Shown piece by piece: positions 1 through 64,000 of a stretch of 64,000 nt of DNA; the first letter of the stretch is position 1; each line of letters begins with the position of its first letter. The notes below the pieces were generated by a model that was given only the letters and a program-made list of their open reading frames with translations, made no database searches and had not been told where the DNA came from. The position numbers were made by a program, and so were the translations under genes. The stretch comes from Salinirubrum litoreum (GTDB lineage: Archaea; Halobacteriota; Halobacteria; Halobacteriales; Haloferacaceae): contig NZ_JAJCVJ010000002.1 in assembly GCF_020567425.1 (NCBI RefSeq), positions 661,068 to 725,067 on the forward strand, read 5' to 3'.

Positions 1-2
1 AC

Positions 3-1382
<1,380 letters not shown>

Positions 1383-1591
1383 GATAGGCCACGAGCCTCT
1401 CACTCTCCCGTCGACCGCACCGGCCGACTGCCGTTCCATCGAAACGCCTCGCACCGGACGACCACGAACCCGATTTCTTTCGACGCCGACCGACCAGCGA
1501 CGGTGCGCTGCCGCGTCACCGGGGCGGATACGAGACGGGCACGCCCGCCCGATTCAGAACACTGACGTACCGGCCGGCAAAATCTGCGAGC

Positions 1592-2584
1592 ATGCAGACA
1601 CTCCTCCTCAACAGCGAGGACGTTCACCGGAACACGCAGATGCCCGAGTTGATCGCGGCAATCGAGGACGCCTTCGCCGCCTACGAACGCGGCGACGCGC
1701 AGATGCCCCCGAAGTCGTACATCGACCTCCCGCAGTACAACGGCGACTTCCGGTCGATGCCCGCCTATCTCGACGCGGGCGACTGGGACGCCGCCGGCAT
1801 CAAGTGGGTCAACGTCCACCCCGACAACCGCGAGGAGTACGACCTCCCGACCGTGATGGGGACGATGATCTACTCCGACCCCCGGAACGCGTTCCCGCTG
1901 GCGGTGCTGGACGGCACAGAACTCACCATGCAGCGAACCGGCGCGGCGGCGGCGGTCGCCACCGACCACCTCGCAGTCGAGGACGCCTCGTCGCTCGGGA
2001 TCATCGGCGCAGGTGTCCAATCCTACACGCAACTGCGAGCCATCTCCACCATCCGCCCCATCGAGGAGGTCGTCATCTCCGATCTGGACGAGGAGAAGGT
2101 CGCCCGGTTCGTCGACACCTTCGAGGGCGAGTTCGACGTGCGTGCCGGCACGCCCGAGGACGCCGCCGCCTGCGACGTGCTCTCGACGGTGACGCCGGTC
2201 GAGTCGCCAATCGTCCAGCGGGAGTGGCTCGGCGAGCACACCCACGTCAACGCGATGGGGGCCGACGCCAAGGGGAAACACGAACTCGCCGACGAGATCC
2301 TGCTGGACGCGAAACTCGTCATCGACGACTACGAGCAGACGACCCACTCCGGCGAGATCAACGTCCCGTGGAGCGAGGGCGTCCTGGACGACGACGACAT
2401 CTACGGCGAGATCGGGCAGATCGTCGTCGGCGAGAAACAGGGCCGAGCGCCGAGAGACGGCGTGACCGTCTTCGACTCGACCGGCCTGGCGATCCAGGAC
2501 GTGGCGGCGGCTCACGTCGTCTACGAACACGCCGACGAGAACGACAACGGCTACCCATTCGATCTGATGGGACTCGACGCCTGA
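1592..2584 (+). CDS. Ornithine cyclodeaminase / mu-crystallin family (archaeal alanine dehydrogenase-like)
   Basis: 330-residue NAD(P)-dependent enzyme of the ornithine cyclodeaminase/mu-crystallin family. In archaea members are commonly alanine dehydrogenases (pyruvate plus ammonia to L-alanine); others are cyclodeaminases or imine reductases. The substrate half holds KSYIDLP and GIKWVNVHPDN, followed by a Rossmann site at about residues 130-155 (LGIIGAGVQSYTQL) and the aspartate-bearing strand VVISDLDEEK. The length is normal for the family. ATG at 1592 is the first start before the conserved N-terminus. It is monocistronic between the thermosome gene and a convergent small membrane gene. 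The family is certain; the substrate is inferred only. Confidence 0.88.
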   Translation: MQTLLLNSEDVHRNTQMPELIAAIEDAFAAYERGDAQMPPKSYIDLPQYNGDFRSMPAYLDAGDWDAAGIKWVNVHPDNREEYDLPTVMGTMIYSDPRNAFPLAVLDGTELTMQRTGAAAAVATDHLAVEDASSLGIIGAGVQSYTQLRAISTIRPIEEVVISDLDEEKVARFVDTFEGEFDVRAGTPEDAAACDVLSTVTPVESPIVQREWLGEHTHVNAMGADAKGKHELADEILLDAKLVIDDYEQTTHSGEINVPWSEGVLDDDDIYGEIGQIVVGEKQGRAPRDGVTVFDSTGLAIQDVAAAHVVYEHADENDNGYPFDLMGLDA

Positions 2585-2609
2585 GTCGGCGCAGAGTTCG
2601 GTCCCGCCT

Positions 2610-2828
2610 CTACGACTCGTCGGGCTTCCCGGCGATCGCGTCGAGCAGTTTCGTGACTGCCCAGACGATGAGGATGAAGGGGAGCAGTGGCAAGAGCAGG
2701 AAGACCACGCCCAAGAAGATGGTCCAGCCGATCACGTCCATCTCGGCGTTCTCCTGTTCGCGGACACCGGGCGTGACCGTGCGGTAGACTCGCTTCAGGG
2801 TGCTGGGTGATTCGTCTGTCGAACTCAT
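2610..2828 (-). CDS. Small haloarchaeal membrane protein (DUF7535-like)
   Basis: 72-residue protein with a charged, Ser/Thr-rich N-terminus and a hydrophobic C-terminal half (about residues 33-62, WTIFLGVVFLLLPLLPFILI and what follows) that would make one long or two short membrane helices, ending in an acidic tail. It resembles the small haloarchaeal proteins collected under DUF7535; the function is unknown. It converges on the dehydrogenase gene with 25 bases between stop codons and is transcribed away from hsp20. The helix pattern and clean start make it credible despite its size. Confidence 0.7.
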   Translation of the reverse strand: MSSTDESPSTLKRVYRTVTPGVREQENAEMDVIGWTIFLGVVFLLLPLLPFILIVWAVTKLLDAIAGKPDES

Positions 2829-2933
2829 GTGCAGTGGTACGCTCGCTGAGCGAATAAACGTTGGCAGGAGTAGCAGTGTCGCGTGAAAAGTCGGGGTCGT
2901 GCAGACTCGGCCGAAGCCGAGACGGCTGGCCGT

Positions 2934-3374
2934 TCAGTCGATGTCGATACGGCGGGACTCGTCCGTGTAGTCGGGCGAGAGCTTCGGCAGGGTGACGGTC
3001 AGCACGCCGTTGCTGTAGCTGGCACGGGCACCCGCCTCGTCGATCTCCTCGGGGAGGCTGATCGACCGCTTCATCGACTGGCTCCGGCGCTCGCGGCGCA
3101 GGTACTCGCCGTCGCCCTCCTCGGACTCCATCTCGCGGTTGCCGCGGATGGTGAGGACGCCGTTGGCGACCGCGAGGTCGATGTCCTCCTTCTCGAAGCC
3201 CGGCAGGTCGGCGACGACGCGGATCTGCTCGTCCTCGTCGGTCACGTCGACCGCGACCTCGTGGGTGCGGATCATGCCGCTCTCGTCGAACCGTCGGCCC
3301 ATCTCGTCGAACTGGCGGCTCATGCGCTCCATCATCGCGTCGAGTTCCTCGAAGGGGGTAGAACGTCGCATCAT
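2934..3374 (-). CDS. Hsp20 / alpha-crystallin family small heat-shock protein
   Basis: 146-residue ATP-independent chaperone that binds unfolding proteins. The alpha-crystallin domain covers about residues 40-146, with DLPGFEKEDIDLAVANGVLT near its start and the strand SYSNGVLTVTLPK near its end; the C-terminal I-X-I-type contact appears as RRIDID. The N-terminal arm is rich in Met and Arg. ATG 3374 is chosen because a TATA-like TTTAAGA sits about 35 bases upstream; a second ATG directly follows at 3371. The longer reading from TTG 3407 would overlap the promoter. It is a single gene with its own promoter. Confidence 0.93.
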   Translation of the reverse strand: MMRRSTPFEELDAMMERMSRQFDEMGRRFDESGMIRTHEVAVDVTDEDEQIRVVADLPGFEKEDIDLAVANGVLTIRGNREMESEEGDGEYLRRERRSQSMKRSISLPEEIDEAGARASYSNGVLTVTLPKLSPDYTDESRRIDID

Positions 3375-3408
3375 TGTGAATCTCCGCCCCTCTGTACGCA
3401 GTTTCAAA

Positions 3409-3415
3409 TCTTAAA
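3409..3415 (-). promoter_or_regulatory. TATA box of hsp20
   Basis: On the minus strand TTTAAGA lies about 35-40 bases before the hsp20 ATG at 3374, in a short A+T-rich island inside G+C-rich DNA. An archaeal transcription start about 25 bases downstream would give a leader of roughly 12 bases. The assignment rests on position and composition only. Confidence 0.55.
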
Positions 3416-3490
3416 GATTCTCGGAGCTGTGCTATCTCAGATCACGGGTTCGTGGCTCGAAAGAGGCGGATTTTCGTCCGATCGCGCGAC

Positions 3491-4464
3491 TCACTGGTCG
3501 TCACGGAACGCGCCGGCGTAGTCCGCGGCGAACGTCTCGACGCTGCGGGGCGGCCGCCCGAGGACGCGCTCTGCGTCGCCGGAGACGCGCCCGGCCAACC
3601 CGAGTCTGGCGGTGGTGTAGATGCCGGCCGTGACGAGCGCGAACCCGAGACCGTCGCCCGCCCGGAGGCGACGCCAGACGAACCGGGGCAGTGTGGGGTT
3701 CGTGTACCGGACCTGAAACCCGAGTTCGGCCGAGAGCGACTCGGCGACCTCGGCGTAGGTCAGCGTCGCAGGCCCGGTCACGTCGTACGCGCGGTCCCGG
3801 TGGGTCGCCGGGGCCGCGAGCACCCGCCCGGCGACCGCCGCCACGTCGCGGGCGTCCACGAAACTCGTCTCGCCGTCGCCCGCCGGGACGGCGATCTCGC
3901 CGCGTCGGACCTCCGCGCGGTGGGTCGTCAGCAGGTTCTGACAGAAGAAGGCGCCCGGAGGAACGTCGTGTCGACCGGCAGATCGGTGAGATGCGATTCG
4001 ACGCGACGGTGCGGGAGCAGGGGGTTCTTCTCGGCCCCGAGCACCGAGAGGAAGACGACGTGTGCGACGCCCATCCGGGCGGCGGCGTCGACGAACGGGA
4101 ACAGGTCGCGTTCGACCCTGCTCACGGCCGGCGGGCGGACGAGAAGCAGTCGATCTACGCCCGAGAGCGTCGGGTAGTACGTCTCCGGTCTGCCGAGATC
4201 GAAGGCGACGAACTCGACCGCGTCCGGTGCCGTCCCGTCCAGTGCCGACTCGTCTATCTCGACGTGCTCGTCCCCTGCGAGCGTCTCGCGGGCGCGATCC
4301 GGGTCCCTGCTGGCGACGCGCAGGTCGACCGGTTCGTCCGCGAGTGCGGCGACGACGTGGCGACCGACCGTGCCGGTGCCCGCGGTGACGAGGACCGTCG
4401 GGCTGTCGTCGTCCGCAGAGACGTGAGACTCCGTGTCGGTGGTCGTTGGGTCCTCGTCGTCCAT
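3491..4464 (-). pseudogene. NmrA-like NAD(P)-binding protein, split by a frameshift
   Basis: An atypical short-chain dehydrogenase of the NmrA/HSCARG kind, usually an NAD(P)-binding sensor or reductase. The N-terminal half (start MDDEDP) has the glycine-rich loop VLVTAGTGTVGRHVV and runs to FLRAPSSVRTC, then stops near 3935. The C-terminal half continues in another frame from FFCQNLLTTH through SFVDARDVAAVAGRVL to the end at 3491. In full-length relatives FLRxxFFxQNL is continuous, so one base appears to be missing in the run CGGGCGCC near 3950-3956. Its ATG overlaps the pheA stop codon (TGATG), implying translational coupling. It is either a real lesion or a sequencing/assembly error. Confidence 0.85.
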
Positions 4465-5270
4465 CAGTAGAGGACGTGCATCGTGTCGTAGGAGCCGAGT
4501 CGGCGGACCCAGCCCTTGCTGGCGATCTCCTCGACCTCCGCGACCGCGTCCTGTGCGCGCTGCTCGTACAGACCCGCCTCGAAGTCGATGTGGAACAGGT
4601 AGTCGCCGAGGCGGTTCCCGCTGGGCCGGGACTCGATGCGGGAGAGGTTGATGTCGCGGTCGGCGAACGCTTCGAGCAGTTCCAGCAGGAGACCGGGGTA
4701 GTTCGCGTTCGGGTAGACGACGAGCGAGGTCTTCCCCCCGGCGTCCGACGCCTCGCTGGCGGGCCCGACGACGAGGAATCGCGTCGCGTTCGAGGAGCGA
4801 TCCTGGATGTCCTCGGCGAGCACCTGCAGGTCGCCGTCGGCGTTGTCCGGGTGGCCGATGCCGGCGACGGTCGGGTCCTCGCGGGCGCGTTCGACGCCAC
4901 GGGCGGTGCTGGCGACCGCCTCCAGTCGCGCGTCGGGGTACTCGGCTTCGAGGTAGCTCCGGCACTGCGCGAGTGCCTGCGAGTGGCTGGCGACGACCTC
5001 GAAGTGGCCCGACTGGGCGAGCAGTGCGTGCCGGATCGGCGTGACTATCTCCTTCAGGACCGAGACCTCGTACTCGGCGACCGCGTCGAGACTCTCGGTG
5101 ACGCTCCCCTCGATGCTGTTCTCGATGGGGACGACGCCACGGTCGTACTCGCCGTCGGCGACCGCCTGCACGATGGCGGTGACGGCTTCGCGGAACTCGA
5201 CGCTGTCGGCGACGGCGCGGGCGGCCCGGTGGGAGTAGGTCCCGGCGGGACCGAGCGTGACGGCTTTCAT
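4464..5270 (-). CDS. pheA: Prephenate dehydratase
   Basis: 268-residue enzyme converting prephenate to phenylpyruvate in phenylalanine synthesis, with a C-terminal ACT domain for feedback control. The catalytic part begins MKAVTLGPAGTYSH and contains the SNATRFLVVG segment with the catalytic Thr. The ACT domain (about residues 180-265) has the PGLLLELL equivalent of the GALL motif and the ESRP phenylalanine-binding motif. ATG 5270 is preferred because the family begins exactly there; a longer in-frame start at 5333 would add about 21 unrelated residues. The stop overlaps the start of the downstream NmrA-like gene by one base. It is divergent from the MscS gene. Confidence 0.96.
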   Translation of the reverse strand: MKAVTLGPAGTYSHRAARAVADSVEFREAVTAIVQAVADGEYDRGVVPIENSIEGSVTESLDAVAEYEVSVLKEIVTPIRHALLAQSGHFEVVASHSQALAQCRSYLEAEYPDARLEAVASTARGVERAREDPTVAGIGHPDNADGDLQVLAEDIQDRSSNATRFLVVGPASEASDAGGKTSLVVYPNANYPGLLLELLEAFADRDINLSRIESRPSGNRLGDYLFHIDFEAGLYEQRAQDAVAEVEEIASKGWVRRLGSYDTMHVLY

Positions 5271-5366
5271 CGCCGGGGGTTCTCCGGCGTGGCGTAAAAG
5301 CGCGTCGGGGCCGACGGTCGCGGCGCGGGCCAAAGGCTTTCACCTCCCCCCGCCTGCACGCGACCG

Positions 5367-6467
5367 ATGTGGTCCTCGTCGCCCGTCCCGGTGTGGCTTC
5401 GCGCTCCGACGATCACCCCGCAGTCGCGCGTCGTCCCCGGACAACTCACCGATCCGAGCGGGCCACTCGGAGAGTACGCGCAGTTTCTCGAACCGGCGGG
5501 TGTCTTCGCGGTCGCGTTCTTCGCGGTGGTCGCGGTCGGCTACTTCCTGCTCGATCCGGCGGTGGACCGCCTGCTGGAGCGCCGCGAGGTCGATCCGACC
5601 GCCGAACTCGTCTTCCGCCGGTCAACGCGGGTGGGCTACCTCGCGGTCGGGGCCTTCGTCGGGGTCGCACTCGCGGGCTTCGAGGTGCTGGCCGGCGGGT
5701 CGGCGCTGGTGCTCGCGGCCGTGACGTTCACGCTCGGGGTCGCGGGACAGGACGCGGTCGGCAACCTCGTGTCCGGGGTGTTTCTCGTGCTGGACCGGAA
5801 CTTCTCGGTGGGCGACTTCATCCGGTGGCAGGACAAGTCGGGGACGGTGAAGGACATCGGCTTCCGGGTCACGCGGGTCCGGACGATCAACAACGAGATC
5901 GTGACGGTGCCGAACACCGAACTCGCCACCTCGGCGATCACGACCCCCTACAACGGGACGACGTACCGCGAGACGCTCCCCATCGGGATCGGCTACGACG
6001 ACGACCCGGACGAGGCGACGCGGATCCTGGTCGAGGCGGCTCACGACCAACCGGACATCCTCTCGATCCCGAGTCCGGCGGTCCGACTCACCGAGTTCGC
6101 CGGGTCACACGTCGCACTGGAGGTGCAGTACTGGGTGGCGAACCCCAAGGAGGCGAACCTCCTGCGCATCAGGTCGACGTTCGCCCGAGCCGCGAAACGC
6201 CGGCTGGAGTCGGCCGGTATCTCGGTGATGCCGCCCTCGAAACACGACCTCTCGGGGACGCTGACCGTCGAACGGGAGCATCTCGCGGAGACCGTCGCCG
6301 AGGCGGTCGACGGTGTGGAGGGAACGGGCGACGTGGACGGTGGAGAGGGCGTACCCGATGCGGGGTCGTCACCCGAGGAGCGCGTCGACGAGGCGAGCGA
6401 GGAGTCGGAGGACGTCGTCGCCGAAGACGACGACCCCGGCGACGAGGAAGCCGCCCGCGAGGAGTAG
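5367..6467 (+). CDS. MscS-family mechanosensitive ion channel
   Basis: 366-residue membrane channel that opens under membrane tension to release solutes on hypo-osmotic shock. Three hydrophobic segments are visible at about residues 43-65, 90-110 and 113-140. The last holds the pore helix, leading into GQDAVGNLVSGVFLVLDRNF, the MscS signature. The beta domain follows (DFIRWQDKSGTVKDI, then TINNEIVTVPNTEL). The last 60 residues are a disordered acidic tail rich in Glu, Asp and Gly. That tail is encoded opposite the 3' end of a small convergent gene (6369-6563). A single gene, divergent from pheA. Confidence 0.95.
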   Translation: MWSSSPVPVWLRAPTITPQSRVVPGQLTDPSGPLGEYAQFLEPAGVFAVAFFAVVAVGYFLLDPAVDRLLERREVDPTAELVFRRSTRVGYLAVGAFVGVALAGFEVLAGGSALVLAAVTFTLGVAGQDAVGNLVSGVFLVLDRNFSVGDFIRWQDKSGTVKDIGFRVTRVRTINNEIVTVPNTELATSAITTPYNGTTYRETLPIGIGYDDDPDEATRILVEAAHDQPDILSIPSPAVRLTEFAGSHVALEVQYWVANPKEANLLRIRSTFARAAKRRLESAGISVMPPSKHDLSGTLTVEREHLAETVAEAVDGVEGTGDVDGGEGVPDAGSSPEERVDEASEESEDVVAEDDDPGDEEAAREE

Positions 6468-6563
6468 CATCAGGAGGACGTAGACCGCGAGCAGTGGTTT
6501 CTCGCTCGCGTTGCGGACGATCTTCTGGCGGACGGTCTCCCGCTCGGTGTCCGGCTCGTGCAT
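6369..6563 (-). CDS. Small one- or two-helix membrane protein overlapping the MscS gene
   Basis: 64-residue product beginning MHEPDTERETVRQKIV, with a basic segment (RNASEKP) followed by a strongly hydrophobic region (LLAVYVLLMLLLAGGFLV and beyond) and an amphipathic C-terminus. The 3' 99 bases lie opposite the acidic tail of the convergent MscS gene, so both cannot diverge freely there. The charge-then-helix pattern and the way the 5' two thirds lie outside the MscS gene argue for a real gene. Function unknown. Confidence 0.55.
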   Translation of the reverse strand: MHEPDTERETVRQKIVRNASEKPLLAVYVLLMLLLAGGFLVAGVVVFGDDVLRLLARLVDALLG

Positions 6564-6720
6564 TCGGTCGTCGTAGGGTGTCGGCGGACGTGTAGTTGGT
6601 GGTCTCGACTCGGAGGGTGAGTCGAATCGAATCGGTCGAGTACGCCGCAGACATCCCGGCCGAATCGGTCGTGGATGACGAGGGGTGAAAGCCCCCGGGG
6701 TCGAGACGCCGGCCCCTTTC

Positions 6721-6921
6721 AGTCCCACCCGAGTCTGTAACCCATCGCGTCGCCACTGGTCGTCACCCAGCGTGGTGTCTGTCCATCTGGAACCCGGCAG
6801 TCGCAGTCGTCCCCGAACCTCCCCGACTGCTGGCGAACCGAACATGCGAGTCGGTTCTCGCTGTCGCTCGAACACGCCTCGGTTCCGGTCGCCAGCAGAT
6901 CGCGTCCGATCCGGATTCCAG
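6721..6921 (+). repeat. Structured intergenic repeat, copy A
   Basis: About 200 bases align without long gaps to 20799-21001. Two nested inverted repeats are present: outer arms 6787-6797 and 6911-6921 (one mismatch in 11), inner arms 6827-6836 and 6889-6898 (CTGCTGGCGA with TCGCCAGCAG, perfect over 10). Blocks identical with copy B include GGAACCCGGCAGTCGCAGT and GCCAGCAGATCGCGTCC. No coding potential is seen. A mobile palindromic element or a structured RNA is possible. Confidence 0.7.
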
Positions 6922-7080
6922 AGTCGGCGATAGCGGGTGACGAGCCTGCCGTTTGTCAGGGGTATAAAAACGCTCGAAGTCGCTTATAAGGGAAAAGTCG
7001 CGTGCGATTCGACCAAAACCCCGGCGTGCGCGAGGAACGCGCGCGAGGGAGGCGGGGGTGGGCGGTGCGGAGAACCCCCG

Positions 7081-7285
7081 TCGAGGCTGGGGAGGACTGA
7101 GGTGCGGTGCCGTGGCGGTTGCGGTTCCTCGCGCTAGCACGAGTAGCGGTGTTGTTGCTGTCTGCGGTGTGGCGGCGGTTCCTCGCGCTACTACTCGCAG
7201 CGGTGGCGGGTGCGGAGGCCGTTGCTGTCGCAGTCGAATAACCCGGCTCTACCGGATCGAGTAGCGGTGCTGGTCTGCGGTGGTA
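7081..7285 (+). repeat. Degenerate GC-rich dispersed repeat, copy 1
   Basis: Contains TCGAGGCTGGGGAGG, then AGGTGCGGTGCCG, then repeated short blocks such as GCGGTTCCTCGCGCTA (7122-7137 and again near 7177) and ATCGAGTAGCGGT (about 7257). The same blocks in the same order occur at 13821-13960, in part at 41208-41330, and on the opposite strand at 15185-15290. It does not encode a plausible protein. Confidence 0.6.
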
Positions 7286-7392
7286 GTGGCAGATGTGGGT
7301 ACGGCCGCAGGCTTCGATTCGCCCGCACTCACGACACCTGACCGAAGCATCCCGGACAGAGTTTTATGATCGTTCGTGACGTATCTCTGCGC

Positions 7393-7707
7393 ATGTCCAC
7401 AGACGCATCGACAGCGACCGAGGACGACTTCGAGGGCATCGAACACGGTCAGACCGTCTACGACGCGGAGGGGAACGAACTCGGCTCCATCCGGGGGTTC
7501 GACGAGGCCGGCTTCTACGTCCGGGCCGAAGCGCAGTACCGGACCGACGAGGTCGAACACACTCGCGACATCTTCGGGAAGGAGTACGCGATGTGGCGCT
7601 GCTGGGAGTGCGGCGAGATGGGTCGGATCGAGGGTGCAGACCTCCCGAGCGCCTGTCCCGACTGTGGCGCACCGAAGGAGGAACTGTACTACTGGGCGGA
7701 AGACTGA
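7393..7707 (+). CDS. Rubredoxin-like zinc-ribbon protein (DUF7130-type)
   Basis: 104-residue haloarchaeal protein. The N-terminal part (about 15-65) is a small beta-rich domain (HGQTVYDAEGNELGSIRGF). The C-terminal part is a rubredoxin-type knuckle pair, CWECGEMG and CPDCGAPKEELYYW, spacing four cysteines to bind zinc or iron. ATG 7393 is chosen over one nine codons upstream because the acidic MSTDAS start is typical; a TATA-like TTTTATGAT lies about 30 bases before it. Its stop is overlapped by 19 bases by a convergent gene. The function is unknown; the metal site suggests redox or structural metal binding. Confidence 0.85.
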   Translation: MSTDASTATEDDFEGIEHGQTVYDAEGNELGSIRGFDEAGFYVRAEAQYRTDEVEHTRDIFGKEYAMWRCWECGEMGRIEGADLPSACPDCGAPKEELYYWAED

Positions 7708-8174
7708 CCCGAATCCGACGACTCCCCCGACCCGAGTCCCGTCTTGAGTTCGCCGATGCCACCGGCCAGTGACGTCTGCGCCTCCGCCAACGAGTCGAGC
7801 GTCACGCCCTCGGCGGCCGGTTGGTCCGCCGGGGTCCAGCCACAGAGCCGGACCACACCGCGCGTCGGTGCCGACTCGCCCACGAGCGTCAGCGAGAGTC
7901 CGAAGTCCGACGTGACACGCCGGACCCGGAGCGGAACCGCGATGTCCTCGCGCGGTGTCACCGACACCCCGCCGGTCGCCACCGCCGACGCGAAGGCGGT
8001 CGGGTCGGCGTCTGCCGGTGGCGCCGCCGCGTTCCACAGCAGTCGGTAGGCGATGTCCAGTTGTCGGCAGAACTGTCCGAGCGCCGCCGCCGTCGGGCGC
8101 GCGTCGCCCGGCACGGAGTCGCCGTGCCCCTCGCTGGTCGCCGCGAACCGTACCGTGAGCGTGTCCCCCGTCAC
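7689..8174 (-). CDS. Hypothetical haloarchaeal protein
   Basis: 161 residues from a GTG start at 8174 (VTGDTLTVRFAATSEG), a start chosen because upstream codons read as basic, non-native sequence. The body alternates beta-rich segments (PREDIAVPLRVRRVTSDFG, SLTLVGESAP) and ends in a Ser/Gly-rich tail. FCRQLDIAYRLLWN is a likely helix. I recognise no family. It is convergent with the zinc-ribbon gene (19-base overlap) and divergent from the ketopantoate reductase-like gene. Acidic composition and length support coding; function unknown. Confidence 0.7.
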   Translation of the reverse strand: MTGDTLTVRFAATSEGHGDSVPGDARPTAAALGQFCRQLDIAYRLLWNAAAPPADADPTAFASAVATGGVSVTPREDIAVPLRVRRVTSDFGLSLTLVGESAPTRGVVRLCGWTPADQPAAEGVTLDSLAEAQTSLAGGIGELKTGLGSGESSDSGQSSAQ

Positions 8175-8320
8175 GACATTACACAGGGACGACGACACCG
8201 TAAGTGTGGCGCGCTCCGAGCCACGAGGACACCGACACCCGCTCTCCCGACAACGCCCGGAGCGACGCTCCTCCGACCGCGACCGAACCGGATTTACCCC
8301 GGCCGGGCGAAGCGTCGCCG

Positions 8321-9244
8321 ATGGAGGTACTCGTCTTCGGCGCGGGCAGTCTCGGCAGTCTCGTCGGCGGACTCCTCGCCCGGAGTCACGACGTGACACT
8401 CGTCGGCCGGGAGCCACACGTCGCCGCGATCCGCGACTCGGGACTCCGCGTCTCCGGCGCGGTCGAGGCGACCACCCACCCCGAGGCGACGACCGACGGC
8501 GAGGGGCACGAGGCGGACCTCGCGCTCGTCACCGTCAAGTCGTTCGACACCGCGACCGCGGCCGAGGCGCTGGCGACCGGCACTATCGACACCGTTCTCT
8601 CGCTCCAGAACGGCCTGACCGAGGAGACGCTCGCAGACCGACTGCCGGACGCGACCGTCCTCGCCGGGACCGCGACCTACGGCGCGGACCTGCTGGCACC
8701 GGGCCACGTCGCCTGCACCGGCGTCGGGCGCGTCGTCCTCGGCGCACTGTCCGGCGGGACCGACCCGGCCGCCGAGCGCGCCGGCTGGACGTTCCGCGCG
8801 GGCGGCGTGGAGACCCTCGTCGCCACCGACATGCCGCGCAGACGCTGGGAGAAACTCGCGGTCAACGCCGGCATCAACGCGGTCACCGCGCTGGCCCGCG
8901 TCGAGAACGGCGCGCTCGCCGAGGGACCGGCCCACGAGATCGCACGCCGGGCGACCCGCGAGACCGCCCGCGTCGCTCGGAGCGAGGGTGTCGCGCTGTC
9001 GAACCGCCGCACGAGTGGGGCGGTCGAACGGGTGATCGACGCGACCGCCGACAACCGGTCCTCGACGTTGCAGGACGTAGACGCGGGCAGGCGGACCGAA
9101 GTCGAAGCGATCTTCGGTGAGGTCGTCGCTCGTGCCGAGCGCGCGAGCCGAGAGAATCACGTCGCGGTGTCGGTGCCGACCGTGCGGACGCTGGCCGACC
9201 TGCTCAGGGCGTGGGAGGTCGGGCGGGGCGTTCGCGAGGAGTAG
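8321..9244 (+). CDS. Ketopantoate reductase family protein (2-dehydropantoate 2-reductase)
   Basis: 307-residue NADPH-dependent reductase of the ApbA/PanE family, reducing 2-dehydropantoate to pantoate in pantothenate and CoA synthesis. The Rossmann loop is VLVFGAGSLGSLVGGLLA right at the N-terminus. The central KSFDT carries the family's cofactor lysine. LQNGLTEETLADRL is the conserved asparagine motif, and the C-terminal helical domain has RRRWEKLAVNAGINAVTAL with the catalytic lysine and asparagine. ATG 8321 puts the glycine loop at residue 6, as expected. Single gene; the true substrate in halophiles is by family inference. Confidence 0.9.
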   Translation: MEVLVFGAGSLGSLVGGLLARSHDVTLVGREPHVAAIRDSGLRVSGAVEATTHPEATTDGEGHEADLALVTVKSFDTATAAEALATGTIDTVLSLQNGLTEETLADRLPDATVLAGTATYGADLLAPGHVACTGVGRVVLGALSGGTDPAAERAGWTFRAGGVETLVATDMPRRRWEKLAVNAGINAVTALARVENGALAEGPAHEIARRATRETARVARSEGVALSNRRTSGAVERVIDATADNRSSTLQDVDAGRRTEVEAIFGEVVARAERASRENHVAVSVPTVRTLADLLRAWEVGRGVREE

Positions 9245-9268
9245 TCGAGCGGCGAGAGCGACTGCCGG

Positions 9269-10966
9269 CTACTCCATGTAGCCCAGATCGCGCAGGCGTT
9301 CCTGCGCCTCGTCGTCCATCTCCGACAGGGAGTCGTCCGTGACCTCTCCGTCGTCGGCCCCGACCCACGCGCCGCCGGCCGCGTCCTCGAACGCGGCGAG
9401 GGCACGTTCGACCTCGGCGATGGCCGCGTCGTCCGCGTCCGCGAGGTTCTCCGTCTCGTCGGGGTCCTGGTCGATGCGGTACGCCTCGTCGGGGATGCGG
9501 TCGATCCGGACGTACTTCGCGTCGGTCCGCCGGGCGGCGCGCATCCGGGAGTAGAACCGGGAGTCCTCTGGCAGGGTGATCCCCGCGTCGCTCGCCTTCT
9601 CCTCCAACTGCTTGAGTTCGACCACCGGCCGCGAGTACTCGACGAACGCGTACTCGCCGGTTCCGATCTTGCCGGGGTCGCGGTCCCGCGTTCCAGTGAG
9701 GCCGGACCGCATCGCGGTCTCGATCGCCCCCTCGCGTGCGGCGGTGGCGTCCTCGACCGTCCCGCCGTCGCTCGCGACGGGGGTGTCCGTGTCCGTGTCG
9801 GCCTCGGCTGTCGCCGGGTCCGCCGACTCCGGCGAGGCGAAGTCCCGGTAGTCGGCCGACAGCAGGGAGCGAGTGGTGTCCAGTCCCACGGCTGTCTCGC
9901 CGTCCTCGGCCGGATCGCCGCCCGCGACGCCCAGCGAGTCGAGGACGGTGTGGTAGGTGTCCAGCAGTTCGACCTGATCCTCGCGTCGCTCGGCGTCGAG
10001 CGCGGGGTGTTTGATCAGCAGGGGGACGTTGATCAGCGGGTCGTACAGACAGAACTCGTGGCCGTAGAGGTCGTGTTCGCCGTGGAGTTCGCCGTGGTCC
10101 GCACAGACGACGACCGCCGTGTCGTCCCACAGGTCCTCGGCCTTCAGCCAGTCGAACAGGCGCGTCAGTTCGGCGTCGATGTGGGCGATCTCTGCGTCGT
10201 ACAGCCCTCGGATGGCGTCCCACTCCTCGTCATCGATGTCGCGGGCCCCGGAGTTGTACTCCTTCGAGTTCTGGCAGATGTCCGCGGAGTCGACGCCCGG
10301 CGCGAACTCCTCGGCGTACTCCTCGGGTGGGTGGTAGGGCAGGTGCGCGTCCATCAGGTTGACGAACGCGAAGAAGCCCTCGCTGTCGCTCGCCTCCGAC
10401 TCCGTGATGAACTCCTGTGTCCGGTCGACCACGGCGGGGGTCTTCGAGTCGGCTCCCTCGCCGCCTGCCAGCAGTTCGTGGGCAGTGTTGCCCAGCGAGA
10501 CGAGTTTGTCCGCCACCGCACGCAGGGTCTCGTTGTCGTTCAGCGTCTGCCACGCCTTGGCGAGTGGTCCCGAGAGGAAGTCGCCCGGCATCACCTCGAA
10601 GAAGTTGTCCTGATCGTCGAAGCCGTCGGTCAGCCGGGTGTACGGCGTGATCCAGGCGTTCGAGGAGTAGCAGGCGGTGTCGTACCCCTCGGCCGAGAGG
10701 GTCTGGGCGAGGGTCGTCGTCCCGTCGAGGTACGGGTTCTCCTGATCCGCACCGTGCTGGTGGGGGTAGAGTCCAGTGAACAGCGAAGCGTGGACCGGCA
10801 GGGTCCACGGGGCCGGGGCGACCGCCTGCTCGAAGACGGTCGCTTCCTCGGCGAAGTCGGCGAGTCCCGGCGTCGTCGGCTTCTCGTAGCCGTAGGGCGT
10901 GAGGTGGTCCTTCCGGACCGTGTCCATCACGACGAAGAGGACGTTGTCCGGGGCGTCTGCGCTCAT
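9269..10966 (-). CDS. Sulfatase-fold hydrolase (alkaline phosphatase superfamily) with Thr at the nucleophile position
   Basis: 565-residue enzyme. N-terminal MDTVRKDHLTPYG and the later CADHGELHGEHDLYGHEF are sulfatase-fold metal sites. The place normally filled by the formylglycine motif C/S-X-P-X-R reads W-T-L-P-V-H (Thr55), so Thr is the likely nucleophile, as in phosphatase or phosphonate-hydrolase relatives. A long acidic insert (about 365-440) separates the core from the C-terminal domain. ATG 10966 is preferred because TTTAT on the minus strand sits about 30 bases upstream and the family starts here. It is divergent from the secreted DUF7282 protein. There is no signal peptide, so the enzyme appears cytosolic. 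Substrate unknown. Confidence 0.88.
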   Translation of the reverse strand: MSADAPDNVLFVVMDTVRKDHLTPYGYEKPTTPGLADFAEEATVFEQAVAPAPWTLPVHASLFTGLYPHQHGADQENPYLDGTTTLAQTLSAEGYDTACYSSNAWITPYTRLTDGFDDQDNFFEVMPGDFLSGPLAKAWQTLNDNETLRAVADKLVSLGNTAHELLAGGEGADSKTPAVVDRTQEFITESEASDSEGFFAFVNLMDAHLPYHPPEEYAEEFAPGVDSADICQNSKEYNSGARDIDDEEWDAIRGLYDAEIAHIDAELTRLFDWLKAEDLWDDTAVVVCADHGELHGEHDLYGHEFCLYDPLINVPLLIKHPALDAERREDQVELLDTYHTVLDSLGVAGGDPAEDGETAVGLDTTRSLLSADYRDFASPESADPATAEADTDTDTPVASDGGTVEDATAAREGAIETAMRSGLTGTRDRDPGKIGTGEYAFVEYSRPVVELKQLEEKASDAGITLPEDSRFYSRMRAARRTDAKYVRIDRIPDEAYRIDQDPDETENLADADDAAIAEVERALAAFEDAAGGAWVGADDGEVTDDSLSEMDDEAQERLRDLGYME

Positions 10967-11326
10967 ACCTCTCCGGTCGGTCGGTCGGCAGGATAAAGTT
11001 CCGGGTTTCGCCGGACCCACGACGCCGGCGACGCCTCGAGGTGGACCGCCCCGACGCACCGGTCGTCGCCACCGTCTGTCCGTACGCGGATCAGCCGTCG
11101 GTGCGGTGTCGTCGGCTCCCGCGCAGTGGACGTGTAAGACCGCGTTAACGACTGACCTGTCGGCGACCGCTCGCGACACGGACACCGTCTCGGCCGCGAC
11201 GACTGGATCCGTCCTCTCGACCGTAGGTGTCTGATAACTATTCGGCCAGACGTGTGACACGACACGTCGATCAGATCACCGTCGCCGGGTGGCCGGCGTC
11301 TCTACGTCCCGACTCGATTCCCACAC
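10967..11326. other. Divergent intergenic region
   Basis: 360 bases between two divergent genes. The minus-strand TATA-like AACTTTATCC (10991-11000) serves the sulfatase-fold gene. Toward the plus-strand gene, TGATAACTATTC (about 11229-11241) is the most A+T-rich stretch, leaving a leader of about 65 bases. An imperfect inverted repeat, CGTGTGACACGACACG, follows at about 11253-11268. No coding frame looks real. Confidence 0.45.
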
Positions 11327-12976
11327 ATGACACGCGATACGACTCCACTGCTCGCACTCCTTGCCTGTTGCGGCCTCGTCCTCGCGGGCGTCGCGGCTGG
11401 CGTCCCGCTAGACGCGACGCCCACGGCCGCGAACGACGCACCGACCGCTTCGGTAGCACTCGGTGACCAACAGAACAACTGTAACGAACCGTTCTCGCTG
11501 ACGTGCGTCACCGCCGAGAGCTACACCCTGCCGGACGGTGGTTTCATCGCAGTGTACGACGGTGACGGCGAACTCCTGTTCGTCACCGGCGGCTCCGACT
11601 CCGGCGTGGAGACCATCGACTACATCGAACCCGGGTCGTACAACGAGAGGGTGCTGGCCGGGGGAGGTTCGGTCGCTCCTCCACGAGACATCCTCGTCGA
11701 GTCACAGACGCTCACCGCGGTCGCATTCCGTGACACCGACGGAGACCGGCTGCCGGATGTTCCGCAGACCACGACCGATCTGTTCGCCGGGACCGACCAG
11801 CCGTACACGGTGAGCGGTACCCCAGTCACCGACGAACAGGACGTCGTCGTCGGCGACGTCCCTCTCGTTCGTATCGAACCGGGCGAGCAGATCTACGCCG
11901 ACGACGTGACCGTCGAATCCGGTGACCGCCTCGAACTCGACCCGTACGTGCTCGACGATGTCCCGGTGTCGGGCTTCGAGGTCGAGTGGACCCAGACAGC
12001 CGGTCCGCCGGTCGAACTCACCGCCAGCGAGGACGCGGAGCGGTCACCGGTGTTCTTCACCGCCCCCGAGGTGTCCACTCCGGTCACGCTCACGTTCCGA
12101 CTGCGCGTGACCGACGGCCAGAACAACACCGGCACCGACTTCGTGAACGTCACGGTCGTCCAGCGGACCGGGCCGAACTCGACCGTCACGTTCGCCGACG
12201 GCGAGACGCAGGCGGGTGGGACGCAGGTCGTCCTCGAGAGCGTAGAACTCGACGAAGGCGGCTTCGTCACCGTCCGTGACGCCGGTCTCGGGACCGACAC
12301 GACCGGGAGTGTGATCGGCGTCAGCGAGTATCTCGACGCCGGCACCCACGAGAGCGTCGTCGTCGACCTGTTCGACGTCCCCGGCGCGTCGTTCGAGCGC
12401 GAGCGACTCTCGATCGGGAGCCAGACCCTGACCGCCGTGCTCCACCGCGACACCGACGGCGACCGCACGTTCGACTTCGTCGCCTCCGGCGGCGCGGCCG
12501 ACGCCCCGTACACCTACGAGGGCGACAGCCTGACCGACGACGCGCTGGTCACCTACCCCGGTTACTATCAGGTGGACCTGATCGGTGGCCTCCCCTACGA
12601 CCGACTCGGCCCGCACGCCGACAACGACTTCTACGCCGACAGCGGGGAGAACCGGCTGCTCCGGTGGGCACACGGCGAGGTCGTCGAGCCGCGAGAGTTC
12701 TTCGAGAGTCAGGGGAACGCCTGGCCGAACGCGACGCTCAGACAGTGTGTCGGTGCCGGCCTGATAGAGTACGACGAGACGAACGACACGGCTTCGGTCC
12801 GCGTCACCGTCACCGAGGGGTGTGCTCCACAGACGCTGACGCTGGCGGTCTACGACAAACCCCGTGTCGGCTTCTCACGGGAGGACAACCAGACGCTCGT
12901 CGCGTCGACCACGAGAACGCTCACCCCCGATACCTACACGCTGACGGTCGACCTCCCCGACGAGAACGAAGCGTAG
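11327..12976 (+). CDS. Secreted protein with two DUF7282 domains around an Ig/PKD-like domain
   Basis: 549 residues with a Sec-type signal peptide (TPLLALLACCGLVLAG, cleavage probably near residue 25-35). DUF7282-like domain 1 covers about 50-165 (LPDGGFIAVYDGDGELLFVTGG; LTAVAFRDTDGDRLPD), then a PKD/cadherin-like beta domain (about 185-275, DDVPVSGFEVEWTQTAGPPV), then DUF7282 domain 2 (about 285-410, LDEGGFVTVRDAGLGT; LTAVLHRDTDGDRTFD). The C-terminal 140 residues hold an unassigned beta-rich region with two cysteines. There is no PGF-CTERM or other visible anchor, so it is either released or held by partners. DUF7282 is a haloarchaeal surface-protein domain of unknown role. Confidence 0.85.
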   Translation: MTRDTTPLLALLACCGLVLAGVAAGVPLDATPTAANDAPTASVALGDQQNNCNEPFSLTCVTAESYTLPDGGFIAVYDGDGELLFVTGGSDSGVETIDYIEPGSYNERVLAGGGSVAPPRDILVESQTLTAVAFRDTDGDRLPDVPQTTTDLFAGTDQPYTVSGTPVTDEQDVVVGDVPLVRIEPGEQIYADDVTVESGDRLELDPYVLDDVPVSGFEVEWTQTAGPPVELTASEDAERSPVFFTAPEVSTPVTLTFRLRVTDGQNNTGTDFVNVTVVQRTGPNSTVTFADGETQAGGTQVVLESVELDEGGFVTVRDAGLGTDTTGSVIGVSEYLDAGTHESVVVDLFDVPGASFERERLSIGSQTLTAVLHRDTDGDRTFDFVASGGAADAPYTYEGDSLTDDALVTYPGYYQVDLIGGLPYDRLGPHADNDFYADSGENRLLRWAHGEVVEPREFFESQGNAWPNATLRQCVGAGLIEYDETNDTASVRVTVTEGCAPQTLTLAVYDKPRVGFSREDNQTLVASTTRTLTPDTYTLTVDLPDENEA

Positions 12977-12999
12977 ACGCCCGCTGCCTACCTTCGCGA

Positions 13000-13542
13000 T
13001 TATAGCGTCGTGTCGAGGACGACGTACAGCCCCGTCAGAATCGTCTCGAACGACAGGGTCCCGAGCGCGGACAGCAGGACGAACTTGCGGTCGTCCATCT
13101 CCGCCAGACCGGCGGGGACCGTCAACATACCACGAGTGAACAGCAGACTGTTGCTGACCGGGACGACCACCGGCCCCCAGCGGTCGAACCAGCCGTCGAA
13201 CTTCGACAGTTGCTCGTCGGAGACGCGGAACCACCGCTTCTCCAGCAGGTACTCCCGGCCGCCGCGCTGAGCGAGTTTGAACAGCGCGAACTGTCCGACG
13301 GTCGCGCCGATCACGGCGACCCCGAGGATGGCGACGATATCGGCCGGACTGTCCGCCAGGAGGAGGATGGCGCTCGGGACGACCAGTTCGCTGGGCATGA
13401 AGTACATCAGCATCGCGCCCTCGAGGACGAAGACGCCGAGCAGGACCAGCAGGGCGTACTCGGAGTCGAGCCAGCGCTGGACGTACGGCGGGACCGAGCC
13501 GAGTTGGAGTGGTCCGGCGGCGAGTGCGGAGACCGCAGTCAT
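13000..13542 (-). CDS. DedA family / VTT-domain membrane protein
   Basis: 180-residue membrane protein of the DedA (SNARE-associated, VTT) family, whose members are linked to lipid flipping and envelope homeostasis. It has an N-terminal helix (YALLVLLGVFVLEGAMLMYF), the conserved glycine/proline re-entrant region (FMPSELVVPSAILLLAD), a second core (ILGVAVIGATVGQFALFKLA), then RWFRVSDEQLSKFDGWFDRWG and SNSLLFTRGMLTVPAGLAEM, which match the family's F-x-R-x-x-P-x-x-AG motif. It is convergent with the DUF7282 gene, with 23 bases between stops. Confidence 0.9.
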   Translation of the reverse strand: MTAVSALAAGPLQLGSVPPYVQRWLDSEYALLVLLGVFVLEGAMLMYFMPSELVVPSAILLLADSPADIVAILGVAVIGATVGQFALFKLAQRGGREYLLEKRWFRVSDEQLSKFDGWFDRWGPVVVPVSNSLLFTRGMLTVPAGLAEMDDRKFVLLSALGTLSFETILTGLYVVLDTTL

Positions 13543-13660
13543 CGCTCGGGGATTCTGTGACGGGCGGTATATCAGTTGTGTCCTGCGACGACGTGTCTCG
13601 GGTGTCGGCGTGTGGTCGGACGAGGTGAGTCGCGTGAGCTCTCGAACAGAGTCCGGCGCG

Positions 13661-13786
13661 CGCGAGGAGTCGTCCTCGCGAGCTTGCGAACAGGGCGAGA
13701 CCGAGGGTCTCGCTGGCAGTCGGCGCGGCGCGCCGACGACAGAGCGGTACCTTCGGTCTCGCCAGCAACCGGCGCTTCGCGCCGGT
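13661..13786. repeat. Cluster of three perfect GC hairpins
   Basis: Hairpin 1 at 13661-13680 (CGCGAGGA, GTCG loop, TCCTCGCG), hairpin 2 at 13719-13737 (GTCGGCGC, GGC loop, GCGCCGAC) and hairpin 3 at 13768-13786 (ACCGGCGC, TTC loop, GCGCCGGT). All have 8-bp uninterrupted stems. The second and third lie next to related blocks (GGTCTCGCTGGCAGTCGGCGC and GGTCTCGCCAGCAACCGGCGC, one near-direct repeat), so the cluster looks like a duplicated unit. Confidence 0.65.
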
Positions 13787-13820
13787 GACGAGGGCTAGCG
13801 AGAGCGTGCCTCTCGCCGTG

Positions 13821-13960
13821 TTCGAGGCTGGGGAGGCCCGAGGTGCGGTACCGAACTGTGGCGGTGCCGGTGCTGTCGCGGTTCTGCTGAGAGGTGTGCG
13901 AGATCGAGTAGCGGTCTGCGGTGCCGATGCTGTCGCGGTCGGAGTGCCGGTCGCAGTCAC
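13821..13960 (+). repeat. Degenerate GC-rich dispersed repeat, copy 2
   Basis: Starts TTCGAGGCTGGGGAGG, then AGGTGCGGTACCG, TGGCGGTGCCGG, then ATCGAGTAGCGGTCTGCGG and ATGCTGTCGCGGTCGG. It shares block order with 7081-7285. The spacing between blocks differs, as expected for an old or recombining repeat. Confidence 0.6.
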
Positions 13961-14090
13961 AGACACGATTCGGGGTCGTACTGCTGGCGCACACAGAGAT
14001 CCCAACCGAGTCACGGGGCCACACAGTTCGCGCAAGCAGGTCTCCGATAAGAACGGCGGACTTACACCCGAGACGCTCGAAGCCGGCGAC

Positions 14091-15149
14091 ATGACACTGC
14101 TCGTCTACGGCGCGTACGGCTACACCGGCGAGTTGATCGCCCGCAGAGCCGTCTCGCGTGGCGACCGGCCGATCCTCGCCGGACGCTCCGCGGAGCCACT
14201 CCGCGACCTCGCGGACGACCTCGACTGCCCCAGCCGACAGTTCGGCGTCGAGTCGGCCGTCGAGCATCTCGGCGACGTGGACGCGGTCCTGAACTGCGCC
14301 GGTCCCTTCGCCCGCACTGCCGACCCGATGGTCGACGCCTGCCTCCGGACCGGGACCGACTACCTCGACATCACGGGCGAGTTGGGGGTCTTCGAGTCGC
14401 TGGCGGACCGACACGCCGAGGCGGAGTCGGCGGACGTGACGCTCCTGCCGGGGGTCGGCTTCGACGTGGTGCCGACCGACTGTCTCGCGCGCCACCTCGC
14501 GGATCGACTCCCCGAGGCGCGGGAGTTGTCGCTCGGCTTCTCCGCCACGGGAAGCTTCTCCGGCGGGACGCTGAAGACCGCCGTCTCGCAGTTGGGCTCC
14601 GGCGGGGTCGTCCGCCGGGACGGCCGCCTCGTGCAGGTGCCACCCGACTGGAAGACACAGAAGATCGACTTCGGGCGGGGCTACCGCGAGACGGCGGTAA
14701 CCCTCCCGTGGGGTGACGTGTCCACGGCCTACCGGACCACCGGAATTCCGACCGTGGAGGTGTACGGCGCGCTCCCCTGGACCGCGCGAAAGTTCCTCTC
14801 GGCCGCGAAGTACCTCGGGCCGGTGCTGTCGGCCGACCCGGTCGTCGAGGGCCTCGAGCGACTGATCGACGCGCGGGTCGATGGCCCGAGCGAACAGGAA
14901 CGTGCCTCGGGTGCAGTGTACGTCTGGGGAGAGGCGCGGACCGGCGCAGGCGAGCGGGCGGTCTCGCGGCTCCGGACGCCCCACACCTACGAGTTGACGG
15001 TGACGGGGGCGCTGTCCGCTGCCGACCGGACGCTCGCTGGTGAGGCACCGACCGGCTACACCACGCCGGGGCTCGCCTTCGGTGCCGACTTCGTGACCGA
15101 TCTGCCGGGTGTGGAACGGCAGGACGGGACGCGAGTCGATTTCGGATAA
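14091..15149 (+). CDS. Saccharopine dehydrogenase family NAD(P)-binding protein (enoyl reductase-like)
   Basis: 352 residues. N-terminal MTLLVYGAYGYTGELIARRA is a Rossmann loop placed at the extreme N-terminus, which fixes the start at 14091. GRSAEPLRDLADDL follows, and DAVLNCAGPFARTADPMVDA is typical of saccharopine dehydrogenase-like trans-acting enoyl reductases. The middle, DITGELGVFESLADRHAEAE and LLPGVGFDVVPTDCLA, matches the same group. These proteins reduce bound lipid or polyketide-like chains in bacteria; the archaeal role is unsettled, with isoprenoid lipid modification one possibility. Gene-poor repeats flank it on both sides. Confidence 0.87.
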   Translation: MTLLVYGAYGYTGELIARRAVSRGDRPILAGRSAEPLRDLADDLDCPSRQFGVESAVEHLGDVDAVLNCAGPFARTADPMVDACLRTGTDYLDITGELGVFESLADRHAEAESADVTLLPGVGFDVVPTDCLARHLADRLPEARELSLGFSATGSFSGGTLKTAVSQLGSGGVVRRDGRLVQVPPDWKTQKIDFGRGYRETAVTLPWGDVSTAYRTTGIPTVEVYGALPWTARKFLSAAKYLGPVLSADPVVEGLERLIDARVDGPSEQERASGAVYVWGEARTGAGERAVSRLRTPHTYELTVTGALSAADRTLAGEAPTGYTTPGLAFGADFVTDLPGVERQDGTRVDFG

Positions 15150-15184
15150 GGGCGGGGTGACCGTCTCGCGATGGCTGCTGGCGT

Positions 15185-15290
15185 CGGACGTTTCGACTGT
15201 TGCTGTGGGTGGATTCGTGACCGCGACAGCACCGCTACTGGCCGTGTCGCACCGCTGCCACGACCGCATCCGCCACCGCGACAACGAGTC
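15185..15290 (-). repeat. Degenerate GC-rich dispersed repeat, inverted copy
   Basis: Read on the minus strand it contains TTGTCGCGGTGGCGGATGCGG and GCCAGTAGCGGTGCTGTCGCGG, the same blocks as 7081-7285 and 13821-13960. With the copy at 13821 it brackets the 14091 gene in opposite orientation, so the 1.1-kb gene could in principle invert by recombination. Confidence 0.5.
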
Positions 15291-15396
15291 CGGACTTCGA
15301 CTCACGCGGAGTCGAGCGAACGTCCGCGATGGATTCGCCCGACACCTCACGACCCAGACCGAACTCGTTTTCCTCTCACCGTCCTCACCAGTTCAC

Positions 15397-15957
15397 ATGG
15401 AACTCCGGGCCAGAGACCGAGTCCCCGCGCTCACGGGGCTCCTGAGTATCGTGTCGCTCGCACTGGTGTTCGGTGCGGTCGGTGGCGTCATCCCGCAGTC
15501 GGTGCTCCCGCGAGCGCCCGACAGCCTGCTGTCTGCCATCCCGCACGCCAACGCCGCGATCAGCGCGACCGCCATCGGCACCATCCTCGCGGGCGTCACC
15601 TTCGCCCGCCGGAAGCAGTTCACGCGGCACCGCTACGCGATGACCGCCTCGCTGGTGCTGTTCGCCACGTTTCTCGTGCTCTACCTCTACCGACTGACGC
15701 TCGTGGGCACGACCGCGTTCCCCGGTCCCGAGGGCGTCTACACGACCGTCTACCTCCCGGTGCTGGCGATCCACATCCTGCTCGCCGTCGTCTGCATCCC
15801 GCTGTTGTACTACGTCGCCCTGCTGGCGCTGACGCGCCCGCTCTCGGAGGTCTTCGGGACGAAACACAAGCGCGTGGGCCGCATCGCGGCGACCCTGTGG
15901 CTCGTCTCCTTCACGCTCGGCATCGTGGTCTACCTCCTGTTGTACGTCGTCTACTGA
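15397..15957 (+). CDS. DUF420 family integral membrane protein
   Basis: 186 residues with five predicted membrane helices: about 10-30 (VPALTGLLSIVSLALVFGAV), 46-68, 82-102 (AMTASLVLFATFLVLYLYRL), 120-145 and 160-185. Histidines sit near helix ends (IPHANAAISA, FTRHRYAMTA, LAIHILLAVV, GTKHKRVGRI), a pattern in DUF420 proteins that suggests a metal or haem site. Bacterial relatives lie beside cytochrome oxidase genes. ATG 15397 starts just before the charged segment MELRARDRVPALTG. No respiratory gene is adjacent here. Confidence 0.87.
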   Translation: MELRARDRVPALTGLLSIVSLALVFGAVGGVIPQSVLPRAPDSLLSAIPHANAAISATAIGTILAGVTFARRKQFTRHRYAMTASLVLFATFLVLYLYRLTLVGTTAFPGPEGVYTTVYLPVLAIHILLAVVCIPLLYYVALLALTRPLSEVFGTKHKRVGRIAATLWLVSFTLGIVVYLLLYVVY

Positions 15958-16040
15958 GCCTCGGACGGGTCTGCGACTCGAGTGGTTCGTCCCCGCACTC
16001 CCGCCGAACGCCTTTGGCTGTCGGTCGCGTACCGTGGAGT

Positions 16041-16406
16041 ATGCACAGCGACACGCCGGGCACGGAGACCAGCGAGACCGACACCAGCGACGGGAGCCTC
16101 GCCGCGAGTGTCACCATCTCGTACCCCGCCGACCTGAGCGACTGGAGCCGCGACCAACTCGACGGGCGCATCTTCCGGGCGTATCTCCGCCGAAAGCTCG
16201 ACCGGCCGGCGGTCGGCGACGAGTGGGAGGAGTTCGTCGACGTGGGCTGTTGCGGGAGCGCACACCACGTCCAACTCCGGATCGAGGCGGTCGAGGGGGG
16301 CGACCGGGTGGGCGAGGAGACGCTGATCGAGTACACGACGCGGGACGCCTGTCACGTCGGCGGCGGCTGGGAAGTCCAGAGCAGAGCCGGCCCGGCGACC
16401 GAGTGA
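16041..16406 (+). CDS. Hypothetical haloarchaeal protein with a Cys-Cys-His-His cluster
   Basis: 121 residues. The first 25 are acidic and Thr/Ser-rich; the rest reads as a small alpha/beta domain (WSRDQLDGRIFRAYLRRKLD) followed by VDVGCCGSAHHVQLRIEAVE and a further Cys-His pair (RDACHVGGGWEV). The CC, HH and CH residues could bind a metal. I recognise no named family. ATG 16041 sits shortly after GGAGT. The product is compact and acidic enough to be real. Confidence 0.72.
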   Translation: MHSDTPGTETSETDTSDGSLAASVTISYPADLSDWSRDQLDGRIFRAYLRRKLDRPAVGDEWEEFVDVGCCGSAHHVQLRIEAVEGGDRVGEETLIEYTTRDACHVGGGWEVQSRAGPATE

Positions 16407-16483
16407 TTCGGCACAGAACAGGCCCGGCGACCGAGTCGTCGTCGGGCGCGTCGACCAGAACAGCGGTGAGCGTCGGGGCGGAC

Positions 16484-18712
16484 TCAGCCGAGCAGACGCT
16501 CGAGGAGCCCGCGATCACGAGCTTTCTCGGTCAGCAGGACCGAACAGTCCACTTCTGCGACCACGTCCAAGACGAGCGAGCCACGGACCAGCCGCGAGAG
16601 CAGTCCCTGCTCGGTCGCCCCGATGAGGAGCATCGTCGCGTCTGCGGCGTGGCGTTCGATAGCCGTCTCCACGTCACCCGACTCGACGACCTGCCGGGCG
16701 TCACCGAGGTCGTGTTCGGCCGCCCAGTCTCTGAGGAACTGCTCGCCCGCCTCGCGGTCGTCGTCGACGTGCAGCAGTGTCACCTCGGCACCGTACTCGG
16801 CTTGCAGCATCGCGGCGACCTCCGCAGAGAGGTCCGAACTCGGGCCCCCGGCGGTCGGGACGAGGATGCGCGAGGCGTCGAAGCCCCGGTCGCGCATGAC
16901 GATGATGTCACACGGGAGCGAGTGGGCGATCTCGTCCACGGCGGACTCGGCCCGACCGGGTGAGCCGTGGGAGTCCGGTCCCCAGCCCATGACGACCGTG
17001 TCCGCGCTGTAGGTTCGGGCCGCGTCGAAGATCTCCTCGAACGACCGGTGTGAGAGGATCGTGTGCGTCTCGACCGGGACGCCGAACGTCTCGGCGTCCT
17101 CGCGTGCCTGCTGGAGGAGTTCCTCGGTCTCGGTGCGGTCCTGCGATCTGGCGGACTCCAGTGCCGTCTGGTCCGGCACCTGGACGATGTGGGTCGCCAC
17201 GAGCGTCCCGCCGCGCTGTTTGGCGATGGCCGAGGCGAGCGTGATCAGGTCCTTCTCGTGGGCCGGGTTCGCCAGCGGCACCATGACGCGGTAGTCGCCG
17301 CCGTCCGGTTTGACCGACGCGGCCGCCGAGACCGCCGGTTCCGGCAGGTCCTCGGACCGGTCGAGGATGTACTCGCTCAGCGCCCCCTCCTGTGTCGTCC
17401 GACTCCGCGCGTAGAACAGGTACCAGACGATCGCGAAGACGACGAACGCGAAGCTGAACAGGATGGTGATCCGCGGCTGGATGAACGCGATCAGCGCCAG
17501 AGACAGGATCGAGCCCACGATCGGCGTGAACGGGTACAGCGGCACCGTGAAGGACGGCTCGTACCCTTTGACGTCCGCCTCGCGCATCACGATCAGCGCG
17601 ATGTTCAAGAGGCCGTAGATGATCAGGTGGAGGACACTGCCCATCGTCGCCAGCGTCTCGATCGGTGCCACGAGGATGAAGACGAGAATCAGCCCGCCCG
17701 TGATGGCGATGGCGCGGTAGGGCGTCCCGAACTGGTCGTGGATCTCGTTCAGTTCCGGCGTGACGATCGCGTCACGACCCATGGCGAAGTTGATCCGCGA
17801 GGAGGCGAGGATCGAGGCGTTCGCGCTGGAGGCGGTCGCCAGCAGGCCGCCGAACAGCATGGCGACCGCGCCGGCCGGTCCGAGGACGAGGCGGGCGACC
17901 TCGACGACAGCGATGTTGCCGGCGGCCTCCTGCTGGGCGATGAACCCCTGTTCGACCGCCGCGCTCATCACGAACAGCACGAGCGCGTAGATGGTCGTGA
18001 CGATGAGGACACTGCCGATGACCGCCCGTGGGAGGTTCCGGTCGGGGTCTTTGATCTCCTCGGCGACCGACGTGATCTGTACGAAGCCGAGGTACGAGAC
18101 GAAGATCAGGCCCGTCGTCGTGATCATCGGCCCGAAGCCGGTGACCTCCGGCAGGTTGCCGACGTCGGCTCTGAGCGCGCCGATGAACGTGAACACCGCC
18201 AGGATGGCGACGAGGATGACGACGATCACGTTCTGGAGTTTGCCGGTCTCCTTCGCGCCGACGTAGTTGATCAGCGTGAAGAACGCGCCGCCGAAGACGG
18301 CGACCCCGACGGCGGAGACGGGAATCGAGACGCCGACGAGCGGAACCCCGATCGACTCGCCGACGATGGCGACGATGTACTCGCCGAAGCCGACCATGTA
18401 GAACGCGGAGGCGAAGGCGAGGCCCATCCAGTTCGCCCACCCGGCGATGGAGCCGAACAGTGGCCCGAGCGCCCGGTTGACGTAGAAGTACGCGCCGCCG
18501 GAGCGCGGCATCGCGGTGCCGAGCTCGGAGGCGGACAGTGCGGTCAGCAGGGCGATGGCCCCGCCGACGACGAACGAGACAATCGCGTACGAACCGGCCT
18601 GGTTGATCGCGGTCCCGGGCAGGACGAAGATACCCGCACCGATCATCGTCCCGACGCCGATTGTCAGTGCCGCGAGTGGGCCGAGGTCTTTGGCGAGTTC
18701 CTCGTCGCTCAT
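16484..18712 (-). CDS. APC-superfamily amino acid transporter with two C-terminal UspA domains
   Basis: 742 residues. The first ~430 are a 12-helix APC permease (GVGTMIGAGIFVLPG is the substrate-binding helix 1 motif; AYFYVNRALGPLFGSIAGW is helix 3). After RSRTTQEGALSEYILDR two universal stress domains follow, about 470-605 (DYRVMVPLANPAHEKDLITL) and 610-735 (ILVPTAGGPSSDLSAEVAAM). The second half of the repeat has LLIGATEQGLLSRLVRGSL, the Usp ATP-site signature region. The combination is common in haloarchaea and suggests nucleotide-sensing control of transport. The start overlaps the stop of the upstream usp gene (ATGA), a two-gene operon. Confidence 0.95.
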   Translation of the reverse strand: MSDEELAKDLGPLAALTIGVGTMIGAGIFVLPGTAINQAGSYAIVSFVVGGAIALLTALSASELGTAMPRSGGAYFYVNRALGPLFGSIAGWANWMGLAFASAFYMVGFGEYIVAIVGESIGVPLVGVSIPVSAVGVAVFGGAFFTLINYVGAKETGKLQNVIVVILVAILAVFTFIGALRADVGNLPEVTGFGPMITTTGLIFVSYLGFVQITSVAEEIKDPDRNLPRAVIGSVLIVTTIYALVLFVMSAAVEQGFIAQQEAAGNIAVVEVARLVLGPAGAVAMLFGGLLATASSANASILASSRINFAMGRDAIVTPELNEIHDQFGTPYRAIAITGGLILVFILVAPIETLATMGSVLHLIIYGLLNIALIVMREADVKGYEPSFTVPLYPFTPIVGSILSLALIAFIQPRITILFSFAFVVFAIVWYLFYARSRTTQEGALSEYILDRSEDLPEPAVSAAASVKPDGGDYRVMVPLANPAHEKDLITLASAIAKQRGGTLVATHIVQVPDQTALESARSQDRTETEELLQQAREDAETFGVPVETHTILSHRSFEEIFDAARTYSADTVVMGWGPDSHGSPGRAESAVDEIAHSLPCDIIVMRDRGFDASRILVPTAGGPSSDLSAEVAAMLQAEYGAEVTLLHVDDDREAGEQFLRDWAAEHDLGDARQVVESGDVETAIERHAADATMLLIGATEQGLLSRLVRGSLVLDVVAEVDCSVLLTEKARDRGLLERLLG

Positions 18713-19293
18713 TCGGCACCCCCGGCGGCGTCGCCGGTCGCATCGTCGGCGTCGTCACCGGTCGCGTTATCGGCGTCGTCACCGGTCGCGTCGTCGGCAT
18801 CGTCACTCGCCGTGTCGTCGTCGTCACGGCCGACGACCGGTTCGGACTCCTCTTCGTCGACGTCCGGGAGGACGACGACCGGGAGGTCGCTGTGTTCGAC
18901 GAGTTCGTAGCTCACGTCGCCGGTGATGAGGTTCACCCAGCGACTCCCGCCACGGGGCGTGAAGACGACCGCGCTGGCGTCTTCTTCGTGAGCGACGTCG
19001 ATGATCGTCTCGGCGACGTCGGTGCCGTAGGCCAGCCGTGTCTCGATCTCGATGCCGTACGACTCGGCGTACTCGCGAGCCTCCTCGAAGAACTCCTGTG
19101 CGAGTTCCTCGCGCTGTTCGACGGAGGCCTTGTCCGGTGCGCCGCCCGCCTTCTCGATGACGTGGAGCATGAGCGCCCGGCCCCCGTTCTCCGCGAGTCG
19201 CGGAAAGACGGCCCGGCAGGTCGCAGCGGCGTCGTCCTCGTTGGCGACCGGGAGGAGTGGCCGCGAGAGCAGCGACTCACCCACCGTCGTCAC
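18709..19293 (-). CDS. Universal stress protein (UspA family) with acidic repeat tail
   Basis: About 194 residues from GTG 19293 (VTTVGESLLSRPLLPVANED). The Usp domain runs to about residue 145 and contains LMLHVIEKAGGAPDK and the closing SYELVEHSDLPVVVLPDVDE. The glycine-rich ATP loop is reduced (FTPRGGSRWVNLITGDVS). The last 45 residues repeat D-D-A-x-x-A-T-G-D four times, a low-complexity tail encoded by near-identical 24-base units. A longer start is possible but reads as basic sequence. It is the first gene of an operon with the fused transporter, so it probably works with the transporter's own Usp domains. Confidence 0.88.
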   Translation of the reverse strand: MTTVGESLLSRPLLPVANEDDAAATCRAVFPRLAENGGRALMLHVIEKAGGAPDKASVEQREELAQEFFEEAREYAESYGIEIETRLAYGTDVAETIIDVAHEEDASAVVFTPRGGSRWVNLITGDVSYELVEHSDLPVVVLPDVDEEESEPVVGRDDDDTASDDADDATGDDADNATGDDADDATGDAAGGAE

Positions 19294-19465
19294 CCCCCGC
19301 TGGTGTCGTCGGGACGGCGGACGCGAGTCGCGTGGTCTGTCGCCGTCGAGACGTGCGAGAGCAGACACTGTCGCAGGTCGGTTGCATATCACCGTAGTCC
19401 GGTCCAGTCGTCTTAATTCGTTCGACTACCGGCCCTCCACCGTGGGAACTCGTCACTCTCGCCGG

Positions 19466-19930
19466 TCAGAGTTGGACGACCCACGCCCGGTAGTCGTCGG
19501 GTCGCTCGTAGACCGTCAGAAAGACCCGTTCGACGAAGCCGGCAAGCCGGTTCGCGTCGGCGCGGGCGGTGATCCGGACGTTCGTCCCCTCGGCCTCCTC
19601 GGGCGTCTCCAACTGGTCGATGCGGAACTCGGGGAACGCCGCGAGTAAGTTCTTCAAGCGGTCCAGTTCGGCGTCGGTGCAGTCGAGGTTGACCGTCTGC
19701 TCGGCGAACTGGACCCACGGCACCTGCGGCGGTGTCGTGTCGTCTCCGGCGTCGCTCGGGTCCGCTTCGTCCGCCGCCTCGTCGGCCAGGTCGTCCGCCC
19801 GCGCCTGCTCCGCGTCGGTCAACTCGGCCTCGACGGTGAGAAAGGCGCTCCCGCGCTCCCGGTGGGCGGTGACGGCGTCGGCGAACAGCTTCTGTCGGCC
19901 GGTCGGGTCGCTGGCGTCGAATCGGGTCAT
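19466..19930 (-). CDS. Hypothetical haloarchaeal protein
   Basis: 154 residues from ATG 19930 ([20 protein letters not shown]). The middle is a very acidic Asp/Ala linker (about 45-68). The C-terminal half is an alpha/beta domain with [19 protein letters not shown] and [21 protein letters not shown] know of no named family. It is divergent from adk, and an NmrA- or Usp-type link is not evident. Composition and orderly secondary-structure pattern support coding. Confidence 0.75.
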
Positions 19931-20071
19931 GGGCGTCGGTTCGGCCGGGGCGGTGAAAAGTCGGCGGTGTCCCGGTGGCACCGTCGCCCCGGCGGTGACG
20001 GGCGGGGACCCCTGCCCGCGAGACGGGCCGGAAGCGTCACCTGTTTAGGGTGGGTCGTCGAACCGACGGGT

Positions 20072-20710
20072 ATGTCCGAACCGCACGTACTCCTGCTCGG
20101 CCCGCCGGGCGCAGGCAAAGGCACACAGAGCAAGCGACTCGCAGACGAGTTCGGTCTGGAACACGTCACGACGGGTGACGCGCTCCGGGCGAACAAACAC
20201 ATGGAGACGGAGTACGGCACCCCCGCCGAGTACATGGACGCGGGCGAACTGGTCCCGGACGGACTGGTGAACGAGATCGTCAAGGAGGCCCTCCAGTCGG
20301 CCGACGGCTACGTCCTCGACGGCTACCCTCGGAACCTCGATCAAGCCGAGTACCTCTCGGAGATCACGGACCTCGACGCCGTGCTGTACTTCGCGGTGAG
20401 CGAGTCGGAACTGGTCGACCGACTCACCGGTCGCCGCGTCTGTGCGGACTGCGGCGCGAACTACCACGTGGAGTTCGATCGGCCAGAGACAGAGGGCGTC
20501 TGTGACGAGTGTGGTGGCGACCTCTACCAGCGCGAGGACGACACCGAGGAGACCGTGAAAGAGCGCCTGCGCGTCTACGAGGAGAACACCGCGCCGGTCG
20601 TCGAGCACTACCGCGACGAAGGAGTGCTCGTCGAGGTCGACGGCGAGGGGACGCCGGACGAGGTCTTCGAGCGGGTGACCTCGGTCGTCGCGGACGCGAG
20701 CGACGAGTAG
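20072..20710 (+). CDS. adk: Adenylate kinase
   Basis: 212-residue enzyme interconverting AMP + ATP with 2 ADP. The P-loop [18 protein letters not shown] is at residues 7-24, the AMP-binding segments [12 protein letters not shown] and [10 protein letters not shown] follow, and the lid domain carries four cysteines ([20 protein letters not shown]), giving the zinc-binding lid of the long bacterial-type enzyme. The C-terminus has [19 protein letters not shown], as in the family. TTTAGGG precedes the ATG by about 28 bases as a weak TATA. Gene alone; repeats lie downstream. Confidence 0.97.
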
Positions 20711-21133
20711 ATCGGTCGGCGCGTCGGTGGCAGTTCTCTTCGGGACGGTGTGGTGAGTGTGGTGTACGTCGATCGGTTGCAGACGACGGACAGGTGAGAG
20801 TCCCACCCGATGGAGTCTGCGGCCCATCACGCCGTCACTGGTGGTTATCCGGACAGTCGTCTGTCGGTCTGGAACCCGGCAGTCGCAGTACTCCCCACCC
20901 CTCCCCGACTGCTGGCGACGCGGACTGCGCGCAGACCCTCGCTGTCGCTCGGACACTGCTCGGGTCGGGTCGCCAGCAGATCGCGTCCAGTGCGGGTTCC
21001 GGTGGTCACAGTTTCCCGGGTGAGATCCGGCACAGTCCCAGCGTAACAGGCCACACGCCGCCGACACTGCTCTCTCGTCCCGCGTGAACACAGAGTCGAA
21101 ACGTTTAGGCGGTCGTCGCCACGAGTACCAGGT
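20711..21133. other. 423-base gap holding structured repeat copy B
   Basis: No coding frame is believable. Most of it is the structured repeat (20799-21001). Upstream of the Sec61 beta gene, AACGTTTAGGCGG (about 21099-21111) is a TATA-like patch at the right distance from the ATG at 21134. Confidence 0.6.
20799..21001 (+). repeat. Structured intergenic repeat, copy B
   Basis: Second copy of the element at 6721-6921. Outer arms are GGAACCCG (20871-20878) and CGGGTTCC (20993-21000), perfect; inner arms are CTGCTGGCGAC (20909-20919) and GTCGCCAGCAG (20969-20979), perfect over 11. The loop sequence differs from copy A in many places while the arms are kept. Confidence 0.7.
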
Positions 21134-21298
21134 ATGAGCAGTGGCCAGAACAGTGGCGGGCTGATGTCCAGTGCCGGACTCGTCCGCTACTTCGACGCCG
21201 AGGACCGCAACGCGATCCGAGTCGATCCCAAGACAGTCGTCGCGTTCGGCGTCCTCTTCGGCGTCCTCGTCATCGTCCTGAACCTCGTCGCGATCTGA
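21134..21298 (+). CDS. Preprotein translocase subunit Sec61 beta (SecG)
   Basis: 54-residue tail-anchored subunit of the archaeal Sec translocon. The N-terminus is polar and Gly/Ser-rich ([20 protein letters not shown]), the conserved [18 protein letters not shown] segment leads into the single membrane helix [20 protein letters not shown], which is the C-terminus. The length and order are exactly those of haloarchaeal Sec61 beta. It has its own weak TATA-like element about 25-35 bases upstream and precedes pdxT by 45 bases. SecE, another translocon part, is at 33240-33416. Confidence 0.95.
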
Positions 21299-21343
21299 CT
21301 GGGACCGCGCGCCTTTTGTCTACCGACCCCCGACTGACAGCCG

Positions 21344-21922
21344 ATGCTGACCGCCGGAGTCGTCGCCGTCCAGGGCGACGTGACCGAACACGCCGAGGCC
21401 ATCCGCCGGGCCGGTGCCGAACACGACCGCGAGACCGAGATCGTCGAGATCCGAACGTCCGGACTCGTCCCCGACTGTGACGTGCTCCTCATGCCGGGCG
21501 GGGAGTCGACGACCATCTCCCGACACCTCCACGGCGAGGGGATCGCCCCCGAGATACGCGACCACGTCGCCGCCGGGAAACCCGTGCTCGCGACCTGCGC
21601 CGGCCTGATCGTCGCCAGCGCCGACGCGCGCGACGACCGCGTCGAGCCACTCGGCCTGCTGGACGTGACCGTAGACAGAAACGCCTTCGGCCGACAGAAG
21701 GACAGCTTCGAGGCGCGCCTCCCGGTCGACGGCCTCGACGATCCATTCCCCGCCGTCTTCATCCGCGCGCCGGCCATCGCCGACGCGGGTGCGGCCGAGG
21801 TACTGGCCGAGTGGGACGGCCGCCCGGTCGCCGTCCGACAGGGGCCGGTCGTCGGCACCGCGTTCCACCCGGAACTCACCCCCGACACGCGCGTCCACCG
21901 AGTGGCCTTCTTCGACGACTGA
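21344..21922 (+). CDS. pdxT: Pyridoxal 5'-phosphate synthase glutaminase subunit
   Basis: 192-residue class I glutamine amidotransferase that feeds ammonia to PdxS in the ribose-5-phosphate-dependent vitamin B6 pathway. It has GVVAVQGDVTEHAEAI at the N-terminus, the PGGEST glycine motif, the nucleophile in ATCAGLIVAS and the His-Glu pair in FHPELTPDTRVH. The length is that of the family. The synthase partner PdxS is not in this window. It lies close behind Sec61 beta and may be co-transcribed. Confidence 0.95.
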   Translation: MLTAGVVAVQGDVTEHAEAIRRAGAEHDRETEIVEIRTSGLVPDCDVLLMPGGESTTISRHLHGEGIAPEIRDHVAAGKPVLATCAGLIVASADARDDRVEPLGLLDVTVDRNAFGRQKDSFEARLPVDGLDDPFPAVFIRAPAIADAGAAEVLAEWDGRPVAVRQGPVVGTAFHPELTPDTRVHRVAFFDD

Positions 21923-22003
21923 GTGGTGCCGTGAGACACAGCAGTCGCCGGCGTCGCCTCGCCCGAAACACAGCCTTTTGCCGGTGGCCTGCGAGCACAG
22001 TGT

Positions 22004-22450
22004 ATGCACGCAACGATAGACGCGGTCCGGGTCGCAGGGACGCCCGACGGCCCGACGCCGGTCGTCCTGCTCGCGGTCGACGGGGGCGGGAGCGCCGTCC
22101 TGCCCATCTTCGTCGGCTTCGAGGAGGCAATCGCCATCGTCCGGGGGATCGACGACCCGCCGGGCGAGCGCCCCGGCACGCACGACCTCCTGCTGGACGC
22201 CGTGGAGGAACTCGGCGGCCGCGTCGAACGCGTCGTCGTCAGCGACCTCGACGACTCGACGTACATCGCGGACCTGCACGTCGCCACGCCGCGTGGCTCG
22301 ACGGTTCTCGACGCACGGCCGAGCGACGCGCTGGCGCTCGCGGCCCGCACCGGGTCGCCCGTGGAGGTGACGGAGACGGTGTTCGCGGAGGGCAGTGAAC
22401 GCCGGACCGAGTTCGACGGCCTCTCGGAGTTGCGCGAGGTACTCGGCTGA
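22004..22450 (+). CDS. Bifunctional nuclease (BFN / DUF151) domain protein
   Basis: 148 residues of the BFN domain family. The pattern PVVLLAVDGGGSAVLPIFVG, then EEAIAIVRGID, then RPGTHDLLLDAVEELGG, is typical, followed by ARPSDALALAARTGSPVEV. The plant and bacterial relatives were reported to have DNase/RNase activity; the archaeal role is untested. It is followed by hisE after 17 bases, so these two are likely co-transcribed. Confidence 0.9.
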   Translation: MHATIDAVRVAGTPDGPTPVVLLAVDGGGSAVLPIFVGFEEAIAIVRGIDDPPGERPGTHDLLLDAVEELGGRVERVVVSDLDDSTYIADLHVATPRGSTVLDARPSDALALAARTGSPVEVTETVFAEGSERRTEFDGLSELREVLG

Positions 22451-22467
22451 CAGCACACGACCAGACA

Positions 22468-22827
22468 ATGACAGACGAGACTCCAGCCGACGAGACTGCA
22501 CCGGCTCACGACCACGAGGAGACTCCACTCGACCGCGACCACGAGGAGATACTCGACGAGTTGTTCGCCGTCATCGAGTCCCGGAAGACCGACCTCCCCG
22601 AGGACTCCTACACGACCTCGCTGTTCACCCACGAGAAGGGCGAGAACCGCGTCTTGGAGAAACTCGGCGAGGAGTCGACCGAGATCGTGCTCGCGGCGAA
22701 GGACGACGATCCCGACGAACTCCTCCACGAGAGCGCCGACTTCGTCTACCACCTGCTCGTGCTCCTGGCGATGAAGGACCTCGAACTCGACGACCTGCGC
22801 GCGGAACTGGCCGAGCGGTTCGGCTGA
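22468..22827 (+). CDS. hisE: Phosphoribosyl-ATP diphosphatase
   Basis: 119-residue enzyme for the second step of histidine synthesis, hydrolysing PR-ATP to PR-AMP. The first 25 residues form an acidic/histidine extension (PADETAPAHDHEETPLDRDH); the all-helical core has LFAVIESRKTDLPEDSYTTS, KLGEESTEIVLAAKD and HESADFVYHLLVLLA, which include the Glu/Asp metal ligands (EExxE and ExxD). hisF is elsewhere in this window (40302-41114), so the pathway is dispersed. Confidence 0.96.
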   Translation: MTDETPADETAPAHDHEETPLDRDHEEILDELFAVIESRKTDLPEDSYTTSLFTHEKGENRVLEKLGEESTEIVLAAKDDDPDELLHESADFVYHLLVLLAMKDLELDDLRAELAERFG

Positions 22828-22890
22828 GTCGTCTCGCCGCCGCCCCCGCGAAGCCGAAACCGCCAAGCGTCGCGCTCGCCACCCGCCTGT

Positions 22891-23622
22891 ATGGACGTGT
22901 CCGTGGAGGTCGTCGGCGAGACGACCCACGAGGTGACGGTCGGCGACGACGCGACGTACGCCGACCTCCTGCGCGCGGTCGACTGTAGCCCCCACGAGGT
23001 GTCGGTCCTCGTGGATGGCTCGCCGGTCCCGGAGGACCAACCGGTCGAGACCGGGGAGGTGCAGGTGTTGCGACTGATCAAAGGCGGTGACGGATCGGCG
23101 GCCTCGGACGACCACGAGGAGTCCGCCGCCACCACCGACGGCGGCCGACTCGCCTTCGAACTCCCGAACGTCGGCCCCGGCCCGGACCCCTTCCGCCTCG
23201 CGGACGTGACGGCGGACTTCCTCGTGCTGTTCTTCCAGCGCGACTACTACTGCACGAACTGCCGGGCGCAGGTCCAGACGCTCGCCGACCGATACGACGA
23301 GTTCCGCGACCGTGGGGCCGAGATCGCGTCGGTCCTCCCGGAGTCAGTCGAACAGACCCGCGAGTGGCAGCAGCAGTACGACCTCCCGTACCCACTGCTG
23401 GCCGACCCGGACGCGGCGGTCGGCGACCAGTACGACCAGCCAGTGCGGTTCGGCCCCCTCGGGAAACTCTCGGACTTCTTCGGCCGGATGCCGGAGGTCG
23501 TCCTCCTCGATCTGCGTGGCGACCGCCCCGAAATCGCCTACAGCTACCGGAGCAAGTCCACGTTCGACCGCCCCGAGGTCGAGGATCTGCTCGCGGAACT
23601 CGACGACCTCCGCGAGGTGTGA
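22891..23622 (+). CDS. SAMP2-like ubiquitin-fold modifier fused to a redoxin domain
   Basis: 243 residues. Residues 1-66 closely match haloarchaeal SAMP2, the ubiquitin-like protein that is joined to lysines and also serves as sulfur carrier for tRNA thiolation: TYADLLRAVDCSPHEVSVLV, VDGSPVPEDQPVE and the end VLRLIKGG with Gly65-Gly66. SAMP2 normally stops there. Here an acidic linker (67-85) runs into a redoxin domain (about 86-243) with DFLVLFFQRDYYCTNCRAQV, so a CxxC pair at 121/124, then PLLADPDAAVGDQYD. No ATG, GTG or TTG codon occurs in frame between residues 67 and 105, so the redoxin has no separate start before its first strand. The usual chain-forming Lys58 of Haloferax SAMP2 is Gln here; only Lys64 remains in the modifier half. 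It follows hisE by 63 bases. Confidence 0.88.
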   Translation: MDVSVEVVGETTHEVTVGDDATYADLLRAVDCSPHEVSVLVDGSPVPEDQPVETGEVQVLRLIKGGDGSAASDDHEESAATTDGGRLAFELPNVGPGPDPFRLADVTADFLVLFFQRDYYCTNCRAQVQTLADRYDEFRDRGAEIASVLPESVEQTREWQQQYDLPYPLLADPDAAVGDQYDQPVRFGPLGKLSDFFGRMPEVVLLDLRGDRPEIAYSYRSKSTFDRPEVEDLLAELDDLREV

Positions 23623-23669
23623 CGTGACGCGCCGACGGCCCACACCGTGACCCGCCGACAGTCCGATCC

Positions 23670-24161
23670 ATGACTCCCGATCACCCCGACATCCGCCCGG
23701 CGACCGACGACGACCTCGTGGGCGTGATGCGCGTCCTCGACGCCGGCTTGCTCGACGCCGACGCCGAGACGATCGGCCGCCGGATCGCCGAGACCGAACC
23801 GGGATCGGTGCTCGTCGCCGACGCCGACGGCCGGGTCGTCGGTGCGGTCGTCCTCGGAGAGCGTCCGGCGTGGGTCGCCGAGGTGTTCGCGGGCTCTGTC
23901 GCCGGTGACGATACCGGTGGACGTGACGACCCCGACGACGAGCACGTCGAAGCCATCGCTGTCGGGCGCTCTCGACGCGGGCAGGGACTCGGGACCGCCC
24001 TCCTACGGGCCGCCCGCGAGTCGGTCGTGGGCGACCTGACCGCCGACTTCGCCGCGTCGGTCCGGCCGTTCTACGAGTCGCTGGACTGCCGGATCGAGAC
24101 GGTCGACGACCCGGCGTCGGATGGCCGGTCGCCCGGGTGTCGCCTCGTCGCTCGTGTGTGA
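23670..24161 (+). CDS. GNAT family N-acetyltransferase
   Basis: 163-residue acetyl-CoA-dependent transferase. N-terminal IRPATDDDLVGVMRVLDAGL is the family's first strand-helix; GSVLVADADGRVVGAVVLG gives strands 2-3; EAIAVGRSRRGQGLGTALL contains the R-R-G-Q-G-L-G acetyl-CoA pyrophosphate loop. An acidic insert (about 78-93) is halophile-like. It follows the SAMP2-redoxin gene by 47 bases and could share its transcript. Whether it acetylates a protein or a small molecule is unknown. Confidence 0.9.
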   Translation: MTPDHPDIRPATDDDLVGVMRVLDAGLLDADAETIGRRIAETEPGSVLVADADGRVVGAVVLGERPAWVAEVFAGSVAGDDTGGRDDPDDEHVEAIAVGRSRRGQGLGTALLRAARESVVGDLTADFAASVRPFYESLDCRIETVDDPASDGRSPGCRLVARV

Positions 24162-24253
24162 TCGGGCCACACGACCCCCGCGCAGTCTGGCGATGGCGAG
24201 GCTGACGGATAACGGCAGGCATTTTAGGGCGGTACGGAAACCGAAGAACGTTC

Positions 24254-25504
<1,251 letters not shown>

Positions 25505-25513
<9 letters not shown>

Positions 25514-25563
25514 GCCAGTTTCTCGGACACGACGCGCTCTCTCCTCTCTCTTTCTCTCCCTTC
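25505..25563 (+). terminator. Probable terminator of icd
   Basis: The stop codon lies within CTGGCGTAAGCCAG, a 5-bp hairpin (25505-25518), followed after a short spacer by an almost pure pyrimidine run at 25537-25563 with T clusters. Archaeal RNA polymerase ends at T-rich runs, so this fits a terminator, but the T content is modest. Confidence 0.4.
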
Positions 25564-25645
25564 GAGTCTCACCACGGCACCCGCGAGCCAGCGGGCGAGG
25601 TCTCGGCGAGCACTTAACCGGATTCCCACCCTACGGTCTCCGAGG

Positions 25646-26197
25646 ATGACGGACATCGACCGGGTGCTGGAACGGTACGCGACCAGTCAAGAACTGATGG
25701 ATCAGATTCGGTACACCGCCGAGTCGCTGAGCCTGGGGTTCGACCGGTGGGACGAACCGCACGTCAGCGGGCCGAGCCTCTACTTCCTCGTGGTCGCCGA
25801 TCTGGACTTCGGCGAGTACACCGACCCACTGGGAGCCAACCGCTGGCCGGTCGAACGCTGCCGGGTCGTCACCGACGACGCCGAGGACTTCACCAGAGTC
25901 GCGGGGGACGTCGCCTTCGACTGTGACGGGGCGGTCGTCGTCACCGGCGACGGGACGATTCAAGAACAGATGGTCCGGGTTCGCAGCCCCGCGACGACCG
26001 AACTGGCGAGTGCCGAGGAGCTCGACTACCCCGACTGGATGGGGACGAAACACCTGAGCGCACTCGAGACGTCCACTCGCGAGGGCGTCCTCTGGGCCGT
26101 CACGCTGAGCGAGGAGGACGGCCGCGTGACGACGTTCATCGACGGGACGTATCAGGACTACCCGCGCGACCGGATCGGCGGCCGCTGGCGACCCTGA
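25646..26197 (+). CDS. dacZ: DacZ-type diadenylate cyclase (c-di-AMP synthase)
   Basis: 183-residue cytosolic enzyme of the DisA_N fold that joins two ATP into cyclic di-AMP, a messenger tied to osmotic balance in haloarchaea. The catalytic D-G-A motif is at 94-96 (FDCDGAVVVTGDGTIQEQM); the second motif, normally R-H-R in bacteria, reads K-H-L at 135-137 (MGTKHLSALETSTREG). The segment VTLSEEDGRVTTFIDG closes the domain. No membrane or DNA-binding domain is attached, as in other archaeal DacZ proteins. It is a single gene after icd. The family call is strong; the motif variation is noted separately. Confidence 0.85.
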   Translation: MTDIDRVLERYATSQELMDQIRYTAESLSLGFDRWDEPHVSGPSLYFLVVADLDFGEYTDPLGANRWPVERCRVVTDDAEDFTRVAGDVAFDCDGAVVVTGDGTIQEQMVRVRSPATTELASAEELDYPDWMGTKHLSALETSTREGVLWAVTLSEEDGRVTTFIDGTYQDYPRDRIGGRWRP

Positions 26198-26379
26198 ATC
26201 GTCCGATCTGCCAGTCTCGACTCGGGGACCTGTTCGGCGCAGTTTGCACTCGAAACCCTCTGCGTCCGAGAGGTTTCTTCGGTCGTGCTGGAGACAGTGC
26301 GCAAGTCGGTCAGTGACTCACAGCGCCCGGTGTAGAGCCAGACTCATATGACTCGTCGAACACGTTACGACTTGAGACC

Positions 26380-26586
26380 GTGATAGCCGAGATATTCGAG
26401 GGAGTTTTTGATATCGTAGTCGAGTTCATCCCCGATTTCGTCTGGGGATTGTTGTTCGTGGTGGCAGGAGTTGCGTCGACAGTGATCGGCGTGACGATTG
26501 TTGGTGAGTCGATGCTGGTGGGTGGAGTACTACTCACTGTCGGCGTGTTTCTGTTGGCCAGCGTACTGTACGTATGGTATCGATAG
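26380..26586 (+). CDS. Small two-helix membrane protein, lower G+C than neighbours
   Basis: 68 residues from GTG 26380. An acidic-hydrophobic start (EIFEGVFDIVVEFIPDF) leads to two membrane helices (VWGLLFVVAGVASTVIGVTI and VGGVLLTVGVFLLASVLYV). The coding DNA is visibly richer in A+T than the flanks, which suggests transferred DNA. An opposing longer frame on the minus strand (26310-26816) gives a Ser/Thr-rich product with no structural logic, so the plus-strand reading is preferred. No family recognised. Confidence 0.55.
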   Translation: MIAEIFEGVFDIVVEFIPDFVWGLLFVVAGVASTVIGVTIVGESMLVGGVLLTVGVFLLASVLYVWYR

Positions 26587-26766
26587 CTGCCAACGTACAC
26601 CTCTGGTCTGACGACCCGTCCAGTGTCTCGTGAGTCGATGTCATCGACCTTGCTGACTACACGCTCTGTCTCTTGCACGGCGTTCTCGTCAGTCGCCGAG
26701 GCGTTCGACAGCGCCCGGTAGTTCCGACGCTCGCAACTCGTCGGTGACGACGCCGCTACCGCCGAC

Positions 26767-27105
26767 TCACTCCTGCCAGTCGGGATTCCGTCGCGGCGGC
26801 GAGAAGATGTCGACACCCTTCACCGCCTCGTCGCCGCGGTTGACCGCCGAGTGCGGTTCGTCGCCCGGAATCACGTAGGAGTCGCCGTCGCTGACGACGA
26901 CCTCCTCGCCCTCCACGGTGAAGGCCAGCGCACCGTCGTAGATCCAGCCCGACTGCTCGTGGTGGTGGCTGTGTTCCGGCACCGTCGCATCCGGTTCGAT
27001 GTGGAAGTGCTGGACGCTCATCGACTCGCCGACCGCCAGTTGCGTCAGGTAGACGCCCTCGACCGCCTCGACCGTCTCCGGTTCCGAGAGTGACACGCGC
27101 TCCAT
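26767..27105 (-). CDS. Cupin domain protein
   Basis: 112-residue single-domain cupin. The first metal-binding motif is PDATVPEHSHHHEQSGWIYDG (His cluster with a downstream Glu); the second is GDSYVIPGDEPHSAVN, which ends with the conserved His. A divalent metal centre is expected. Such small cupins include isomerases, dioxygenases and ligand-binding proteins; sequence alone does not choose among them. ATG 27105 precedes MERVSLSEPETVEAV. Single gene. Confidence 0.9.
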   Translation of the reverse strand: MERVSLSEPETVEAVEGVYLTQLAVGESMSVQHFHIEPDATVPEHSHHHEQSGWIYDGALAFTVEGEEVVVSDGDSYVIPGDEPHSAVNRGDEAVKGVDIFSPPRRNPDWQE

Positions 27106-27186
27106 ACCGGATTCGCGTCGGACTCCCCGATAAAGCTACGCCCGCCGGCCAGTCGTCACGCGCCACGCCAGACCCGACGACGCCGA

Positions 27187-27714
27187 CTACTGGTGGGGCG
27201 TCAGCGCCCCCGACACCGACAGCATTGCCCCGCCGAGCAGCACCACGAGCAGCGCGCCGATCGCCGACCGGTACGACCCCGCAGAGCGGTACGACAGGAG
27301 GAGAATCGCGGCCAGCGACGCGAGCAGAAACACCGCGACGACGAACCGCGCCGGGTCGTTCCCCTCGGAGTCGACCGGCGGCAACAGCGCCGCAGACAAC
27401 AGGAGCAACAGCGCCACGGTCCAGCCGGCAGGCGCGAGGCCCGCCAGCGTCACCGCCACCGCAGCGGCGACACCGGCACCGAAGACGACCCGCCGACGCT
27501 CCCGGAGCGCAGCGAACAGGCCCACGCCGCCGAACGCGACGAGGAGTCCGAGTGCGACGAGCGTGCCCGGCGCGGGGGCGACGACCGCCAGCAGATACGC
27601 CACCAGCGCGAGGCCGGCCACGAGTGCGAGCCCCGCAGGCACGACCGGCCAGTGGCTCTCACACGCCGGCGTTCGCTCGTCGGCGATGGCGGCGATGTCG
27701 GCGGAGGGGATCAT
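27187..27714 (-). CDS. Hypothetical multi-pass membrane protein
   Basis: 175 residues with a polar N-terminus (MIPSADIAAIADERTPACES) and about five to six Ala/Leu/Val-rich helices: around 24-45, 48-68, 76-95, 97-112, 125-142 and 150-168. No charged motif marks a transporter or enzyme. Basic RERRRVVFG between helices 2 and 3 suggests a cytoplasmic loop. It is divergent from the DUF5817 gene, 168 bases away. Unknown function. Confidence 0.75.
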   Translation of the reverse strand: MIPSADIAAIADERTPACESHWPVVPAGLALVAGLALVAYLLAVVAPAPGTLVALGLLVAFGGVGLFAALRERRRVVFGAGVAAAVAVTLAGLAPAGWTVALLLLLSAALLPPVDSEGNDPARFVVAVFLLASLAAILLLSYRSAGSYRSAIGALLVVLLGGAMLSVSGALTPHQ

Positions 27715-27882
27715 GGATCGACAACTCGCTCGGCCTGCCTCAAAAAGTTACGTCCCTTCGAATCCGCCTCTCGGTCGGCCGACACGTCCGATCCGGGACT
27801 GTTCGCGCAGATCGCACGCGAGCGTCGGATCGAACCGCCAGCCGTCGTCAGGTTCAAACCCGAGAGCACGCAACCTCGAGGT

Positions 27883-28410
27883 ATGTACGCGGTCGTCGGC
27901 TGTACCGACTGTAGCAACCTCTGGCTCCTCGCGGACCCCGCCGAGGCCGACAGCGCGCAGTGTTCCCGCTGTGGCAAGCGCCACCAGACGAGCAAACTCC
28001 GGCGCTTCTTCGAGTCGCCGGACAGAGACGAGGCCCGGCAGGCCCGGTCGGCACTGCTGGCGGACAAACAGGACGCGGGCGACGCCTTCGCGGATCTGGA
28101 CTCCGTCGCCGAGATGGAGTGGCACCTCGACGACAGCGGCGTCTCGGACGACGAGTACCTCGACGGCTCCGGTCTCGACGCCGACGAGGTCAGGCGGGCC
28201 GGCGAGGGGAGTACGCAGTCCGGCGGGTCACAGTCCCGCGACGAGGTGGTCCGCGAGGCGCTCCGAGAACAGGACCATCCGACCGAGTCCGCGGTGGTCG
28301 ACTACGCCGAGGCGCGGGGCGTCCCGGCCGAGCGTGCGCGGGACTTGCTCGACAAACTGACGCGGCGCGGCGAGGTCTCCGAATCGCGCGGTCGGTACCG
28401 TCTGCTCTGA
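27883..28410 (+). CDS. DUF5817-type protein: zinc ribbon plus winged helix
   Basis: 175 residues. The N-terminal zinc ribbon uses CTDC (residues 8-11) and CSRC (about 30-33) with GKRHQTSKLRRFFES after it. A charged middle linker (about 45-108) includes DSVAEMEWHLDDSGVSDDEY. The C-terminal part, DEVVREALREQDHPTESAVV to DLLDKLTRRGEVSESRGRYR, is a winged-helix-like module. The two nucleic-acid-type modules suggest a transcription- or RNA-associated protein. ATG 27883 places the ribbon at the N-terminus, as in relatives. Confidence 0.85.
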   Translation: MYAVVGCTDCSNLWLLADPAEADSAQCSRCGKRHQTSKLRRFFESPDRDEARQARSALLADKQDAGDAFADLDSVAEMEWHLDDSGVSDDEYLDGSGLDADEVRRAGEGSTQSGGSQSRDEVVREALREQDHPTESAVVDYAEARGVPAERARDLLDKLTRRGEVSESRGRYRLL

Positions 28411-28505
28411 TCGGCCTGCGCTGATCTGCCTACGCTGATCGTCAGGTCGCGTCGGAGTCCGCCCGAGGGGTCGTCCGGGTCGCGTGTGACACTGCTGTCC
28501 CGCCG

Positions 28506-28637
28506 TCACAGGACGCCGAGCAGTTCGAGACACGTCAGGCCCGCGACGGCGATGGTCAGCAGGAGTTTCAACAACTGGAGCCACTGGTAGGTCTCGGTGT
28601 CGTCCAGTGGCTCCTCGTGGCGAGGGGTGTCACTCAT
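28506..28637 (-). CDS. Very small single-helix membrane protein (43 residues)
   Basis: ATG 28637 opens a frame reading MSDTPRHEEPLDDTETYQW followed by LQLLKLLLTIAVAGLTCLE and a short end. The acidic head plus one membrane helix is the usual plan of tail-anchored microproteins in haloarchaea. The MSD-type start is typical for the group. No family is known to me. It is well separated from neighbours on both sides, leaving room for its own promoter. Confidence 0.6.
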   Translation of the reverse strand: MSDTPRHEEPLDDTETYQWLQLLKLLLTIAVAGLTCLELLGVL

Positions 28638-28759
28638 GGGGTCGTGGGGACGACTGCTGCCGCCGGTGTACCCACGGCAGCGGTTCCAGCTACGTCGACT
28701 GTGAAAGTAAACGCTCGCCTGCCGTAGTGGAACTGAAACCGAGGGGCGGCCCGGTGGTA

Positions 28760-28855
28760 CCCGGCGCAGGGCGGTTCTCCGAGTGGTGGTTCCCGGCGCA
28801 GGGCGGTTCTCCGAGTAGTAGTGCCCGGCGCAGGGCGGTTCTCCGAGTGGTGGTT
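28760..28855 (+). repeat. Three tandem copies of a 32-base unit
   Basis: Units begin at 28760, 28792 and 28824, each reading CCCGGCGCAGGGCGGTTCTC then CGAGTGGTGGTT with two or three substitutions in the second; a fourth unit starts at 28856 (CCCGGG) and decays. It lies in the 293-base gap downstream of hmgA and upstream of the small membrane gene, in no reading frame of known genes. There are no spacers, so it is not CRISPR. Confidence 0.8.
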
Positions 28856-28930
28856 CCCGGGTCGTACCCCGCAGACGGACGCTCGCGGGTCACTACACTG
28901 CGTCCGATCGCCGAGTGGAGCCGACCGGCC

Positions 28931-30166
28931 TCAGCGGCCGTGTTCGGCGTGCGCACTCGACAGGTGCCGAGAGCCGAGCGCCGCGAGCAGGTTGAGTTCG
29001 CCGGCCAGCGCGCCGACCGCGATCAGTTCCGCGAGCGCGTCCGCGTTACTCCCGGCCGGGTCGCCGCCCCCGCGAACGCCCAGCACATCGAGTGCCTCGG
29101 ACTGGGTCGGCAGTTTCGTCCCGCCGCCGACCGTCCCGACTTCGAGGCTGGCGAGCGACACCGAGCAGTAGAGGTCGCCGTCCCGGACGCTCGCGGTCGT
29201 GATGGCGTTCGCCCCCTCGACGACCTGCGCGGCGTCCTGGCCGCAGGCGAGGAACATCGCCGCGACGACGTTCGCCACGTGGGCGTTGAAGCCGAGACTC
29301 GCCGCCTTCGCCGACCCGACGAGGTTCTTCCGGGTGTTGATCTCAGCGATGGCCTCCGGCGTCGTGTGCAGGCGCTCCTCGACGACTTCTCGGGGAATCG
29401 TCACGTCGGCCGTGACGCTCCGGCCCCGCCCCTCGGTCGCGTTGATGCCGGCGGGCTTCTTGTCGGTACAGAGGTTGCCCGAGACGGCGACGAGACTCGC
29501 GTCGGTCTCGGCCTCGATCAGGTCGCAGGCCTCACTGGTGGCGATGGTGGCCATGTTCATCCCCATCGCGTCCTTCGTGTCGTAGCGGAATCGCAGGAAG
29601 ACCGAGTCGCCGACGACGTAGGGTGTCACGTCCAGCAGTTCGCCGTGGCTCGTCGTGGACTCGGCGGCCTCCGCCAGTGCGTCCTCGTTGTCCCGGACCC
29701 ACCCGACGAGTGCCTCGGCCTCGGCGACTCCTCCGACGCGGAAGACCGGCGCGCGTGTCATCCCCGACTTCGTGACGCGGGCTTCCGCGCCGCCAGAGCG
29801 ATCCAAGACGGAACAGCCCCGGTTCACGGAGGCGAGCAGTGCGCCCTCGGTCGTCGCCAGCGGGAGGTACTGTTCGCCGGAGACCGCGCCGCCGTCGACC
29901 GAGACCGGGCCGACGACACCCAGCGGAATCTGGGTCGTCCCGACGAAGTTCTCGATGGCCGAGTCGACCACGTCCTCGTCGGGGAACGTGTAGTGACCGA
30001 CCGCGTCGAGGTCGGCACCCGACTGTGCTTCGACGAGCAGTCGGCGTGCCTCGGCGGCGGTGTCGAGGTCGGCGTGGGCTTCGAGTTCGTGGAAACGCAG
30101 GTCGCCCTCGCGGACCCGGTCCGCGAGCGTCTCGGCGTCCGGCGTGTCGGTGGCGTCGTCGCTCAT
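28931..30166 (-). CDS. hmgA: Hydroxymethylglutaryl-CoA reductase (NADPH)
   Basis: 411-residue class I enzyme making mevalonate, the rate-setting step for archaeal isoprenoid lipids and the target of statins in haloarchaea. Visible: ENFVGTTQIPLGVVGPVSVD, the catalytic Glu in LPLATTEGALLAS, dinucleotide-binding DAMGMNMATIATSE, the catalytic Lys in NLCTDKKPAGINATEG, the Asp in ACGQDAAQVVEG and the C-terminal His in SRHLSSAHAEHG. It has no membrane part, as in archaea generally. It runs away from the divergent amidohydrolase gene, and the tandem repeat lies just beyond its stop. Confidence 0.97.
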   Translation of the reverse strand: MSDDATDTPDAETLADRVREGDLRFHELEAHADLDTAAEARRLLVEAQSGADLDAVGHYTFPDEDVVDSAIENFVGTTQIPLGVVGPVSVDGGAVSGEQYLPLATTEGALLASVNRGCSVLDRSGGAEARVTKSGMTRAPVFRVGGVAEAEALVGWVRDNEDALAEAAESTTSHGELLDVTPYVVGDSVFLRFRYDTKDAMGMNMATIATSEACDLIEAETDASLVAVSGNLCTDKKPAGINATEGRGRSVTADVTIPREVVEERLHTTPEAIAEINTRKNLVGSAKAASLGFNAHVANVVAAMFLACGQDAAQVVEGANAITTASVRDGDLYCSVSLASLEVGTVGGGTKLPTQSEALDVLGVRGGGDPAGSNADALAELIAVGALAGELNLLAALGSRHLSSAHAEHGR

Positions 30167-30303
30167 GCCCGACGCTACCGGGCGTCGACCCTAACCGTTA
30201 CCGATTCCGAGTCTGCGGGACGCTCCGCCGGCAGTCGGCACCCGGCCCCGCCGAGGGTCGCCGCCGCCCGAACGGTTTTGCTCCTCGCGGTCGGCCATCC
30301 GGT

Positions 30304-31875
30304 ATGACGGCACCTGCCGACCTCGTCCTGACGAACGGCGAGGTCCACACGCTCGGCGACCCCGACGAGACCTACGAGGCGGTCGCGGTCCGGGACGGCC
30401 GGATCGTCCGCCTCGCCGACAGCGACGAGATCGACTTCCTCGTCGGCGTCGAGACCGAGGTGGTCGACCTCGCGGGCCGCGTCTGCCTGCCGGGGTTCAC
30501 CGACGCACACACCCACATGACGACGCTCGGCCGGTCGCTGGTCCACGCCGACCTCTCGACGGCCGACTCGCCGGGCGACGCCATCGAACTGCTGCGGGAC
30601 CGCGCCGCCGAGGTCGCCGAGGACGAGTGGGTCCTCGGCTTCGGCTACGACGAGAGCACGTGGGACGAGTCGCGTTACCTGACCCGGAACGATCTGGACG
30701 CCGTGACCGGCGCACAGCCAGTCGCGGCGGTGCGCGAGGACATGCACGTCGCCTCGCTGAACAGCGTCGCACTGGATCGCTTGCTCGACGAGATGCCCGA
30801 CGACGACGTCCACCGCGACGCGGAGGGACCGACCGGCGTCGTCGTCGAGGAAGCGGTCGATCCCCTCTATGCGGCCATCGAACCCGGTCCCACGGAGACC
30901 CGCGACCTCCTCGAATCGGCACAGGCCTACGCCAACGAACGCGGCGTCGTCGGCGTCCACGACATGGTCCGGCAGTCGCACGCCCCCGGCGTCTACCGGG
31001 ATCTGGCCGCCGACGGCGACCTCTCCCTGCGGGTGCGGCTCAACTACTGGAGCGACCACCTCGACGCCCTGCTGGACCTCCGTGAGCGCACGAACCACGG
31101 GAGTGAGTTCGTGCGGGTCGGCGCGGTCAAGAGCTACACCGACGGGAGTTTCGGCGGCCGGACCGCGAAGCTGTCCGAGCCGTACGCCGACGCAGAGGAG
31201 GGAGAGGAGGACGGCGACGCGGAGGACGGCGGGACAGCCACTGGCTCGTGGGTCGTCGCGCCCGACGAGTTACAGGCTCTCGTCACGCGGGCTGACGACG
31301 CCGGCCTCCAGTTCACCGCCCACGCAATCGGCGACGAGGCGGTCGACGCGGTGCTGGACGCCTACGAGACCTGCGACGATCCGGGGGCGGCCCGCCACCG
31401 CGTCGAACACGCAGAACTGACCAGCGACGAGGCGATCGAGCGATTCGCCGACTCGGGCGTGATCGCGTCGGTCCAGCCGAACTTCCTGAAGTGGGCCGGC
31501 GAGGGTGGGCTGTACGAGTCCCGCCTCGGCGACCGCCGGACCGAGACGAACCGCTACGCCGACCTGCTGGCTGCTGGAGTGCACCTCGCGTTCGGGAGCG
31601 ACTGCATGCCGCTCGACCCACTGCTCGGTGTCCACCACGCGGTGAACGCGCCCGCCGCGGCCCAGCGACTCGGCGTGACCGAGGCGCTCCGGGCGTACAC
31701 TCGCGGGGCCGCCTACGCCGGCTTCGACGAGGACCGACTGGGCACGGTCGAAGTCGGGAAACTGGCCGACCTGGTGGTTCTGGACGACTCGCCGTGGGAG
31801 CAGTCGGACGCGATCCGGGACATCGACGTGGCGCTGACGCTGGTCGACGGCGACGTGGTGTACGACGGTCGCTGA
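30304..31875 (+). CDS. Amidohydrolase family protein (YtcJ-like)
   Basis: 523-residue metal-dependent hydrolase. Metal ligands: PGFTDAHTHMTTLG (HxH pattern), the carbamoylated-Lys region near GAVKSYTDGSFGGRTA, then FTAHAIGDEAVDAVLDA and RHRVEHAELTSDEAI, and GSDCMPLDPLLG with the final Asp. The C-terminal beta strands (GKLADLVVLDDSPWEQ) close the composite domain. An acidic insert lies at about 300-315. YtcJ-like enzymes hydrolyse amides or lactams but natural substrates are mostly unknown. It starts at 30304 and is divergent from hmgA. Confidence 0.92.
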   Translation: MTAPADLVLTNGEVHTLGDPDETYEAVAVRDGRIVRLADSDEIDFLVGVETEVVDLAGRVCLPGFTDAHTHMTTLGRSLVHADLSTADSPGDAIELLRDRAAEVAEDEWVLGFGYDESTWDESRYLTRNDLDAVTGAQPVAAVREDMHVASLNSVALDRLLDEMPDDDVHRDAEGPTGVVVEEAVDPLYAAIEPGPTETRDLLESAQAYANERGVVGVHDMVRQSHAPGVYRDLAADGDLSLRVRLNYWSDHLDALLDLRERTNHGSEFVRVGAVKSYTDGSFGGRTAKLSEPYADAEEGEEDGDAEDGGTATGSWVVAPDELQALVTRADDAGLQFTAHAIGDEAVDAVLDAYETCDDPGAARHRVEHAELTSDEAIERFADSGVIASVQPNFLKWAGEGGLYESRLGDRRTETNRYADLLAAGVHLAFGSDCMPLDPLLGVHHAVNAPAAAQRLGVTEALRAYTRGAAYAGFDEDRLGTVEVGKLADLVVLDDSPWEQSDAIRDIDVALTLVDGDVVYDGR

Positions 31876-31965
31876 CTTCCGGAGACGGCCGCTGTATCGA
31901 CCTCCCACGACACACCGACCCACGCGCCCGACAGCTACTACTCCGGGCCGTCCCTCCGTTCACAC

Positions 31966-32745
31966 GTGTCTCTCGACTACGACTACCACACCCACTCGAC
32001 GTACTCGGACGGCGACCTGCTCTTCCGGATGCTCGCCGCGGCGGAGTCGGCCGGTCTCGCCGGCATCGGGGTCACGGACCACTGCAACGTCGCGGAGCGC
32101 GAGTCGATGCAGGAGATGAAAGCCCAGTTCGGGTTCAACCTCGATACGACCTACGAGCGTCGCCGCCGTGGGATCGAGGCCTACCGCGACCGCTTCGACC
32201 TCCACATCTTCGACGGGGTGGAGATGGACTACGAACCGCAGGACGAGAACCGAATCGCGGCGTTTCTGGAGACTGCCGACTTCGACTACGCCATCGGGAG
32301 CGTCCACCACGTCGAGGACGTGAACGTCCACTTCGAGTCGTACTTCGGCCGGAAGTCGGAGGCCGAGCGCCGAGACGTGGTAGCGACCTACTTCGACAAA
32401 CTCGTCGCCCTGATCGACTCGGAGTTGTTCGAGATCGCGGCCCACCCGGACCTGATCGAGCGCAATCCCGCGCTTCGAGGGCTGGCGACCGACGAGGACT
32501 ACGAGCGTGTCGCGGACGCCTTCGCCGACTCGCGGACGATTCCGGAGGTGAACGCCGGGCGCGCGCTGGACGACTACGGCGAGTTCCACCCGACGCCCGC
32601 GTTCCTCGACGCCCTGCTCGACCGCGGGGTGTCCGTGACGGTCGGGACCGACTCCCACTCTCCGGAGGTCGTCGAACCGCGGCTGGCGGCGCTGACCGAG
32701 CGACTCGACGAGGTGGGCGTCGAACCGGTCGACGTCGTGACGTGA
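31966..32745 (+). CDS. PHP-domain phosphoesterase (histidinol-phosphatase-like)
   Basis: 259-residue metal-dependent phosphoesterase. Motif 1 is DYDYHTHSTYSDGDLLFR, then GIGVTDHCNVAERESMQ, the later FDGVEMDYEPQDENRIA with a metal-ligand Glu, YAIGSVHHVEDVNVHFE, EIAAHPDLIERNP and finally SVTVGTDSHSPEVV. These four motifs match the PHP superfamily and the HisK type of histidinol-phosphatase. In haloarchaea lacking a HAD-type HisB it could be the missing histidine-pathway phosphatase, consistent with dispersed hisE and hisF here. GTG start at 31966 places motif 1 six residues in. Confidence 0.87.
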   Translation: MSLDYDYHTHSTYSDGDLLFRMLAAAESAGLAGIGVTDHCNVAERESMQEMKAQFGFNLDTTYERRRRGIEAYRDRFDLHIFDGVEMDYEPQDENRIAAFLETADFDYAIGSVHHVEDVNVHFESYFGRKSEAERRDVVATYFDKLVALIDSELFEIAAHPDLIERNPALRGLATDEDYERVADAFADSRTIPEVNAGRALDDYGEFHPTPAFLDALLDRGVSVTVGTDSHSPEVVEPRLAALTERLDEVGVEPVDVVT

Positions 32746-32799
32746 GTCGGGACGAGAGTCAGAGAACGGGCGGCCGCAGACAGAGAGACCGAGGGGAGA

Positions 32800-33237
32800 T
32801 TACCGCTCGTCGGAGTCGAGCACGCGAATCTGGTCGCCACGCACCGTCACCGGAATCGGGACCGTCGCCTCGTACAGTTCGACCGTCACCTGGTCTTTGC
32901 CCTCGTCGATGCGCTGGACGCGGGCCTTCTCGCCTTTGAACGGCCCGGCGATCAGTTCCACGATGTCGCCCTCCGCGATGCCCTCCACGTCCGGCGTCGG
33001 CGAGAGGAAGTGCTCCACCTCGGCGTAGCCGGAGGTGCCGGGGACGATACTGCGGGCGTGGGGAATCTCGTCCAGCAGGCGCTCGAGGACGGCCGAGTCG
33101 TCGGCCTCCACCATCACGTAGCTGGTCAGCGAGTCCGGCGCGAGGACCGCGTGGATCTCCTCGGCCTCCTTGTTCGCCAGCATCTCCGCGACCGTGCGCT
33201 CCTGGCTCGCGGTCGTCTTGACGGCGAAGATCGGCAC
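32800..33237 (-). CDS. spt5: Transcription elongation factor Spt5 (NusG homologue)
   Basis: 145-residue factor that clamps the RNA polymerase cleft with Spt4 and aids elongation. The NGN domain is residues 1-85 ([40 protein letters not shown]) and the KOW domain 90-140 ([20 protein letters not shown]). The GTG start at 33237 lies two bases after the secE stop, so the two are one operon and probably coupled, as in most archaea. Confidence 0.97.
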
Positions 33238-33239
33238 GG

Positions 33240-33416
33240 TCAGACGCCTCCGAGCGGGAGTATTGCCATCACCGCGAAGATGAGAAAGCCCATCAGCCCG
33301 ACGAGGAAGATGCCCGCGCCGGCGATCTTGGCGATCTGGGAGAACTCCTCCCACGACGGGGTGCTGGCCAGCTTCAACACCCGCACGTAGCTCGTGAGGT
33401 CGTACTTGACGTCCAT
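33240..33416 (-). CDS. secE: Protein translocase SEC61 complex gamma subunit (SecE)
   Basis: 58-residue essential translocon subunit. The amphipathic N-terminal helix carries [20 protein letters not shown] with the strongly conserved P-x-x-x-E-F, then [20 protein letters not shown] opening the single membrane helix, ending in MAILPLGGV. Its size and pattern are exactly those of archaeal SecE. It is first in the secE-spt5 operon. A TATA-like AATAGATAG sits about 35 bases before its ATG. Confidence 0.96.
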
Positions 33417-33443
33417 GTTGTCTGACGGTAGTCGGTCGGGCTT

Positions 33444-33457
33444 TTTCTATCTATTGG
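33444..33457 (-). promoter_or_regulatory. Promoter of the secE-spt5 operon
   Basis: On the minus strand CCAATAGATAGAAA is the only A+T-rich tract in the gap before secE and lies 28-41 bases before its ATG, which fits an archaeal TATA/BRE and a very short leader. Assigned by position alone. Confidence 0.45.
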
Positions 33458-33568
33458 AACGGACGAACGACCGGCGGGCCGAACTCCGGCCCGGTCGAAG
33501 CGTGTACTGCGTCCGGTCGAAGGGTGTGACGGTCGGGGCGACGCACCTGACGCGTCGGTCGAGACGCG

Positions 33569-36500
33569 TCACTGCTCCCGGCGAAGTGCCAGCACCGCGA
33601 GCGCCAACAGGGCGAGGATCGGCACCAGTACGCCGAATCCGGGCGTCGTGGTCTGCGTCGACCCGGGCGTCCCGGTCGGCGTGGCCGAGGCGGTCGCCGT
33701 CCCGCCGCCGTTTCCACCGGCGGTCGTCGTGCCGCCGGCAGTCGGCGTCCCGGTCGCGGTGGTCGTCCCGCCGACCGGGTCGACCGTCACCGTGATCGTG
33801 TCGCCGTTCAGCGCCAGTTCGTAGGTGCCCGGCGTCGTGATCGTGGTGGTGTAGCCGACGACCCGACTGCTGTTGCGCGGCAGGAAGTAGTCGGTCCCGC
33901 CGATCTCGGTCCCGTCGAGCGTCAGCGACACGTCGACAGTGCCGCCGCCGTCGCCCGCGTTGGTCAGCGTCCCGGTGACCGTCACCGTCTCGCCGACGAC
34001 GAACGTCGCGCCGTCTGCCGGACTGTCGAGACTGACGCTGATGTCCGGTGTGCCGACCGGCGTCCGGGAGCCACCGCCGCCGCCTCCGCCGCCGGGTGCT
34101 TCGGTCGGCGTCTCGGTCGGCGTGGCGGTCGGCGTCTCGGTCGGCGTGGCGGTCGGCGTCTCGGTCGGTGTTGGGCTTGGCGTCGGCGTCGGTGTTGGCG
34201 TTTCAGTTGGCGTCGGTGTCGGCGTCGGTGTCTCCGTCGGCGTCGGCGTTGGTGTCGGCGTCGGCGTTGGTGTCGGTGTCGGGGTCGGCGTTGGTGTCGG
34301 TGTCGGCGTTGGTGTCGGCGTCGGCGTCGGCGTTGGTGTCGGTGTCGGTGTCGGCGTTGGCGTTGGCGTCGGCGTCGTCCCGTCCGTCTGGCCGAAGACG
34401 GCGAGGATGCCGCCGGCGCTGACGTTCGCCGTCACCGTGTTCGCCGACGTGTCGACCGCGTTGTTCTCCGGCACCTGCACCCACGCGCTCCCGGTGTCGC
34501 GGTACACCCGGAGCGTCGACTCGTCCAGGCCGGTCGCGTCGGCGTCCTCGTAGAACACCGTCAGGTTCAGCCGCGCTGTCTCGTCGAACGACCGGTTGAC
34601 CGGCGACACGTTGATCGCGGGACCGAGCGAACCCTGTCCGCTCGGCGGGGCGCGCGTCGCAACAGAGGAGTTGACGAGGACGTTCCGCGCGGTGAACGAG
34701 ACGGTCTCGTTCGCCAAGTTGAGCCGATCCACGTCGTTGTTCGCCGCGTCGAACTCGGTCAGGAAGTCCGCCAGCGTCGCGTTCTCGACGGTGACGTTCG
34801 TCAGGGTGTTGTCCCGCGTGTCCTGCAGGAGGTAGACACCGTAGCCGAGCGTGTCCCGGATCACGGTGTCCCGGATCTCGTTGCCGGCGACGCCTTCCAT
34901 CTCGATCCCGCTGCCGGGGGTGAAACTGTCCACGCCCGAGCGTTCGATCGTCGTGTTCACGACGAGGGTGTCGTACGGCGTGTCACCGGAGTTCGACCGG
35001 AAGGCGATCCCGGTCCGGTTCGCGTCCCGGATCGTGTTGTTCGCGAGGACGTTCCCGTTCGAGTCGTAGGTGCCCGCGCTCCGGAGGATGTCGACCGTCA
35101 GGCCGGTCTCCGCGTTCTCGATCACGTTGTCCGCGACGGTCGTGTTCGTCGCGGGCGCGAGGACGATCCCGCCGCCGTCCAGTCGGTTGTTCCGAACCGT
35201 CGCGTTCGCGGTCCGGTCGATCCTGATCCCCTCGTCGCCCGCCGCGACGATGTCGTTGGCCGCCACGGTGACGTTCGAGTCGAGGCGACTGCCGGCCGTC
35301 ACGTCGACGGCGGTCGTGTCGGTTCGGAGGAACGTGTTCCGGACGATCCGGAGGTCCCGGCTGAACTGTGCCACGTCCACACCGCGCGTGTCGTCTGCGA
35401 ACTGGTTGTCCGCGATCACGGTCCCGTTCGCTTGCGCGTTCAGCACGCCCGCGCCGTTCGCGGTACTCGCCGTGAGGGTGCTGTCTCTGATCTCTACGTC
35501 GTCTGTGAGTCTGATCTCGACGTTGTGTTCCGCGCCGGTCAGGGCCGCCCCGGAGACGGTCCCCCGGTTCGCGCCGTACCAGAAGCCGACGCCACTGCCC
35601 CGTGTCTGGACGCCGGAGACCGACACGCCGTCGATCACTGCATCGACGCTGTTGCCGACGAAGACGCCGATCCCCGCGCCGATCCCTTCGGCGACCTCGA
35701 CCGAGGAGACCGTCACGTTCCGGATCGTCGCGCGGTCGGAGCCGACGGTGACGCCGACACCGCGGCCGACGCCGGTGGCAGTCACGTCTTCGACCACCGC
35801 GTCGGTCGTCCCGGCCAGCAGGACCCCGTGGCTCCCGTTCGCCGGCGAGACGCCCCGGACTTCGACGTTCGAACTCGCCACGTAGGCGACGAACGCCGGA
35901 TCGTCGACTGCCGTCACACTCGTCCCGGTCTCGTTGGTCCGGTAGACGATCGGGCGGCCGTCGATCGTGTTCGAGGTGTCGATGTCGTGGAGGTAGTGGC
36001 GCACGTCGGTTCTGTCCGCCGAGTTGCTCCCGAAGTCACTCGTTCCACGAGCGGGCGTGATGTCGAACCGACCGGGGTAGCCGATCTCGCGCAGGGCCAG
36101 CCCCTGACTCGTGTTCGTCATCGTGTTGTCCCGCATCGTCGTGTGCCGGACCGACGCGAGCAGAACGCCCGCGTTCGACGTGTCCCGCACCGTGTTGTCG
36201 GTCAGGGTCGTCCCCTTCACGTAGTCCCAGTCGGCCGGGACGCCGTTCGACTCGTCGGTCCAGAGGTAGATGCCGAAGGTCCCGCGCTGGACCGTGTTGT
36301 TCGAGAAGGCGTTGCCGACCGACGGCCCCGTACTCGACAACAGGAGGATGCCGTACAACTCGGTGTCCTGTACCACGTTGTCGGCGACGACCACGTCGGT
36401 CGCGGTGACGAGATACAGCCCGTTGTCGCTGTCCGTCACGCGGTTCCGGAGAATCTGCGTCCCGTCGAGATCGAACGCCGTGAGCGCGGTCGCCTCACTC

Positions 36501-38683
36501 CCGGTGATCTCGTTGTCTGCGACGATGCCGCCCACCAGCGAGTCGAGCGTGACCGACTCGGCCGTGCTGTCGCGGAGTTCCATGCCCGAGAAGGTGGTGA
36601 CGCCGACTCCCGGTCGCAGGGTGATGCTCGATCCGGCCGCGTCCACGCGCTGGACGACCGTATCCTGGCCGCCGACGTCCAGTCCGGTCGGGTTCGTCCG
36701 CACCGTGTTGTCGGTGATCGTCGCGTTGCTCGCGTCGCTGGCGATGCCGGTCTGGCCGTTGCCGAACGCCGAGAGACCGGTGAGGCTCGCGTCGTCGGTG
36801 TTCCTGCCGACGAACAGTCCGATTCCGTCGTTCTGCGCGAAGACGCTGTCCCGCACGGTGAGGTTCACGGCGGGGTCCGCGCCGCCGATCTGGACGCCGT
36901 TCGCGCTGAAGGCCGCGCCGTTCGCCGTCGCGCGCACGTCGGCGACGAGACTGTCCGACGAGTCGTCGATCCAGAGACCGTACTGCCCGTTGTTGCGGGC
37001 GACCGTCTCGGTGATCGCCACCGAGTCGGTGCCGTCGGTGTAGACCCCGCGCAGGTCGTTGTCGACGAACTCGCTCCGTGCGACCGTCAGGTCGGCCCCG
37101 CCGACCGTCTCGACTGCGGTCCGCCAGTCGGTCGCCGAGAGGCTCCGGACCGTGACGTTGGTGACGCCGGTGCCGTCGTCCACGAGAATGGCGGTCCCCG
37201 ACCCGGTGCCGTCGAGTCGGCGACCCGCGCCGTCGATCACCACGTCGTCGGACTCGACGGTGACGAAGGGAGTCGCCGACACGTCGGCGAAACTCCGATT
37301 CAGGTAGTAGTAGCCCGGCGAGGTGATGACCGTCTGACCGTCGATGGGCGTCCCGCGCTCGGCGAAGGTGGTGCCGGTCGAGAGCGCGCCCGCGTCGGCG
37401 TTGTCGGTCGCCAGTCGGTTCGGCGCGTCCACGAGTCCGTCGCCGTCGTCGTCGGCGAACAGTTGGCTGTAGCCGGTGCCGGCCGGGGTGAGCCACGCGT
37501 TCCCCGAGATGGTGCCGCCGCCGAGGACGTTCGTCCCGGCGGCGGGGGTGACGTTCCAGTCGTTCGCGCCCGGCGTCCCCTCGAAGGCGACGTTGACGCC
37601 GTTCTCGAACCGGTTGTCGTAGACGGTGTGGCCCTCGGTGCCGTCGCCCATCCCGATGCCGTACTCGGTGTTGTCGCGCACGACGTTCGTCCGGATCGTG
37701 TTCACGTCCGCGAACCGCCGGACGAAGACGCCGATCCGGGCGTCGCTGATCGTGTTGCTCTCGATCAGGCTGTCGTCGCTGTTGACGACGAGGCCGTCGT
37801 CCGCGCCCGAGAGCGTGTTCTCGGCGGCCGTCACGCGCTCGCCGTCGAGCCAGAGGTTGAACTCGCCGTTGTCGGTCAGCGTGTTGGTCCGGACCTGCGC
37901 GTCGTCTGCGTTGCTGAGGAACAGCCCGCGACCGTTGGTCGAGACGGAGTTGTCCTCGACCGTCAGCCCCGCTCCGGAGAGACGCATCGCGTCCCCACCG
38001 ACGAGTGCGTTCCCGGTGACGGTGTTCGCAGAGACGGTGACGTTCGCCCCGCCCGCGTTCACGCTGAAGCCGTCACGAGCGTTGTCCGTCGCGGTACTCC
38101 CGGTGACGACCGTGTTCGAGACGGACGCCAGCGAGAGGCCCTGGTCGCCGTCGCGGGCGGTGACGTTCCTGACGACGAAGCCGTCGGTGCCGGAGGCGCG
38201 GAGCCCGTCTTCGTTCCCGACGAACAGACTGTCTTCGACGACGACGCCGGTGGCACTCCCGACGAGTACACCCCGCCGCCAGTCGCCGCGCACGTCGAGG
38301 TTCCGGAGCGTGACGTTCGTCAGGCCGTCGGTGACTGCCACACCGGCATCGAACACCGACGCGCCGCCGGTGTCGATAGCGTGGAAGCCCCCGTCGAAGA
38401 CCACGTCACTGCTCGTGATCTCGATACAGGGGCCGCTCGCGGTCGTGATCGGCCCGCTAAGTTCGTAGACGCCCGGTTGGTCGACGACGGTACACCCGGT
38501 GATCGTGGTGGTCGCCGCAGGTGTCACGCCGTCGTTGCCGGCGGTCTGGAAGGCCGGGATCGCGACGACGCTCGGGGCGACGACGCTCAGGACGACGAGT
38601 GCGGTCACGAGAACCACGCTCAGTCGCCTCCCGGTCGAATGGGTCCGGCGCCGTCTCCGCGACGGCGAACTCGCTCGTGTCAT
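33569..38683 (-). CDS. Giant surface protein: signal peptide, beta-helix repeats, Thr-Pro stalk, PGF-CTERM
   Basis: 1704 residues. A basic N-region and signal helix ([20 protein letters not shown]) are followed by about 1280 residues of NosD/pectate-lyase-like beta-helix coils, seen as short repeats of N-x-V-x-x-N-x-x-G or D-N-T-V. A beta-sandwich bit (about 1330-1410), a Thr-Pro/Glu stalk of about 90 residues, a poly-Gly joint and another Ig-like domain ([20 protein letters not shown]) follow. The end [20 protein letters not shown] plus LALRREQ is the PGF-CTERM signal, which archaeosortase A exchanges for a lipid. Likely extracellular adhesin or glycan-binding/cleaving protein. Divergent from an HTH regulator. 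Confidence 0.9.
34100..34376 (-). repeat. Hexanucleotide tract coding the Thr-Pro stalk
   Basis: About 270 bases of near-perfect six-base repeats (ACNCCN on the coding strand), giving alternating Thr-Pro with a Glu- and Ala-spaced border. The third positions vary, but runs of identical units are long enough for slippage, which would change stalk length without breaking the frame. A shorter relative occurs in 46889-48391. Confidence 0.85.
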
Positions 38684-38817
38684 TGCAGCTACTGTCGCGG
38701 GTGCCGGGTTATACCTACGTAGCGTGACGAGTTCCAGTCGGCGGGACGTGGTCCACTTTCTGGAACGGTGTGCAACGGCAGTAACACTTTTACAGGCAGG
38801 TCCGTTCTCTCAGTGCG
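38684..38817. promoter_or_regulatory. Divergent promoter region of the giant surface protein and HTH regulator
   Basis: 134 bases. For the minus gene, GTATAACCC (read on the minus strand, about 38708-38716) lies about 28 bases before its ATG. For the plus gene, CACTTTTACAGG (about 38785-38796) lies about 26 bases before ATG 38818. Both are at ideal archaeal TATA distance, and the space between them could hold one operator for the regulator. Confidence 0.55.
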
Positions 38818-39678
38818 ATGGTGGGCGAAGGGAGTGATCGGCCGAAGTTGCCGCTGTCGGCGCTGAAACGGGCCGAGTCGCTGTCGGCACTGCGGGACGG
38901 GCCACTGGCACGCCACGAGTTACAAGACCGGTTGGGCGTCTCCCGGACGACGGTCCACCGGATCGTCAGCGCACTCGAAGACGACGGTCTGCTCGTCAGA
39001 GACGACGACGGTTACGAACTGACCGGCTTCGGTCACACGACCGCCCGCGCCGTAGACGAGTACCGCGAGACGATCACGGCCGCCGAACGACTCCAACCAC
39101 TGCTCGACTGTCTGCCGACGACCTTCGACGTGCCGGTGCGCGCCTTTTCGGACGCCCGACTGACGACCCAACAACCCGGCAACCCCTACGCCCCGGTGGA
39201 GCGATTCGTCGGCTGTCTCCGGGAGAGTGGCTCGCTCCGGGGGATCGACACGACCTCGATCGCGCCGATCTACGTGGACGCGATCCGCGCGGAGATTCTC
39301 GCGGGGATGACGACCGACGTGGTGTACCTCCCGTCGGTGGTCACGAGCATCGTGGAGGCGTACCCCGACGACGTGGCGCGGGCGGTCGAGAGCGGCGAAC
39401 TGACGCTCCGGACCCACGACGACCTCCCGTGTGGGCTGGCGATCTTCGACGACCGGGTGGCACTCGGCGGCTACGACCCCGAGACGGGGATGCTCCGCGC
39501 CTTCGCCGACACCGACGACCCCGAGGCGCGGGCGTGGGCACTCGACGTGTACGACGACTACGTGTCGGCGGGGACGGTGTTCTACGGCCCGAACGACACG
39601 GAGCCAGGTCTCGTGTCCATCGAGGCCGACGGTGGGGAGTCTACCAGCGACGAGTCGGCGTCGGCCGACGAGTCGTGA
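38818..39678 (+). CDS. Winged-helix transcription regulator, FilR1/DUF1724-like
   Basis: 286 residues. The N-terminal winged helix (about 15-75) has LPLSALKRAESLSALRDGPL and RLGVSRTTVHRIVSALEDDG as recognition helix. The C-terminal domain (about 120-265) resembles the methanogenesis regulator FilR1 middle domain and allied sensors: APVERFVGCLRESGSLRGID, YLPSVVTSIVEAYPDDV, LPCGLAIFDDRVALGGYD. It ends in an acidic Ser/Asp tail. The gene is divergent from the 1704-residue surface protein, from which it is separated by 134 bases, so control of that gene or of itself is the natural guess. Confidence 0.87.
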   Translation: MVGEGSDRPKLPLSALKRAESLSALRDGPLARHELQDRLGVSRTTVHRIVSALEDDGLLVRDDDGYELTGFGHTTARAVDEYRETITAAERLQPLLDCLPTTFDVPVRAFSDARLTTQQPGNPYAPVERFVGCLRESGSLRGIDTTSIAPIYVDAIRAEILAGMTTDVVYLPSVVTSIVEAYPDDVARAVESGELTLRTHDDLPCGLAIFDDRVALGGYDPETGMLRAFADTDDPEARAWALDVYDDYVSAGTVFYGPNDTEPGLVSIEADGGESTSDESASADES

Positions 39679-39792
39679 GTGGTGGCGAGCGGCGAGTCGT
39701 GAGTGGTGGCGACCGACTCGGGTCGCCTCGCCGGTCAGCGAGACACGCCCGGATACGAAACGTTGAAACGCGCCACGACAGAAGTCGTCGGC

Positions 39793-40077
39793 ATGGAACT
39801 GCGGGTCATCGAGAAGACCGACGAGGAACTCCGGATCGAGATCGCGGGCGAGGACCACACCTTCATGAACGTGCTGAAGGGGACCCTGCTGGAGACCGAG
39901 GGCGTCGTCGCGGCGACCTACGACCTGAACCCCGAGCAGTCCGGTGGCCAGACCGAACCGATCCTGTCGATCAAGACCGAGTCGGGCTACGACCCACTCG
40001 ACGTGCTGGCCGACGCCGCCGGCAACATCCGCGAGACGACCGACGCCTTCCGCGAGGCGTTCGACGCCGCCGCGTGA
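39793..40077 (+). CDS. rpoL: DNA-directed RNA polymerase subunit L
   Basis: 94 residues matching archaeal RpoL (Rpb11-like, alpha-type assembly platform with subunit D). The start [20 protein letters not shown] leads to [19 protein letters not shown] with the family's H-T-x-x-N-x-L-K-x-x-L motif, then [20 protein letters not shown]. The C-terminal helix [20 protein letters not shown] is as expected. ATG 39793 is used because upstream codons do not match. Single gene with a nearby zinc-ribbon neighbour that is convergent. Confidence 0.96.
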
Positions 40078-40122
40078 CGCGACACGCCTGAGGCCGCGCG
40101 ACCGCTCGACCGCGACCCCGCG

Positions 40123-40257
40123 TCAGGCCGAACCGAGAATCGCATCGCAGTTCGGACAGACCAGAAATTCTCCGTCGACGTCGTGTTCGCCGGACACCGC
40201 CGAGTAGGTGAACCTGTCCAGTCGCTCGGTGTGATCGCAGTGTGGACAGCGTGGCAT
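40123..40257 (-). CDS. 44-residue zinc-ribbon microprotein
   Basis: MPRCPHCDHTERLDRFTYSA opens the protein and LVCPNCDAILGSA ends it, so CxxC pairs at residues 4/7 and about 34/37 will bind one zinc. The middle is acidic (VSGEHDVDGEF). Many haloarchaea have such small zinc-ribbon proteins; recent work on Haloferax volcanii finds them important in biofilm and stress, but this one is not individually identified. It ends 45 bases beyond the rpoL stop on the opposite strand, and its start is 45 bases from the hisF stop. Confidence 0.8.
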   Translation of the reverse strand: MPRCPHCDHTERLDRFTYSAVSGEHDVDGEFLVCPNCDAILGSA

Positions 40258-40301
40258 ACCGGCGAGTACGCGCTCGACGGCCAAAACGTCACCTCGCGAG
40301 A

Positions 40302-41114
40302 TCAGAGTCGCACCGGCACGCCGCGTTCGTCGAGGTACTGCTTCACGTCCTGGATCGAGTACTCGTCGAAGTGGAAGATAGAGGCCGCGAGCCCGGCGTC
40401 GGCACCGGCCTCGGTGAACACCTCGTACATGTCCTCGGGACCGCCACACCCCGAGGAGGCGATGACCGGCGTCGAGACGTTGTCACAGACCGCCGAAGTG
40501 AGGGGAATGTCGTAGCCGTCTTTCGTCCCGTCGGCGTCGATGGAGTTGACGAACAGTTCGCCCGCCCCACGGGACTCGGCCTCGCGTGCCCACTCGACTA
40601 CGTCGATGTCGGTCCCCTCCCGGCCACCCTTGATCGTACACTCGAACCAGCAGGACTCGCCGTCGACCTCGGCGTAGAACTCGCCCTGCTCGTCGTAGCG
40701 CCGGCGGGCGTCGACCGAGATGACGATACACTGCGAGCCGAAGGCCCGCGCGCCCTCGTTCACGAGGTCGGGGTTCTGGAGCGCGGCGGTGTTGATCGAC
40801 ACCTTGTCTGCGCCCGCCCGCAGGGTCTCCTTGATGTCCTCGCGGGTCCGGATGCCCCCGCCGACGGTCAGGGGGATGAACACCTCGTCCGCGACGCGGG
40901 AGACGGTGTCGAGCATCGTCGCTCGGCCCTCCGCGGAGGCGGTGATGTCGAGGAAGACGAACTCGTCTGCGCCGGCCTCGTTGTACGCCTTCGCCATCTC
41001 GACCGGGTCGCCGGTGTACTTTAGGTCCTCGAAGTTGACACCGGTGTAGACGGCCGGATTCCCGTCCTCGTCTAAGTCCACGTCGATACAGGGGATGATG
41101 CGCTTCGTGAGCAT
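40302..41114 (-). CDS. hisF: Imidazole glycerol phosphate synthase cyclase subunit
   Basis: 270-residue (beta/alpha)8 barrel that uses ammonia from HisH to close the imidazole ring. The catalytic Asp11 is in [12 protein letters not shown]; the second Asp lies in the strand [14 protein letters not shown]. Phosphate loops [12 protein letters not shown] and [16 protein letters not shown] are present. An acidic insert GKFY-type loop is reduced. HisH is not in this window; hisE is 18 kb away. Single gene with IS-like and repeat remnants upstream. Confidence 0.97.
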
Positions 41115-41167
41115 TCGCTACCGGGTGCTTCGCCGGGTGTGGGTTTCACGGTTTCGTCTGTCAGTCA

Positions 41168-41187
41168 CCCACGACTGAAGTCGTGGG
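41168..41187. mobile_element. Terminal hairpin of an IS200/IS605-like element, remnant
   Basis: CCCACGACTGAAGTCGTGGG forms an 8-bp stem with a TGAA loop, followed by CTTCCTCC. Haloarchaeal IS200/IS605 (TnpB-type) elements carry very similar palindromes at one end. No transposase or second end is found in this window, so it is a solo end or coincidental palindrome. Confidence 0.5.
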
Positions 41188-41207
41188 CTTCCTCCTTGCA
41201 TCTCTGT

Positions 41208-41330
41208 GAGTCGGTTCTCGCTGTCGCGGTGCGGGTGCGGTTCCTCGCGCTACGACGCGTCGCGGTCGCGGTGCTGGTTGCAGTCGCTGTGCAGTCGCGG
41301 TTACAGTCGCCGTGCTCTGGCGGTCGCTAC
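41208..41330 (+). repeat. Degenerate GC-rich dispersed repeat, copy 3
   Basis: Begins with GAGTCGGTTCTCGCTGTCGC, identical over 20 bases to 6848-6867 inside the structured repeat, then GTGCGGTTCCTCGCGCTACG and several TCGCGGT/GCAGTCGC blocks as in 7081-7285. It thus links the two repeat families. Confidence 0.55.
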
Positions 41331-41443
41331 GCACTGTCGAGTTCAGAAATCAGCAATTCGGAGACCACCGATCGGCATCACGACAACAGCGAGAACCACG
41401 CACGACCACACTCCCGAAGCGTCCAGCGCCCGGTACCGCCTGT

Positions 41444-42616
41444 TCAGGACGCTCGCCGGGCCAGCAGGCCAGCGCCAAGCATCGACACCAGCGCCACGAG
41501 GACCCCGAAGCCGGGGACACTCGTCGTCGTCGCTGGCGTGTCGTCCACCGCCTGTGTCGTCGTGCCGGGTGTCGCGGTCGGGGTCGGACTCGCGGTCGGT
41601 GTCGCAGTCGGCGTCGCGGTCGCGTTCGCCTGCGCGTACGCCTCCGGATGGAGCGCCTTCGCCAGCGCCCGAACCGGCTGGATCACACGCGGGGCTGGCT
41701 GGCTGAGGTAGTTCCCGTTCAAGACGAGGACGTTCCCCTCCTGCACTGCGGTCGTGCTGTTGTAGGCGTCGTTCTGTGGCACCTGCGGGCCGTCGCTGTT
41801 CAGGACGATCCACTCGGGGTCCTGCGCGACGACCGTCTCCGGACTGATCTGCTTGTAGCCCGTGATGTTCGCCTCGCTGGCGACGTTCGTCCCACCCGCC
41901 GTGGTGATGATCTCGTCCACGAACGTCCCTTCGCCTGCCGTGAAGCCGAAGAACGTGTAGAGCACGCGCGGGCGGTCCTCGCCCTCGGTCGCCGCTGCGA
42001 CCGTCGCCAGTTCCGACTCCATCCGGTCGGCGGTCGCGTCTGCCGACTCACAGTTGCCGGTCAGTTGGCCGTAGAGTCGCGTCTTCTCGACGACAGCGCC
42101 GAGCGTCCCGGCGAACTCGGCCTTGTAGACCGTCAGCCCCGAGTCACGGAGCGCCTGGACCGTCTCGTCGGGGACGACGTTCGGCGCGAGCACCAGATCG
42201 GGGGTCGTGCCGACGACCTTCTCCGTCGAGATGGCGGTCTGGCCCGCCCCGGAGATGTTCGTCTTCGCCTCTGCACCGTCGAGATACGCCGCGAACTGGG
42301 TGACGCCGACGACCTGCGACTCGGCCTCGATCGCCCACAGCGTCTGTGCCGCACTCGGCGACAGCGAGACGATCCGCTCCGGGCGGTCGTCGATCCGGAC
42401 CTGCGTCCCGGTCGCGTCCGTCACCGTCACCGGGAACGCACAGGTCGTCTGCTGGGTCGTCGTCACCCCGTCCAGTTCGCCCGGCGTGTCTGCACTACTC
42501 TGCACGGCTCTCGCGTCGAGATCACTCGCCGCCGGCCCCGCCGCCCCGGCGATCCCGGCCGGGACCACGCCCGCGAGGAGCACGAGGACTGCGACGACCA
42601 CTGTCGATGTTCGCAT
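41444..42616 (-). CDS. btuF: ABC transporter substrate-binding protein, BtuF-like, PGF-CTERM anchored
   Basis: 390 residues. A signal peptide (VVVAVLVLLAGVVPAGIAGA) is followed by a class III binding protein with RIVSLSPSAAQTLWAIEAES and the long linker-helix architecture. TPTATPTASPTPTATPG makes a short stalk, and TTSVPGFGVLVALVSMLGAG with LLARRAS is the PGF-CTERM. No lipobox cysteine is present, so a lipid anchor is added by archaeosortase. It is divergent from btuC-btuD by 61 bases. The family can also bind iron siderophores, but haloarchaeal orthologues are tied to cobalamin salvage. Its stop is near repeats. Confidence 0.87.
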   Translation of the reverse strand: MRTSTVVVAVLVLLAGVVPAGIAGAAGPAASDLDARAVQSSADTPGELDGVTTTQQTTCAFPVTVTDATGTQVRIDDRPERIVSLSPSAAQTLWAIEAESQVVGVTQFAAYLDGAEAKTNISGAGQTAISTEKVVGTTPDLVLAPNVVPDETVQALRDSGLTVYKAEFAGTLGAVVEKTRLYGQLTGNCESADATADRMESELATVAAATEGEDRPRVLYTFFGFTAGEGTFVDEIITTAGGTNVASEANITGYKQISPETVVAQDPEWIVLNSDGPQVPQNDAYNSTTAVQEGNVLVLNGNYLSQPAPRVIQPVRALAKALHPEAYAQANATATPTATPTASPTPTATPGTTTQAVDDTPATTTSVPGFGVLVALVSMLGAGLLARRAS

Positions 42617-42677
42617 CGTCAGCGACGAGTCGCTAATCCAATAAATATTTACCTAACCCAAGTAGAGTTGAGGGGAG
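42617..42677. promoter_or_regulatory. Shared bidirectional promoter of btuF and btuCD
   Basis: 61 bases with a central A+T block (AATAAATATTTACC). AAATATTT, a perfect palindrome at 42643-42650, lies 27-34 bases from each ATG, so one symmetric TATA could serve both directions. No riboswitch-sized leader fits. Cobalamin or metal control would therefore need a protein repressor binding here. Confidence 0.6.
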
Positions 42678-43697
42678 ATGCGGACCACGACGCGGGCCGG
42701 GGGCTACTCGGTCGGACTGCTCGCCCTCCTCGCAGTCGTCACCCTCGCCAGTGCCGCCCTCGGCCCGGTCGCGGTCCCGCCCGCGACGGTGGCGAAGACA
42801 CTGCTCTCGCACCTCCCTGGGCTGGCCTTCACCGTCCCCGAACCCCACCGCGTCATCGTCGCCTCGATCCGGCTCCCCCGGATCGCGCTGTCGGCGACCG
42901 TCGGTCTCGCCCTCGCCTCGGCCGGCGTCGTCATGCAGGGGTTCTTCCGCAACCCGATGGCCGACCCCTCGATCATCGGCGTCTCCTCCGGGGCCGCAGT
43001 GGGGGCGGTCGCGGCGATCGTCCTCCCGGTGTCGGTCGCCGGCGCACTCGGTATCCAGGCCGCCGCCATCGTCGGGGCGCTCGTCACGGCCTTCGGCGTC
43101 TACCTCCTCGCCACCGAGGGCGGCCGGACGCCGGTCGCCACCCTGCTTCTCGCCGGTGTCGCGGTCCAGACCTTCCTCGGGGCGGCCATCTCGGTCATGT
43201 TGCTCTACAGCGGCGAGAGCCTGCGCCGGGTCGTCTACTGGCTGATGGGGTCGCTGGCGAACGCCACCTGGTCGGAGGTGTGGCTCGCCGGTCTCGCGGT
43301 CCCGTGTGTCGTCGTCCTCGCGGTGTACGCCCGCGACCTGAACGTCCTGCTCCTGGGCGAGGAGGACGCCCACGGCCTCGGTATCGAAGTCGAACGAAGC
43401 AAGCGACTCCTCCTCGCACTCGCCTCGCTGATGACCGCCGCCGCCGTGGCTGTCGCGGGCGTGGTCGGCTTCGTCGGGCTGATCGTCCCGCACGTGATGC
43501 GCCTGCTCGTCGGCCCGGACCATCGCATCCTCCTCCCGACCAGCGCGCTGGCGGGAGCGGTCTTCCTCGTCGTCAGCGACACGGTCGCCCGGACCGCCGT
43601 GGCCGGCACGGAACTCCCGGTCGGCATCGTCACCGCCGCCGTCGGCGCGCCCTTCTTCCTCTACCTGCTCCGGAGTCGGGAGGTCCGGTCGCTGTGA
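42678..43697 (+). CDS. btuC: FecCD-family ABC permease, BtuC-like
   Basis: 339 residues with about ten membrane helices. Family marks: the first helix [40 protein letters not shown] with the typical R-x-[39 protein letters not shown] and [22 protein letters not shown], which is the ATPase-contact loop. It imports the ligand caught by the divergent binding protein. The stop overlaps the GTG start of the ATPase gene (GTGA), so the two are translationally coupled. Confidence 0.95.
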
Positions 43698-45055
43698 GCC
43701 GCGATCCTCGGCCCTCGACGGAGGCGACCGACCGCGCCGACCCACTGCTCGCGGTCGAGGATCTCACGGTCTCGCTCGGCGGCAACGAGGTCCTCACGGG
43801 CGTCACCGCCTCGGCAGACCGCGGCCAGTTCGTCGGTCTCGTCGGTCCCAACGGCGCGGGCAAGACGACGCTCCTGCGAGCCATCACGGGTGCGCTGACG
43901 CCCGACGCCGGGCAGGTCCGGATCGACGGACGGGTCGTCGCCGACCTCGCCTCGAAGGCCGCGAGTCGACTCGTCGCCAGCGTCCCGCAGGACACCAGCC
44001 TCTCGTTCGACTTCGACGTGCGCGAGACGGTGGCGATGGGCCGGACACCGTACATCTCGCGGTTCGGTCGGCGGACGAGAGCGGACAGGCAGATCGTCGA
44101 GTCGGCGATGGCCCGGACCGACGTGGCGCAGTTCGCCGACCGGTCGATCACCGAGATCAGCGGCGGGGAGCGCCAGCGCGTCCTCCTGGCACGAGCGCTG
44201 GCACAGGACACACCACTGCTTCTGCTCGACGAACCGACCGCCAGCCTCGACATCAGCCACCAGATCCGGACGCTCGAACTCGTCGGCGACCTCGTGGCTG
44301 ACGGTCGGACCGTCGTCGCCGCGATCCACGACCTGAACCTCGCGGCCCACTACTGCGACGACCTCTGGTTGCTCGGCGACGGCGACCTCTTGGCGACCGG
44401 CGACCCCGCGTCCGTCCTCACGGAAGACCGCCTCTCGACGGCCTTCGACGCCGACGCACTCGTCACCCGGCACCCGGTCACGGGGTCGACGTACGTCACC
44501 GCCCTGCCGACGAGTCGCGGCGACGCCGAGGGAAGCGTCCACGTGATCGGCGGCGGCGGGAGCGCCGCCCGCGTGCTCTACCTGCTCTCCTCGGCGGGCT
44601 ACCGCGTCACGGTCGGCGCGCTGAACGAGGGCGACTCGGACACCGAGACCGCCCGCCACCTCGGTATCGACCCGATCACGGTCGACCCCTTCGCGCCGGT
44701 CGACGCCGGCGCTCGCGAGGCGGTCGGCGACGCGGTCGAGGCGGCGGACGCGGTCGTCGTCGCCGACGTGGAGGTCGGCGACGGCAACCTCGCCAACCTC
44801 GAAGCCGCCCGGCGTGGCGACCGGGTGGTCCTCGTCGAGGACCGGCCTTTCTCGGACCGGAACTTCGCCGGCGAACGCGGCCAGCGGATCTACGAGGCCC
44901 TCAAAGAACGCGGGACGGTCGTCGGCTCTCGAGACCTGCTGGGGGCGGTCTCCGAGGCGGTCGACAGCGGTGGTCAAGAGACGGGGGCGACGCGAACAGA
45001 CCGCGAGGACGGCACCGAGTCCGACGAGTCGCTATCGGAGTTCGCTGACGACTGA
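43694..45055 (+). CDS. btuD: ABC transporter ATPase, BtuD-like, with an extra C-terminal domain
   Basis: 453 residues from GTG 43694. ATPase residues: Walker [16 protein letters not shown]-loop [14 protein letters not shown], signature [15 protein letters not shown], Walker [13 protein letters not shown], and the H-loop [15 protein letters not shown]; this part ends near residue 260. A second domain of about 145 residues follows, starting [20 protein letters not shown] (Rossmann-like nucleotide loop), then [20 protein letters not shown] and [20 protein letters not shown], and an acidic tail. Its role is unknown; nucleotide sensing or cobinamide chemistry are guesses. Operon with btuC. Confidence 0.9.
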
Positions 45056-45845
45056 GTGCCGGGTGGGCTGTGCGTCTGGAGTTCGGGGTCTCAACACGAC
45101 GACCGACAGGCCCGGATCGTTCACATCCGGCGTCACGAGGCGAGCGAGTCGTATCGGGTCTCTCGGCCGCGCTCTGTCGCCTGTCGAGCTTCACGATCGG
45201 CATATTCTCCCGGGAGGAGCGTTCTAGCCGGGGATCTGGACTTAGTGTGAACCGGCCCGTGACATGAGGCTGATAGAGAGAGTATTCGTCGAAAAGCCTG
45301 TATTCAGATACGACTGGGCCTGAGACGTTCGAATTAGGCTGTTCGTGCAGGTGCTCACGAAGCCCGCGACTGACTGCTCTCACCCGTCTCGGTTTTCACA
45401 ATCGGTTGCAGTCTAGCGGTTTTCGATTGTGAGGCGGACAGTGCTCGAGTGGCGTGTCGAGAAGGGTACCCCCGTGCACTCTCGGAAACGCCGAATTCAG
45501 GGTACTCTGACCATCTACCACTCAATTCCATAGTCCGATGTTGATCCAATCCTCGCTACGAACAGGGTTCACACTCAGGTCACAGACGCCCCATACAGCC
45601 GCTCTCCCGGAGATTCAAGCCGATTGTGAAGATTCGAGACGGCCGCAGAGCCGACGAGCGACGCCGTGGGGTCCACTCAGTGGATAAGTCCGAGTGTGAA
45701 GAGACGGGACTGGTCGGGAAGAACACCGAGGGTACGATCGATGGGGGTGTATCTCCCCGACAGGGCTTCAAACTGTGAGTGTCCACCGGATCGAATTCTA
45801 TCACTGCACTACTCGTCGTGGCCACACAGACGACGTGTGGTCGAT
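45056..45845. other. 790-base gap of lower G+C at the start of a surface-glycan cluster
   Basis: No coding frame is convincing. Base composition is visibly less G+C-rich than the flanks from about 45230 on. CACAATCG and its complement recur (TTTTCACAATCGGTTGCAG near 45392, TTTTCGATTGTGAGGC near 45419, CCGATTGTGAAGATTCGAG near 45621). This looks like decayed mobile or transferred DNA between the btu operon and the epimerase. Minus-strand frames at 45355-45549 and 45580-45948 give Ser/Arg-rich products without recognisable domains; one could be a tail of an old gene. Confidence 0.5.
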
Positions 45846-46766
45846 CTACTCGTCGAAATACGGTGCACAGACCAGTTCGACGCCCTCCTCGAAGCTGATC
45901 TGTGGTTCCCAGCCGGTCGCCTCGTGGATCGCGGAGATGTCCGCACACGTGTCGTGGACGTAGTTCGTCAGCGGGATGGGCTCGTACTCCGGTTCGACGT
46001 CGCTCCCGAGGACGTCGTTGATCATCTCCACCATCTCGTTGAACGAGTACGACTCGCCCGTCCCGAGGTTGTACACGCCCGCGAGGTCGTGCTCTGCGGT
46101 GAGGACGAGTCCGCGGACGATGTCGTCGACGTGCGTGAAGTCACGCGTCTGTGAGCCGTCGCCCCACAGCACCGGCGACTCGCCGTTTGCGATCTGTTCG
46201 GTGAACTGCGAGACAGTGTTCGCGAACTCGCCTTTGTGGCCTTCTGCTCCCCCGTAGCCCTGATACACCGAGAAGAAGCGCATCCCGGCGAGCGACAGGC
46301 CGTCGTAGAAGTTGTTGTAGTACTCTCCGTAGCGCTCGCGCCCGAGCATCGAGGCGTCGTACCCGGTCGCGGCTTCGAGGTCCATGTCCTCGGGACTCGG
46401 TTCCGTGCGACTGCCGTACGCCGAGGACGTCGAGGCGTAGACGATCGTGTCACAGCCGTCCGCGTGGGCCTGCTCGACGACGTTCACGAACCCCTCGATG
46501 TTGACGCGCACGCCGTGTCGAGGGTTCTCTTCGAGCATCTGGCGCGAGGAGAGCGCTGCGAGGTGGTAGACGACGTCGACGTCGGTCGGGAGGTCGTCGT
46601 CGAGGACGTCCGCTTCGACGTACTCCACGTCGTCTGTGAGGTTCTCGGGCGTGCCGAGGTAGCCGTTGTCGAGTGCGATGACGTCGTTGGTTGCTGCGAG
46701 AGTGTTCGCGAGGTTCGAGCCGATGAAGCCCGCACCACCGGTGACGAGGATACGCTGCTCTTCCAT
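45846..46766 (-). CDS. NAD-dependent sugar epimerase/dehydratase (extended SDR), YxxxM variant
   Basis: 306 residues. ILVTGGAGFIGSNLANTLAA binds NAD at the N-terminus; VVYHLAALSSRQMLEENPRH and IVYASTSSAYGSRTEPSPED (Ser-Ser and Tyr) follow. The catalytic motif reads Y136-D-A-S-M140, where extended SDRs have YxxxK; the next helix has GRERYGEYYNNFYDG. DGSQTRDFTHVDDIVRGLVL and YNLGTGESYSFNEMVEMIND complete the sugar-binding half. It probably acts on a nucleotide sugar for surface glycosylation: neighbours are surface proteins, a second epimerase and a glycosyltransferase. The last base context shows its own promoter is likely at about 46790. Confidence 0.9.
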   Translation of the reverse strand: MEEQRILVTGGAGFIGSNLANTLAATNDVIALDNGYLGTPENLTDDVEYVEADVLDDDLPTDVDVVYHLAALSSRQMLEENPRHGVRVNIEGFVNVVEQAHADGCDTIVYASTSSAYGSRTEPSPEDMDLEAATGYDASMLGRERYGEYYNNFYDGLSLAGMRFFSVYQGYGGAEGHKGEFANTVSQFTEQIANGESPVLWGDGSQTRDFTHVDDIVRGLVLTAEHDLAGVYNLGTGESYSFNEMVEMINDVLGSDVEPEYEPIPLTNYVHDTCADISAIHEATGWEPQISFEEGVELVCAPYFDE

Positions 46767-46888
46767 AGGTGCCGATATGAGGTCTAGAGTAAAATCCCGG
46801 TGATACTATCGCGGAGTGCCGACCGGTCGGCTGCCAACTCGCTGGTCAAGTCGCACTCGAAAAAATCGCGCGGCGAGTGAGTTCGTCG

Positions 46889-48391
46889 CTACCGTCGACG
46901 CCGCAACAGTAGTGCGGCCGACAGGAGCGCGAGCAGTGCGGCGAGTGCCTCGAAGCCGGGCGACGTCGTGGTCGTCGTCTCCGTCGGCGTGTCGCCGTCG
47001 GTCGCGGTCGTCTGCGTCGGTGTCGCCGTCGGCGTCGGTGTCGGCGTCGCAGTCGGACTGTCCGTCTGCTGGACCGCGACCGCGAACACCGAGAAGCCGG
47101 GCGACTGCACGACGTAGCTCGCGCCGGTGAACCGCGTGTCCAGCGGCTGCCACTCGCCGTCGTGGTAGCGGTAGACCGTCACGTCTGCCGGTGACCCGCC
47201 GGCGGCGTTCACCGCCTGCCGGGACACGTCGAGACGGAAGGTGCCGCGCTCGATCTTCTCGTCGGTGATGCCCTCCGGTTCGACGCGGACGAACCCGACG
47301 GGCTCCGCCGACGAGAGGTCCGAGACCGCGTCCGGCCGGTCGGCCGGGACGGACACTCGGAACTCGAAGGCCGCGTCGTCCTCTGACAGCGAGAAGCCGA
47401 CCTCCGAGGCCGAGACGTTGTCACCGGCGACGCGCGGCAGGACCATCGAGACCGACCGGTCCGCGAGTGCGCTCTCGACCGACACCGTGGCCGAGCGCGG
47501 ACCCGTGTCCGCCACGTCGTACACTGCGGCGGGCGGCACCGGGTTCCCGCCACCACCACCGCCACCGCCACCGCCGCCACCGCCGCCGGGTGTCTCGGTC
47601 GCGTTCGGAGTCGGCGTGAGAGTCGGTGTCGGTGTCGGCGTCGTCGGCGTCTCGGTCGGTGTCGGCGTCGTCGGCGTCTCGGTCGGTGTCGGTGTCGGTG
47701 TGGGAGTCGGAGTCGGTTCCTCGACCGTCACCGTCAGCGTGTCTGCGGCCTGTTTGCCGACGACGTCGGTCGCGGTGACGGTCACGGTGTAGGTGCCCGC
47801 CGAGGAGTAGGCGTGGCTCGCCGACTCGCCGGTCGCGGTCGTCCCGTCGCCGAAGGCCCACGAGGTGCTGTCGACCGCGAGGTCGTCGCTCGCGGTTCCG
47901 TCGAACTGCACCGACTCGCCGACGCGAGCCGTCACGTCCGCGCCGGCCTCGACGGCCGGCGGACCGCTGTCGGTCACCGAGAGTTCGACCTTGCGGTCGT
48001 CGCCCGACTCGTAGGTGACGTTTCCAGCCGTCTTGTCACCGACCTCGAAGACGACCGTGTCGCCGTCGGAGGCGTTCACGGTCAGTTTCTCGTCGAACGA
48101 GCCGGGACCGCCGAGACTCCCGTCGGCGGCGGTCTGCAGGCTGTCTTCGACCTCGCCGTCGACGACGGCGGTCACGGTCAGGTTCGCCGGCGCCGCCTCA
48201 CCGTCCACCGTCACCGACCCGTAGTAGGTCGCCGGTGGCGCGGGCGGGGCGGCGACCGCCATCGAGGCGACCGCCGGACTGGCGATCAGGAGGACGACGA
48301 GCGCACAGACGCGAAGCTGTCGGCCCCAGTCGTGGGCGTCCCCCGACCGGTCGGCGTCCGTGTCGCGTGGTCGTCCGTCTGTCCACGTCAT
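46889..48391 (-). CDS. PKD-domain surface protein with PGF-pre-PGF region and PGF-CTERM anchor
   Basis: 500 residues. Signal helix CALVVLLIASPAVASMAVAA; a Transthyretin-like beta part (YYGSVTVDGEAAPANLTVTA); a PKD domain (GADVTARVGESVQFDGTAS to TYTVTVTATDVVGKQA); Thr-Pro stalk; 14 consecutive Gly; then the conserved PGF-pre-PGF module (DRSVSMVLPRVAGDNVSASE through YHDGEWQPLDTRFTGASYVV); a second Thr stalk and the anchor SPGFEALAALLALLSAALLL plus four Arg. The gene begins only nine bases after the stop of the large beta-helix gene, so both make one operon. It may provide the anchor for that unanchored partner. Confidence 0.9.
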   Translation of the reverse strand: MTWTDGRPRDTDADRSGDAHDWGRQLRVCALVVLLIASPAVASMAVAAPPAPPATYYGSVTVDGEAAPANLTVTAVVDGEVEDSLQTAADGSLGGPGSFDEKLTVNASDGDTVVFEVGDKTAGNVTYESGDDRKVELSVTDSGPPAVEAGADVTARVGESVQFDGTASDDLAVDSTSWAFGDGTTATGESASHAYSSAGTYTVTVTATDVVGKQAADTLTVTVEEPTPTPTPTPTPTETPTTPTPTETPTTPTPTPTLTPTPNATETPGGGGGGGGGGGGGGNPVPPAAVYDVADTGPRSATVSVESALADRSVSMVLPRVAGDNVSASEVGFSLSEDDAAFEFRVSVPADRPDAVSDLSSAEPVGFVRVEPEGITDEKIERGTFRLDVSRQAVNAAGGSPADVTVYRYHDGEWQPLDTRFTGASYVVQSPGFSVFAVAVQQTDSPTATPTPTPTATPTQTTATDGDTPTETTTTTSPGFEALAALLALLSAALLLRRRR

Positions 48392-48400
48392 CTGGTCGAA

Positions 48401-51400
48401 TCAGGCCTCCTTCAGCAGGTCTTCGAGGTCGCTCGCGTCGGTTCCCGGCGGGACGTTGCCCGCGAGAGTACCGTTCTCGGTCGCGTAGACCCAGTAGCCC
48501 TCGAAGGGCGAGACCGCGTCCGTGTCGCCGACGACACCGGTCGCCGACTCGAAGCCGGGGGCGAACGGTTCGCCGGTCGGCCCGCGGTAGGTCTTCAGCA
48601 CGCGAGCGGGATCGGCGGTCGACGCGCCGAAGGCCTCGTCCGCCGCGCCGAACTGCGGCGCACCGACGAGGTTCCAGCCGGCGTCGAGGTCCGCCTCCGG
48701 CGGGACGCTCGGTGCGTCGGTCGCCGAAGATGCGAGCGTGTAGCTGATCGTCACGTCGCTCGCGTTCTCGGCGGGGACGACGACGAACGCGTCGAGCGCG
48801 TCGACCTCGCGGCTCGCGTTCTCGACGCGGTCCCACGAGCCAGTCGCCGCGTCGTACGCGAAGACGTTCCCGGAGAAGTTACCGAACACGTCGCCGGCAG
48901 TGCCCTCCACGTCGGCCGGGAAGGCCACCACGCGCGGTTCGCCGTCGGCCGGTACCGTGACGGAGTAGGTGCCGCCGGTCACCTCACGCACGTCTTCGTA
49001 CTCACTCGTCGGTTCGGGGAGCGACGGGCTGACCGTCACGCCGGCCGTGACGGGCACGCCCTCGCCGCCCGCGACGCCGCTCGGACCGGACGAGGCGTTC
49101 CAGTAGTTGAGGCTCGCCTGGATCGATCCGGTCGCGTCCTGCGCGTCGTCGGCGACGTGAACGCCGAACTGGCCGCTCTCGAAGTCGTTCGCGCGGATCG
49201 TGATCTCCGAGAGGTCGTCGACGGTCCCGCCGACGTTGACGCCACCCTGATCGTACTCCCCGTCGAGTGCGCCGGTTTCGTTGAACGTGTTGTTCTCGAC
49301 GGTGACGTCCTGCACGCCCAGCGACGAGATCTTACTCCAGCCGTCGACGTAGACGCCGGCTTTGTCTACCGTCTCGAAGCTGTTGTTTCGGACAGTCGTC
49401 TCGTCGACACCGATGTGCGAGACGGCACTGCCGGTGAGATCCTCGAACGTGTTGTTCTCGACGGTGACGGACTGGAGGTTCCACAGGCGGAGTGCCGTCC
49501 CGTCGATGTCGCTGAACTCGTTGTCCGCGACGACCCAGTCTGACTGGGCACCGGTCTCCAACTGTGCCCGTGACTCGCCGCCGTGGGCGACGACGGACCC
49601 ACCTTCGGGACTCCCGCCCTCGAAGACATTGTTCCGTATCTCTAAGCCGTCACCCGCACCGTTCGCGTTGATCTGACCACCTTCGCTCACGTCGAACGCG
49701 AACCCGCTGATCGTCACGTCCTCCGCGTAGTTGTTTATCGAGACCGAACTGGTGATCGTCGGTCGACTCGGACTCGTCGCGTCGGCGCTGATCGACACGC
49801 TCCCGGACGAGGCGTCGCCGGCGACGAGCGAGACAGACTTCGAGAGCGTGATGCTCTCATCGATAGTCTCCTTGTCGACGACGACTGTACTCCCGGTCGG
49901 GACCTTATCGACCGTCGCCGAAACCGACTGACCGGGGGCGACGGTGTACGTCTCGTCGTCCTCTTCGCCGTCACCGCTCTCGTCGCCGAGTGCCGTGATC
50001 AACCAGTCGTCGGGGGCTTTCTGTGCCGAGACGTAGTTCGTCGCCTCGTCCTGCGTCCCGAAGAAGAGCGTCAGGCTGGTTCCGTCGCTCGCCTTGTACT
50101 CGGCGTAGGCAGGCGCGTCGACGTTCGTGATCTTCGAGAGGTCACCCTGCAGGTAGACCCCGTTCTCGAAGCTGTTGTCGCCCGCGAGCGTGACGTTGTC
50201 CGTGCCGATCGGAACGTCGGTTCGCGGGTTCGTGTAGACTGCGAGACCGCCCCAGTTGTTGCCCGTGGTGGTCACGTCCTTGATAAGCACGTCCTGGGTA
50301 TCAGACAGCGCGACACCCGCACCGCGGGTACCCGCGCCGTCTGCGGTCACGTCGACAAGAGCAGCACTACCGACGCCGTTGAGATCGATCTCGGTCTTGT
50401 ACGAGTTCGTGACCGTCACGTCCTCGATGTGGACGTCGGTTCGCTCGAAGCCGTCGCTCGTGGTAGCGAACTGCGATTTGATACCGTAGGTGTAGTCTGC
50501 GGCCGCACTCGGGCCACGGAGCGTGAAGTCACGGAGGGTGACGTCTGCCGTCGTCAGGAGGCCGTAATCCATCGAGTCGTCGGTATCGATCACGGTCTCG
50601 CCCTCACCGCTGCCAGCGAGCGTGAGGTCCTTCCGAACGTCGAGCGATTCCTCGTAGGTGCCGGGACCGACCGACACCGTGTCGCCGGACTGAGCGGCGT
50701 CGACCCCACTCTGGATCGAACTCCCGATGCTCACGTACTCGTAGTCGTACGGTTTCTCCTGGTAGGTACCGGAGTAGATCTGCGTCCGCACGTCACCGTC
50801 CGGCGTCCGGACGACGACCGAGTTCTCGAAGTTGTTCTCCGAGAGGATCGTGTCCACGTGTGTCGCGTCGACCGTTTCGTCAACGACCGAGTAGTGCGTC
50901 ACATCGCCGACGAAGTGGTTGTCCTTGACCGTGACGCCACCGACCTCGTAGTTGAGCCACGGGATGTTCTTCACGCGGCCCTGCAGTCCGACAGACGTGA
51001 GTTCGTTCCCGGTGACTGTCCGGGTCGACGCATCCGTCTGGTTACCGGCACCGTTGCTCACGACGAGCGATCCGGTCAGCTTCGAGTCCGTGACGCTGAA
51101 CGACTGCACGTCGGCGGAGTCGAAGTAGACACTCGAACTCACTCCAGTCTGGCCGGTCGTGACGACGCTGTTCTTCAGCGTGAAGCCGTCTGCACCGACT
51201 TCGAGGTTCTTGTTCGCACTCGACTCGGGATCGGGGTGGAGTTCGATCCCGCTGAACGTGACGCCGTCGGCGTCGACGTACGCCCCGTTCGTTCCGAACA
51301 TACTGTTCTCGGTCGAGGTGACCTTGGCCGCGACGCTACTGCGGTCGGTTACGGGTGACCCGCTCTCGTCGACACCCTGGATCGTGAGACCGGGCGTGTC

Positions 51401-53068
51401 GACGAACAGGCCGAAGCTGTAGACCGGATCGGAGTCGTCGACCGAGCGTTCCGTCGCGCTCTCTTCGTAGCTACCGGGGTAGACGTCGATCGTCGCGTCT
51501 TTCGGTGCCGCGTCGATAGCCGGCTGGACGTTGCTCCAGATACCGTCACCGCCGGCCGCGGTGGGGCCGACGACAGCCTGATCGAACTCGTTGTTCGTGG
51601 CGACCGTGTCCGGGTCGACCGTGTCGGTCGTGTCGCGCACGTGGACGCCGTTGTTCGAGAACGTCGTCCCGGTGATCGACACCGCGTCGACCGCACCGTA
51701 GCCGTCGAGCGTGAAGACGTTGACACCGACGCCGTTGTCGCTGACGGTCGAACCGGCGATCGACAGGTCACCGACGCCGACTGCCTCGACGGCGCCGACG
51801 CTATCGGAGGTGACTCCGGTCACCGACACATCAGAGAGCGTCGCTTCGGCGGTCGAGGTGAGCGTCACGCCGTAGCCAGCAGAGCCGTCCACGTGGACGT
51901 TCTCGACGGTCAGCGACTTCGTGTCGTAATCGTCGCTCGCCGTCTCGCCGTAGGTGGCGACTCCGCTCACTCCATCGGGTGCGACTGCGGAGAGACCCTT
52001 CAGCGTCACCGATCCGACCGAGTCGCCGGATTCGGGCGTGTGACCCGCCACGAGCACGGCGGGACTACTGGCCGCCGAGTCGGGTTTGATCGTCGTCTCA
52101 CTGGGGCCTGCACCGACGAGTGTGAGGTTCTTGTCGACCGTGACTGCTTCCTGGTACGTCCCGGACGCGACCGAGATGGTCGCTCCCGGTTCGGCGTCGT
52201 CGACGGCGGTCTGGATACTCGCGTAGTACGTTCCCGTGTCGGTGTTCTCGACCGCGCGGGAGACCGTCTCACCGGACTGCTTGAACGCCACAGAACTGAT
52301 TCCGTCGTTGTCGGTCAGGACGGCGGTCGCGATGTCTGTCTTGTCTCCGGTGACACCGTTGACCTCGCTTGGAGTGCCGCCGTAGAATCTGACGCCGGGG
52401 ACGTCGTTTGTCGTCGTCACCGAGTTCGACTCGACGACTTCCGCAGTTCCGGCGACACCGATGCCCTCGACCGTGACGTCGGTGATCTGGTTCCCACGGA
52501 CGGTGACGGTCTTGCCGGCGTTCTCCGTCACGGATACGCCGACCTTCCCGTCGCTGATCGCGTTGTTCTCGACGAGGACACCGTCCAGTCCGTCACCGTT
52601 CGCGGCGTCGTCCTGCGTCTGGACACCGGTGACGGGACCGGAGATTACAGTATTCCGGACGGTCGTCCTGTCGGCGCGGACCTCGACGCCGAGCGTCGCA
52701 GCCCCGGTGAGTTTCAGTCCGGAGATAGTCGTGCCCGCGCCCGCGCCTTCTACTTGGACTACGGCCGGACCGTCACCTGTCACTTCGGGTGCCGTGTCGC
52801 CGGCGGCGGTTACGGTGAGTTCCTTCTTCACCGTGAACGGGTCGTAAGTGCCCGTCGCTTCGACTTCGACGGTCTCACCTGCAGTAGCGGCGTCTACTGC
52901 TGGCTGGATATCGTTGTAGACACCGTCCTGTTGTGCATTACCTGCGGCGTCGACGACCAGCGTACTGTTCCCACCTGATCCACCCGCGACCGCCACACCA
53001 CTGCCGGCCACGACCGACGTGACCATCAACACCGCGAGAACGAGTGCCCGGAGTCTGTGCTCGCTCAC
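48401..53068 (-). CDS. Large secreted beta-helix repeat protein without its own anchor
   Basis: 1555 residues from GTG 53068 (VSEHRLRALVLAVLMVTSVV), a Sec signal peptide cut after GVAVAGG. The body repeats modules that begin IQxAVDAAxxGxTIxV and GTYxE, about five times (near residues 40, 290, 520, 800 and 1090); each opens a right-handed beta-helix of pectate-lyase type. A short C-terminal domain (GWNLVGAPQFGAADEAFGAS, GYWVYATENGTLAGNVP) follows, then it simply stops at DLEDLLKEA: no Thr-Pro stalk and no PGF-CTERM. A TTG at 53125 is an open frame but overlaps the TATA, so it is rejected. The anchored PKD protein is right behind it. Confidence 0.88.
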   Translation of the reverse strand: MSEHRLRALVLAVLMVTSVVAGSGVAVAGGSGGNSTLVVDAAGNAQQDGVYNDIQPAVDAATAGETVEVEATGTYDPFTVKKELTVTAAGDTAPEVTGDGPAVVQVEGAGAGTTISGLKLTGAATLGVEVRADRTTVRNTVISGPVTGVQTQDDAANGDGLDGVLVENNAISDGKVGVSVTENAGKTVTVRGNQITDVTVEGIGVAGTAEVVESNSVTTTNDVPGVRFYGGTPSEVNGVTGDKTDIATAVLTDNDGISSVAFKQSGETVSRAVENTDTGTYYASIQTAVDDAEPGATISVASGTYQEAVTVDKNLTLVGAGPSETTIKPDSAASSPAVLVAGHTPESGDSVGSVTLKGLSAVAPDGVSGVATYGETASDDYDTKSLTVENVHVDGSAGYGVTLTSTAEATLSDVSVTGVTSDSVGAVEAVGVGDLSIAGSTVSDNGVGVNVFTLDGYGAVDAVSITGTTFSNNGVHVRDTTDTVDPDTVATNNEFDQAVVGPTAAGGDGIWSNVQPAIDAAPKDATIDVYPGSYEESATERSVDDSDPVYSFGLFVDTPGLTIQGVDESGSPVTDRSSVAAKVTSTENSMFGTNGAYVDADGVTFSGIELHPDPESSANKNLEVGADGFTLKNSVVTTGQTGVSSSVYFDSADVQSFSVTDSKLTGSLVVSNGAGNQTDASTRTVTGNELTSVGLQGRVKNIPWLNYEVGGVTVKDNHFVGDVTHYSVVDETVDATHVDTILSENNFENSVVVRTPDGDVRTQIYSGTYQEKPYDYEYVSIGSSIQSGVDAAQSGDTVSVGPGTYEESLDVRKDLTLAGSGEGETVIDTDDSMDYGLLTTADVTLRDFTLRGPSAAADYTYGIKSQFATTSDGFERTDVHIEDVTVTNSYKTEIDLNGVGSAALVDVTADGAGTRGAGVALSDTQDVLIKDVTTTGNNWGGLAVYTNPRTDVPIGTDNVTLAGDNSFENGVYLQGDLSKITNVDAPAYAEYKASDGTSLTLFFGTQDEATNYVSAQKAPDDWLITALGDESGDGEEDDETYTVAPGQSVSATVDKVPTGSTVVVDKETIDESITLSKSVSLVAGDASSGSVSISADATSPSRPTITSSVSINNYAEDVTISGFAFDVSEGGQINANGAGDGLEIRNNVFEGGSPEGGSVVAHGGESRAQLETGAQSDWVVADNEFSDIDGTALRLWNLQSVTVENNTFEDLTGSAVSHIGVDETTVRNNSFETVDKAGVYVDGWSKISSLGVQDVTVENNTFNETGALDGEYDQGGVNVGGTVDDLSEITIRANDFESGQFGVHVADDAQDATGSIQASLNYWNASSGPSGVAGGEGVPVTAGVTVSPSLPEPTSEYEDVREVTGGTYSVTVPADGEPRVVAFPADVEGTAGDVFGNFSGNVFAYDAATGSWDRVENASREVDALDAFVVVPAENASDVTISYTLASSATDAPSVPPEADLDAGWNLVGAPQFGAADEAFGASTADPARVLKTYRGPTGEPFAPGFESATGVVGDTDAVSPFEGYWVYATENGTLAGNVPPGTDASDLEDLLKEA

Positions 53069-53560
53069 GCGACCGATCCCCCCTCGCTCCGCGCCGGGGC
53101 CGGACGCGGTGTCTCTCTCCCCCAATATATCAGACTCAATACCTTATCGGCGATGACGTTCGCTGTCACTGACATCGGAATCCGCGATGCTAACAGGATG
53201 CGTACCAGATAGTAGTTACTTTTACAACACGTCAATTCTCTCTGACAACACTTTATCCAATTGTGCGGACAGGTTAGTTTTCTGTCCGGTCACGATCGGC
53301 CACGAAAACCCGGAACAACTGTCACGGAAACGTAATCGATTCTGACACAAATTCGAGGTTTTCACTCCCGAACGCCACCGTGTGTAACGAATACGTGTGG
53401 TACTGAAATCGACACCGAGACACGTCGAAACGAACGGTTCGACGCCCACAGTCGGGTCGTCGGTGTCGGTCTGATGGAGGCGGTCGTCGGTGACGGTCCG
53501 GTGGAGTCGAGTCGCCACACACAGGCCGCCGGAGAGGACCGAACTCCGGGCGGTCGTGGA
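53069..53560. other. 492-base gap, A+T-rich, with the surface operon promoter
   Basis: Nothing coding is seen. Next to the beta-helix gene is its promoter (53124-53133). From 53150 to 53440 the DNA is much richer in A+T than usual here, with TTACTTTTACAACACG (about 53217) as a possible second promoter or operator. A short inverted pair TGCGGACAGG / CCTGTCCGCA-type is not confirmed. From about 53460 to 53560 composition returns to normal, ahead of the epimerase stop. Confidence 0.5.
53124..53133 (-). promoter_or_regulatory. TATA box of the beta-helix surface operon
   Basis: Minus-strand TGATATATTG, a near-consensus TATA, lies about 60 bases before the GTG start at 53068. A start of transcription about 25 bases downstream would leave a leader of about 33 bases and exclude the upstream TTG start. 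Confidence 0.6.
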
Positions 53561-54544
53561 TCAGTCGGACGCCTCGAACCACGCTATCGTCCGGTCGAGG
53601 CCCGCCTCCAGAGAGACCGTCGGCTCGAAGTCGAGCCTCCGTTCCGCCTTCGAGGAGTCGGCGACCGAGTGATCGATGTCACCGGCTCGTGACTCGGTGT
53701 GGACGATGTCGACGTCCGCGTCACTCAGCCGACGGATCAGTGCCGCCAGTTCCCTGATGGTGACCGACTCGCCGGTGCCGACGTTGTACGACTCGCCGAC
53801 CGCGTCCGTGGTTGCCGCGAGCAGGTTCGCCCGAACGATGTCCTCGACGAACACGAAGTCGCGTGTCTGCTCGCCGTCGCCGTGGACCGTGAGGTCCTCA
53901 CCGGCGAGAGCTTGCCGGACGAACGTCGTGATCACGCCGCTGTAGTCGCCGGCCCCCTGTCGCGGCCCGTAGACGTTGAAGTACCGGAGCGCGACCGTCT
54001 CGACGTCGTACAGATCGGCGTACAGGCGGGTGTACTGGTCGGCCGCGAGTTTCTCCAGTCCGTACGGTGTCGTCGGCCGTTTCGGGTGGTCCTCGCAGAT
54101 CGGAAGCCGCTCCGGGTGGCCGTAGATCGCTGCGCTCGACGCGAAGACGACGCGCGTGTCGGTGTCGCGGGCACACTCGAGCAGCGAGAGCGTCCCGTCG
54201 AGGTTCGTCTCGTGGGTGGCGACCGGCCGTCGGATCGACTGGGAGACGTCGGCGACTGCAGCCTCGTGGAAGACGACGTCGGCGTCTGCGACGTAGTCCC
54301 GGAGTGTCGAGACGTCGCGGACGTCGGCAGTGACGTGGTCGACGCCCGGCGGGTGGCCGTCGGCCGGGCGGTCCGTGTCGTAGACGGTCACACTGTGGTC
54401 GGGTGCGAGCGCCTCGACGAGGTGAGTACCGATGAACCCGGCACCGCCGGTAGCGAGGACGCTGTCGGCGGCATCGAGCGACGGGAGCGACTCCGTGGGT
54501 GCTGGCCCCGTCTCGTGAGGTCGGCGATCGGATGGGTCGATCAT
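53561..54544 (-). CDS. NAD-dependent sugar epimerase/dehydratase (extended SDR)
   Basis: 327 residues. An extra N-terminal stretch (about 28 residues) precedes the NAD loop SVLATGGAGFIGTHLVEALA. HEAAVADVSQSIRRPVATHE, VVFASSAAIYGHPERLP and a regular YxxxK in TPYGLEKLAADQYTRLY are intact, unlike the epimerase at 45846. YFNVYGPRQGAGDYSGVITT and VHGDGEQTRDFVFVEDIV follow; its most likely activity is UDP-glucose 4-epimerase or a related UDP-sugar modification. Its ATG overlaps the stop of the upstream glycosyltransferase (ATGA), so they form one operon. Confidence 0.92.
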   Translation of the reverse strand: MIDPSDRRPHETGPAPTESLPSLDAADSVLATGGAGFIGTHLVEALAPDHSVTVYDTDRPADGHPPGVDHVTADVRDVSTLRDYVADADVVFHEAAVADVSQSIRRPVATHETNLDGTLSLLECARDTDTRVVFASSAAIYGHPERLPICEDHPKRPTTPYGLEKLAADQYTRLYADLYDVETVALRYFNVYGPRQGAGDYSGVITTFVRQALAGEDLTVHGDGEQTRDFVFVEDIVRANLLAATTDAVGESYNVGTGESVTIRELAALIRRLSDADVDIVHTESRAGDIDHSVADSSKAERRLDFEPTVSLEAGLDRTIAWFEASD

Positions 54545-55530
54545 CGGAGTGCCCGCCGATAGACGTCGATCAGGTCGTCACCCATCCGTTCGAGACTCAG
54601 GTGCTGGACGTGCTCACGCCCGTCGTTCTGTGTGTCGCTGGTCACTATCTCGGCGAGACGGTCCGGCAGGTCGGCGTCGTCGGCGACGACGGCCGAACCC
54701 CGAACGTCGGCGAGTCGGTCCCGAACGTCGCCGACGTCACGCGCGACAACGGGACAGTTGCACGCCATCGCTTCTTTCACCGCGTTCGGTGACCCCTCGC
54801 GGTCGGACGTCAACAGCAGTGCGTCGGCGGCGTTCATGTAGTACGGCACCTCCTCGTGCTCGACGCCGTGGACGGCGTGGAGGGCGACCGACTCGCCGAG
54901 TCGGTCTGCGGTCGCCGCGACGACCTCCTCGGCGAGCGGGTAGTTCTTCTCCGGGCGGTCGGGGTCGTACGGGAAGAGCACGTGTGGTCCCGTCTCGTTC
55001 CACCCGACACGTCGGCGTGCCGTCGCGGTCGGAATCGGCCGAAACTGGGTCAGGTCGATCCCGTGTGGGATCACGTGCGCGTCGTCGACGCCGAGTTCGT
55101 CGAACATCTCATCGCTCATCACGATCGTCTCGTCGGCCAGTCTGGCACAGGCCTTCCCCAGCCAACCGAACTCGCCGAGGAGGTCGCTCCCCCACAGCGA
55201 GAGCACGACCGGTCGTCGCCACTGCGCGAGCGCGAACGGGCCGGTCAGTCCGAAGTTCGCGTGGACGACGTCGTAGGTCCACGGGCGGGCGCGGAGCACG
55301 AGTGGGTAGTACCGCAGATACTCGGCGACCGAGCGACTGTCGGTTCCGGATCGCTGTCCGGGCAGTTCGAGGGTGGTCTGTGTGATGCCACGGCGCTCGA
55401 GTACCGAGACTTGCTCGTCGAAGAACGGCCGTCTGCTCGTGACCAGGTTCAGGACGCGGATTCCGTCGAGTCGGTTGGCCCCAGTCTCGCGGTCCGCAGT
55501 CGCCGGACCGACCGGGGCGTCGGAGCGCAT
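54541..55530 (-). CDS. Glycosyltransferase family 4
   Basis: 329-residue GT-B fold enzyme transferring a sugar from a nucleotide sugar. The acceptor half has IRVLNLVTSRRPFFDEQVSV and VHANFGLTGPFALAQWRRPV; the donor half has VIPHGIDLTQFRPIPTATAR, LFPYDPDRPEKNYPLAEEVV and YYMNAADALLLTSDREGSPN, the EGSPN being the E-x(7)-E type donor motif of GT4. The C-terminal helix has SLERMGDDLIDVYRRALR. On the minus strand, GTATAAC (55560-55566) about 30 bases before the ATG is its TATA. First gene of the two-gene operon; likely builds the glycan with the adjacent epimerase. Confidence 0.92.
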   Translation of the reverse strand: MRSDAPVGPATADRETGANRLDGIRVLNLVTSRRPFFDEQVSVLERRGITQTTLELPGQRSGTDSRSVAEYLRYYPLVLRARPWTYDVVHANFGLTGPFALAQWRRPVVLSLWGSDLLGEFGWLGKACARLADETIVMSDEMFDELGVDDAHVIPHGIDLTQFRPIPTATARRRVGWNETGPHVLFPYDPDRPEKNYPLAEEVVAATADRLGESVALHAVHGVEHEEVPYYMNAADALLLTSDREGSPNAVKEAMACNCPVVARDVGDVRDRLADVRGSAVVADDADLPDRLAEIVTSDTQNDGREHVQHLSLERMGDDLIDVYRRALR

Positions 55531-55638
55531 ACGAACGTGTATTTATCCTATCTAGAATAGTTATACAGCTACTACTGTCCACGTAGAGACCGCCGTCACC
55601 GGTGAGTTCTCGGTCACTCACCGGGCGACCGACACGGC

Positions 55639-55905
55639 TCACTCCTCGCGTCTGCGGTAGAGCCAGTCGGCCACCAGCGTCCCGACGATACCCGGCCCCA
55701 GCAGGTAGCCGCCGGCGACGACGACCGCCAACCCGAACCACCGCGAGAGCGGCTCGGTCGGCGGCCACAGTAGCCGGACCCACTGGATCACCACGTCCCA
55801 GAAGATCGCGGTGAACACGACCGCGAACAGGAGCGCACAGCCGACACGGAGTGCGAGGAGGTCGGCCGAGGGGCCGGGGTTCGGCTCCGGGAACCGGTCG
55901 CTCAT
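55639..55905 (-). CDS. Small two-helix membrane protein
   Basis: 88 residues from ATG 55905 (MSDRFPEPNPGPSADLLALR). Helix 1 covers VGCALLFAVVFTAIFWDVVI, helix 2 about FGLAVVVAGGYLLGPGIVGT, ending with the basic WLYRRREE. A tryptophan-rich loop joins them. No family recognised. It stands between the glycosyltransferase operon and cetZ and points away from cetZ. Confidence 0.75.
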   Translation of the reverse strand: MSDRFPEPNPGPSADLLALRVGCALLFAVVFTAIFWDVVIQWVRLLWPPTEPLSRWFGLAVVVAGGYLLGPGIVGTLVADWLYRRREE

Positions 55906-56121
55906 ACCGGCAGTGAGCACGCGAGTCGGAAAGCAGTCGCGGTTCGGCGGCGGCCCTTCGGAGTCGGTCCGGAAAGCAGGTGCGCGTCGGTGTCCGACAG
56001 ACCACACACACGATCCGACAGCGCCACCTCGTCACGACCTGACAGCGATACTTATCTTCTCGGCAGTCGTCTCTCAGGTCGGTATCCTACTCACGAGCAG
56101 TCGGTACGCCGGAGATTCCAC

Positions 56122-57288
56122 ATGAAACTCGCACTCATCGGTGTCGGACAGGCGGGCGGCAAGGTAGTCGAAGCACTCGTCGCGTACGACGGGAAGACGG
56201 GCGATCGGTTCGTCACCGCCGCCCTCGCGGTCAACACCGCGAAGGCAGATCTCCTCGGCTTGAAACTGCTCCGGCCCGAACACCGCGTCCTCGTCGGCCA
56301 GGCCCGCGTGAAGGGGCACGGCGTCGGTGCCGACAACGAACTCGGCGCGGAGGTCATGAGCGAGGACGTCGACGAGGTGCTCCGGGCACTCGACTCGGTC
56401 CCGACCCACGAGGTCGACGCCTTCCTCGTCGTCGCCGGCCTCGGCGGCGGGACCGGGTCGGGCGGCGCGCCGGTGTTGGCACACGAACTGAAACGCCTCT
56501 ACACGGAACCCGTCTACGGCCTCGGTATCCTGCCCGGTACCGACGAGGGCGGGATCTACACCCTCAACGCGGCGCGGTCGTTCCAGACGTTCGTCCGGGA
56601 GGTGGACAACCTCATCGTCTTCGACAACGACGCCTGGCGCGCCAGCGGCGAGTCGGTCCAGGGCGGCTACGCGACGATCAACGAGGAACTCGCCCGCCGA
56701 CTGGGTGTGTTGTTCAGCGCCGGCGAGACCGACGGGACCGACGTGGCCGAGTCGGTCGTGGACGCCAGCGAGATCATCAACACCCTCGCGGGTGGCGGCG
56801 TCTCGACGGTCGGCTACGCCAGCGCGAAACTCGACCGGACAGAGAAGGGTCTGCTCTCACGGTTCGGCGGGAAGAAGCGCGAGGCGGTGGACGACGGCGA
56901 GTCGCTCTCGCGCATCCTGAGTGTCGTCCGGCGGGCGACCCTCGGCCGACTGACGCTCCCCTGTGAGATCGGTGGCACAGAGCGGGCGCTGGTGATCGTC
57001 TCCGGGCCACCCGCGTACCTCTCGCGGCGCGGCATCGAACGCGCCCGGACGTGGATCGAAGAGGAGACGGGGACGATGGAGGTTCGCGGCGGCGACTATC
57101 CGGTGCCGGACAGCGACTACGTGGCGAGTGTCGTCCTCCTGTCGGGGGTCTACGACGTCCCCCGGATCAAGGAACTCCAACAGATCGCCATCGAGGCCCA
57201 GCGGAGCAGGGAAGATCACGAGGCGGTCGCACCCGACGCGCTCGAGGACCTGCTCTCGACGGACGACCGACTCGACTCGTTGTTCTGA
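56122..57288 (+). CDS. CetZ-family tubulin-like GTPase
   Basis: 388-residue cytoskeletal GTPase of the archaeal CetZ group, linked to cell shape and motility in Haloferax. LALIGVGQAGGKVVEALVAY begins the Rossmann-like GTPase domain; the tubulin/FtsZ signature GGGTGSG is at residues 108-114; GILPGTDEGGIYTLNAARSF and FDNDAWRASGESVQGGY are the later nucleotide contacts; the T7 loop lies around ESVVDASEIINTLAGGGVST. The C-terminal domain ends with PDALEDLLSTDDRLDSLF. GATACTTATC at 56048-56057 is a possible TATA. The window lies far from FtsZ, and which CetZ paralogue it is remains open. Confidence 0.93.
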   Translation: MKLALIGVGQAGGKVVEALVAYDGKTGDRFVTAALAVNTAKADLLGLKLLRPEHRVLVGQARVKGHGVGADNELGAEVMSEDVDEVLRALDSVPTHEVDAFLVVAGLGGGTGSGGAPVLAHELKRLYTEPVYGLGILPGTDEGGIYTLNAARSFQTFVREVDNLIVFDNDAWRASGESVQGGYATINEELARRLGVLFSAGETDGTDVAESVVDASEIINTLAGGGVSTVGYASAKLDRTEKGLLSRFGGKKREAVDDGESLSRILSVVRRATLGRLTLPCEIGGTERALVIVSGPPAYLSRRGIERARTWIEEETGTMEVRGGDYPVPDSDYVASVVLLSGVYDVPRIKELQQIAIEAQRSREDHEAVAPDALEDLLSTDDRLDSLF

Positions 57289-57437
57289 GCCGACCGTGAC
57301 GCACCCGTCCACCCGCCTGCTCCGGGCGTATCGGCAGAGTTACCAAAATCGTCGGGATCCTCGAACCGAGAGACTGCACCGAGGTACGCGGACCATACCG
57401 GAACTGGTACTCTCTGCGTACCAGTTGTAAATCCCGT

Positions 57438-57447
57438 CATAAGTATA
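57438..57447 (+). promoter_or_regulatory. TATA box of the DUF7344 gene
   Basis: CATAAGTATA lies about 24-33 bases before ATG 57471 in a short A+T-rich stretch. The distance predicts a leaderless or nearly leaderless transcript, common in haloarchaea. Confidence 0.55.
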
Positions 57448-57470
57448 GCAGTTCCATCGAAGTATCGGTC

Positions 57471-58094
57471 ATGGGTCTGTCAGTCGAGTCGGTGGGTGCC
57501 GTGCAGTCGGGGAGTCAGGAGTTGTCGCGCGATCTGGTCTTCGCCACGCTCTCGAACGCGCGGCGGCGGTACGTCCTCCACTATCTGAAACGTCACGGCG
57601 GGCCGGCGACGATCCGGCAGTTGGCCGAACAGATCGCCGCGTGGGAGAACGGGACGACGATGGCCGAGGTGACGTACAAACAGCGCAAGCGCGTCTACAC
57701 CTCGCTCCACCAGACGCACCTCCCGAAGTTAGCCGACGCCGGCATCATCGAGTCGGAACGCTCGTGGGAGGCGATCACGCTCTCCGCGCGCGCCGACGAA
57801 CTCGACGTCTACCTCGAAGTCGTCCCGAAAGACGATCTCCCGTGGAGCGACTTCTACCTCGGACTCGCGGGGGTCGGACTCGCGCTGGTCGCCGGGCTCT
57901 GGATGGGTGCGTACCCGCTGACGCTCTTCTCGGATCTCGCGTGGGCCGGCCTGTTCGCGGTCGTGCTGTTCGTCGTCGCGGCCGTCCACGCCTACGACGC
58001 CCGGCGACACCTGCTCGGCGGGACCGAGACGCCGACCGACGCCGGTGCGGCCCGGACCGACCCGTCGGCAACGTCCGGCGACAGTCGGGAGTGA
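57471..58094 (+). CDS. DUF7344 winged-helix protein with two membrane helices
   Basis: 207 residues. The N-terminal winged helix (about 18-105) has LSRDLVFATLSNARRRYVLH, ATIRQLAEQIAAWENG and HLPKLADAGIIESERSWEAI, the DUF7344 pattern. Two membrane helices follow (about 128-148, LAGVGLALVAGLWMGAYPLT; 152-173, LAWAGLFAVVLFVVAAVHAY), then an acidic Thr-rich tail. A membrane-bound DNA-binding protein is a plausible one-component sensor. It lies behind cetZ in the same direction with its own TATA, so it could sense envelope state near the surface genes. Target genes unknown. Confidence 0.88.
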   Translation: MGLSVESVGAVQSGSQELSRDLVFATLSNARRRYVLHYLKRHGGPATIRQLAEQIAAWENGTTMAEVTYKQRKRVYTSLHQTHLPKLADAGIIESERSWEAITLSARADELDVYLEVVPKDDLPWSDFYLGLAGVGLALVAGLWMGAYPLTLFSDLAWAGLFAVVLFVVAAVHAYDARRHLLGGTETPTDAGAARTDPSATSGDSRE

Positions 58095-58157
58095 GCCGAC
58101 ACGACGCAGGCGACACCGAAACGATACCCTTACTCCGGTCGTTCGATTCCTTCCTGT

Positions 58158-59180
58158 ATGGACGTCGCCTGTGTCCGCGTCCCCCGCGAGCAGGGAGAGA
58201 CCACGCGCCGAAAACTGGCCGACGCGGGACTCCTCGACCACGACCACGAGATCACTCACGAGGACGGGACGCTCTACATCCCCGTCACCGACGCCGAGGC
58301 CGCCGCGTCGGTCGTGGACGCCGACGCCGGGGGCGAGGACGCGGCGGTCGCCGTCGAGGTCCGTGACCTCCCGACCCGCGAGACACAGCAACTCCCCGAC
58401 GACATTCTGGGCTTCGAGCCGAGTTACGAACGCCTCGGCGAGATCGTCATCCTCGACGAGGACGATCCGGACCGCGCCCGCCAGATCGCCGACGCGATCG
58501 TCGCCTCGGACATCCCGGTCGAGACGGTCGTCAACCGCGCCTCGAAGGTGAAAGGCGACCTCCGGGTGCGCGACTGGGACGTGCTGGTCGGCGAGACCAC
58601 CGAAGCCGTCCACCGCGAGTACGGCTGTGAGTTCCTCGTGGACATCGCCGAGGTGTACTTCTCGCCGCGCCTCGCCACCGAGCGCCATCGTGTCGTCCAG
58701 CAAGTGGAGGCGGGCGAACGGGTCTTCGACATGTTCGCCGGCGTCGGTCCCTTCGTGATCCCGATGGCGAAGCGGGGAGCCGAGGTCGTCGGCTGTGATC
58801 TGAACCCGGTCGCCGTGGAGTATCTGGAGAAAAACGCCGAGCGGAACGGTGTCGCGGATCGCGTGACCGCAGTCGCGGGCGACGTGCGCGAGGTCGCAGA
58901 CGACTGGACCGACTGGGCGGATCGGGTGGTGATGAACCTCCCGCACAGCGCGAACGAGTTCGTCGACACGGCGGTCGCGCTGGCCGGCGACGACTGTGTC
59001 CTGCACTACTACGACATCCAGCACGAGGACGACCTGTTCGGGCCGGGCGAGCGGGCGATCCGGCAGGCCGTGGCCGACGCCGGCGGCGAGTACGAGGTCG
59101 AGGTGCTGACGCGCCACGAGGTGCGATCCTACGCTCCGCACGAGAAGAACGTCTGTCTCGACGTGGCACTGTCGCGGTGA
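58158..59180 (+). CDS. trm5: tRNA (guanine37-N1)-methyltransferase Trm5
   Basis: 340-residue SAM-dependent enzyme that methylates G37 next to the anticodon to keep the reading frame. The N-terminal D1 domain (about 1-70) precedes the D2 domain; FLVDIAEVYFSPRLATERHR is the Trm5-specific segment, FDMFAGVGPFVIPMAKRG is SAM motif I, VGCDLNPVAVEYLEKNA motif II, and MNLPHSANEFVDTA motif IV with the N-L-P-x-S/x-A Trm5 core. D1 is acidic, typical of halophiles. It lies just before a tRNA gene. Confidence 0.95.
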   Translation: MDVACVRVPREQGETTRRKLADAGLLDHDHEITHEDGTLYIPVTDAEAAASVVDADAGGEDAAVAVEVRDLPTRETQQLPDDILGFEPSYERLGEIVILDEDDPDRARQIADAIVASDIPVETVVNRASKVKGDLRVRDWDVLVGETTEAVHREYGCEFLVDIAEVYFSPRLATERHRVVQQVEAGERVFDMFAGVGPFVIPMAKRGAEVVGCDLNPVAVEYLEKNAERNGVADRVTAVAGDVREVADDWTDWADRVVMNLPHSANEFVDTAVALAGDDCVLHYYDIQHEDDLFGPGERAIRQAVADAGGEYEVEVLTRHEVRSYAPHEKNVCLDVALSR

Positions 59181-59223
59181 GTCGCAACCCTTATTGCGGT
59201 TATGACGGTACAAAGTGATGCGC

Positions 59224-59296
59224 GCCGGTGTAGCTCAGCTGGCAGAGCGATTCCTTCGTAAGGAATAGGCCGAGGGTTCAAATCCCTCCACCGGCT
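59224..59296 (+). tRNA. tRNA-Thr (anticodon CGT)
   Basis: Cloverleaf pairs: acceptor GCCGGTG with CACCGGC, D stem GCTC/GAGC, anticodon stem ATTCC/GGAAT with loop TTCGTAA (anticodon CGT, decoding ACG), T stem GAGGG/CCCTC with loop TTCAAAT, discriminator T. 73 nucleotides, no intron and no encoded CCA. A TTATTGCGG patch about 30 bases upstream may be its TATA. Confidence 0.97.
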
Positions 59297-59349
59297 TGCC
59301 TTCTCACCGAACTCACGAGCGGAGCAGTGGCTGTCTCGTGCTCGTTGGG

Positions 59350-59712
59350 TCACCACAGTCCCACGTACTTCCACCGCCTCAGCAGGTACACGACCAGGAT
59401 CAGCCAGCCCACGTAGGGCGTGAACAACATCAGCGAGTACCACATCGACGGTCGCCACTCCGAGACCTCCGCGACGTACAGCATGTCGAAGTACAGCCCC
59501 GGAATCGACAGCAGCAGCGAGGCCACCAGCGGCGTCAGCAGAACCAGCGACGACCCGCTCGAACTCGCCTCGGAGGCGGGCACGAGCGGCGCGGTGAGCA
59601 ACACCCACGCCATCACCGCCTGAACGACGTAGGGGACGAGCAGTGTCAGCCACCACCTGTCGTGGAGTGGCTCGGCTGTGCGGAGGGCGTGGACGCGGGC
59701 ACCGAAGTCCAT
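59350..59712 (-). CDS. Hypothetical four-helix membrane protein
   Basis: About 120 residues (starts MDFGARVHALRTAEPLHDRW; another Met lies one codon upstream). Helices at about 22-43 (WLTLLVPYVVQAVMAWVLLT), 54-73 (SLVLLTPLVASLLLSIPG), a paired stretch YFDMLYVAEVSEWRPSMWYS, and 90-112 (LMLFTPYVGWLILVVYLLRR). The end RRWKYVGLW is basic-aromatic. No family recognised. It converges on the tRNA gene. Confidence 0.75.
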   Translation of the reverse strand: MDFGARVHALRTAEPLHDRWWLTLLVPYVVQAVMAWVLLTAPLVPASEASSSGSSLVLLTPLVASLLLSIPGLYFDMLYVAEVSEWRPSMWYSLMLFTPYVGWLILVVYLLRRWKYVGLW

Positions 59713-59778
59713 CACTCGTCACGACACACGCGAGCGAAAAGTATCCTCTCCCGCCGGGTCACGAACTCCCGACGCGAC

Positions 59779-60552
59779 TCACTCCTCCGTCACCAGTTCG
59801 CCGTCGCGCGCCTCCCACTCGGTCAGACTCCCCTCGTAGAACTCGACCTGCTCGTACCCGAGATGCCGAAGCACGACGAAGGTGTGGCTGATCCGGCGGG
59901 CCGTATTGCAGTAGAGCACCACCCGACGGTCCGGCGTGATCCCCCGGTCCTCTAGAATCGACGCCAACTCCTCGCGCGATTTCAGCCCGCGCGTCTCGTC
60001 GTCCACGAGTTCCAGCCAGTCCAGTTGGACCGCGCCGGGCAGGTGGCCCTCCTCGTACTCCCACTGCTCGCGGGTGTCCACGAGCACGGCGTCGGAGTTC
60101 AGCGCCTCGCGGACCGTCTCGAAGTCGACCAGAAACGGCTCTGCTGGCTCGGCGACCTCGTAGGTCGAGCGCTCGACATTGAGCGTGTCGGTCGTCGTCT
60201 CGTGGTCGCGAGTCCACGCCGAGTAGTCGCCGTCGAGCAGTCGCACGTCGCGGTGGCCGTACGCCAGTGCGGTGACGAGGAAGCGCGCCGCGAAGACGCC
60301 GTGGGTGTCGTCGTAGACGACCACGGTGTCGTCGGGGGTGATACCCACAGATTCGAGGAGGTCGGTCCACACGTCAGCGCCGGGCAACATCCCCTCGTCG
60401 CCGGCGTCCGACCGGAACTCCTCGAAGGGGACGTTCACCGCGCCGGGGAGATGTCCGATGCCGTCGAACTCCCACGCGTCGCGCACGTCCACCACGCGCA
60501 CCGAGTCGAGGTTGTCGGCCAGCCAGTCGGGACTGGCGACGATGTCGGTCAT
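59779..60552 (-). CDS. tssA: Thiosulfate sulfurtransferase, two rhodanese domains
   Basis: 257 residues. An inactive N-terminal rhodanese half (about 1-120, RVVDVRDAWEFDGIGHLPGA) and an active C-terminal half (about 145-250, VLVDTREQWEYEEGHLPGAV) with the loop VLYCNTARRISHTFVV, so the persulfide-carrying Cys is in CNTARR. It moves sulfane sulfur from a donor such as thiosulfate to an acceptor. Divergent from its paralogue tssB, 267 bases away. Sulfur supply for tRNA thiolation, which SAMP2 serves, is one possible tie to the fusion gene at 22891. Confidence 0.93.
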   Translation of the reverse strand: MTDIVASPDWLADNLDSVRVVDVRDAWEFDGIGHLPGAVNVPFEEFRSDAGDEGMLPGADVWTDLLESVGITPDDTVVVYDDTHGVFAARFLVTALAYGHRDVRLLDGDYSAWTRDHETTTDTLNVERSTYEVAEPAEPFLVDFETVREALNSDAVLVDTREQWEYEEGHLPGAVQLDWLELVDDETRGLKSREELASILEDRGITPDRRVVLYCNTARRISHTFVVLRHLGYEQVEFYEGSLTEWEARDGELVTEE

Positions 60553-60785
60553 GTGACGAGGTTAGCAGGCCGCCGGTTTAGCCCTCCTGCTTTCGGACGA
60601 TTCAGACGCTACCCCCGTAGTTCGGCGTCCGAGCTACCAGCAGAAATCGCCGCAACATTGGAGCCTGCGACACGATTCGGTGGCGCTGTCGCATCCCCGA
60701 CGTAGCCCGGCCGAGAAGCGGCGAACACTACCGGCAACGCTTGGCGCGAGTGCCGACGAAAGGCCGTGCCTGCCGACGAGACGGG

Positions 60786-60792
60786 ACTTAAG
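60786..60792 (+). promoter_or_regulatory. TATA box of tssB
   Basis: ACTTAAG lies 28-34 bases before ATG 60820, which would make the transcript close to leaderless. It decides against the earlier ATG at 60811, which would precede the expected start of transcription. Confidence 0.5.
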
Positions 60793-60819
60793 CCGTCGGA
60801 ACGCGTAGAGATGCCCGCG

Positions 60820-61674
60820 ATGACAGATTACGCTAAAGACGTACTCGTTTCGGCGGACTGGGTGGCGGACCACCTGGAGGAGTTCCAGTCGGACGACCCG
60901 GCACACCGACTGGTCGAGGTCGACGTGGACACCGAGGCGTACGACGAGAGTCACGCGCCCGGTGCCATCGGCTTCAACTGGGAGACCGAGTTGCAGGACC
61001 AGACGACACGCGACATCCTCACGAAGGAGGACTTCGAGGACTTGCTGGGTTCCCACGGCATCACCGAGGACTCGACGGTCGTGCTGTACGGCGACAACTC
61101 CAACTGGTTCGCGGCGTACACCTACTGGCAGTTCAAGTACTACGGCCACGACGACGTGCGCCTGATGGACGGCGGCCGCGACTACTGGCTGGAGAACGAC
61201 TACCCGCTCACCGACGAGGTGCCGGAGTTCTCGGCACAGACCTACACCGCCAGCGGCCCGCGCGAGTCCATCCGTGCGTACCGCGAGGACGTCGAGAACG
61301 CCATCGAGCGCGGCGTCCCCCTCGTCGACGTCCGCTCGCCCGAGGAGTTCTCCGGCGAGATTCTCGCGCCCCCGGGACTCCAGGAGACCGCCCAGCGCGG
61401 CGGCCACATCCCCGGCGCACAGAACATCTCGTGGGCGGCCGTGACGAACGCCGACGGGACGTTCAAGACCCGCGAGGAACTCGCAGCGCTGTACGCCGAG
61501 CACGGCATCGACGGCGACTCCACGACGGTCGCGTACTGCCGGATCGGCGAGCGCTCCTCGGTCGCGTGGTTCGCGCTCCACGAACTGCTGGGCTACGAGG
61601 ACACGATCAACTACGACGGCTCGTGGACCGAGTGGGGCAACCTCGTCGGCGTCCCCATCGAGAAGGGTAACTGA
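60820..61674 (+). CDS. tssB: Thiosulfate sulfurtransferase, two rhodanese domains
   Basis: 284 residues from ATG 60820 (MTDYAKDVLVSADWVADHLE). The inactive N-half has VEVDVDTEAYDESHAPGAIG; the active C-half has PLVDVRSPEEFSGEILAPPG and the catalytic loop VAYCRIGERSSVAWFALHEL with Cys in the CRIGERS form, which is the thiosulfate-type loop. It differs from tssA in that the N-half is longer. Divergent from tssA and probably alternative in substrate. TTTTT at 61693-61697, soon after its stop, could end transcription. Confidence 0.93.
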   Translation: MTDYAKDVLVSADWVADHLEEFQSDDPAHRLVEVDVDTEAYDESHAPGAIGFNWETELQDQTTRDILTKEDFEDLLGSHGITEDSTVVLYGDNSNWFAAYTYWQFKYYGHDDVRLMDGGRDYWLENDYPLTDEVPEFSAQTYTASGPRESIRAYREDVENAIERGVPLVDVRSPEEFSGEILAPPGLQETAQRGGHIPGAQNISWAAVTNADGTFKTREELAALYAEHGIDGDSTTVAYCRIGERSSVAWFALHELLGYEDTINYDGSWTEWGNLVGVPIEKGN

Positions 61675-61864
61675 GCCGACCGAGAGTACTGCTTTTTCGA
61701 CGCCGACGCCGAGGAGCGACAGCGCACCGCGAACCATCCACCATCCAGCGCGGGCTCCTCGTCTCCGTCGGCGTCTCACCACGGATCGGCGTCGCAGACA
61801 CCCGATCCCCGATCGAAAATCGTCCCCCGACAGAACTCGGGACCGACGAGCGTGTCGGTCTCGG

Positions 61865-63793
61865 TCAGTCGTCGGCAGGGGCGGGGGAGTCGCCCTCGCT
61901 TGAGACGCCCGTACCCGGCCCGACGTCGATGCCGAGTTCGTCCAGTTTCTCGTCCGGGACGACGCCGTCGACCCAGCCGCGCACCTCGTAGTACTCGGCT
62001 TTCATCTCGTCGAGTTCGGCGTACTCGCCCTCGGAGGCACCTTGCCCCCGGATGCCGTCCTCCAGGAAGCGGTCCGGCAGGGAGTCGTCCGCGCCGTCGA
62101 AGCCGGCGAGGTTGTTGTAGTAGCGTTCGAGGTTGTAGATTCGCTCGCCCGCTTCGAGCAGTTCCTCCTCGCTCACGTCGAGGCCGGTCATGCCGTTGTA
62201 CTGCAGGACGTACTCCTCGATGCCCTCCGCGAAGGCGTTGAACTTGCAGATGTCGAAGGAGTCGGAGATGCAGTGCATGTCCTGGAAGGTTGCGGTGAGT
62301 TCGCCCTTGCCCTCCCACTCGTACGGATCGACCTTCACCGGGAAACCGAGAATCTCCGCCGAGGGCGTGTACCCCCGGAGGTGACAGGCACCGCGGTTCG
62401 AGGTTGCGTAGCCGATGGCCATGCCCTTCATGCAGCGCGGGTCGTACGCCGGGATGGTCTGTCCCTTGACGGCCAGCGAGTTCTCGTGGGCGTCCTTCGA
62501 CTCGGCGATGCCGTTCGGCCCCTCGGCGAGCAGATCCGGCAGGCCCTCTTCTCGGTGGGCGACACGCTCGATCATGTCGACCATCGTCTCGGTGTCGCCC
62601 CAGTCGAGCGTCTCGCCGACGTCGTCGAGTTTGCCTTCCTCGGACATCTCCATCGCCATGGCCATCACGTTGCCCATCTCGATGGTGTCGACGCCCATCT
62701 TGTTGCACTGGTCGATCATGACCGCGACCTGGTCGCGGTCGGTGTGCCCCGAGTTCGGACCGAGTGCGTAGGCGGACTCGTACTCGTACGACTCCATCCG
62801 GACGTTCATCTCCTCGCCTTTGTGCATCGTGGAGACCTCGACCTCCTTCTTGCACGCCACCGGGCAGGAGTGACAGGTCGGTTCGTCGACGAGGATGTTC
62901 TCCCGGACGTTCTCACCCGACACCTCCTCGGCGTCGAGCGTCGCGCCCTCGGTGTCGCGCATCGACTCTGTCGAGGTGTACTTCCCGTTCTTCACCGGGA
63001 GGCCGTCCATCTCCTCGGTGATGTTCATCAGGACGTTCGTCCCGTACAGCGACAGGCCGCCCTCGTTGGGCGCGGTCACGTCGGACTCCTGGATGACCTG
63101 CATCGCCTGCTGGTAGCCCTCCTGGAACGTCTCCGCGTCGGCCGGCTTCGGCATCCTCGTCCCCGACTTGACGACGACCGCCTTGAGGTTCTTCGACCCC
63201 ATCACACAGCCAGTGCCACCGCGGCCGGAGGCCCGGTCGTCCTCGTTGACGACGCAGGCGTACTTCACGCCGTTCTCGCCGCCCGGCCCGATGGCCATGA
63301 TGGAGGTGTTCTTGCCGACCGACCCCTCGACCTCCTCGCCGAGCGTCTCGATGGTCTCGTGGACGCTCTCGCCCCAGACGTGCGAGGCGTCGCGCAGTTC
63401 GAGTTCGCCGTCCTCGACGACCGCGTACACCGGCGACTCGGCCTTCCCGGTGAACAGCAGGCCGTCGAAGCCCGACCACTTCAGTCGCGCCCCGGACCAC
63501 CCGCCGTGGTGCGAGTCGGTGACCGTCCCCGTCAATGGGGACTTCGTGACGAGGGCGATCCGGCCGCTCATCACGGTCTGCGTCCCCGTGAGCGGCCCGT
63601 TCATGAACGCGAGCAGGTTGTCGGGACCCATCGGGTCCACGTCCGGTCCCTGATCGAAGACGTACTTGACACCCAGTCCGCGCGCGCCGATGTACTTCTT
63701 CGCGTCCTCCTCGTCGATGCCCTCGTACGCGACCTCGCCAGCCGAGAGGTCCACGCGGGCCACGTGGTCTTGGAATCCGCCGAGTTCTGTCAT
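61865..63793 (-). CDS. Aldehyde:ferredoxin oxidoreductase (tungsten-type)
   Basis: 642-residue enzyme oxidising aldehydes to acids with ferredoxin as acceptor. The first domain (about 1-205) has IGARGLGVKYVFDQGPDVDP, LTGTQTVMSGRIALVTKSPL and GGWSGARLKWSGFDGLLFTG, then ASGRGGTGCVMGSKNLKAVV (pterin contact). The iron-sulfur cluster ligands are C-H-S-C-P-V-A-C (near 310) and a later Cys in SFDICKFNAFAEG. SNRGACHLRGYTPSAEILGF binds the second pterin. The acidic C-tail is halophile-like. An AOR in haloarchaea is often linked to amino acid or sugar breakdown; no partner is adjacent. ATG 63793. Confidence 0.95.
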   Translation of the reverse strand: MTELGGFQDHVARVDLSAGEVAYEGIDEEDAKKYIGARGLGVKYVFDQGPDVDPMGPDNLLAFMNGPLTGTQTVMSGRIALVTKSPLTGTVTDSHHGGWSGARLKWSGFDGLLFTGKAESPVYAVVEDGELELRDASHVWGESVHETIETLGEEVEGSVGKNTSIMAIGPGGENGVKYACVVNEDDRASGRGGTGCVMGSKNLKAVVVKSGTRMPKPADAETFQEGYQQAMQVIQESDVTAPNEGGLSLYGTNVLMNITEEMDGLPVKNGKYTSTESMRDTEGATLDAEEVSGENVRENILVDEPTCHSCPVACKKEVEVSTMHKGEEMNVRMESYEYESAYALGPNSGHTDRDQVAVMIDQCNKMGVDTIEMGNVMAMAMEMSEEGKLDDVGETLDWGDTETMVDMIERVAHREEGLPDLLAEGPNGIAESKDAHENSLAVKGQTIPAYDPRCMKGMAIGYATSNRGACHLRGYTPSAEILGFPVKVDPYEWEGKGELTATFQDMHCISDSFDICKFNAFAEGIEEYVLQYNGMTGLDVSEEELLEAGERIYNLERYYNNLAGFDGADDSLPDRFLEDGIRGQGASEGEYAELDEMKAEYYEVRGWVDGVVPDEKLDELGIDVGPGTGVSSEGDSPAPADD

Positions 63794-63961
63794 GGTAATC
63801 TACGATAGTTAGGTAAGGACGCTGTGGTGTTAGTCGTTCTCACACGAACGTAACCCGATTCGGTTACGTCCCGTCGCCGACACGGATGTCGGGACATCTC
63901 ACCGGCGTCGCGGGGCGGCCCGGCCGCGTCACTTACCTCGCCCGCCCGCCAAGACCGCGCC

Positions 63962-64000
63962 GTGTCGGACGACGACGAAACCGGGAGCGGGCACGATACT
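63962..64000 (+). CDS. Probable start of a gene running off the right edge
   Basis: GTG at 63962 opens MSDDDETGSGHDT, an acidic Ser/Asp start common in haloarchaeal proteins, with no stop before the window ends. Only 13 codons are seen, so neither function nor reality is certain. It would be divergent from the AOR gene. Confidence 0.35.
   Translation, partial: MSDDDETGSGHDT

What the first reader, a model, noticed from the sequence alone, without database searches (positions are those of the whole stretch)
22891..23622. SAMP2 ubiquitin-like modifier fused in frame to a redoxin domain
The first 66 residues are a complete SAMP2 ending in Gly-Gly, where the free protein stops. Here the frame continues through a 19-residue acidic linker into a thioredoxin-fold redoxin with a CxxC pair (121/124). 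For SAMP2 to be activated by the E1-like UbaA it needs an exposed Gly-Gly end, so the protein would have to be cut after Gly66 (a JAMM-type desampylase is the obvious candidate), copying eukaryotic ubiquitin precursors fused to ribosomal proteins. If not cut, SAMP2 would be a permanent domain of a redox enzyme. Sampylation and tRNA thiolation both relate to oxidative stress and sulfur flow, so a joint precursor would set a 1:1 ratio. In the sequence the residue matching Lys58, used for SAMP2 chains in Haloferax volcanii, is Gln, leaving Lys64 alone. The sequence at the junction (GGCGGTGACGG) contains an out-of-frame TGA, as though loss of one base at an old stop created the fusion.
Basis: partly seen in the sequence, partly recalled or inferred. 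Interest (0 to 1): 0.82.

Follow-up and report, generated by a model that had tools for sequence, protein, structure and literature searches.

The report
SAMP2 made as a redoxin-fused precursor
In this salt-loving archaeon the only copy of a ubiquitin-like protein is made joined to a redox-type protein and almost certainly has to be cut free; related species repeatedly lost the stop codon at the same spot, but only where a matching cutting enzyme (JAMM1) is encoded, which is evidence for an archaeal counterpart of ubiquitin-precursor processing.

Summary
The fusion is real: 22891-23622 (+) encodes 243 aa, SAMP2 (1-66, ending KGG), a 20-residue linker, then an AhpC/TSA-type redoxin. It is not a sequencing slip: the linker has no start codon, and in-frame SAMP2-redoxin fusions occur in Halorussus (17 loci), Haloparvum and Halopenitus, by at least three separate events. 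Elsewhere the two genes are neighbours with a stop after Gly-Gly. The window genome has no other SAMP2, yet keeps UbaA, NcsA and two JAMM proteases. The wider pattern decides the interpretation: of 214 distinct haloarchaeal SAMP2 genes, 49 have 1-17-residue tails after Gly-Gly, 22 are fused to redoxin and two to an acetyltransferase; all keep Gly-Gly. Such extensions occur in 66 of 158 genomes with a JAMM1 gene and in none of 112 without (genus-level, family-stratified p = 0.0025; one 63%-complete MAG ends KGGGG). Best explanation: SAMP2 is made as a precursor and JAMM1 cuts after Gly66, as HvJAMM1 does to an artificial SAMP1-MoaE fusion. Cleavage itself is inferred, not shown. The 'lost base', Lys58 and 1:1-dose ideas are not supported. 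New variant of a known kind (ubiquitin-like precursor fusions such as MoaX).

The parts
22891..23088 (+). SAMP2 domain, residues 1-66, ending Lys64-Gly65-Gly66
   Evidence: Pfam PF21965 and NCBIfam NF041919 over their cut-offs; aligned 1-66 to H. volcanii SAMP2 2L32/4HRS
23083..23088 (+). Gly65-Gly66 codons GGC GGT; predicted cut between 23088 and 23089 (Gly66-Asp67)
   Evidence: read from sequence; Gly-Gly kept in all SAMP2 with tails or fusions; cut site inferred
23089..23148 (+). acidic linker, residues 67-86, no in-frame ATG/GTG/TTG; predicted disordered
   Evidence: pLDDT below 50 for residues 63-85 in the AlphaFold2 model
23149..23619 (+). AhpC/TSA-like (thioredoxin-fold) redoxin domain, residues 87-243
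   Evidence: Pfam PF00578/PF08534; fold matches to peroxiredoxins and ResA
23251..23262 (+). CxxC pair Cys121 and Cys124
   Evidence: read from sequence
23620..23622 (+). stop codon of the fused ORF
22468..22827 (+). upstream gene, phosphoribosyl-ATP pyrophosphohydrolase (hisE)
   Evidence: Pfam PF01503
23670..24161 (+). downstream gene, GNAT acetyltransferase; 37% identical over 143 aligned columns to the domain fused to SAMP2 in L168
   Evidence: Pfam Acetyltransf_7/_1; BLASTP E 5e-7

Best explanation
The gene makes a SAMP2 precursor. SAMP2 folds as an independent beta-grasp domain on a flexible linker; a JAMM1-type zinc protease encoded elsewhere in the genome cuts after Gly66, releasing SAMP2 with a free Gly-Gly end for UbaA (protein conjugation and, through NcsA, tRNA thiolation) and releasing the redoxin with the linker as its N-terminal tail. 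Because JAMM1 restores the correct end, loss of the SAMP2 stop codon is tolerated in JAMM1-bearing haloarchaea: this produced short tails many times and, where a gene lay close downstream, fusions to that gene. Shown here: fusion, recurrence, single SAMP2 copy, retained Gly-Gly, intact JAMM1 motif, and the strict association of extensions with JAMM1. Inferred: the cleavage, its position, and the enzyme.
For: Only SAMP2 in the genome while UbaA/ThiF, NcsA and two Prok-JAB proteins with HxHx7SxxD motifs are kept; one matches P. furiosus JAMM1 (5LD9/5LDA), the other AfJAMM. Gly-Gly and the residues RLIK before it are invariant in all 22 redoxin fusions while the following positions vary strongly (entropy 1.3 to 3.2 bits); Gly codons differ only synonymously. 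Fused SAMP2 is under purifying selection (Halorussus median pN 0.027, pS 0.278). Fusion partners differ: redoxin in at least three origins (one-clade AU test p = 1.7e-10, pairwise unions p 0.003-0.008) and GNAT in two genomes. 49 further SAMP2 genes have short tails. Extensions in 66/158 JAMM1+ genomes and 0/112 JAMM1- genomes; genus table 19 with/28 without versus 0/30; family-stratified exact p = 0.0025. JAMM2-type alone is not enough: G046 and G058 have only that type and end exactly at Gly-Gly. [quoted passage not shown]). Linker predicted disordered.
Against: No protein-level data; uncut protein could persist in part, as residual MoaX does (PMC4326299). HvJAMM1 was shown on a SAMP1 linear fusion, not on a natural SAMP2 one. 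The JAMM1 association is correlational; the species tree was handled only by stratifying on family and counting genera. The JAMM1+ genomes were partly chosen by similarity to the window protein, which inflates the genome-level (less so the genus-level) contrast. One JAMM1-negative, 63%-complete MAG (G187) ends KGGGG; it was counted as not needing processing, a rule set after seeing it.
Confidence: 0.8

Rival explanations
1. SAMP2 is a permanent, uncut domain of a redox enzyme (a docking or substrate-handling module), and its modifier role is lost or taken over by SAMP1/SAMP3.
For: Both domains are intact in the window; SAMP2 and redoxin genes are neighbours in many genera, hinting at related function.
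Against: It is the only SAMP2 while UbaA and NcsA remain; Gly-Gly is invariant though useless in an internal position; partners vary (redoxin, GNAT, or a few residues); CxxC decays in several Halorussus fusions; extensions never occur without JAMM1.
Confidence: 0.1
2. Cleavage after Gly66 is done by a protease other than JAMM1 (JAMM2 or a general protease), the JAMM1 association being historical.
For: JAMM2-type is present in all nine genomes checked; MoaX in mycobacteria is cut by an unidentified protease (PMC4326299).
Against: Genomes with JAMM2-type but no JAMM1 end exactly at Gly-Gly; 0/112 extensions without JAMM1; HvJAMM1 has the required activity (PMC4443979).
Confidence: 0.12
3. Sequencing or assembly error removed the stop between two separate genes.
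For: Unfused relatives have a stop directly after Gly-Gly; an out-of-frame TGA lies at the junction.
Against: The redoxin frame has no start codon between Gly-Gly and its first strand; the same architecture occurs in Haloparvum, Halopenitus (3 genomes) and Halorussus-type genomes (17 loci).
Confidence: 0.02

Closest known systems
Mycobacterium tuberculosis MoaX (MoaD-MoaE fusion)
   Same: Ubiquitin-like sulfur carrier fused N-terminally to a second protein, cut right after internal Gly-Gly (Gly82-Ser83), cutting needed for function (PMC4326299)
   Different: Partner is the sulfur-accepting enzyme subunit itself; other MoaD/MoaE copies exist; the protease was unidentified. Here the partner is a redoxin and SAMP2 is single-copy.
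Artificial SAMP1-MoaE fusion cut by HvJAMM1; natural Ubl-MoaE fusions
   Same: Haloarchaeal SAMP linear fusion cut precisely after Gly-Gly by JAMM1 in vitro; in vivo cutting depends on jamm1 (PMC4443979)
   Different: Engineered fusion of another SAMP; that paper found natural archaeal Ubl-MoaE fusions only in Crenarchaeota.
Caldiarchaeum ubiquitin and SAMP precursors cut by CsRpn11 and CsJAMM
   Same: Archaeal ubiquitin-like precursors with residues after Gly-Gly, processed by JAMM proteases (PMC6043591)
   Different: Short extensions in a distant archaeal group; no natural fusion to a functional protein is described in the passages read.
Eukaryotic ubiquitin-ribosomal protein fusions
   Same: Modifier made as N-terminal part of a fusion and released at Gly-Gly (general knowledge)
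   Different: Cut by other deubiquitinases; partner is conserved across eukaryotes; here partners vary and fusions arose repeatedly.
Thaumarchaeal Ubl-Cgi121 fusion; Thermococcales Ubl genes next to OsmC-type peroxiredoxins
   Same: Archaeal Ubl fused to, or next to, another gene, including a peroxiredoxin neighbourhood (PMC2948915)
   Different: Different Ubl families and partners; OsmC is not an AhpC/TSA redoxin; no processing evidence there.

Membership tests
SAMP2 (NCBIfam NF041919 / PF21965) | Beta-grasp sequence over family cut-off, full length | tested here: met
   115.6 bits vs 70; 107.2 vs 27; aligned 1-66 to 2L32/4HRS
SAMP2 (NCBIfam NF041919 / PF21965) | Gly-Gly motif at the SAMP2 end | tested here: met
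   Gly65-Gly66, kept in all fusions
SAMP2 (NCBIfam NF041919 / PF21965) | Gly-Gly exposed as the C terminus of the mature protein | not testable with these tools
   not exposed in the encoded protein; needs cleavage, which only an experiment can show
Ubiquitin-like precursor fusion (MoaX-like in working) | Ubl N-terminal, internal Gly-Gly at the junction, flexible linker, second folded domain | tested here: met
Ubiquitin-like precursor fusion (MoaX-like in working) | Candidate processing protease encoded in the same genome | tested here: met
   JAMM1-type L043 with HxHx7SxxD, matches PfJAMM1
Ubiquitin-like precursor fusion (MoaX-like in working) | Cleavage after Gly-Gly demonstrated | not testable with these tools
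   supported only by comparative association
AhpC/TSA redoxin (PF00578, PF08534) | Domain match over cut-off | tested here: met
   68.5 vs 26 and 39.5 vs 26.6 bits
Typical peroxiredoxin | PxxxTxxC peroxidatic motif | tested here: not met
   FFQRDYYCTNC has no Thr/Ser three residues before either Cys and no Pro seven before; a thioredoxin-like CxxC is present instead, so it is not filed as a peroxiredoxin
JAMM1 desampylase (L043) | Prok-JAB domain with HxHx7SxxD and similarity to PfJAMM1 | tested here: met
   Prok-JAB 68.4 bits vs 25; motif; 5LD9 E 1.7e-6

The most novel reading that the evidence does not exclude
Across haloarchaea SAMP2 is commonly made as a proprotein matured by JAMM1, a housekeeping role for this protease besides removing SAMPs from conjugates; where JAMM1 is lost the stop codon after Gly-Gly becomes obligatory, and where it is kept SAMP2 drifts into tails and repeated fusions with whatever gene lies downstream, a convergent counterpart of ubiquitin-fusion genes.
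Probability: 0.72. Interest if true: 0.7.

Novelty: new variant of a known kind. Interest (0 to 1): 0.64.

Why it matters
Maturation of haloarchaeal SAMPs has had no obvious need because the H. volcanii SAMP2 already ends in Gly-Gly (2L32/4HRS). If the reading here is right, JAMM1 is required to make usable SAMP2 in many species, not only to recycle it; natural fusions and tails become ready-made substrates for measuring its specificity; and the tie between a protease and the fate of a stop codon shows how ubiquitin-type fusion genes can arise by relaxed constraint. It is directly testable in Haloferax, where some species carry two-residue tails (RS, RA, RD).

Tried and rejected
Sequencing-error reading: rejected (no start codon in the linker; recurrence). 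Single origin of the fusion: rejected by AU tests. Second SAMP2 elsewhere: none over cut-off. Lys58 loss tied to fusion: rejected, the position varies freely in unfused SAMP2. Old-stop relic: not seen in other fused lineages, left open. G291 (genus g32) first looked like a further fusion by tblastn, but its SAMP2 is disrupted before Gly-Gly in a 72%-complete MAG and it was left out. Hepowit et al. 2012 on HvJAMM1 is not held. Paper searches for a described SAMP2-redoxin fusion or haloarchaeal SAMP2 precursors found none, but the library holds only open-licence papers.

Full report
OBSERVATION. The ORF 22891-23622 (+) is real and unbroken: 243 residues from ATG to TGA. Residues 1-66 are SAMP2 by Pfam, by the NCBIfam equivalog and by end-to-end alignment with the solved H. 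volcanii SAMP2. Residues 88-233 match AhpC-TSA and Redoxin; sequence and fold searches find BCP-type peroxiredoxins and ResA. The PxxxTxxC motif of peroxiredoxins is missing and a CxxC is present, so 'thioredoxin-fold redoxin' is as far as the name should go. The junction, residues 63-85, is predicted disordered (pLDDT below 50).

NOT AN ARTEFACT. If a stop had been lost by a sequencing error, the redoxin would need its own start; there is no ATG, GTG or TTG in frame in the linker. The same architecture is found elsewhere. In 170 genomes of the family, 392 of the order and named genomes, SAMP2 runs without a stop into the redoxin in Haloparvum sedimenti, in Halopenitus malekzadehii and persicus plus one more genome of that genus, and in 17 distinct Halorussus-type loci. 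In many other genera (Haloferax larsenii and elongans, Halohasta, Halonotius, Haloarchaeobius, Haloarcula, Natronorubrum and others) the redoxin gene follows a SAMP2 gene that stops at Gly-Gly or within a few residues of it. In Haloarchaeobius-type loci the stop reads GGATGACC, so an ATG overlaps the TGA. The tandem is therefore the common arrangement from which fusions arose.

NUMBER OF ORIGINS. A tree of the redoxin domains needs four changes between fused and unfused: the window lineage, Haloparvum with Halopenitus, Halorussus, and an apparent reversal in one Halorussus-type genome (G243, tail AV). Holding all fused rows as one clade is rejected (p-AU 1.7e-10); each pairwise union is rejected at p 0.003-0.008. 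Single-domain trees are short, so 'at least three' should be read as strongly favoured rather than proven.

IS SAMP2 STILL USED? In the window genome and the four other fused genomes examined in full the fused gene is the only SAMP2 over cut-off, while UbaA-type ThiF, NcsA-type TIGR00269 and two JAB proteins are present. In H. volcanii SAMP2 and UbaA are important for thiolated tRNA-Lys and for protein conjugation, and UbaA acts on the C-terminal carboxylate of SAMP2 (PMC4048286). A buried Gly-Gly cannot serve. SAMP2 in the fused genes is under purifying selection (Halorussus median pN 0.027, pS 0.278); in Halopenitus the short linker changes faster at amino-acid sites than either domain. In all 22 redoxin fusions the six residues RLIKGG are invariant and the positions straight after are highly variable.

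THE WIDER PATTERN. Reading the SAMP2 ends in 214 distinct loci gave 141 stopping exactly at Gly-Gly, 49 with tails of 1-17 residues (RS, RA, AP, SSPR, SASSPDGSESR and so on), 22 fused to redoxin and two fused to a GNAT acetyltransferase. The GNAT domain of L168 is related to the gene that lies next downstream in the window. Gly-Gly is kept throughout. The residue after Gly-Gly is Ser in 37 of 73 and Ala in 14, never aromatic or proline; this is suggestive of protease preference but not corrected for relatedness.

WHICH PROTEASE. A profile of JAMM1-type sequences (A2) separates genomes cleanly into with and without. SAMP2 ends were read in 158 genomes with JAMM1 and 112 without. Extensions needing removal occur in 66 of 158 and 0 of 112. 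At genus level 19 of 47 against 0 of 30; stratified by family the exact probability is 0.0025. The one JAMM1-negative genome with extra residues, a 63%-complete MAG (G187), ends KGGGG and so still ends in Gly-Gly. G046 and G058, which have only the JAMM2-type protein, end exactly at Gly-Gly. The window genome's JAMM1 (L043) has the HxHx7SxxD motif and matches PfJAMM1. [quoted passage not shown] in vivo cutting was seen only with the jamm1 gene and was not detected once Gly-Gly was deleted (PMC4443979). Together these make JAMM1 the leading candidate.

MECHANISM, WITH STATUS. Translation of one chain: shown by sequence. Independent folding on a flexible linker: predicted. Cut after Gly66 by JAMM1: inferred from association and precedent. 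Use of freed SAMP2 by UbaA and NcsA: inferred from H. volcanii. Function of the freed redoxin: not established; its frequent place next to SAMP2 suggests a related role in thiol chemistry, but loss of a CxxC cysteine in several Halorussus fusions argues that the fusion was not selected for redox coupling. Tolerated stop-codon loss explains tails, varied partners and the JAMM1 link with one cause.

KNOWN AND NEW. Ubl precursor fusions cut at Gly-Gly are known: MoaX (PMC4326299), Ubl-MoaE fusions (PMC4443979), Caldiarchaeum precursors (PMC6043591); a Ubl-Cgi121 fusion is conserved in thaumarchaea (PMC2948915). A SAMP2-redoxin fusion, SAMP2 tails in haloarchaea and their tie to JAMM1 were not found in the papers searched; subscription papers were not searchable. 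Hence a new variant of a known kind.

LIMITS. No protein data. JAMM1+ genomes were partly picked by similarity to the window protein. Relatedness was handled by genus counts within families, not by a full species tree.

Noticed in passing
L104, L105, L128, L129, L141, L143, L182 and others: Many non-fused haloarchaeal SAMP2 genes encode 1-17 residues after Gly-Gly, including Haloferax marinum (RS) and H. profundi (RA), so even close relatives of the model species make SAMP2 precursors.
   Followed up: yes
L168/L229 (A07HR67 MAG) and L250 (G077): SAMP2 fused in frame to a GNAT acetyltransferase, of the same kind as the gene at 23670-24161 in the window.
   Followed up: partly
L085, L091, L119, L210, L234, L236 (Halorussus-type fusions); L130, L133, L135, L138 (Natrialbaceae neighbours): The CxxC pair of the redoxin is often reduced to one cysteine, so these partners may no longer be thiol oxidoreductases.
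   Followed up: partly
L233 (G243): One genome of the Halorussus-type genus has the two genes separate, SAMP2 ending Gly-Gly-Ala-Val, apparently a reversal of the fusion.
   Followed up: partly
L043:1237-1887 (-), residues ~132-216: The JAMM1-type protein of the window genome carries a long acidic, Ala-rich stretch around a WRWTGDEFESL segment near its C terminus, unlike its ~150-residue relatives.
   Followed up: no
G056:C2:177794-179005 and G066:C8:50033-51687: A JAMM-type gene lies directly next to a second ThiF/E1-like gene, hinting at additional ubiquitin-like gene pairs.
   Followed up: no
L010, L011, L012, L013, L014 junctions: Where the genes are separate, T-rich TATA-like stretches lie a few tens of bases before the redoxin ATG, suggesting the redoxin often has its own promoter, which the fusion would remove.
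   Followed up: no
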